Assembly: GCA_016874735.1 (NCBI GenBank)
Contig: VGTI01000040.1
Location: 1 to 34,970, forward strand
DNA: 34,970 nt
Source of the DNA: Deltaproteobacteria bacterium
GTDB lineage: Bacteria > Bdellovibrionota_B > Oligoflexia > Oligoflexales > CAIYRB01
Reading direction: 5' to 3'
Shown here one piece after another: positions 1-34,970 of this stretch (positions within the stretch are counted from its first letter, which is position 1; every line of letters starts with the position of its first letter). The position numbers and the translations under genes were made by a program. Under the pieces are notes generated by a model, which had not been told where the DNA came from, made no database searches, and saw only the letters and a list, made by a program, of their open reading frames with translations.

Positions 1-19
1 AAAAACCTTCAAAGCTGCG

Positions 20-48
20 TTGACAAAAGTTTTTAGAAGCGTAGATTC
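20..48 (+). promoter_or_regulatory. rRNA operon promoter P1 (sigma-70 type)
   Basis: A perfect TTGACA lies at 20-25. A -10-like TAGATT at 42-47 follows at 16 bp spacing (AGATTC at 17 bp is the alternative). It sits upstream of the rRNA leader and points towards 16S. The -35 is a full match and the -10 only partial, as is common for strong, regulated rRNA promoters. Sequence upstream of 1 is not available, so UP elements or further promoters cannot be judged. Confidence 0.55.
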
Positions 49-113
49 ACCTTCCTCGGCACTGAGCCACTTCGCTGACCCGGCGAGACACTGAAAAAAA
101 GTGAAACGAAGGG

Positions 114-141
114 TTGACAAAAAAAGCGAAGAGAGTAAAGT
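114..141 (+). promoter_or_regulatory. rRNA operon promoter P2 (sigma-70 type)
   Basis: A second perfect TTGACA at 114-119 is followed after 16 bp by TAAAGT (136-141), a 4/6 match to the -10 consensus. Tandem promoters about 95 bp apart upstream of 16S are the usual bacterial arrangement. Transcripts from it would carry the boxA-like element at 208-217. Confidence 0.5.
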
Positions 142-207
142 GCGGAACTCCTCGACGAACGGTAAGTAAGTAGCTGAAGAGGCTGACGAAAACTGAGATA
201 GGTCGAG

Positions 208-231
208 TGCTCTTTGAAAACTGAATAGCGA
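208..231 (+). promoter_or_regulatory. boxA-like antitermination element in the rRNA leader
   Basis: TGCTCTTTGA at 208-217 closely matches the rRNA boxA (TGCTCTTTAACA in E. coli), which binds NusB/NusE to protect rRNA transcription from Rho. The following AAACTGAATAGCGA recurs almost unchanged in the 16S-23S spacer (2023-2045). The same module therefore precedes both large rRNA genes. Confidence 0.6.
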
Positions 232-241
232 CAGAAACAAG

Positions 242-262
242 AAACCAAATAACAGGTTACTG
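242..262 (+). other. left arm of the probable 16S precursor processing stem
   Basis: AAACCAA (242-248) and GGTTACTG (255-262) are complementary to TTGGTTT (1973-1979) and CAGTAACC (1965-1972), giving about 15 bp with a 6-nt bulge that brackets 16S. This would be the RNase III substrate that releases pre-16S. A competing local hairpin in the 3' flank makes the pairing less certain than the 23S stem. Confidence 0.45.
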
Positions 263-332
263 TCGAAGTTGATCGCGAGATCACTTCACGAGTCATTGGC
301 TCGTAAAAACAAAGTAAACTGTTACCTTGATC

Positions 333-354
333 AATTCTTACGCAAGTAAGAATT
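333..354 (+). other. GCAA-capped hairpin just upstream of 16S
   Basis: AATTCTTAC (333-341) pairs perfectly with GTAAGAATT (346-354) around a GCAA tetraloop. A matching GCAA-capped hairpin of six pairs lies just after 16S at 1933-1948. Both are probably folding or processing elements of the precursor. There is no U tract, so neither is a terminator. Confidence 0.6.
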
Positions 355-380
355 CCGAATTAAAGTAACGGCCATGATTT

Positions 381-1924
<1,544 letters not shown>

Positions 1925-2022
1925 TCCGAGTCACTCTCGCAAGAGAGTCTCTAATCCAGGTTACCAGTAACCTTGGTTTTTATGCGTATGTCGCTGTTCA
2001 GCTTTGAGGGAGTAATCCTTCA

Positions 2023-2045
2023 GATCTTTGACAACTGAATATCGA
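2023..2045 (+). promoter_or_regulatory. boxA-like antitermination element in the 16S-23S spacer
   Basis: GATCTTTGACAACTGAATATCGA repeats the leader module at 208-231 with few changes. Spacer boxA copies are known in rRNA operons, where they renew antitermination before 23S. Confidence 0.5.
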
Positions 2046-2250
2046 AATTGTTCAAGAACGATAGAAATTCATTGGATTCTAGCTTCTGCAACATACTAGT
2101 TGGAAAACGAATCACTAAGATGGTTTGATTTTCAAAATGATGGCAAGAAGCCACCGAGCGAGGGCCGGAGTTTACTTTTGGTAAATGAGGACCGCAGCGA
2201 GGATGGTGACGCAGCCAGCGTTTGAAAAGCAAGGCATTGATTTGGTTTTA

Positions 2251-2271
2251 CCAAGTGGAGAGTTGACGGCG
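2251..2271 (+). other. left arm of the 23S precursor processing stem
   Basis: Positions 2251-2271 pair with 5185-5205 over 21 positions, with two G-U wobbles and one A-C mismatch. The arms immediately flank mature 23S, as expected for the RNase III stem that excises pre-23S. This helix also fixes the 23S ends to within a few bases. An outer pairing of 2049-2059 with 5286-5296 may extend it. Confidence 0.75.
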
Positions 2272-5183
<2,912 letters not shown>

Positions 5184-5325
5184 ACGCCGTCGACTCTCTA
5201 CCTGGAAGAACCAAAAAAGTTCGTCGGGATTCTGTTGTGGAATTCCCTACTCCAGGTGGAAGCTGAAGAATCCCAGAATTGACTTGTTCTTGAACATTAA
5301 CGATACAGTTGCCAAATATTCAGTT

Positions 5326-5440
5326 TGGCTGTGTCTCTAGCGAAGAGGAAATACCCGTTCCCATCCCGAACACGGAAGTCAAGCTCTTCTGCGGCAATGG
5401 TACTGCTCTTTTAAGAGTGGGAGAGTAGCACGATGCAGCC
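5326..5440 (+). rRNA. rrf: 5S ribosomal RNA
   Basis: This 115-nt gene has the conserved CCCATCCCGAACACGGAAGT block (5361-5380) and the GGGAGAGTAGCACG segment (5419-5432). The ends TGGCTG and CAGCC pair to form helix I. It follows 23S by about 140 nt and precedes a strong terminator, so it is the last gene of the operon. Exact ends are estimated from helix I. Confidence 0.93.
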
Positions 5441-5449
5441 TTAAAAAAC

Positions 5450-5490
5450 GAAGCCCCTGATTCCGAAAGGTCTCAGGGGCTTCTTGTATT
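5450..5490 (+). terminator. Rho-independent terminator of the rRNA operon
   Basis: GAAGCCCCTGA (5450-5460) pairs perfectly with TCAGGGGCTTC (5473-5483), an 11-bp GC-rich stem followed by TTGTATTT. It lies 10 nt after 5S and ends the operon. Confidence 0.85.
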
Positions 5491-5548
5491 TGCATGCTCC
5501 AATCATCGAGCGGCCGTCTACCCTGACTGCCACTTTTATTCCTGATGA

Positions 5549-6253
5549 CTAGGGAGTTGGTGCCAAATTATTGATGCAGTTATAGACATATTTCTCGTAA
5601 GCCACTTTATCGGTGGACGGTGGTATCGTGATTTGAGGGGCGCCGTTATCCGGAAAAGTGTAGCAACCGGTCGTAATACTGAGTTCGTTTGAAGGTGTAC
5701 CCTCGCATTCGACTTGCTTACCACCAGTAGCGGCCGAGATGAACTGAACGGCGTAGCGAATGTAGCGCTGGTTGGTCGGGGAATTCGATGGGGAAGGGAG
5801 GTCTTGAATGCCCTTTCCGCAGCTCACAAGTTTGGAACCATCAGTTGAGGCTTTTTTTAGGGTTTCTGTGACCAGACTCTGGGCGTGACTATTTAGTTTT
5901 GCAAGCAGCTCGGTCCAGTTGCAATCAAAGTCGGCCTTGGGCAAGCTTCCGCAGCGCTTGTTACTGAAGTCCCAAGTTTTGCCTTGCTGGACGATACACT
6001 GTTCTTCCTCAGTGCTCAGCTTCAGCTTAACCTGATCATCAGAGCATTTGGCTGGGCCTTGGTCGTCGACGCCGCCGCCGCCTCCCTTTTTGGTCGGGTC
6101 GTTGTTCGGGTCACCCCCGCCCTTGCCTGTTTTATTGCCATCGTCGGTCTTCGAGGGCGCTGCCGTGGTGCCACCAAAGTTAGCGCTTGAGCAGGCAACG
6201 ACCAGCACCACTGCTGCGGCCCATGTACCTAACACTAAGTTCTTGTAACTCAC
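5549..6253 (-). CDS. secreted lipoprotein of unknown function
   Basis: This 234-residue protein starts at GTG (6253-6251). Its N-terminus is a lipoprotein signal with a hydrophobic stretch and lipobox V-V-A-C at Cys21, so it should be processed by LspA and anchored in a membrane. Residues about 25-65 form a Gly/Asp/Lys-rich flexible linker. The remainder is a soluble domain with several cysteines (around residues 70, 86, 97, 106, 145, 179, 193 and 226) that could form disulfides in the periplasm or outside. I recognise no family. It faces the rRNA operon terminator and diverges from the transglycosylase gene at 6544. The Shine-Dalgarno is weak (GGGGA), so the GTG start is likely rather than certain. 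Confidence 0.75.
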   Translation of the reverse strand: MSYKNLVLGTWAAAVVLVVACSSANFGGTTAAPSKTDDGNKTGKGGGDPNNDPTKKGGGGGVDDQGPAKCSDDQVKLKLSTEEEQCIVQQGKTWDFSNKRCGSLPKADFDCNWTELLAKLNSHAQSLVTETLKKASTDGSKLVSCGKGIQDLPSPSNSPTNQRYIRYAVQFISAATGGKQVECEGTPSNELSITTGCYTFPDNGAPQITIPPSTDKVAYEKYVYNCINNLAPTP

Positions 6254-6543
6254 GACTAGTCCCCACTGGTTGCTTCGGTTTACCGGAAAGGAACAGAACC
6301 CCGTGTCCCATCCGCTTATCGGTACAACAGCTTAAATTCTTAAGCGAATTAATTTTGTTATTTGTTTCATGGGTTTGAGTGCGATCTTTGTAAACACGTA
6401 AAAGATTAATCTGGCGATGAATCGAGGCCACAGGTATACTAAACTTACTGCCATTTAGATCTGCGTTCCGCCGCATTCCCGTTGCTTAAGTTGCCGTAAC
6501 ACATAGGCTTTATGTCCTCCACGCGCCTGGAGGTGGGGTCACT

Positions 6544-7509
6544 ATGAAACTGTTTCAATTAATTTCGGTAGTTGGTTTATTCGTTGGGGCGTTACATGCC
6601 TCCGCAGTAGCGGCAGCACAGCTACCTTTGGAGGCGATGGAACCACTACCTACCCCGCCTGAGCTCCAGTCAGATGTCCGCTTCTGGGAGACCATCTTTA
6701 CCAAGTACAGTCCGGACGACTGCCTGTTTCACGATAAAGAAAACGTCTCGATTCAGTACTTCGTGAAACGCATGCCGGAAGGAACGGTCTTCCGCAGGGC
6801 TAGTCTGGCCAAGCGCTATCAGGCGGTCATCAGCCAGGCGATTGCCGGACTGGCAGACGGGCATGCACCGCGCAACGCCATTGAGGAGCGCATCGTTAAA
6901 GTAACCCCGCCAAGTCAGCGCACTCCTGCGTATTACCGAGCGGCAGCAAAACAGGTTCGCTGTCAGCGCGGGGTTGATTTGCAACCTAGTTTGTCTCGGT
7001 CTAAAGAGCATTTAGGTATGGTGATGCGGGTACTGGGACAAAAGCAGCTACCCACGGATCTGGCTTTTCTGCCTCACCTTGAAAGTGGCTATAACCCCTA
7101 CGCTCGTTCACGCGTGGGAGCTAAGGGACTCTGGCAACTCATGCCGTCCGCAGCGCGATTGGCCGGATTATCCGTGGGCAGACTTAACGACCACCGGACG
7201 CATCCGCATCGCTCAACCGCGGCAGCCGCGATGATGCTATCGGATTTCTATCAGCAGACTGGATCGTGGCCGCTGGCAATAACGGCCTATAACTACGGGA
7301 TCAATGGAACGATGCGAGCCATCAAGATGTATGGCAATGACTATATGGCCGTAAGAGAACGCCACCGGACTAGCCTTTTTGGATTTGCGGCGCGTAATTA
7401 CTACCCAAGCTTCCTAGCTGTACGTAACGTTGCAAGTGCCATGGTCAAAGGGCAGGTAGTCACGGCATCTAGCTCTAATCCTGCAGCGAAGCGCGAGCGA
7501 GCCCTTTAG
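6544..7509 (+). CDS. MltD-like lytic transglycosylase (GH23/SLT domain)
   Basis: This 321-residue periplasmic enzyme is predicted to cleave peptidoglycan glycan strands and form 1,6-anhydroMurNAc ends. Residues 1-25 are a signal peptide ending in an Ala-rich cleavage region. The SLT domain spans about 165-300. It shows the catalytic Glu180 in LPHLESGYNPYA, the GAKGLWQLMP motif (192-201) and the AYNYG motif (248-252) typical of family 1D (MltD). Unlike classical MltD it has no LysM repeats after the domain, and its N-terminal half is unlike anything I know. GGAGGTGGGG precedes the ATG by about 5-11 nt. It may be co-transcribed with the O-antigen ligase-like gene 108 bp downstream. A second MltD-like enzyme lies at 27077-28534. 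Confidence 0.88.
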   Translation: MKLFQLISVVGLFVGALHASAVAAAQLPLEAMEPLPTPPELQSDVRFWETIFTKYSPDDCLFHDKENVSIQYFVKRMPEGTVFRRASLAKRYQAVISQAIAGLADGHAPRNAIEERIVKVTPPSQRTPAYYRAAAKQVRCQRGVDLQPSLSRSKEHLGMVMRVLGQKQLPTDLAFLPHLESGYNPYARSRVGAKGLWQLMPSAARLAGLSVGRLNDHRTHPHRSTAAAAMMLSDFYQQTGSWPLAITAYNYGINGTMRAIKMYGNDYMAVRERHRTSLFGFAARNYYPSFLAVRNVASAMVKGQVVTASSSNPAAKRERAL

Positions 7510-7617
7510 CCTAAATGCTCAGCGGTCCCGGTTAACAAATAGCGTTGCGACCTGCGCCGTCCCAGGCGACAATCGGTGGCTTATCATGTCAGCCTCGGTG
7601 TCCTTAGGGAGTTGGAC

Positions 7618-8853
7618 GTGCCCGAAATCTTGCAAGTTTTGCCGCTGTATTTACTACTTACCATTATACCGCTTGGCGTCGCCGGTCAGAACATAGGAGC
7701 TGGAGTCGTTGCGCTTCTGCTCTTTAGCAGCCTCTATATGAAGCGGCAGCACTTGGCACTGAACCAACTTTGGATGCAGCACAAATTAGCTTTGCTCAGT
7801 GTGGCTGCCTACCTATTAGTGCAAGTCATCGCTACCGTAATGAATCCAGCAAGTCCCGCACGTTTCAAATTCAACTACACGGCAGGCTACCTTGTATGGG
7901 CCTTACTGCCCCCAGTCAGCTTTCTCGCGCTCCCTAAGACGCATCGCGCGCAATGGCGCCGTGTTGAGATCGTGTTCGCTACCAGTATTGTGGCGTTGGG
8001 TTTGATCTCCTTGAGTCAAGCCATGTGGGGGTGGCGGATAGCCGGAACGTTGGTCGAATTCGGATATCCGCGCGCACACGGACTCTATTCTCACCCGATG
8101 ACTTTCGGTTACGTCTGCTTGGTATTCACTCCTCTTGTCATTCATGCGGTTTTTCGTGAGCCGCGCCGGCTACTGCCGTGGATCGTAGCCGCAGCGTTGG
8201 CAGTAGCGATACTCACGAGTCGGTCGCGGACGGTCCAGGTAGTCACGGCGCTAGTGATCTTATGGAATATTTGGAGTCATACTAAAGGTCGCATCCGCAT
8301 TATGATTTTAGCCTCATTTTTTGCTGCTGCTGCCTTAACGCTCAGCACGGATAATTCGGTGAGTGAACGTTTTCGCGGCACCATAAATCGTGATGATGTC
8401 CATAGCGATTACCCCGATGATAGGGTTGCTTTTTGGCATGTGCATTGGAATATGCTCAAGGAACGCCCGTTACTCGGGCACGGTGAGGGCATCATCAGCT
8501 CTTATCGCGTGCCTTATTACGAAGCGATTGGACTTAAAAATTTCATACGGCAGTATGAGGCCCACAACATGCTGCTACAAATCGCCGTTAATGTCGGTTT
8601 GGTAGGGCTATGCATATTTATGCTTTGGGTTTTCGACCTCGTCCAATATGCACGGCGGCTCCGGCGCCAAGGGCAGTGGTGTGGCGAAGTAGCCATACAG
8701 ACTGTTGGAGCCGTTTTTCTCGGTGCCATCACACAAAATGCATTTCAAGACGCGGCAGTGCGTTTTGCCATCACTGCTCTCATTTGCGGATTATGGATTT
8801 GGGGCAGGGATATGGTGGTTACGTCGCCATCCCCCAACGCCGCACAGTCTTAG
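7618..8853 (+). CDS. O-antigen ligase/polymerase-like membrane protein (WaaL/Wzy superfamily)
   Basis: This polytopic inner-membrane protein (411 residues from GTG 7618) has about ten hydrophobic segments. Its large loop in the C-terminal half carries DDRVAFW, ERPLLGHGEG and EAHNMLLQ, the pattern of the O-antigen ligase family (PF04932). Such proteins join lipid-linked glycans to lipid A core or other acceptors, or polymerise O-units. The family call is firm, but the substrate cannot be told, and no other glycan genes are nearby. The frame opens at GTG 7576, but that codon lacks a ribosome site. GTG 7618 has AGGGAG 6 nt upstream and is the better start. The 3' end overlaps the convergent ABC permease gene by 35 bp. 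Confidence 0.8.
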   Translation: MPEILQVLPLYLLLTIIPLGVAGQNIGAGVVALLLFSSLYMKRQHLALNQLWMQHKLALLSVAAYLLVQVIATVMNPASPARFKFNYTAGYLVWALLPPVSFLALPKTHRAQWRRVEIVFATSIVALGLISLSQAMWGWRIAGTLVEFGYPRAHGLYSHPMTFGYVCLVFTPLVIHAVFREPRRLLPWIVAAALAVAILTSRSRTVQVVTALVILWNIWSHTKGRIRIMILASFFAAAALTLSTDNSVSERFRGTINRDDVHSDYPDDRVAFWHVHWNMLKERPLLGHGEGIISSYRVPYYEAIGLKNFIRQYEAHNMLLQIAVNVGLVGLCIFMLWVFDLVQYARRLRRQGQWCGEVAIQTVGAVFLGAITQNAFQDAAVRFAITALICGLWIWGRDMVVTSPSPNAAQS

Positions 8854-9670
8854 CTTCGATTAGCCGGAAGATCAAATACTCGACTACTAGGCCGATGATG
8901 ATCACGGACGATAATCCAGCAAACACCGAGGCAATCTCGAGTTGGTTTTTGTTCTCGTAAATATACCAGCCGAGGCCTCCTGACCCCGCACTAACGCCAA
9001 AGACTAATTCGGCCGCAATCAGAGTGCGCCAGGCAAAGGCCCAACCTAATCTTAGGCCGGTAAGTAACGACGGGAACGCAGCAGGAATCAGTATCTTCCA
9101 GATGTATGCAATACCGTTCAGCCCGTAGTTGCGTCCGACCATGCGCAGTGTGGGCGAAACACCGTCGAATCCTGATATCACACTGAGACTAAAAGACCAG
9201 ATCACCGAATGGGCGAGTACAAATACCAAGCTACCCGTTCCCAAACCGATCCAAAGCATGGCGACTGGTAAAAGTGCGATCGCAGGGAGCGGATTGAACA
9301 TGGCCGTTAGAGTGGCTTGCAGATCGCGACCTAACTTAGAGCTCATCGCTACGATGGCTAAGGCAACGGCGATACCTAGTCCAACAGCGTAACCAAGTAG
9401 CAAAACCCCGAGCGACGTCAGGATTCTGTCGACCAGGACGCCCGACTTCAGTCCGTCTATCAGGGCACTCAGTGTTTCGGTGAACGACGGGAACAGTAGC
9501 GCGTTATCCAGCCAGCGGCTATAGGTCTGCCATGCAGCGGCCAGCACTGTCAAAACGAGAAGGCGGCGACACCATTCTAGGTCGTATAGACGACGCCAAA
9601 GGGCAATTGGGACTTGGGTGGTCAGCGGTTCAGGGTGCCTCGCCGCGATGTCAAAAAACTTATCAGTCAT
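8819..9670 (-). CDS. ABC transporter permease, SsuC/TauC type
   Basis: This inner-membrane subunit (283 residues) belongs to a nitrate/sulfonate/taurine-type importer (BPD_transp_1 fold). Six or so hydrophobic segments are visible. The EAA-like coupling region appears near AAFPSLLTGLRLGWAFAWR. The frame extends to 9700, but ATG 9670 has GGAGG about 7 nt upstream and overlaps the ATPase stop codon by 8 nt (ATGACTGA), a clear translational coupling. It is the last gene of the five-part transport operon 12937-8819. Its tail overlaps the convergent O-antigen ligase-like gene by 35 bp, with no terminator between them. Confidence 0.88.
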   Translation of the reverse strand: MTDKFFDIAARHPEPLTTQVPIALWRRLYDLEWCRRLLVLTVLAAAWQTYSRWLDNALLFPSFTETLSALIDGLKSGVLVDRILTSLGVLLLGYAVGLGIAVALAIVAMSSKLGRDLQATLTAMFNPLPAIALLPVAMLWIGLGTGSLVFVLAHSVIWSFSLSVISGFDGVSPTLRMVGRNYGLNGIAYIWKILIPAAFPSLLTGLRLGWAFAWRTLIAAELVFGVSAGSGGLGWYIYENKNQLEIASVFAGLSSVIIIGLVVEYLIFRLIEAKTVRRWGMAT

Positions 9671-10433
9671 GATCTTTGGCCTCCGTGGTCTCGTTGCCAA
9701 AGAGTAGGCTGTGGATCAGTGTTTCCTTACCTGGGTCTTTAGGATCACAGCTGATATCTGCCTGAAGTCTACCTGGGTGAGGTGACAGGACCAGCACGCG
9801 GCTCCCGACCGTGAGCGCCTCTTTTATCGAATGAGTGACAAATATGAGTGTGAAGCGGTGATTATCCCACAGCTGCAGGAGTTCCTGTTGCATTTGCTGG
9901 CGAGTCAGTGCGTCTAAGGCAGCAAATGGCTCATCCATCAGTAGGATCTTAGGCTCCATAGCGAGCGCCCTAGCCAGAGCCACGCGCTGCTTCATACCAC
10001 CGGATAGTTGGTGTGGAAACTGATCGGCAACTCGTTCTAACTTAACCTTGGCGACGGCGCTGCGGGCGCGGTCAAGGGCCTCTTTGGATTTTGCTTTGCC
10101 ACTAGCCTCGAGGGCAAAAACCACATTGCCGACCACAGTACGCCATGGCAGCAGCTGGTCGAACTCCTGAAACATCATGACACGGTCTGGACCAGGTTTG
10201 ACGACCGGCTGACCGCTGACCTGAATCAAACCGTGAGCTGGTTTGATATAACCGCCTATGGCCTTCAACAGTGTGGATTTTCCAGACCCTGAGGCACCGA
10301 CCAACATACAGCGCTCGGCGGTATGGACATCGAACGATACGCGCTCGACCACTGTGGTGCGCCGCCTTTTATTGCCGGAAGTATCTTCGTAATCGATGGA
10401 CACATCGCTTAGCTGCAGTAAGGGGAGTTCCAC
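9663..10433 (-). CDS. ABC transporter ATP-binding protein, SsuB/TauB type
   Basis: This is the cytoplasmic ATPase (256 residues) of the importer. Visible motifs in order are Walker A GASGSGKST (about 43-51), a Q-loop (MMFQEFDQLLPW, about 86-97), the signature LSGGMKQR (about 143-150), Walker B ILLMDEP (about 163-169) and the switch His in VTHS. The order and length fit the nitrate/sulfonate/taurine subfamily. The start is GTG 10433, with GGGAG about 7 nt upstream lying inside the end of the substrate-binding gene and only 3 nt between the genes. It should power uptake through the permease at 8819-9670. Confidence 0.93.
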   Translation of the reverse strand: MELPLLQLSDVSIDYEDTSGNKRRRTTVVERVSFDVHTAERCMLVGASGSGKSTLLKAIGGYIKPAHGLIQVSGQPVVKPGPDRVMMFQEFDQLLPWRTVVGNVVFALEASGKAKSKEALDRARSAVAKVKLERVADQFPHQLSGGMKQRVALARALAMEPKILLMDEPFAALDALTRQQMQQELLQLWDNHRFTLIFVTHSIKEALTVGSRVLVLSPHPGRLQADISCDPKDPGKETLIHSLLFGNETTEAKDHD

Positions 10434-10436
10434 AGG

Positions 10437-11435
10437 TTAACTCCCAGCCAGGTTGTGGAGGTTAGGATGAGACAGATCTTTCCAGGACTCAGCCTTCTCT
10501 TTAATGGTCCCTACTTTAAACATGAAATCGGCGAAGGCAGCAAATTTGCGGGGGGTAAGATCATAGGCATTGTCTGGATCGCTAAGCAACTTGGTGATGA
10601 AAGGTAAGGGATCTTTGGACCCAGTAACTTTCACGTACAGTGCGGCGGCAGCATCTTTATTGGTGTTAATCCATTGTGAGGCCTCGCTGAATGCGCTGGC
10701 ATATATGCCGTATACGGTCGGATTAGCACTATAAAACTTGGTGCTTGCCACTACGGCAGTGAATGTGAGGGGGCCACCCAGGACATCGTTGGATTTAAGG
10801 ACGGTCCTAATCTTGCCCTGGCCTTTGTCTAGCTCAATCTGTGCGAACGGAGCCGAGGTGAAATGAGCTGTAATCTCGGAGCGCCCGGATAATATGGCAA
10901 CTAGAGCTTCAGGATGTCCAAGCCCTACGGTCATGGGATCCAGTTTAGCAAATTCTTTGTCGCCAAATGTCTGTGCTGCAGCCATTTGCAGCACCACAGC
11001 TTGCACACCGACTTTTACTGATGGGAGCGCAATGCGATCCTTCGCGGTAAAGTCACGAATAGAATTTACTCGTGGGTTGTTAGTGTTTAGATAAATCGGC
11101 ATCGACGAAAGAGCACCGACGGCGCGGATACCGAGGTTTTTGCGCGTCTTGGCCCACAGAGTGACTAGAGATGATGTCCCAACGGCGCCGAACTGCAGCG
11201 AACCAGCAAGGAGACCGTCATTAATCGCAGCTGGTCCACTTAATACGCGCCACTCAGTAGTGAGATTGATGCCGGCAGCTTTGGCTTTCGCCTCTACTAG
11301 TTTTTGCTCTTGCATCACCATGAGTGGTAGATACGTGAGCCCGTACTGATAGCCGGTAGCTATTTTTGTGACCTCGGCCCGGCTAGAATCACTCAGGCCA
11401 AGTATTAGTGAAGATAAGATCAATAGAAGTCGCAT
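10437..11435 (-). CDS. periplasmic substrate-binding protein, SsuA/NMT1 type
   Basis: This 332-residue protein has a signal peptide (about 1-20, ending S-R-A-E) followed by a two-lobe binding protein of the NMT1/SsuA/TauA fold. The start of the mature chain, TGYQYGLTYLPLMV, and the LLAGSLQFGAVGTSSLV segment (about 75-90) are typical of that family. It captures the ligand in the periplasm and delivers it to the permease. Family members bind taurine, alkanesulfonates, nitrate, thiamine precursors and other small molecules, and the sequence does not reveal which. AAGGAAG precedes the ATG, and the gene starts 2 nt after the upstream amino acid permease ends. Confidence 0.86.
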   Translation of the reverse strand: MRLLLILSSLILGLSDSSRAEVTKIATGYQYGLTYLPLMVMQEQKLVEAKAKAAGINLTTEWRVLSGPAAINDGLLAGSLQFGAVGTSSLVTLWAKTRKNLGIRAVGALSSMPIYLNTNNPRVNSIRDFTAKDRIALPSVKVGVQAVVLQMAAAQTFGDKEFAKLDPMTVGLGHPEALVAILSGRSEITAHFTSAPFAQIELDKGQGKIRTVLKSNDVLGGPLTFTAVVASTKFYSANPTVYGIYASAFSEASQWINTNKDAAAALYVKVTGSKDPLPFITKLLSDPDNAYDLTPRKFAAFADFMFKVGTIKEKAESWKDLSHPNLHNLAGS

Positions 11436-11437
11436 GT

Positions 11438-12937
11438 TTACTTCCTTAGTCTGTTAGTCAATGGGGTCACTGGTGCCCCCTGAAAACGGTGTCGCTCAAG
11501 TCCGACCCACACGACTGCCATGATAACCAGTGTGGTTAATAGGACAGTCAGTGCCTTATCGTTGGGAGGCTGGATGCCGATCAAGATCAATGCCAAACAG
11601 CCAAACATGGCAACCAAGCACGCCGGTTTAAACCAGATACCGAGTGTCCACGGACCAAAGTTGGTCCAGGACTTTCCGTAAACAAAAAAACCTAAACCGA
11701 TAGGTATGACGTAAGATATGTAGAGAAAAATCACGCAGCATACTGTAATCGTCGTATAGACCGGCGTGTAGGCAGCAAAAGCGATCGTTAATGTGACGAT
11801 TGTCCATATGGCGCTCGCAGGTGTCAGGTACCTTGGGCTTACTTGTTTAAGTTGCCTGGAGAACGGCAGTCCACCATCCCTCGCAAATGCGTACGTCATG
11901 CGGGAAGTCGATGTGACCGTTGCGAGGCCGCAGATATATTGCGCAATGATGATGCCAATAAGTAGGGTGTTGCCGAGATATTTAGGTAGCACTTGCTCAA
12001 CTAGCCAGAAAAATACGTTAGGTCCTTCGGCTGCTCCAGACGTCACCGACGGCATGGCAAGCACCATCGCAATCAGCATAAGCCACCCACCAACGCTTGA
12101 AACTAGCGCCGCACGTACAATGCCTCGCGGGACGTTATACTGCGCGCCCTTGGTCTCCTCGGATGTGTGTGCCGAGGCGTCAAATCCAGTGATTGTATAG
12201 GCCGGCAACAAAAGACCGAGAGCAAAGAGCACAAGAATATTGTCGTTGGCTGGCCACACGTTGCCGCCGGCGCTACCGCTGAAGTTTTGAAATGAAACTA
12301 ACCGACTGAGATCGAAGCTAGCACCGTAAAAAACAAGGCTCCCCGTCAAGATGGTGGCGATAACCATGATAAGATAGCCACTAAAGTCGGTAAGTTTCGT
12401 GGTGAGCTTGATACCAAGGTGATTAACCAGTCCTTGACTACCCGTCATGAGAGCGACTCCCACAGTCTGCAGGACGATTTGCTTGGTGCCGCTTAGGCTG
12501 CTGAGGTGCATCTCGAAGATCTTGTCTATGGCACCGATCGTAAATGCAAATGCTCCGACGTTGATGGCGGCCAGAGTTGTAATCAGGCCTACTAAGTTGA
12601 GCCAAGCGGTGGCCCAGCCCCAGGCGCGCCCGCCAAGGATCGCTGACCAATGGTACAGGCCGCCAGCGGTAGGAAAGGCCGAGGCCAGTTGCCCCATAGC
12701 CGCGGCTACGATTAGGGAGAACGCACAACTCAGCGGCCATCCTAGCCCTATAGCCGCGCCGCCGACGGCGCTGAACCCAAGGTGAAAAGAGGTAAGTCCC
12801 CCAGCCAGTATACAAATAATACTGAAAGATATAGCAAAGTTAGAAAAACCCGACATGCGCCTATCGAGCTCTTGCTGGTAACCTAGGGTACGGAGCGTGT
12901 GCGTGTCATCTGCTAAGTCCTGATGCATCGGATCCAT
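11438..12937 (-). CDS. APC-superfamily amino acid permease (GABA/choline transporter type)
   Basis: This secondary transporter of about 499 residues has 12 predicted membrane segments. It belongs to the amino acid/choline (ACT) branch of the APC superfamily. The early motif RRMSGFSNFAISFS, followed by ILAGGLTSF and FPTAGGLYHW, and the mid-protein GFDASAHTSEET are characteristic of GABA permease-like proteins. It probably imports an amino acid, amine or polyamine with H+ or Na+. The frame opens at TTG 12943; ATG 12937 is preferred, with a weak GAG 7 nt upstream. It is the first gene of an operon with the ABC importer, so both systems may serve related nitrogen compounds. It diverges from aspartokinase with about 94 bp between them. 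Confidence 0.85.
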   Translation of the reverse strand: MDPMHQDLADDTHTLRTLGYQQELDRRMSGFSNFAISFSIICILAGGLTSFHLGFSAVGGAAIGLGWPLSCAFSLIVAAAMGQLASAFPTAGGLYHWSAILGGRAWGWATAWLNLVGLITTLAAINVGAFAFTIGAIDKIFEMHLSSLSGTKQIVLQTVGVALMTGSQGLVNHLGIKLTTKLTDFSGYLIMVIATILTGSLVFYGASFDLSRLVSFQNFSGSAGGNVWPANDNILVLFALGLLLPAYTITGFDASAHTSEETKGAQYNVPRGIVRAALVSSVGGWLMLIAMVLAMPSVTSGAAEGPNVFFWLVEQVLPKYLGNTLLIGIIIAQYICGLATVTSTSRMTYAFARDGGLPFSRQLKQVSPRYLTPASAIWTIVTLTIAFAAYTPVYTTITVCCVIFLYISYVIPIGLGFFVYGKSWTNFGPWTLGIWFKPACLVAMFGCLALILIGIQPPNDKALTVLLTTLVIMAVVWVGLERHRFQGAPVTPLTNRLRK

Positions 12938-13031
12938 TGTCAATCTCGACTAAGAAGGCTAATGTCAGTGGGTTTTATAGCTGACCTTCCCAGCCTGTTC
13001 AACGACTTGCCAGTCTCCGAAAGGTTTATCC

Positions 13032-14360
13032 ATGTCCCGCATTGTGTGTAAATTTGGTGGCACCAGTCTTGCCGATGCAGCGCAGTTCAAAAAAGTTCGC
13101 GCTATTATTGAGGCTGACAAGAGGCGTTCCGTTGTTGTGCCCTCGGCGCCTGGCAAGCGCACGCCGGCCGATGCTAAACTTACCGATCTCCTTTATCTGT
13201 GCCAACAGAGTGCCGAGGTGGCTACCGACTTTACCCCAAGCTTCGAGCGTGTGCGCGAGCGTTTCCTCGAAATTGAGCGGGACCTCGGAGTCAAAGCCAA
13301 CATGACCCAGCATCTAGAGGATCTGCGCGCTGCTCTCCTGCGTGGGGTTAGCAAGGACTTCGTGGCGTCGCGTGGTGAATACCTAAATGGTCTCATCATG
13401 GCAGCTTATCTCGATGCTGAATTTATAGAGCCGGCGGAATTTATTTTGATAAGTGCTAACGGTGGGGTGCAAGACGAAACCTACCGCTTACTTGGTGAGC
13501 GGCTGGCGCGCCAGGATCAGCGCTACGTTGTGCCGGGTTTTTACGGTCGCGACGCCAAGGGTGACATTAAGACCTTCTCTCGTGGTGGCTCCGATATCTC
13601 TGGAGCTATCGTGGCCCGTGCCATTAACGCCGCAGTTTACGAGAATTGGACGGATGTTTCCGGACTTTTGATGACCGATCCTCGGATCGTCGCCAATGCT
13701 AAGCCGATGGCCGAGGCCACTTACGCTGAAATTCGCGAGTTATCGTATATGGGCGCTACGGTGCTGCATGACGAGGCTATTGCCCCGGTAAGGCAGGTCG
13801 GCATTCCGATCTGTATCAAGAACACCAATGCTCCGACGCATCCAGGTACGACGATTGTCCGCAAGTTGAGCGAGGAGATCGAAAAATCCACTGAAATTGC
13901 GGGTATCGCTGGCAAGAAAAACTTCGCGATGATCAATATCGAGAAAAACCTCATGAATAAAGAGGTAGGCTTCGCGTGTCGGCTTCTTGGAATTCTCGAG
14001 CGTCACGGCGTCAGTGTGGAGCACTGTCCATCAGCAATCGATAGCATGAGCGTTATCATGGAGGCGCAGCAGATCGAGGGCAAGGTCGACTTTATTCTAG
14101 ACGAGATTCGCGGATCGCTCAAACCAGATCGCCTCGAGCTGGAAAAGCAAATCGCACTCATTGCCGTCGTCGGTGAAGGCATGGCCAAGACCGTTGGTAT
14201 AGCAGCTAAAGTATTCACGGCCCTTCGTGATGCCAAAGTTAATGTCAGACTAATCAATCAGGGTGCCAGCGAGCTGAATATCATCGTCGGTGTAGCTCCC
14301 GAGGATTACGAGAAATCTGTCAAGGCGCTTTATGACGCTTTTGTAAGCACGAGTTGTTGA
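13032..14360 (+). CDS. lysC: aspartate kinase (aspartokinase)
   Basis: This 442-residue enzyme phosphorylates aspartate, the first step towards lysine/diaminopimelate, threonine and methionine. The N-terminal kinase motif KFGGTSLADA (7-16) and the FSRGGSDISGA substrate/ATP site are clear. Two C-terminal ACT domains (about residues 305-440) are expected to bind feedback inhibitors; the second ends with NQGASELNIIVGV, the classic effector-site motif. Length fits monofunctional aspartokinases. AAAGG lies 7 nt before the ATG. It stands alone on the plus strand, divergent from the permease operon. Its last 31 bp overlap the convergent methyltransferase gene. Which amino acid inhibits it cannot be read from sequence. 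Confidence 0.95.
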   Translation: MSRIVCKFGGTSLADAAQFKKVRAIIEADKRRSVVVPSAPGKRTPADAKLTDLLYLCQQSAEVATDFTPSFERVRERFLEIERDLGVKANMTQHLEDLRAALLRGVSKDFVASRGEYLNGLIMAAYLDAEFIEPAEFILISANGGVQDETYRLLGERLARQDQRYVVPGFYGRDAKGDIKTFSRGGSDISGAIVARAINAAVYENWTDVSGLLMTDPRIVANAKPMAEATYAEIRELSYMGATVLHDEAIAPVRQVGIPICIKNTNAPTHPGTTIVRKLSEEIEKSTEIAGIAGKKNFAMINIEKNLMNKEVGFACRLLGILERHGVSVEHCPSAIDSMSVIMEAQQIEGKVDFILDEIRGSLKPDRLELEKQIALIAVVGEGMAKTVGIAAKVFTALRDAKVNVRLINQGASELNIIVGVAPEDYEKSVKALYDAFVSTSC

Positions 14361-14863
14361 ATGGCACGATTTTCGACTCGCAGTCGCACCCACATCATCC
14401 ATGCGTTCAGGGCGGAGAAGATGATAGCTGTGCGCCAAGAGCCAAAAATCAGCGGCAATGTGAACATCTCAGTAGCCACTACGACATAGTTAGGGTGTTT
14501 AAGGAACCGATAAGGTCCCTTGCTCACCCGCCCAGCTCCTGGCACGACAATGACCCGCGTGTTCCATTGTGAGCCCAGGGTATTGATGATCCACCACCGC
14601 ATCAGCTGGCAAGCGCCGGCGACCACTATCGCTGAGACTAGTACAACGCTGGGCAGGGAAGATCCATACATGAGATATTCTGCTACCATGGCGACCAAGA
14701 AACCTGTGTGCATGGCAACCATCCACTTATAATGCGCGGCGCCGTACTCAACACCGCCGCGCTCAAAACTCCATGCAGCGTTTCGATGCGAAACTTTGAG
14801 CTCGAGAATGCGCTCGGCCACCGTAATTCCAAATAGGACAAAAGCAACTAGCTCCAGCGACAT
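14330..14863 (-). CDS. ICMT-family membrane methyltransferase, BpsB/YpbQ type
   Basis: This 177-residue integral membrane protein has about four hydrophobic helices. Its C-terminal isoprenylcysteine carboxyl methyltransferase-like motifs are KGPYRFLKHPNY (115-126), Glu132 and RLRVENRA (160-167), which bind S-adenosylmethionine. It overlaps the end of the type III polyketide synthase gene by 16 nt. In Bacillus subtilis the same pair, BpsA and BpsB (YpbQ), makes alkylpyrones and then O-methylates them. By analogy this protein probably methylates a hydroxyl on the PKS product at the inner membrane. Tail-to-tail overlap with lysC is 31 bp. The family call is firm and the substrate is inferred from the neighbour. 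Confidence 0.83.
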   Translation of the reverse strand: MSLELVAFVLFGITVAERILELKVSHRNAAWSFERGGVEYGAAHYKWMVAMHTGFLVAMVAEYLMYGSSLPSVVLVSAIVVAGACQLMRWWIINTLGSQWNTRVIVVPGAGRVSKGPYRFLKHPNYVVVATEMFTLPLIFGSWRTAIIFSALNAWMMWVRLRVENRAIQQLVLTKAS

Positions 14864-15924
14864 AGGATGACCTCCGAGGAAAACCCGGGTCCCATGGCGA
14901 TCATGAACGCGTGATCCCCCGTGTCAACGGATGAGGTGTGGCGGCGCTCCAAGGTGGCCTCCAGGATGCCGAGTACGCTGGCGCTACTAAGATTGCCCAC
15001 CTTTGCGAGCATTTCTCGCGAAATGCTTAATGCTTGTTCGTTTAAGTCAAGTGCATCAGTGATAGCCTGAATGACTTTAGGCCCGCCCGGATGACTGATC
15101 CAAGTCCTGATGTCTGACGTTTGTAGCGATTGCGTTGCCAGAAAATTGCGGATATCACCGGCAAGATGCTCGTGGATAATTTGCGGCACGCCTGGATCGA
15201 GCAAAATCTTGAATCCATGGCCACCGATATTCCAGCCCATAATATGGCGCGTGTCTTCATAAAGTTTAGCGGATGAGGCCAGAGTTTCCATTTGGGAGTT
15301 TTTTGCCAATGGATGATCATCACCGACGCAGAGCACAGCTGCTGCACCGTCGCCAAACAAAGTTGACGATACAATATTTTCCGCACTGAAGTCATCGAGC
15401 TGAAGGGTGAGTGAGCAAAGTTCTACAGCAAGCAGTACAACCGCATGACTAGGCCATGCCTTCAAATAATCGTGTACTCGTGCTAACCCCGAAACACCTG
15501 CCATGCATCCCAGTCCAAACATCGGTATACGCTTAACGTCGTCACGCATCCCAAGAGATAGAGCTATCCTCGATTCAATGCTGGGTACAGCTAAACCAGT
15601 GATGGTTGTAAAGAATATGGCATCGATCGTCTTGGCGCTGGCATCAACCTCATTGAGGGCTCGAGTGACAGCATCGTTGCCGAGTTCGTGCGCGGATTTT
15701 ATGAAAATATGGTTGCGGTCAGTGAAACTACGCACGGTCGCATAGTTTTCAAGCGGCATGGCAAGATTACGTCCTTCGACACTAGTAGATTTAGCGAGCC
15801 GCTCGAGTAGAGCCTTTTCCCGGTCACCGAGGCCGCCTTTCCAGGCGCGGGCTAGTTCCGCGGTGATTTCTGATTGCGTGTATCGATGGAAAGGATAAGC
15901 AGTACCAATAGATACGATTTGCAT
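14848..15924 (-). CDS. type III polyketide synthase (chalcone/stilbene synthase superfamily)
   Basis: This 358-residue cytosolic enzyme condenses malonyl-CoA onto a starter acyl-CoA, in bacteria usually a fatty acyl chain, to give alkylpyrones or alkylresorcinols. The catalytic triad is complete: Cys140 in FGLGCMAGVSG, His278 in SHPGGPK and Asn311 in KVGNLSSAS. The C-terminal GPGFSSE loop is also present. Length fits the family. GGAGG lies 6 nt before ATG 15924. It is first in a two-gene operon with the ICMT-like methyltransferase, a known pairing for methylated alkylpyrones. The gene faces gloA across about 180 bp of divergent intergenic DNA. Chain length and product type cannot be deduced by eye. 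Confidence 0.93.
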   Translation of the reverse strand: MQIVSIGTAYPFHRYTQSEITAELARAWKGGLGDREKALLERLAKSTSVEGRNLAMPLENYATVRSFTDRNHIFIKSAHELGNDAVTRALNEVDASAKTIDAIFFTTITGLAVPSIESRIALSLGMRDDVKRIPMFGLGCMAGVSGLARVHDYLKAWPSHAVVLLAVELCSLTLQLDDFSAENIVSSTLFGDGAAAVLCVGDDHPLAKNSQMETLASSAKLYEDTRHIMGWNIGGHGFKILLDPGVPQIIHEHLAGDIRNFLATQSLQTSDIRTWISHPGGPKVIQAITDALDLNEQALSISREMLAKVGNLSSASVLGILEATLERRHTSSVDTGDHAFMIAMGPGFSSEVILCRWS

Positions 15925-16107
15925 ATCATGCCTCCAGTATTTATCGCATAGGTTATATTTGTACTTGTCGGTAGAAACGGTGATTTCTTGAGATATTAAT
16001 AGAGTCTACGGAGTTACTTTGTAGTTGCTTCCGGTGGCCGTAATTCATCTATCTGGGATTGATCCACATTCTCTCATTGCGTAAACTCCGCATCGGAGGT
16101 GAATGTC

Positions 16108-16527
16108 ATGCAATATCTACACGCGATGGTGAGAGTCCGTGACTTGAGCAAATCACTGGATTTTTACTGTAATCTACTCGGTCTTAAGGAAGTAAGGCGC
16201 AACGATTATCCCGAGGGTCGTTTCACTCTCATCTATCTGGCGACAGCTCCGGGAGAGCCAGAAGTCGAGCTGACCTACAACTACGATGTGCCTGATACCT
16301 ACGGCGATGCACGCAACTTCGGACATCTGGCTTTTGCCGTCGATGATATTTACGCGGCCTGCGCGCGCTTGCAAGCGGGCGGCGTGATTATTCGGAGGCC
16401 GCCTCGTGATGGACGCATGGCTTTTGTGAAGTCGCCTGACGATATCTCCATTGAACTACTGCAGCGGGGTAAGCCTTTGCCTCCTGTGGAACCATGGCAT
16501 TCGATGCCCAATGTCGGTACATGGTAG
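16108..16527 (+). CDS. gloA: glyoxalase I (lactoylglutathione lyase)
   Basis: This 139-residue metalloenzyme isomerises the hemithioacetal of methylglyoxal and glutathione to S-lactoylglutathione. The four expected metal ligands are present: His5 (YLHAMVRV), Glu54 (VELTYNYD), His73 (FGHLAFAV) and Glu116 (ISIELLQR). They match E. coli GloA His5, Glu56, His74 and Glu122. An upstream GTG at 16099 lies inside the Shine-Dalgarno GGAGGT (16095-16100), so ATG 16108 is the start. Loop lengths resemble the short Ni/Co-type bacterial enzymes. It diverges from the polyketide synthase, and no glyoxalase II is nearby. Confidence 0.93.
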   Translation: MQYLHAMVRVRDLSKSLDFYCNLLGLKEVRRNDYPEGRFTLIYLATAPGEPEVELTYNYDVPDTYGDARNFGHLAFAVDDIYAACARLQAGGVIIRRPPRDGRMAFVKSPDDISIELLQRGKPLPPVEPWHSMPNVGTW

Positions 16528-16540
16528 ACGGTTCACCGCA

Positions 16541-16574
16541 TGGCCCTGAACTACATTGTAGTCAATAAGGGCCA
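16541..16574 (+). terminator. hairpin after gloA, possible weak terminator
   Basis: TGGCCCT (16541-16547) pairs with AGGGCCA (16568-16574), with an inner CTACA/TGTAG helix (16551-16560). There is no U tract directly after, so it may be a processing or stabilising hairpin rather than an efficient terminator. Confidence 0.4.
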
Positions 16575-16649
16575 GTAACGATCTGTTATTTATTGCTCAC
16601 GCATCTGCGCCATAATACATCTAAACCACGTAAATAACGGAGGTTGGTG

Positions 16650-17354
16650 ATGATGAGAGCGCTTATAAAGTCAACGTTGTTTGGTTTAGTCCTGGCGGGC
16701 AAGGCCTCAGCCATGGCGCCGGCGGTATCTTGTAGTCCGGAACTCTGCCCATGGAATTTCACCACTGAGGTGAATACTGACCTGCCGCGCGAACAGCCTA
16801 ATTTGGTGCTACAGCGCTTCCCCTCTGATGGTATCGAGAACCACATGCCGGTTGGTCGTACTGACGAAAGCGGAATTCCTAGTACCGTCGAGGGTATCTG
16901 GTGGATGAATTTTAACCAACCAGGTGACATCCTAGTTACCTTTGGTACAGCCAGGTGGGATAGCGAGACGCGGACTGCTGAGGTGCCGGTGTATGGCGAG
17001 CGCACCTATAGTTTTCATGCAACGGAAACGGCAGCTAAGTCGTACGCGCCCCTTCTTAAGTCCCGATACACCTACTACGTCCAGTTCAACGAAGACTACA
17101 CTAAAGCCACAATCACTCCGTCACTTGTGGTGTTTGGACGTCAGGTCAGAGTGCCCAAGGCTGTGGCAAGGTTTACTATGGAGCTAAAGAGCGACGGTCA
17201 CTGGGTCAGGCAGACTTGGGTCTTAGGGCGCCGCCTCCCAGACTACGATTTACTGCGTGTAGTGGGGCCAGATTTAATTCGGGATGCCGCCTATGAAGAC
17301 TACCTGAAAGTGGCTGAAGAGGAATCATACCTAGCTGTACCAGCGGGAGAATAA
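16650..17354 (+). CDS. secreted protein of unknown function upstream of the catalase-like gene
   Basis: This protein of about 234 residues has a signal peptide (hydrophobic core LFGLVLAG, cleavage near KASA). The mature part is about 210 residues, rich in aromatic and beta-prone segments (EGIWWMNFNQPGD, TYYVQFNEDYTKATITPS), with two early cysteines in SCSPELC. I recognise no family. The frame opens at TTG 16644, but GGAGG at 16639-16643 is best placed for ATG 16650 or 16653. It ends 3 nt before the catalase-like gene, so the two are almost certainly one operon. It may be a periplasmic lipid- or product-binding partner, but that is only a guess from location. Confidence 0.72.
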   Translation: MMRALIKSTLFGLVLAGKASAMAPAVSCSPELCPWNFTTEVNTDLPREQPNLVLQRFPSDGIENHMPVGRTDESGIPSTVEGIWWMNFNQPGDILVTFGTARWDSETRTAEVPVYGERTYSFHATETAAKSYAPLLKSRYTYYVQFNEDYTKATITPSLVVFGRQVRVPKAVARFTMELKSDGHWVRQTWVLGRRLPDYDLLRVVGPDLIRDAAYEDYLKVAEEESYLAVPAGE

Positions 17355-17357
17355 CCA

Positions 17358-18545
17358 ATGAAAATTACCAGCAAATTAGTGAAAATCTTTGTGGCGGGTC
17401 TCAGTGTCTTTACTGCGGGTACCACTATAGCTACCCCGGATCTCACCTCTTGGGAGGAAGAAATTCCAGGAGAGGAGGAGAGCGCGCGCGATCTCGGCGA
17501 AAAATTAATCCGCGGCATGGAAAAAGACTATGTCAACAAGAGCAGGCGTGTCTTACGCGACGCTCATTCACGTGGTATCGGCTGTGTTGAGGCAACGTTT
17601 GAAGTCGATCGTGATCTACCAGTTCCTTACCGTGCGGGTGTATTTAAGGTTCCTGGCAAGAGTTACTCTGCTTTGATCCGATTTTCTAATTCGCTCGGTC
17701 CAGCGGGCGACAATGTCCGCGATGCGCGTGGCATGGCGATTAAGGTTATCGGTATACCCGGAGCTAAATTGCTGCAATCGCAGGAAGATGCGATGACCCA
17801 GGACTTTCTCCAGATCGATGCGCCGTTCTTCCCGGCGCGGGATGCTCTCGAATTTGCCGCGATCTTTGGTTTGAAAGAAAATCCAGCAAGCATTGCTGGC
17901 TTCTTGGCGGCTAAGCCGGTGCTGCGGGCGCGGGAGCTCAAAGCTCTCTTTGACCTGTCGTTCGGTAATCCTAATAACGGTAAGAGTCTCGCTGAACGCA
18001 CGTTTTTCAGTCAGACGGCCTACCTCCTGAAAGGACCGTCGATCAACATACCCATCAAATTTGCCTCGATTCCCTGTGGTCCGGTGACGCCAATGGCATT
18101 GGACGGGACTGGCGCTGAGTTGCGCAGCGATCTGGCCGCGCGTCTAGCGGATGGGGAAGTATGCTACCGCTTTGCGATTCAGGAATATAAGTCAGGTGTT
18201 GGATTTTCTGTAGAAGATGGCATGAACAAATGGGACGAAGCGAAATCACCGCTGCGTCAGGTCGCCACTATTCGGATACCGAAGCAGCAATTCCTTACCG
18301 ATGAGAAGCTACGCTACTGCGATAATCTCTCCTTCCAGCCGTGGCATGCACTGCCGGAGCACCGACCGCTCGGTAATATTAATCGCTCACGCAAGATCAT
18401 ATACGAGATGATTTCCAATTATCGTCACTTGATGAACCGCGAGGATGAGTCGCTCACTGAGCCGACCAGTCTCGACGCATGGCATGCACTTGAGTCAGAT
18501 GAGTATACGGATTGGCGAGATATCACCGTGCCAGCAGGTCGATAA
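17358..18545 (+). CDS. secreted catalase-related haem protein (y4iL-like family)
   Basis: This 395-residue protein has a signal peptide (about 1-26). It carries the reduced catalase core: distal His70 in RDAHSRGIG, Arg108 in IRFSNS, RDARGMAIKV (121-130), and proximal R-x3-Y as Arg345/Tyr349 after PWHALPEHRPLGN. This is the pattern of small catalase-like proteins. Family relatives act as peroxidases, allene oxide synthases or hydroperoxide lyases on fatty-acid hydroperoxides. The catalase motif GNNTP is replaced by QIDAP, placing Asp154 near the usual distal Asn. The gene abuts, tail to tail, the lipoxygenase/Tat-lipoprotein operon. A role in processing lipoxygenase products is an attractive inference. 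True catalase activity seems less likely but is not excluded. Confidence 0.85.
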   Translation: MKITSKLVKIFVAGLSVFTAGTTIATPDLTSWEEEIPGEEESARDLGEKLIRGMEKDYVNKSRRVLRDAHSRGIGCVEATFEVDRDLPVPYRAGVFKVPGKSYSALIRFSNSLGPAGDNVRDARGMAIKVIGIPGAKLLQSQEDAMTQDFLQIDAPFFPARDALEFAAIFGLKENPASIAGFLAAKPVLRARELKALFDLSFGNPNNGKSLAERTFFSQTAYLLKGPSINIPIKFASIPCGPVTPMALDGTGAELRSDLAARLADGEVCYRFAIQEYKSGVGFSVEDGMNKWDEAKSPLRQVATIRIPKQQFLTDEKLRYCDNLSFQPWHALPEHRPLGNINRSRKIIYEMISNYRHLMNREDESLTEPTSLDAWHALESDEYTDWRDITVPAGR

Positions 18546-18956
18546 TTAAGCGTCCTCAGTCTTTTCCTGGGTGGCTAGTCCAAGATGTTGATCCGCGCGC
18601 CGCACCCACATGCGGTAGTTGCTGAAGCGGATGAACTCTTGGATCACGTATCGCTCGGCTTCACCCTGTCCACGCGCTCCAACGAGGATACGCGCGGTTT
18701 CCTCCGGGCCTTCCGTAGTATAGGGGCCATAACGGAGATCCGCGATGAAGTTTTCGACGAGCTTTTGGTGCTCCTGACCAACGGCAAGATAATCGCCTAG
18801 AATCTGCACTATGTGGTCGTTATGGATCGCGGTCGTGTATGCGCATCCGGTCACCGATCTCAGGCTCGCCAATGTCGTCGCCGTCACACAGGTAGACGAG
18901 AGAAAATCGCGCCTATTTAACGTAGCGATTGGCTCATGGATAGTTAATTTTGGCAT
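18546..18956 (-). CDS. small Tat-exported lipoprotein encoded next to the lipoxygenase
   Basis: This 136-residue protein starts at ATG with AGGAG 6 nt upstream. A twin-arginine motif N-R-R-D-F-L-S (14-20) is followed by a mild hydrophobic region and a lipobox-like V-T-G-C at Cys38, so it is probably exported folded by Tat and then lipidated. The mature part is helical and charged, about 100 residues, with no family I recognise. It begins 18 nt after the lipoxygenase ends and is certainly in the same operon. Small Tat-signal partners often carry a signal-less enzyme across the membrane, which would suit the lipoxygenase. That is inference. Its stop codon abuts the catalase-like stop codon. Confidence 0.75.
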   Translation of the reverse strand: MPKLTIHEPIATLNRRDFLSSTCVTATTLASLRSVTGCAYTTAIHNDHIVQILGDYLAVGQEHQKLVENFIADLRYGPYTTEGPEETARILVGARGQGEAERYVIQEFIRFSNYRMWVRRADQHLGLATQEKTEDA

Positions 18957-18974
18957 AGGTGACTCCTGCGTTTT

Positions 18975-20735
18975 TTAGATGTTGATGCTCTTTGGAATGC
19001 GTGAGGGTCTTAGGTGGGGGTAAGTGAATACTCTAGACTTATCGCGCTCGCTAATGATCGCTTCGACTTCTTTGAGATTTCGCTCGAAATTGCTGATGGC
19101 TGCCTTAACGGCGTCGCTGTCTAAGTCAAAAGTCAGAGCATAATTACCAAGCTTGTTGAAGTAGATATCGCCAAGAAACTCAAGAGCCATCTGCGAAGTG
19201 CAGGCGACCTCTATGGGCGGGAGGAAATTTAAATAGTCCTCCTCTGTGTGCGAGTTGCCCGTGATCTCTGGGATAAAACCAGCGAGAGGTGCCGCTGGCA
19301 TGTAGGCCATGTCCGTCTTTTGTGGGAAGTTCACCGCAGCGTGCTGAGGACCCGCAGTAAAAATAATCATGGTGACGAGGTCTATGAGCTCAGCTTTAGA
19401 TGTAATGCCGGTGTTATTGAGGATAAAGTTTTTGATCGCACCACCATGATCCGAAGCAATCTCAGCCGCCCATTGTTGTAGCTCGGTGTCGCCCTTTACG
19501 TTGTCGTCGCTAGTGTAAAAACAAGAGATAAATTCCTGAACCCAAGCATTGATGGTATGCCATACGAGTAAAGCATCGTCACGATAAGGGTAGTAGGGTA
19601 GTGCCTTGGTGTCATCGAGGCCCCGACTTTTCAACCGCTGTGGTAGGTAGTTGGCACGGAAGTCGAAATTTAATCGCGCTGCAGCCGCGAGTTCCTTGAT
19701 GTCGTCGAGTTGGCTACCGGTCATAATATCGAACGGCTTATTCGGTTGCAGGAGCCATGCGAATGCTAGGTTATTGATCTGTAGCGTTCCTTCGCCATGG
19801 TGAAAAAAGAGCGCGTACAGAGGATGTCGATGACTCAATTGGCGATAGGTGGCAATGACAATAGGCTCGAGAATCAGATGGGTTTCGGCCAAGTGGGCGA
19901 CGGCCTCATGGTGATTGCCGTACGCTACCATGACCATGCCCTTAGCAATTTGCCAGGACCATCCGTCAGCTGGGGTATAGATGTCGCGCCCCTCGCTCTC
20001 CTGTCCCAGTTGTATAGCGAAAGGTTGCATAAGCCCACCTGACTTAGGCACGGCAAAGGCACAGATGGGCTTGTAGATGTATTTGGGGCAGTTGTAATGC
20101 CTGCCGTCGCGGAGCTTCGCAAGGGCTTTAAAATCAGCAAGGTAGATACGCCCTTCCCCAATAGCCTGGTTTAGATCATCATTGGCAAAGTCAGCGAGTT
20201 GGGCCAAATGCGACTGATTGATCGGGAAGTCTGTCTGGAGTTCATCTAGGCGCCTAAGCAGCAGCGGGTTGGCACCTGCGACAAAACCATTGGCAAAGGA
20301 CTCGTCGCTCATATAACGGTCAGCGATGGCCGGCACCTCATGGTTGGCAAAAACTTGACGGTAATCGTCGATATGCTTAGGTCGCCCCCCATCTAAGGCA
20401 AACCCTAGCGTCGGGATGAAGTATTCTGTCAATTTTGGCATGTCTTTACGAATCAGATAGTTGGCAAAGTCACGCGTGGTGAGCGAGGGGATGGAATTAC
20501 TGAAGCGCCAGCCAGTGTTGGCAATCACTTGCTCGATATTTGACCGAACTTTAAAGATCGCTCGAGCGATCACTCCGTCCCACGCGAGATCGATGACAGT
20601 GTCCAAGATTGACGGATCAGCATTGAGTGGAATACCGGCGAATTTTGTGTAGCGATATTTACTGCGCCACTGACCGAGGCGTCGGCGACGAAAATCCGAG
20701 TCGTCATACTGCGGAATCACATGGTCTAATTTCAC
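18975..20735 (-). CDS. lipoxygenase (fatty-acid dioxygenase)
   Basis: This protein of about 586 residues inserts O2 into polyunsaturated fatty acids to give hydroperoxides. Counting from GTG 20735, all five iron ligands are visible: His281 and His286 (H-L-A-E-T-H), His465 and Asn469 (G-P-Q-H-A-A-V-N) and the C-terminal Ile586. LEPIVIATYRQLSHRHPLY and the GTLQINNLA segment are also classic. The frame opens at ATG 20756, but AGGAGG lies 7 nt upstream of the GTG, which is therefore preferred. There is no PLAT domain and no signal peptide, unlike secreted Pseudomonas LoxA. Gene order is lipoxygenase, Tat lipoprotein, with a divergent TetR gene upstream. Lipoxygenases are rare in bacteria, and positional specificity cannot be told by eye. 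Confidence 0.94.
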   Translation of the reverse strand: MKLDHVIPQYDDSDFRRRRLGQWRSKYRYTKFAGIPLNADPSILDTVIDLAWDGVIARAIFKVRSNIEQVIANTGWRFSNSIPSLTTRDFANYLIRKDMPKLTEYFIPTLGFALDGGRPKHIDDYRQVFANHEVPAIADRYMSDESFANGFVAGANPLLLRRLDELQTDFPINQSHLAQLADFANDDLNQAIGEGRIYLADFKALAKLRDGRHYNCPKYIYKPICAFAVPKSGGLMQPFAIQLGQESEGRDIYTPADGWSWQIAKGMVMVAYGNHHEAVAHLAETHLILEPIVIATYRQLSHRHPLYALFFHHGEGTLQINNLAFAWLLQPNKPFDIMTGSQLDDIKELAAAARLNFDFRANYLPQRLKSRGLDDTKALPYYPYRDDALLVWHTINAWVQEFISCFYTSDDNVKGDTELQQWAAEIASDHGGAIKNFILNNTGITSKAELIDLVTMIIFTAGPQHAAVNFPQKTDMAYMPAAPLAGFIPEITGNSHTEEDYLNFLPPIEVACTSQMALEFLGDIYFNKLGNYALTFDLDSDAVKAAISNFERNLKEVEAIISERDKSRVFTYPHLRPSRIPKSINI

Positions 20736-20840
20736 GGTAAGGCCTCCTAGCTCCATCTTGAACCATTAACCGATAGGTAGATTTATTCGAGACTTTTGAC
20801 AAGAAAACGTGCAAGATAGGCATGATTTTGTACTCACAAA

Positions 20841-20864
20841 ATAAAATATAAATGTTTATTTTAT
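20841..20864. promoter_or_regulatory. AT-rich palindrome, candidate TetR operator
   Basis: ATAAAATA (20841-20848) and TATTTTAT (20857-20864) are perfect inverted repeats with an 8-bp spacer. They lie in the 150-bp gap between the divergent lipoxygenase and TetR genes, so binding there could control both. Low sequence complexity makes a chance palindrome possible. Confidence 0.45.
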
Positions 20865-20889
20865 AAGTGCACTCAGGAGGATGGTGGCG

Positions 20890-21642
20890 GTGGCTAAAGC
20901 ACCAAGTAAAGAGCGTAAAAATTCGCGTAAACCGCGGCTTACCGCCGAGGAACGCCGCCACGACATTTTAAATAAAGCGGCAACGCTGGTGCGGACAAAG
21001 GGCGCGGCCCGAGTGACAACGCGGCTCATTGCTAAGGAGGCTTCGATATCAGAGGCCTTGTTATATCAGCACTTTCCGACCAAGGAGGAGTTGTTTCGCG
21101 AAGTGTCCATCATCATTAATGCAAGAACCCCGTCCTTACACGAATATTTCCTGGATGCTACGCCATCGAGCCGGGTTTTGGTCGAGTACATTTATTTGGT
21201 GACGTATTTGGCACTGAGTCCGGAAATCCATACGAACGACAGTAAACTACCACGGATGTTGCTCGAGAGTTTGCTGGGTGACGGCAATCTACTTAGGACG
21301 CATATCAAGCGGCGCTGGAGTCTTATTGGTGATCTGCTGCGGAGTTCTTTAGATGCGGCACGCGACGCTGGACACCTTGTTGGCACAAGGTCAAATAACG
21401 ATGATAGTGTCGAGGTGACGAGTCTTGAGCTTTTTCTTTCGCACCAACTCATGGTGATGGCCCATTGCGTGCGCTTCATGGCCGAGCAGCCCATTGTCGG
21501 TGCGGAGCTGCCATTTCCCGAGACAGTTGAGCGGACTGCTATCTTCATGCTGCGCGGGCTTGGCTTTAAAGACGCAGTGATCAAGCGTCTCGGTCAATCC
21601 GATAAGATCCTAGCGAAGTTTGTGAAAAAGACGGCGCTATAA
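20890..21642 (+). CDS. TetR-family transcriptional regulator
   Basis: This DNA-binding repressor-type protein of about 250 residues has a Lys/Arg-rich N-terminal tail. The TetR helix-turn-helix spans about residues 20-65 and ends with the characteristic SEALLYQHFPTKEELF, followed by a helical ligand-binding domain. AGGAGG touches ATG 20881 directly, so GTG 20890 (9 nt spacing) is preferred; GTG 20884 is possible. Divergent orientation to the lipoxygenase, with a palindrome between them, suggests that it controls that operon and itself. A lipid or oxylipin ligand is plausible but unproven. Its last 6 bp overlap the convergent tocopherol-cyclase-like gene. Confidence 0.88.
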   Translation: MAKAPSKERKNSRKPRLTAEERRHDILNKAATLVRTKGAARVTTRLIAKEASISEALLYQHFPTKEELFREVSIIINARTPSLHEYFLDATPSSRVLVEYIYLVTYLALSPEIHTNDSKLPRMLLESLLGDGNLLRTHIKRRWSLIGDLLRSSLDAARDAGHLVGTRSNNDDSVEVTSLELFLSHQLMVMAHCVRFMAEQPIVGAELPFPETVERTAIFMLRGLGFKDAVIKRLGQSDKILAKFVKKTAL

Positions 21643-22758
21643 TTTCATCGTAGGGCAACGATGGTCGCCGCCAAATTCGAGCACGCCGTGGTTGTCGCTC
21701 AAGTGTTGCATAAGTTTTTGGCCACCAAGTAGATTTGTTTCGTAGGCATCTATCTCGATGGTTGCTTGGTAGTTTTCGTGCGCGAACGCCTTGACCCAGC
21801 CTTCTGCGGATGCTGTCGCGATGCCCACGAAGCCACTTGGTGCTGCCTTGGCTTTGACGTTTAGGCGACGCCCGGGATTGTCGATTGTGATACTGAATTT
21901 ACCCTCACAAGGAGCACTCTCACGCTTGACGGTGATGTCTTTCACCCCGGGCAAAAATACCCAGTCGAGAGTCTTGGTTTTCAGGCTAACACTCCAGACT
22001 TCCGGCTGGATCACTGGGACTGGAGCTGGTCCACCGGCAACACTGAGACGATTAGCGCCACCGTCGGTCATGGCGTGTAACCAGACCCAGCTAGCAGGAA
22101 ATGCTGAGCCGTAGTTTTTTTCCATATGGGATACTCCCGTACCTGACCAGGAACGGGATTCGGTGCTGAGCTGGTAGTTTGTAGTACTCCCGGTGCTATA
22201 GATAAACCAATGACTCCAAATAAATGGCAGTTTAGCTGCTGCGCCCTCTGGCCCTATCCAGGGGCGTGCCGGAAAAAGCGGCTCGGGCTTACCGAATTGA
22301 GCTCGCAGCCGCACAGACGGCGCGAGACGCAAATCAACCTCTGATTCAGTCATGTGCCCGACGCCATCAGCGCGCCACGAAAAATCGGCCGGCGCTTTAT
22401 CGTCTGGATTGCGCGTAACAGGCTGTCCTCCTGCCTCGAGAAAGGTTTTTTCGGGGAACACCTCGTACGTAACTGAGGTTCCCTTGGCACGGTCGCTAAC
22501 AACTAATGCCGCGTAGCCCTCTTTGGCACTATCGTTAAAGCTTATGCCTCGCCTTACAAAGGAGCCCACTATGGCCGCAACGTCGACCTGCCCTCGGTCG
22601 TCGACGACCCGTGTATACCACCCCTCAAACCAAGGCCCCTCACTTTTGTAGTGAGGATCCATCGGTGATTTTGGCTCGCTTACGCGCGGTGTACGACAGG
22701 CTGCCGTGACAGCGATGGATAAAGCACTGACAAGGCCAATGAGGGTCTGTTGGTTCAT
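21637..22758 (-). CDS. tocopherol-cyclase-like lipoprotein
   Basis: This 373-residue protein has a lipoprotein signal with lipobox V-T-A-A-C at Cys21. The mature protein resembles the tocopherol cyclase family (PF14249): WFEGWY (43-48), then EKNYGSAFPASWVW (213-226), corresponding to the EKNWG-FP-W-W block of plant and cyanobacterial VTE1. Tocopherol cyclase closes the chromanol ring of vitamin E. Here the family match is partial and no other tocopherol genes are seen, so it may bind or modify a different prenyl or alkyl lipid at the cell surface. It is last in the operon lspA-aminotransferase-this gene, starting 11 nt after the aminotransferase. Family confidence is moderate to good and function low. 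Confidence 0.75.
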   Translation of the reverse strand: MNQQTLIGLVSALSIAVTAACRTPRVSEPKSPMDPHYKSEGPWFEGWYTRVVDDRGQVDVAAIVGSFVRRGISFNDSAKEGYAALVVSDRAKGTSVTYEVFPEKTFLEAGGQPVTRNPDDKAPADFSWRADGVGHMTESEVDLRLAPSVRLRAQFGKPEPLFPARPWIGPEGAAAKLPFIWSHWFIYSTGSTTNYQLSTESRSWSGTGVSHMEKNYGSAFPASWVWLHAMTDGGANRLSVAGGPAPVPVIQPEVWSVSLKTKTLDWVFLPGVKDITVKRESAPCEGKFSITIDNPGRRLNVKAKAAPSGFVGIATASAEGWVKAFAHENYQATIEIDAYETNLLGGQKLMQHLSDNHGVLEFGGDHRCPTMKL

Positions 22759-22769
22759 CTGGTGCTCGC

Positions 22770-24260
22770 TTATATTTTTTTCGGTCCGTGCTCAAAGGCG
22801 TGAGCAATGGCATTAACCACAAGATCTATTTCGGGTGTCGTGATCCCGAAGTGAGGTGTAAATCTAAGTGAGTTTATACCGCCGTGAATCACACCGATCC
22901 CGTTGCGCCGCAGGTACTCTTCCAGCTGACCTTTACCTACTACGGCAAATACGCTGGGATCGATGTCGATAGAAACGATGAGACCAGTCCCTTGAACTTT
23001 CCGCACGATCTTGGGGTAACGGTCCTGGAGGCCTTTGAACTTGGTGACAAACTCGCGTCCGCGCTCCTGAACATTGCGTCGAAGGTCAGGCGTCATCTCG
23101 TCAAGCACGGCGACTGCTACATCAAGAGCCCTCGGATTGGTGGTCATCGTGTTGCCATAAACTCCGCGTATGTAGAGATTGGCGGCCGTTGCGTTCATGG
23201 CTAAAATTGACAGTGGATACTGACCAGCGTTGACTGCCTTGGAGTATGTTTCCATATCCGGCGCCGGTAGTTTTTCAAATCCGGGATAATCGACTATGCT
23301 CAGGCATCCGGTGGCGCGCATCCCAGCTTGAATGGCATCGACCACAAGAAGACTGCCGTGCTCCAGCGTAAGTTTGCGGGCAAGCGCGTAGAATTCCGGG
23401 GTGATCGCTTTACCGGGGTCGCCTTCACCCATAACAGGCTCGAGATAAGTGCTCTCAAAGAACACTCCCTCGCGATCTGCCCAGTCGAAAGCTGCTTGGA
23501 GCTCGGCGAGATTGTTGGGTTCGACTGTATAGGTGACGTTGAGATCACGGAACGATGCCAAATTTTGGCGATAATTTTTCGCCGATGAGTCTGACAGCAT
23601 CGCAGGGCGTTCTGTCCGACCGTGGAAGCCCCCCTTCAGCGACAGGTACATGATGCGTTGGCCAGCGTGACGGCCGCCAGCATCGGTTTGCCTTTTGGCG
23701 TTGATGTCGGAAATGCGCGTGGCCACTGTCATCGATTCGGAGCCGCTATTCATGCAGAGAAACCTTTGGTAAGGGCAACCCTCTGCGCGCGAGAAACCGA
23801 TGGCTTTGTGGAGACGTTCTGCCAAACGATGCTGGCTAAAGCTTGGCGTCATGATGTTCGCCATGACGACGGGTTTATCCATAGCCGCGATCACTGCCTC
23901 AGGCGCATGCCCGAATCCGATCATGCCGTAACCACCGGAATCGTGCAGTACGGCGCCGTGAAAGGTGACGAGCCAGGGCCCTCGAGCTGCGATGGCAACG
24001 TAAGGGTTGCGCTGATCTTCGGCGTAAAAGTTTACGTAGTTTGCTTGCACCTTAATAATCAGTGTGTCTTCGTCGAGTTTGGCAAACTCGGGGAACTCCT
24101 GGATAAGCGAGGCCTGTTCACGTGCGGCTTCATCGATCGCTTTTGCCAGCCGTGGATCGGTCGCCAAAAAACGCTGCAGCACATCGTGGCTAAGACCGTT
24201 GGTGGTGCGAGGTCCGACCTTAGCTTGCATATCGTTTAGTTGTTTCAAGGCGTCCATCAT
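22770..24260 (-). CDS. class III PLP-dependent aminotransferase
   Basis: This 496-residue cytosolic enzyme is predicted to transfer an amino group, typically from an omega-amino group, to an oxo acid. Motifs are NSGSES (171-176, phosphate binding), LKGGFHGRTE (208-217), Asp308 in VVDAIQAG (contacts the PLP ring nitrogen), and the PLP Lys341 in TYSKAVNAG. The usual D-E-x-Q around the Asp is D-A-I-Q here, and an N-terminal extension of about 80 residues precedes the core. Lysine, ornithine or GABA aminotransferase activities are possibilities, but I cannot decide. Its start overlaps the lspA stop (TAATG), so it is translationally coupled. A second ATG at 24257 has better SD spacing. Confidence 0.88.
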   Translation of the reverse strand: MMDALKQLNDMQAKVGPRTTNGLSHDVLQRFLATDPRLAKAIDEAAREQASLIQEFPEFAKLDEDTLIIKVQANYVNFYAEDQRNPYVAIAARGPWLVTFHGAVLHDSGGYGMIGFGHAPEAVIAAMDKPVVMANIMTPSFSQHRLAERLHKAIGFSRAEGCPYQRFLCMNSGSESMTVATRISDINAKRQTDAGGRHAGQRIMYLSLKGGFHGRTERPAMLSDSSAKNYRQNLASFRDLNVTYTVEPNNLAELQAAFDWADREGVFFESTYLEPVMGEGDPGKAITPEFYALARKLTLEHGSLLVVDAIQAGMRATGCLSIVDYPGFEKLPAPDMETYSKAVNAGQYPLSILAMNATAANLYIRGVYGNTMTTNPRALDVAVAVLDEMTPDLRRNVQERGREFVTKFKGLQDRYPKIVRKVQGTGLIVSIDIDPSVFAVVGKGQLEEYLRRNGIGVIHGGINSLRFTPHFGITTPEIDLVVNAIAHAFEHGPKKI

Positions 24261-24781
24261 TAGCTCCTCTTCCCGTCGTTACGGTTTTCTACCGTAGATA
24301 ATTGGACCGATCCCCAGCGCTGCCATGTAACAATGACAAACCCGATTAGTATGCTTACGTCGGCGACGTTGAATATACCGGTACGTACACCTCCGATTCC
24401 CACGTTCAGGAAGTCGATGACGTAACCAGATACGATGCGGTTGAACACATTACTGGTGCCGCCCGCAAGAATCAGTCCGTAGCCGAGTGTCTCTACTGCT
24501 GAAAGATCATGCTTCAAGTACACGAACAAGGTCAAGCCAACCAGCAGGAAGCTGGCCAGCATGATCAACAGTGCCCAACGGAGCGTATCTGGGAGCTGAT
24601 CGCCGAGCCCGAGAAAGGCGCCAATGTTTTCGGCGTACTCAAACCTAAGAGAGCCACGCAAATAGGTTAGCGGTAGGCGCCCAGCGAGCAGCCGCTTAGC
24701 TAAGAGCTTCGTGGCCTGGTCCCAGCTCACGCAGGCTGCCAGCGTAATTGCGATTACGAAAAGACGGTTGCCTACGTTCAT
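24260..24781 (-). CDS. lspA: lipoprotein signal peptidase II
   Basis: This 173-residue inner-membrane aspartyl protease cleaves the signal peptide of diacylglyceryl-modified prolipoproteins. Four membrane helices are visible. Conserved features are the D-Q-A-T-K motif (21-25), ENIGAFLGLG (51-60), GGTSNVFNR (107-115), and the catalytic pair Asp123 (VIDFLNVG) and Asp141 (FNVADVS). The usual N-L-I-D-R reads N-V-F-N-R, a mild deviation. AGGAGG is well placed for ATG 24781 rather than the GTG at 24790. It heads an operon with an aminotransferase and a tocopherol-cyclase-like lipoprotein, which is itself a substrate of this enzyme. Several other lipoproteins in the window need it. Confidence 0.93.
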   Translation of the reverse strand: MNVGNRLFVIAITLAACVSWDQATKLLAKRLLAGRLPLTYLRGSLRFEYAENIGAFLGLGDQLPDTLRWALLIMLASFLLVGLTLFVYLKHDLSAVETLGYGLILAGGTSNVFNRIVSGYVIDFLNVGIGGVRTGIFNVADVSILIGFVIVTWQRWGSVQLSTVENRNDGKRS

Positions 24782-24922
24782 GGCCGCCACCTCCTTTCCT
24801 CCAAGACGCTTATCGGCAGTATTGAGGAATGTATGAGCAATAATTGCCTAGTGCTTCAGCTGGGTTGCTTGTGCGTTTGAGCTTTATAAGCCACTGAAAT
24901 TTCGAGGTAAAAATATTTTTAG

Positions 24923-24950
24923 CTGACAAAGTCAGAAACCTCGCTAGGAT
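24923..24950 (+). promoter_or_regulatory. promoter of the tRNA-Val gene
   Basis: CTGACA (24923-24928, 5/6 to the -35) and TAGGAT (24945-24950, 4/6 to the -10) are separated by 16 bp. They end 17 bp before the tRNA, so transcription would start almost at its 5' end. It lies in the gap divergent from lspA. Confidence 0.55.
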
Positions 24951-24967
24951 GCAACGCCTGACCGCAT

Positions 24968-25044
24968 GCGAGTATAGCTCAGTTGGTTAGAGCGCTGCCT
25001 TCACACGGCAGAGGTCCTCAGTTCGAATCTGAGTACTCGCACCA
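24968..25044 (+). tRNA. tRNA-Val (anticodon CAC)
   Basis: The cloverleaf has a perfect 7-bp acceptor stem (GCGAGTA with TACTCGC), D-arm TAGCTCAGTTGGTTAGAGC, anticodon stem CTGCC/GGCAG with loop TTCACAC giving CAC, T-arm CCTCA-GTTCGAATC-TGAG and an encoded ACCA end. It reads the codon GUG. It is a single-gene unit with its own promoter and terminator. Confidence 0.96.
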
Positions 25045-25070
25045 GACGCCTCAGGCGCTGAAAATTAGAA

Positions 25071-25116
25071 GGTGTCAGACACATGTGATTTCTCTACGTG
25101 TCTGACACCCTTTTTT
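25071..25116 (+). terminator. Rho-independent terminator after tRNA-Val
   Basis: GGTGTCAGACAC (25071-25082) pairs perfectly with GTGTCTGACACC (25098-25109), followed by C and six T residues. This 12-bp stem is a strong terminator 26 nt after the tRNA. The arms contain the palindromic word GTGTCAGACAC, which I associate with repeats in some genomes. Confidence 0.85.
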
Positions 25117-25480
25117 GAGGCCAGAATCATGCCATTCTTGCGGGGGCCTCGGTGGGGTAGGCCACTAAAGCAGTTACCTGCAGACTGCGACGGCAAGGCA
25201 TGTTGCCATCATTGTAAGCACCATGAGGAGTCAGGATTGACAATAGTCAGTTCCGACTTACAAATAGTACATCGTAAAAATCGGCAGATAACTTTAGAAT
25301 CATTTTATGATTTTAAAGATGGTGGCCTAGGTAAAAAATTAACTAAAAGAAAAAAGCCCAGAAATTCTGGGCTTCGTCGGTCTGTGCTGATATTCCAGCT
25401 CTGTATTATAATAATTATGATGGCGATGCTAAGGTCGGTAGAGTGTCGGTAGAATCATTGAAACGGTCGCAATGATTTCA
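25117..25480. other. intergenic stretch without a convincing gene
   Basis: This stretch lies between the tRNA terminator and the small membrane protein gene. A plus-strand frame covers 25072-25452, but it starts inside the terminator hairpin, has no ribosome site and reads through a second hairpin, so I do not call it. The middle part (25230-25350) is more AT-rich than the surroundings. It also contains a minus-strand terminator (25345-25373). A decayed gene is possible but not shown. Confidence 0.5.
25345..25373 (-). terminator. Rho-independent terminator for the leftward gene cluster
   Basis: AGCCCAGA (25355-25362) pairs with TCTGGGCT (25366-25373). Read on the minus strand, the stem is followed by TTTTTTCTTTTAG. 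It therefore ends transcription coming leftward from the genes at 25481-26943. Confidence 0.7.
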
Positions 25481-25639
25481 TCAGTCGCTTGTCAACCATC
25501 CCGTGACATCCATGACGAAACCTAGGGTATAGGCCGCGATCAGAAACGGCGTCACCAAGCCTAGCATCAGCAAGATGGGCAACATATGAAGGACGTCTGT
25601 AGGGTTTTCCACCCGGAAATCTTCGCGGCTGAACATCAT
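25481..25639 (-). CDS. small membrane protein, 52 residues
   Basis: A short frame starts ATG ATG at 25639, with AAAGG about 8 nt upstream, and ends TGA at 25483-25481. The product has a charged N-terminus (MMFSREDFRVENPTD) and a hydrophobic stretch of about 30 residues from LPILLML to TLGFVM, which forms one or two membrane helices. It follows the Lys/Pro-rich envelope protein gene by about 120 bp and precedes a terminator. A longer frame on the same strand (25455-25724) overlaps it out of phase, but its C-terminal half is Arg/Gly/Pro-rich and non-protein-like. No family recognised. Confidence 0.6.
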   Translation of the reverse strand: MMFSREDFRVENPTDVLHMLPILLMLGLVTPFLIAAYTLGFVMDVTGWLTSD

Positions 25640-25761
25640 TTGGCGGACCTTTACATAGCGGGATCAGCTCAATCAGATAAAAGGCTACATAAAGCAAGTT
25701 AGCTGTTAGTGCGCCAAATTGCAAATCCTATCCTGACGATCGAGCAAGGAGCGAGGCCTGG

Positions 25762-26943
25762 TCAGGCCGCTGTACCGCCGTATTTAGCGCGGAAATCCGG
25801 CGCCAGGTTATTAAACTGACGAATGAGTTCATCGTCGGCCAAATAGCGCTGATTCCAATACGCGCTGACAGTCAGCCACTCCTGCTCAGTGATATTAAAG
25901 TAAGTCTGCATGCTGCTCATGGCATCGGTGCCTTTTTCTATCCAGCAACTTAGCGCAACCTGCATCTCAGCAAAGCGCTCAAACGTGCATGGCTCTGTCC
26001 GAGGTATGAGAGCCGTTGTCGCTAAATCGGATGAGGGCTCCTCTGTGTTCGGGGCGAGGGATACCGGATCAGGAGTGGCGGAGACCGGAATAGATTGCGG
26101 TTTACTGGCAGCAGGTCGGGCTTTCGTGGCCACCGGTACGGTGGGTTTAGCCTGCGGTTTACGCACGACCTTGCTGAGTTCCTCGCGGCGTTTGAAATAA
26201 ACAAAGGTGCCAGCCGATGCCACTAGGAACGTTAACAGCATCAAAAACGATGCACCCGCATTACTGTCGCCATCGACCAAGTGTTCGGATCCTGATTCAA
26301 TATCAGCCATCGGTGGACGCTTAGCTCCCTTAAGGGCTTTGGCACTGAGCCCCTTTTTGGTCTTAGGTTTGGTGTTGGGTGTCGGTTCGGGCGTCGCTGT
26401 CGGTTCGGGCGTCGCTGTCGGTTCGGGAGGCTGCTTACTTGGTTCTTCAATTGCTACAACTGCCGTGGGTGGGGCCGTCACTGGTGGGGTGATAGACACC
26501 ACTGGTGCCTTAGGTGTGACCTTCGGTGTTTCGGTTACTTTGTTTTTCGCTTTGGCCTGGTGTTTAGACGGTTTTCGCCTGTGCGCCGCTGTCGCTGTTT
26601 TGGCCCGCTTGGACTTCGAGCCGCCCTCTTTGACAGTCGATTTTGCCCCCTGTTTCGGAATCCAAGCCGCCTTTTCGCCTGAATCGGGAGAACGAGCTGG
26701 TGCCTGCCACCGAGAATCTTGATGCGGGACCTGTGTCGCTTTGGCTTTGGCCTGTTTCCTCGAGCGTTTTGCCGCTTGCTTCAGTTTTTTCGATTTCTTC
26801 TTGCTCAGTGCGATCCGCAAGGGTGCGCGCGTTGTGAGCTCAGTCGTCGTTGCAAGGCTTGGCACCGCCATACCAATACGTGTCACGGCGGCAAGGTACA
26901 CCACCAATATGATTCGTATGAAATTGTGCCAACTGAACGCCAT
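25762..26943 (-). CDS. Lys/Pro-rich membrane-anchored envelope protein of unknown function
   Basis: This 393-residue protein has an N-terminal hydrophobic segment or signal (about 9-26). A long low-complexity Lys/Ala/Pro region follows (about 45-205), including a P-T-A-T-P-E repeat. A clear transmembrane helix (GASFLMLLTFLVASAGTFVYF, about 230-250) is followed by a second Pro/Ala linker and a compact C-terminal domain of about 75 residues. That domain has the pattern FAEMQVAL, ITEQEWLTVSAYWNQR, ELIRQFNNLAPDFRAKY. It resembles a short helical module I have seen repeated in myxobacterial proteins; this is from memory only. The linkers could span the periplasm or bind peptidoglycan. The gene lies between two other envelope genes. 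Confidence 0.75.
   Translation of the reverse strand: MAFSWHNFIRIILVVYLAAVTRIGMAVPSLATTTELTTRAPLRIALSKKKSKKLKQAAKRSRKQAKAKATQVPHQDSRWQAPARSPDSGEKAAWIPKQGAKSTVKEGGSKSKRAKTATAAHRRKPSKHQAKAKNKVTETPKVTPKAPVVSITPPVTAPPTAVVAIEEPSKQPPEPTATPEPTATPEPTPNTKPKTKKGLSAKALKGAKRPPMADIESGSEHLVDGDSNAGASFLMLLTFLVASAGTFVYFKRREELSKVVRKPQAKPTVPVATKARPAASKPQSIPVSATPDPVSLAPNTEEPSSDLATTALIPRTEPCTFERFAEMQVALSCWIEKGTDAMSSMQTYFNITEQEWLTVSAYWNQRYLADDELIRQFNNLAPDFRAKYGGTAA
26381..26427. repeat. 18-bp tandem repeat, 2.6 copies, inside the Lys/Pro-rich protein gene
   Basis: The unit GTCGGTTCGGGCGTCGCT occurs at 26381-26398 and 26399-26416, then partly at 26417-26427. On the minus strand it encodes the six-residue P-T-A-T-P-E repeat. 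Because the unit is a multiple of three, copy-number change would alter linker length without a frameshift. Confidence 0.9.
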
Positions 26944-27011
26944 ACCAAGTTCCCTGTGGAAAGGTCCTCATACATGGAATCGGTAATTCATGGTGGGACC
27001 TTAACTTTCAA

Positions 27012-27051
27012 GGGCAAAAAAATATTGGTCAATCCTGAAAGATTGACCAAT
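27012..27051 (-). terminator. Rho-independent terminator of the second transglycosylase gene
   Basis: ATTGGTCAATC (27024-27034) and GATTGACCAAT (27041-27051) form a perfect 11-bp stem with a 6-nt loop. On the minus strand it is followed by A and seven T residues. It lies 25 bp past the stop codon at 27077. Confidence 0.85.
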
Positions 27052-27076
27052 AGCCGCTATAAATTTGGTGCAGTTA

Positions 27077-28534
27077 TCAGTTGGCGTTGCTTGCCAGGGT
27101 TCGGCCAGCCAGATTGACTCCGGCGGGTAGTTTAATGATGTAGCCAGTCGGTAACTTGCCACCTGAGCGGATCATCCGCGGACTTATGTCTGGGTTCAGC
27201 TGCGCTACTGCTGGCACCGATGCGGCATATTTGTGACAGATCTCTTTGACGCTCAAAGGTTTCGTCAACCTAAGAGCTGTGAATGCGAGGGGAGCGACTT
27301 TTTCTACTTCTGGGAAAATGCGGTCAGCTTGCTGTAGCGTGGCAAGCACGCCGAGGAAACTTGCGTAAAAGTTCTTTGAAGCAAAACCAAACTGATTGCC
27401 ATCGTACCTGTCTATGAGCTCGACGATATCGCGTGAGTTCACAGCTTGCGTGGCGCGTCTAATACCGCCAACGCCATGGTTATAAGCGGTGATTGCCAGT
27501 GGCCAAGCACCAGTGAGATCGTAGTTGAGGCGTAGTAACTTGGCGGCAGCGCGACTAGCTTTGATAGGATCGTTGCGCTCATCGATACCATCGAGCATGC
27601 GCAGATACTGGTGACCCGTTGCCGGCATGATCTGATAGACACCAGACGCCCCAACCTTGGACTGCGCCTTCAGGTTGAAAGAGGATTCGACAAAGGCCAA
27701 TCTAGTGATCTCAACAGGAACACCCTGGCGCTCGAATTCAGCCTCGATGCTTGGCAGGTATTTAGGCGCCACGGCTAGTCCGGTGGCGATGAAATCTCTT
27801 TGGCCACGCTGAAGGCGGAGATTAGTCGCCGCGACGAGGTACTTACTACGGTCGGTGATATGGCGCATATTCGTGGCGATGCGTTGCATCGCAGCCGTGA
27901 ACCGCTCTTCGTGGTCGCGGTTTTGGTGCATCGTCAGGAGTAATTTCTTAAAGCTTTCACGCTCAGATTTGACAAATTTTTTGATTTGACGATCTTTAGC
28001 TATGGGTGGTGCCGTCAGTCGCGATGTGTCGTAAACCGACAGAATCACCTCAGGATACTCGGCGATATGGAGTACGTAATGTTCCTTACTCCACACGGAG
28101 TAAATCCGACGCCAAAAATTGAAACGACGCGCGAGCTCAGTCGGTACCTTGAAATTTTTGGTGATCTCGACGGCCTCACCATCTCGCTCAAAAGCCTGCT
28201 CGTTACAGTGCATATAGGATACGGTGAACGGGCCCTGCTCACGGATCGGTACGTTCATGCAGTTTGCCGATGCAGGGGCTTCGCTGAGCTTTGAAGAAAA
28301 AACGGTATGATCGCGATCGGCCTGTAGTGAGACCTCCGCCATGGCCTTAGGTGCCGCCTTGCGTTTGGCTAGTAGATGTGTGTGTGAGCGTTTAGTCTTG
28401 AGTGTGGCTCTAGCCGTGACAGCGCCAACAAAAAAGCCGAGACTGCATGCCAAAAATAGCTTTGCGATCGGGGATAGTAAACTCGACTTCGGCTGTGTGT
28501 GACGCGGCATGCGATTCGGAGACGGGGACTGCAT
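27077..28534 (-). CDS. MltD-like lytic transglycosylase with C-terminal LysM-like segment
   Basis: This peptidoglycan-cleaving enzyme of about 485 residues has an N-terminal hydrophobic anchor or signal (LFLACSLGFFVGAVTA, about 26-41). The SLT domain (about 255-385) holds the catalytic Glu283 in LAFVESSFNLKAQS, GASGVYQIMP and AITAYNHG. The C-terminal 50 residues (LSVKEICHKYAASVPAVAQLN, then LPTGYIIKLPAG) look like a LysM glycan-binding repeat. That is the MltD order, unlike the LysM-less enzyme at 6544. The region before the SLT domain, about 200 residues, is unassigned. The frame opens at TTG 28561; ATG 28534 has GAGG 9 nt upstream and is preferred. Possible co-transcription with the genes to its left is blocked by the terminator at 27012-27051. 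Confidence 0.87.
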   Translation of the reverse strand: MQSPSPNRMPRHTQPKSSLLSPIAKLFLACSLGFFVGAVTARATLKTKRSHTHLLAKRKAAPKAMAEVSLQADRDHTVFSSKLSEAPASANCMNVPIREQGPFTVSYMHCNEQAFERDGEAVEITKNFKVPTELARRFNFWRRIYSVWSKEHYVLHIAEYPEVILSVYDTSRLTAPPIAKDRQIKKFVKSERESFKKLLLTMHQNRDHEERFTAAMQRIATNMRHITDRSKYLVAATNLRLQRGQRDFIATGLAVAPKYLPSIEAEFERQGVPVEITRLAFVESSFNLKAQSKVGASGVYQIMPATGHQYLRMLDGIDERNDPIKASRAAAKLLRLNYDLTGAWPLAITAYNHGVGGIRRATQAVNSRDIVELIDRYDGNQFGFASKNFYASFLGVLATLQQADRIFPEVEKVAPLAFTALRLTKPLSVKEICHKYAASVPAVAQLNPDISPRMIRSGGKLPTGYIIKLPAGVNLAGRTLASNAN

Positions 28535-28796
28535 CAAAAGTAACCTCAGTAGGGGCATCAACGGGATCAGCAGGGATCAGCAGGTAACGGGGAACTCGGT
28601 TATTGACGGTGAGGCCGCCAATTGCATGACTCCTTGAGCAAGTTGCGTACCAACGCTGTCTCAGAGGCTTTTCAGAGCTAACCTCCTAGAGTCGCGACAC
28701 TGAGGCTAGGAAACTGCCCGCAGCGCCTGCTACAGTTGTAAATATTTTTGACAGACTATGGGTAGGTAAACATCCCCGCATACCAAGGAGACAATC

Positions 28797-29093
28797 ATGT
28801 CAAAGTGCAACGGTTCAAAGTCCCTAGTGGTCCTGGCAGGGCTCACGTTTGCTAGTACGTCACTGAGTCAGGAAGGTCAGGAATATCGGGTAGATCAGGA
28901 AAATCTGGGAGATTACCACCACTTTACTGACGATGCGAACGTGGAGCGTAGCCGGTGGGTATGCGTCGCCAACATCAAGCGGGGGAGTGTCTATGGGTAC
29001 GGAGCCACGATGGAAGAGGCACAAGCCAGTGTGTTACGCCGCTGTTTCCCAAATAGCCTTTGTTTAGCTCATATGACCTGCCGGGAGCGCTGA
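28797..29093 (+). CDS. small secreted protein of unknown function
   Basis: This 98-residue protein starts at ATG 28797, with AAGGAG about 7 nt upstream. Its signal peptide (about 1-24) has the hydrophobic core LVVLAGLTFAST. The mature part of about 75 residues has four cysteines near the C-terminus (RWVCVAN, RRCFPNSLCLAHMTC) and a GYGATMEEAQASVLRRC stretch typical of small periplasmic domains that stabilise themselves with disulfides. No family assigned. It stands alone 107 bp before fliG. TTGACA at 28748-28753 could be its -35, but I see no good -10 at the right distance. Confidence 0.7.
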   Translation: MSKCNGSKSLVVLAGLTFASTSLSQEGQEYRVDQENLGDYHHFTDDANVERSRWVCVANIKRGSVYGYGATMEEAQASVLRRCFPNSLCLAHMTCRER

Positions 29094-29200
29094 TCGCTAA
29101 GTGTCAAAAAAATGACAATCTTTTGGGCGTCAAGTTTCCGCCGTAGACTAAAAGATGACGGATTCACGCCCCCTCGAGATGTTTCAATGGAGATTTCGGC

Positions 29201-30199
29201 ATGGCACAGACCAAATACTCTGGACCGCAGAAGGCAGCTATCCTGCTACTTTCTTTTGGCGAAGATGTGTCTGCCGAGATCTTTAAGAATATGAACGAGT
29301 TTGAGATTAAGCGCATCGGCTCGGCCATGAGCCGGCTGGGTCGTCTGGAGCAGGATATCGTCGACGAAGTGATGATGGAATTCTACGAGATTCTACAACA
29401 GAATAAGAAGTTCTTTTATGGTGGTAGCGAATTTACCAAGAAAGTCATCGGTAATGCCTTCAAAGGCGGCGATGCCGACGAGCTCATCGATCAGCTGTCG
29501 CTTGGGTCAGCTGCTAACCTTGATTCACTAGAACTGATCGATCCACGAACGCTCGCCAACTTTATCCGCAACGAGCACCCTCAGACGATGGCCCTAATAC
29601 TTGCCCACTTGGAGGCTAAAAAGTGCGGCGAAACGCTCAAGATTTTGCCTGAAACTCTGCACACAGAGATCCTTATGCGTATCGCACGCCTAGATGCAGT
29701 GCAGCCAGAGATCATTAATGAAATCGATGATGTATTGCGGCAAGAGATCCAAGCCATGGGTTCCATTCACACGCAGAAGATCGGTGGTGTTGAACCTATT
29801 GCTGAGATGCTAAACCTTATAGATAAAGCGACTGAGGAGCAGATTCTCGATTCGCTTGAGGAACGTGATCCGGATATGGCCGAGAAGATTCGTAAACTTA
29901 TGTTTACGTTCGATGACTTGGTCAAGATCGACGACCGGGGCATCCAAGAACTTATTAAAAACGTCAATAATGATAAGTGGAAGATCGCTCTCAAAACGGC
30001 GTCCGAGTCGGTGCGAGACTTGGTCTTTAAAAATATGTCGGAACGCGCCGCCAAAATGCTTCGTGAGGATATGGAGGCCATGTCGGCCGTCAAACTGACG
30101 GATGTCGAAAACCTCCAGTCCGAAATAGTGCAGATCGCACGCAAACTCGAGCAAGAGGGCAAGATCATTATCGCCAGCGGTGATTCGGCGTACGTTTGA
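29201..30199 (+). CDS. fliG: flagellar motor switch protein FliG
   Basis: This 332-residue cytoplasmic protein forms the rotor's C-ring, linking the MS-ring protein FliF to FliM and interacting with the stator. The N-terminal domain is about 1-105. The middle domain has the hallmark EHPQT (125-129), and the linker GGVEPIAEMLN is at 195-205. The C-terminal torque domain has MFTFDDLVKIDDRGIQEL (234-251) with the charged residues needed for stator contact. Length is normal. GGAG precedes ATG 29201. No other flagellar gene is in the window, so this fliG lies outside the usual fliF-fliG-fliH operon. It may be an extra paralogue or part of a scattered flagellar regulon. Confidence 0.96.
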   Translation: MAQTKYSGPQKAAILLLSFGEDVSAEIFKNMNEFEIKRIGSAMSRLGRLEQDIVDEVMMEFYEILQQNKKFFYGGSEFTKKVIGNAFKGGDADELIDQLSLGSAANLDSLELIDPRTLANFIRNEHPQTMALILAHLEAKKCGETLKILPETLHTEILMRIARLDAVQPEIINEIDDVLRQEIQAMGSIHTQKIGGVEPIAEMLNLIDKATEEQILDSLEERDPDMAEKIRKLMFTFDDLVKIDDRGIQELIKNVNNDKWKIALKTASESVRDLVFKNMSERAAKMLREDMEAMSAVKLTDVENLQSEIVQIARKLEQEGKIIIASGDSAYV

Positions 30200-30370
30200 T
30201 AGTGTGTCCAAGTACTTGTCAGAGACGGGCGTCATGTCTATAGATTGGACATCGGTCCTTGCCTAACTAACTAAATTCACGACGGTCTAACGTGGGAACA
30301 TCCTTTGCAAGGTAGAGGGTAGACGATACGTACAACAGGTACACCCCCCTTGAGGATAGGACTCACAAGC

Positions 30371-30985
30371 ATGTCTCACACTAAAGGCCAATGTGAACCA
30401 GGAATGTTAGAGATCAGACAGCTCATCGACGCTGGCATCAACGACATTAACTTTCAGTTGGGTTGGGACAGTTTACTTGAGATGTCCATCACTGATTGGG
30501 GCTTCAACATGCGGGAACGCCTCGTCGATCGTTTAGTATTCCTCAATGGGCGGATGATTTCTGGTTTGAATTCAAAGGTGAAGATTTCAGAGCACCTGAA
30601 ATCAACTTTAGATTTGATCTCGCACCGTCATCGGACCTTGGGTGAACTTTTGACTTTCACCGGGATGGGGACGGATCCGCAGGTAACCGATCAAGAAATC
30701 GATGTGATGCTACGCCTCGCGACGCAGGGTGTCGGTTATATCAGGACCGGTAAACCAGAATACCGCGGCAATTTGCCCGAACTCGTTTATCTCAAGGCGC
30801 TCAAAGCGGCCATGGTACTTTCCGTCGTGACCGTTGGTAGCAAACATAAGCACATGAGCGCTTCGACAGCGATGGGCTTTCTATACTCGATGTGTGCCTT
30901 CATTCAGCAAGCGGCCGTCACCAAAGCTCTACGCAGCATCGCCCCAGCAGTCGAACCAGTGAGACAGCTTCGCCGCGTTGTTTAA
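30371..30985 (+). CDS. conserved-looking protein of unknown function
   Basis: This 204-residue soluble protein has no signal peptide or membrane segment. The frame opens at 30350, but ATG 30371 has AGGATAGGA about 9 nt upstream and is preferred. It is rich in helices. It includes ELLTFTGMG, DQEIDVMLRLATQGVGYIRTG and a moderately hydrophobic ALKAAMVLSVVTVG, then ends in RQLRRVV. I recognise no family. It follows fliG by about 170 bp without an obvious terminator, so co-regulation is possible. Its 3' end is 9 bp from the convergent tgt gene. Confidence 0.72.
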   Translation: MSHTKGQCEPGMLEIRQLIDAGINDINFQLGWDSLLEMSITDWGFNMRERLVDRLVFLNGRMISGLNSKVKISEHLKSTLDLISHRHRTLGELLTFTGMGTDPQVTDQEIDVMLRLATQGVGYIRTGKPEYRGNLPELVYLKALKAAMVLSVVTVGSKHKHMSASTAMGFLYSMCAFIQQAAVTKALRSIAPAVEPVRQLRRVV

Positions 30986-30994
30986 GATACCTAG

Positions 30995-33083
<2,089 letters not shown>

Positions 33084-33190
33084 GTTCAAGCCTCGTGTGG
33101 ATCGTCTCGCGTGTTCCGCCTGATGGTATCTCAGTCGATGGGCCTGAGGTACGGAGATTTTTTTGGCGAGATGAGTTTACCTGAACATGT

Positions 33191-33220
33191 TGGACAGGCC
33201 TTGCCCAAACCATCTATAAT
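33191..33220 (+). promoter_or_regulatory. promoter of the TetR-TolC operon
   Basis: TGGACA (33191-33196, 5/6 to the -35) and a perfect TATAAT (33215-33220) are spaced 18 bp apart. The palindrome at 33224-33245 begins 4 bp after the -10, covering the expected transcription start. Confidence 0.7.
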
Positions 33221-33223
33221 TAG

Positions 33224-33245
33224 TAAGTAAGCACTCACTTACTTA
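33224..33245. promoter_or_regulatory. palindromic TetR operator over the transcription start
   Basis: TAAGTAAG (33224-33231) and CTTACTTA (33238-33245) are perfect 8-bp inverted repeats with a 6-bp spacer. Size and position are typical for a TetR repressor site. The product of the next gene very likely binds here and represses its own operon. Confidence 0.75.
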
Positions 33246-33261
33246 ATGAAGGTCGCATGGC

Positions 33262-34041
33262 TTGTCGCAAGCATCCAATAAAAATAAAAGAAAACGTCGG
33301 GTTAGCTCGAACGAGCGCCGCCAGCAGCTGATTGAAGCGGCCTTGCCGTTGTTTGCTCAGGTGGGTTTTCGGGGGGTTACGACGCGGCAATTGGCGACCA
33401 CGGCCGGAGTATCCGAGGCTCTGCTCTACCAGCACTTTCCGAGTAAGGAGGAGCTCTATAGTGCGGTGCAGGACCATTGCTGCCAGCCGCGTGAGGAGCT
33501 CAAGACCGTGCTGTCCGGACTCGAACCATCAACGGCCACTCTGGTCGAGCTGCTCTACTTCCAAACTAAAATGGTTATAGACAAGGCCGTCATGGGCGGC
33601 AGTGGTGGTAATCAAATCTTTCCCCGGCTGATGATGCATAGTGTCCTTGAGGACGGTGAGTTCGCACGACTTTACCTACAGCGTGCGGTGTCGCGCATGG
33701 CCGCGACGATGCAACGCAGCGTGATCGCCGCTAAACAGGCTGGTGATATTCCAGCTGAAGGTGTACCCGACGACCTTGCGGATGAAATGCGCTTTTGGTT
33801 TTGTCACCACCTGCTCGTCACAGTGCTGATGTACCGCCTGACGCCAGATCCTGTCGTCGCGTACCCAGTGACCGAGGATCAGCTTCAGCAGCAGATTGTA
33901 CTCTTCATGCTTAAGGGCATTGGTTTGACTGAGGCTGCAATTGCTAAGTACTGCAATTTTTCATCACTACGCGATCAAACAGAACATTGGTTTAATTTAA
34001 TCAGAGATCCTTTAGTCGAGAGCGAGGGTAGCGATCCATGA
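33262..34041 (+). CDS. TetR-family regulator of an efflux operon
   Basis: This 259-residue DNA-binding protein has a basic N-terminal tail. The TetR helix-turn-helix spans about 16-60 and ends SEALLYQHFPSKEELY, almost identical to that of the TetR at 20890. The C-terminal helical ligand domain is about 75-245. The start is TTG 33262, with AAGG 9 nt upstream; the ATG at 33256 is in another frame that closes after 24 codons. Its stop overlaps the ATG of a TolC-like gene (ATGA), so both are one operon under the promoter and operator at 33191-33245. It probably senses a toxic compound and releases repression of the efflux system. Confidence 0.88.
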   Translation: MSQASNKNKRKRRVSSNERRQQLIEAALPLFAQVGFRGVTTRQLATTAGVSEALLYQHFPSKEELYSAVQDHCCQPREELKTVLSGLEPSTATLVELLYFQTKMVIDKAVMGGSGGNQIFPRLMMHSVLEDGEFARLYLQRAVSRMAATMQRSVIAAKQAGDIPAEGVPDDLADEMRFWFCHHLLVTVLMYRLTPDPVVAYPVTEDQLQQQIVLFMLKGIGLTEAAIAKYCNFSSLRDQTEHWFNLIRDPLVESEGSDP

Positions 34042-34970
34042 ATGTTCAAGTCACAATGTTTCTTGGAGTGCTTTTCGTTGGGTCCTTATCAGCGAAGGCG
34101 GCAGAAGTACCTGGTGATCAAGCCAACACGGTGTCTGTGAGTCTGCAGGACGCAACGCAGCTAGCGATCGGCAGATCGTTCCGGATTAGACAATCCGAGG
34201 CGGAGCGCAATGCTCAAGTGGAAAAGCGACGTGGGTCGTGGGCTGAGGTTGGACCGCGAGTTAAGGGCGAATACAACGAGGTCCATTTGCGAGAGCCAGT
34301 AAAGGCATCCTTTGGACCACAGTCCATCACGATTCGTCCCGAGCTGACTCGGAGCGCTTCGCTCACCGTAGTGCAGCCGATCACAGGAGCTGTAGCACTC
34401 GTGACTAAAGCCAAATTTGAGGGCAAGCAAGAGGATCTAAAAGATCTTAGGTTGAAACAAACCCGATCTGAAGTAGCGTTCCAAGCTAGTGAGACTTGGC
34501 TCAAAGCTTTCGAAATGAAACGTCAGCTCGAGATTGCCGCATTCGCCGTACGTGTCGCCAGCAGTCAGGCTAGTGATGCGCAGGCCATGGAACGTGCCGG
34601 TAGACTCAATCATGCCGACAGTCTGCGCTTGCAGCTCGCGGTATCTGAAGCACGCAGTGGACTCGCTCGCGCTAAGGCTGGGAGCGATATGGCTTTCGCA
34701 GCGTTGCGTGAGGTGTTGGGTGTACGCCCCGAGACCAAAATTGAACTAAGGGGCGGTCTGCCTAAACTTGGCAATCCACCGACATTGGATAAAGCATTGA
34801 CTATGGCCTTCGAAAATCGGCTGGAGCGTAAGCAGGCGGCACTCGGGGTGGTCCTGGCAGAGTATGGGAAAAAGTTCGCCTACACGAATTTCGTGCCAAG
34901 TGTGAATGCATTCGCTAAATCTGAGCGCACAATAGGTCAATTGCCATTGGGTGCTCAGGCTTTTCAGCAC
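34038..34970 (+). CDS. TolC-like outer membrane efflux protein (partial, runs off the window)
   Basis: The first 311 residues are present and no stop is reached. The start ATG overlaps the TetR stop (ATGA). A signal peptide spans about 1-22 (hydrophobic core MFLGVLFVGSL, cleavage near SAKAAE). The rest matches the outer membrane efflux protein family (PF02321). It opens with VSLQDATQLAIGRSFRIRQSEAE, followed by long coiled-coil helices with Ala, Gln and Glu, and a second repeat starting LDKALTMAFENRLERKQAAL (about 253-272), which mirrors the first. Such trimeric channels join RND or ABC pumps to export drugs or other compounds. Pump genes presumably follow downstream of the window. Confidence 0.88.
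   Translation, partial: MNVQVTMFLGVLFVGSLSAKAAEVPGDQANTVSVSLQDATQLAIGRSFRIRQSEAERNAQVEKRRGSWAEVGPRVKGEYNEVHLREPVKASFGPQSITIRPELTRSASLTVVQPITGAVALVTKAKFEGKQEDLKDLRLKQTRSEVAFQASETWLKAFEMKRQLEIAAFAVRVASSQASDAQAMERAGRLNHADSLRLQLAVSEARSGLARAKAGSDMAFAALREVLGVRPETKIELRGGLPKLGNPPTLDKALTMAFENRLERKQAALGVVLAEYGKKFAYTNFVPSVNAFAKSERTIGQLPLGAQAFQH

Follow-up and report, generated by a model that had tools for sequence, protein, structure and literature searches.

A lipoxygenase (LOX) gene from an uncultured freshwater Oligoflexales bacterium, a MAG known from a fragmented assembly, lies beside a gene for a secreted catalase-like haem protein and beside members of two protein families that, judged from sequence comparison, are previously undescribed and LOX-associated. 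These genes, with a TetR-family gene, occupy positions 16650-21642 of the window, the whole 34,970-nucleotide stretch of DNA that was analysed. The reading favoured here, with somewhat better than even confidence, is a periplasmic oxylipin pathway, one that would yield hormone-like oxidised fats, in which the LOX would be exported by a Tat escort, the haem enzyme would convert its hydroperoxide and a barrel protein would handle the product.

From the observed genes, motifs, linkage and co-occurrence, we infer an export route, an order of steps and products. The LOX would fold and acquire its iron in the cytoplasm, and the small protein encoded by the next gene would carry it through the Tat translocon and here provide a lipid anchor. 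In the periplasm, the LOX would dioxygenate a polyunsaturated fatty acid of probably exogenous origin, and the secreted haem protein may then convert the resulting S-hydroperoxide. The barrel protein shares an operon with the haem protein and might bind, isomerise or hydrolyse the unstable product.

Locus layout and the lipoxygenase

Open reading frame calls place the five genes in two converging operons and a divergent regulator gene. On the plus strand, the secreted barrel-family protein (16644/16650-17354, first ATG at 16650; signal peptide MRALIKSTLFGLVLAGKASA, read from the sequence) is followed after 3 bp by the 395-aa secreted catalase-like haem protein (17358-18545; PF00199). On the minus strand, the complete LOX (18975-20756), which has no signal peptide, is followed after 18 bp by its small partner with a Tat signal (18546-18956). 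No spacer separates the two operons, whose tails adjoin at 18545/18546. A glyoxalase-fold gene 116 bp upstream of the barrel gene (16099-16527, plus strand) shows no sign of belonging to the LOX system.

The TetR-family regulator (20881-21642, plus strand; PF00440, 4e-14) is divergent from the LOX, 124 bp away, and is a candidate regulator of the LOX operon; its linkage to LOX is not conserved in relatives. An imperfect inverted repeat at 20829-20871 (17-nt arms, 82%) was considered as its operator and rejected as not significant, with 27 of 300 shuffles reaching its score.

The preliminary description had read this anatomy correctly (a complete LOX with a Tat-type partner, a secreted protein of unknown kind with a catalase-like neighbour, and TetR divergent), as open reading frames, Pfam and motifs confirm, but overlooked that its "unknown" and its "partner" are both conserved LOX-linked families. 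The five-gene block that it described is not kept as a whole: the five genes occur together in no other genome examined, the same genus included; what does recur is pairs of the genes.

The LOX matches PF00305 over residues 138-574 (6e-53, 180.8 bits against a cut-off of 23.6) and the bacterial arachidonate 15-LOX in the PDB (2e-97). All five iron ligands claimed for it (H288, H293, H472, N476 and the C-terminal I593) are present and invariant in 15 homologues. Ala331 occupies the Coffa position; together with knowledge of the family, this predicts S-type stereochemistry and hence an S-hydroperoxide product. A characterised parallel may be drawn with Pseudomonas aeruginosa LoxA, a secreted bacterial 15-LOX that is extracytoplasmic and acts on exogenous fatty acids (PMC11011848). 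A P. aeruginosa LOX is 38.7% identical to the window LOX. LoxA has its own signal peptide, whereas the window LOX lacks one and has a separate Tat partner instead.

Pairing of lipoxygenase with a catalase-like haem protein

The association of LOX with a catalase-like gene is not confined to this bacterium. Across 50 LOX genomes, 7 of about 25 members of the catalase-like family lie no more than two genes from a LOX, against about 0.06 expected under random placement by our own estimate. The pairing extends to Actinomycetota, Nitrospirota, Acidobacteriota, Cyanobacteriota and another genome of the Oligoflexales; it spans five or more phyla and reflects at least three independent linkages. Beside four plasmid-borne LOX genes, no catalase-annotated neighbour was found.

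Fusions of LOX with catalase, and of dioxygenase with catalase, are also known (PMC11719350). The coral AOS-LOX and the Acaryochloris catalase-LOX fusion resemble the window in joining a LOX to a catalase-fold haem protein with three Arg, a distal His and a proximal Tyr. They differ in that the window protein is separate and secreted and carries Ala and Ile at two pocket positions, and in that the window adds a LOX partner and a barrel protein in an Oligoflexales host. A cyanobacterial catalase-haem dioxygenase fusion (L119) lies beside a LOX-P450-barrel locus, and its N-terminal catalase domain matches the profile of the window protein; here, however, an animal-type haem peroxidase rather than a LOX makes the hydroperoxide, and no signal peptide was seen.

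These linkages and fusions bear on a competing explanation, that the LOX and its partner form one unit and the catalase-like protein is an ordinary periplasmic H2O2 peroxidase adjoining it by chance. Most genes of the catalase-like family in relatives lie away from LOX; in genomes of the same genus, for instance, the gene is found elsewhere, beside a different small Cys lipoprotein. Furthermore, 10 of 21 genomes with the family lack a LOX, and co-occurrence reaches only p=4e-4 in a test that, like the others reported here, counts related genomes as independent. Set against the adjacency in five phyla, on whose count a chance LOX-catalase pairing was rejected, and against the known fusions, this explanation is improbable.

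The catalase-like protein itself is divergent, matching PF00199 at 2.5e-8 over residues 62-176 only. Across 14 homologues, R67, H70, R108, Y349 and R356 do not vary, and R345 is kept too. In coral cAOS, the haem residues are Arg64, Arg102 and Arg360, distal His67 and proximal Tyr353 (PMC5617202), and the haem contacts common to cAOS and catalase are all retained in the window protein as R67, R108, R356, H70 and Y349. The correspondence ends at two further positions, where Ala69 replaces cAOS Thr66 and Ile153 replaces Asn137 (register taken from catalase alignments), the latter position being mostly I or V in other family members. Since it is Thr66 and Asn137 that tune the chemistry of cAOS, no claim of allene oxide formation can be made for the window protein. 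It likewise differs from a monofunctional haem catalase: the His and Tyr are kept, but the Asn is absent and the Pfam match is partial.

The two-enzyme oxylipin route first suggested for this locus thus holds in part. The recurrent pair, the retained haem contacts and the signal peptides, which place both the catalase-like and the barrel protein in the periplasm, agree with it, while the two residues that tune cAOS do not carry over. Conversion of the LOX hydroperoxide by the haem protein is nevertheless suggested by recurrent linkage, conservation of the haem residues and the known fusions. The accompanying remark that no such description was known in the host group is in keeping with a search of a collection of papers, none of which joins lipoxygenase with Oligoflexia.

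Detoxification had been offered as an alternative to oxylipin synthesis, and is the less natural of the two since the LOX itself makes hydroperoxides. In another reading, lipid-peroxide control, the haem protein would be a peroxidase that reduces hydroperoxides, derived from LOX or from autoxidation, so that hydroxy fatty acids are made safely in place of allene oxides or aldehydes, with the barrel protein serving as a fatty-acid chaperone. The Ala and Ile substitutions, which make the pocket unlike both cAOS and catalase, point this way, as does the top-scoring structural relative of the protein, the mini-catalase-like 3e4w, which we take to be a peroxidase; TetR control would also suit an inducible system. 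However, the barrel family also follows LOX and a P450 of peroxide-using appearance in cyanobacteria, which favours rearrangement chemistry over simple reduction and leaves lipid-peroxide control a rather unlikely account.

The barrel protein family

This cyanobacterial arrangement was uniform. In a genome scan, all 27 of 27 cyanobacterial loci with a barrel-family gene adjoining LOX had the order LOX-P450-barrel, and the P450s there, in which the acid-Thr pair normally present in the I-helix is missing, resemble peroxide-using P450s. Genomes with the barrel family also have a LOX in 11 of 12 cases (p=3e-8) and 5 of 5 cases (p=1e-3). Oligoflexales members have a signal peptide and accompany a LOX with a partner; those of cyanobacteria, as read from their true N-termini, have neither. 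Linkage to LOX together with either of two unrelated haem enzymes suggests a role for the barrel protein after the haem step, as the periplasmic oxylipin pathway proposes.

The family shares core residues P79, G84, N91, D95, Y144, F148, R189 and Y201. The structural model (pLDDT 80) consists chiefly of strands, and its best 50 PDB fold matches are mostly lipocalin-like and weak (E>=0.04, TM <0.45), which makes a lipocalin-like barrel a candidate fold. A fold search against a viral fold library gave no match. Plant allene oxide cyclase and lipocalin-type barrels offer a parallel, namely a barrel beside LOX and a haem hydroperoxide enzyme, but the window family has no sequence similarity to the cyclase, which is absent from these 50 fold matches and was not matched by a profile search of the PDB. 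If the barrel acts on LOX-derived epoxides, bacteria would share the three-step logic of jasmonate synthesis.

Two proteins of about 700-755 aa (L177/L176) carry an N-terminal THPVG that resembles the catalase distal-His motif. They were considered as catalase-barrel fusions and rejected, as PDB, Pfam and profile-profile comparisons gave no support.

The small Tat partner and lipoxygenase export

The small partner carries the Tat motif NRRDFL, then a lipobox-like SVTGC, and has a helical mature domain. Its family occurs in 13 of 14 LOX genomes and in 0 of 42 others (p=7e-12), and its genes mostly lie less than 60 bp from LOX. A gammaproteobacterium absent from the family model also has a member, 18 bp behind its LOX. 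Tat-type and Sec-lipoprotein-type partners have a common mature domain, and loci carry two paralogues with differing export signals.

A signal-less enzyme encoded together with a small Tat-signal protein is the layout of a Tat hitchhiker pair, and the partner is accordingly proposed, from its sequence, as the export escort and anchor of the LOX. Tyrosinase MelC1 is one such hitchhiker subunit. In the FAD-glucose dehydrogenase, the gamma subunit is likewise a small helical Tat-signal protein beside a signal-less cofactor enzyme (PMC6719666). The window partner differs from these subunits in that its enzyme is a LOX and a Sec-lipoprotein twin exists, and in that Pfam, PDB profiles and a fold search gave no match, nor any homology to a known hitchhiker subunit. 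If the escort role holds, LOX and partner would represent a Tat hitchhiker pair of a new kind.

Together, the two LOX-specific families provide a genetic handle on the LOX product, the next enzyme and the exit of a signal-less LOX. They also allow a more ambitious, and at present tentative, proposal: a full extracytoplasmic bacterial oxylipin pathway, with a dedicated Tat escort for the folded, iron-loaded LOX, a lipoprotein twin as its anchor, and a barrel enzyme, common to Oligoflexales and Cyanobacteria, that would act on an epoxide from a catalase-like protein or P450 much as allene oxide cyclase does in plants.

About equally tentative is a different role for the small proteins, as LOX inhibitors, activity subunits or iron-loading factors at work in the periplasm, with the LOX exported otherwise or retained. 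Two paralogues per locus with different signals exceed the needs of a pure escort, and so do two copies without a signal, encoded next to an outer-membrane-like protein at a distance from LOX. On the other hand, a signal-less metalloenzyme whose neighbour joins a single mature domain to a Tat signal has the known hitchhiker layout (PMC6719666). Some other LOXs also bear such signals themselves: a lipoprotein signal at one locus (L061), a Tat signal on a Rhodococcus plasmid LOX (L194) and a Tat-like N-terminus on a plasmid-borne LOX of Nostoc (L193). The first two suggest that bacterial LOXs are indeed exported by such routes.

The locus and its host

The open reading frames named in the preliminary description were all recovered at their coordinates in an ORF listing of the window. 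On the plus strand, UNK, a secreted protein with no Pfam match (16650-17354), is followed after 3 bp by the 395-residue catalase-like protein CAT (17358-18545). The minus strand carries the lipoxygenase LOX (20756-18975) and, 18 bp after it, the 136-residue SMALL (18956-18546). The two operons converge tail-to-tail with a 0-bp spacer, and LOX and a TetR gene (20881-21642) are divergently transcribed. The locus belongs to an uncultured Oligoflexales member with a genome of 4.65 Mb in 166 contigs, of which the window is contig 40; its relatives are MAGs, several from lakes or lake sediment judging by their names. The five-gene neighbourhood is not conserved: all five genes occur together only in the window and in no other genome seen.

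Other features of the window include a complete rRNA operon near the contig end (381-5441; 16S 381-1916, 23S 2275-5184, 5S 5327-5441), with no tRNA genes in its spacer. At 14330-15924, a type III polyketide synthase (DpgA-like) gene overlaps an ICMT-type methyltransferase gene, a pair resembling phenolic-lipid (alkylresorcinol) pairs. Tail-to-tail with TetR lies a lipoprotein with a tocopherol-cyclase-like (PF14249) domain (21637-22758), possibly another lipid-related calycin protein.

Lipoxygenase and catalase-like protein

LOX matches Pfam Lipoxygenase at 6e-53, and its nearest solved structures are bacterial 15-LOX enzymes. It is complete, as first described, with all five iron ligands (H288, H293, H472, N476, I593). 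These ligands are unchanged in 15 homologues, and so is the residue at the stereo-determining Coffa position, A331. Under the Coffa-position rule, by which Ala gives S-hydroperoxides, A331 predicts an S-hydroperoxide product. In two same-genus genomes (G001, G003), LOX genes stand in tandem, two or three together, and SMALL proteins are encoded among or next to them (L070, L073).

Lipoxygenases with a catalase-type partner are already known from corals and cyanobacteria. In the literature searched, which covered few subscription papers, we found no secreted version in Oligoflexales, no LOX-specific Tat/Sec partner family and no barrel-like family common to Oligoflexales and cyanobacteria. LOX-CAT adjacency, defined as lying within two genes, was surveyed in 80 named LOX loci from one genome scan. 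Among the 80 loci, CAT relatives neighbour LOX in two Lentzea species, an actinomycete MAG, Fodinicola (broken frame), Candidatus Manganitrophus, a Pyrinomonadaceae MAG and Calothrix PCC 7103; in Oligoflexales, they do so in G039 and the window. Fifty of the surveyed LOX genomes hold about 25 CAT-family genes in total, of which about 7 neighbour a LOX, against roughly 0.06 expected at random placement by our own estimate. The linkage appears to have arisen repeatedly, since on the CAT tree the LOX-linked label must change three times or more, and the window and G039 fall in separate supported clades. The Calothrix CAT domain forms part of a fusion with an animal-type haem peroxidase, the same arrangement as the known cyanobacterial catalase-haem dioxygenase fusion (cited in PMC11719350); the Calothrix fusion gene is convergent with a LOX-P450-UNK operon (L119:11495-14341).

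CAT is only weakly similar to catalases, and R67, H70, R108, R345, Y349 and R356 show no variation among 14 relatives. Coral catalase-related allene oxide synthase (cAOS) coordinates its haem through Arg64, Arg102, Arg360, distal His67 and proximal Tyr353 (PMC5617202), and five of the six invariant CAT residues match these. However, the distal His is preceded by Ala69 in CAT rather than Thr66, and the distal-Asn position is Ile153 (register from solved catalases). The haem pocket is thus intact, yet departs from cAOS at both tuning residues. In same-genus genomes, CAT adjoins a different small Cys lipoprotein. A conserved Cys lipoprotein of ~90 residues (WxxACxxEL.NP...DCxxAYPxI) directly precedes CAT in L058, L065, L076 and L080, of the same order; in the window, UNK occupies this place upstream of CAT.

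The barrel-like UNK family

UNK occurs in 12 of 56 relatives' genomes, 11 of which also carry LOX (p=3e-8, in a test that ignores kinship). It directly adjoins the LOX unit in G030, G002, G005 and a second locus of the window's genome, and further copies in these genomes are stand-alone. Among cyanobacterial loci, 27 of 39 have the order LOX-P450-UNK on one strand. Within one cyanobacterial order (120 genomes), LOX is present in 5/5 UNK-bearing genomes versus 33/120 overall (p=1e-3, kinship again ignored). The P450s of these operons are similar to CYP152 peroxygenases and weakly so to CYP74A allene oxide synthase; their I-helix (AGTAGTS) lacks the usual acid-Thr pair, which suggests that they may use peroxides directly. 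In L203, L204 and L205, UNK adjoins a different, very divergent P450-like protein. With CAT, P450 and divergent P450-like neighbours, UNK thus accompanies LOX plus one of several haem enzymes.

UNK is modelled as a barrel-like domain rich in beta structure (pLDDT 80). Most of its best fold matches in the PDB are lipocalin-like proteins, though the matches are weak (E 0.04 or worse). P79, G84, N91, D95, Y144, F148, R189 and Y201 are invariant or nearly so in 55 members, suggesting a defined site. Elsewhere, the UNK domain forms the C-terminus of exported proteins of 700-755 residues (L177:5635-7737, L176:5543-7810). No relatives could be detected for the N-terminal part of these proteins; their motif RRxTHPVG resembles catalase, a reading that found no support.

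SMALL and the cellular compartment

An exported protein of 100-140 residues lies beside or very near LOX in 18 of 19 Oligoflexales LOX loci. Often there are two, a Sec-lipoprotein and a Tat-signal protein, flanking LOX on opposite sides. A profile from Tat-type mature domains only matches many Sec-type members (1e-13 to 1e-6), and one from Sec-type only matches Tat-type members (5e-12 to 1e-5); outside LOX loci, neither had a confident match among 7,421 ORFs. Genome-wide, the family is present in 13 of 14 LOX genomes versus 0 of 42 others (p=7e-12, ignoring kinship), and the sole LOX genome without it has a very divergent LOX. Among 146 genomes of Bermanella's order, the profile detected a Tat-signal member that follows LOX after 18 bp, in a genome outside the profile's training set. 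Other LOXs of that order have no such partner, so SMALL is not universal to LOX.

In the window, SMALL combines a Tat motif and a lipobox in one protein, and is modelled as a small helical bundle with no fold match. LOX-SMALL has the layout of a Tat hitchhiker pair. An example is the gamma subunit of FAD-glucose dehydrogenase, a Tat protein of five helices that its signal-less enzyme needs in order to fold and be secreted (PMC6719666); this subunit and SMALL have no sequence relation. LOX itself has no signal peptide, nor space for one, as its N-terminus leads directly into a conserved [LI]PQxD motif. In Oligoflexales, signal peptides are present on UNK and on most CAT proteins, and the signal-less LOXs are accompanied by SMALL. 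Cyanobacterial UNK begins at the domain itself, without a signal peptide, and SMALL is absent alongside it. Some LOXs have their own signal: a lipoprotein signal in L061 (Oligoflexales) and a Tat-type signal (NRRRLLG) on a Rhodococcus plasmid (L194:5359-7458). From these patterns, we infer that the Oligoflexales system sits outside the cytoplasm, with SMALL the likely escort of LOX; the pathway's step order and products are likewise inferred.

The Rhodococcus LOX adjoins an acyl-ACP thioesterase-domain gene. In two further loci (L210:6217-8042, L211:5182-7006), a signal-less SMALL paralogue adjoins a secreted 440-residue protein that has no Pfam match and reads as a FadL-type outer-membrane fatty-acid channel.
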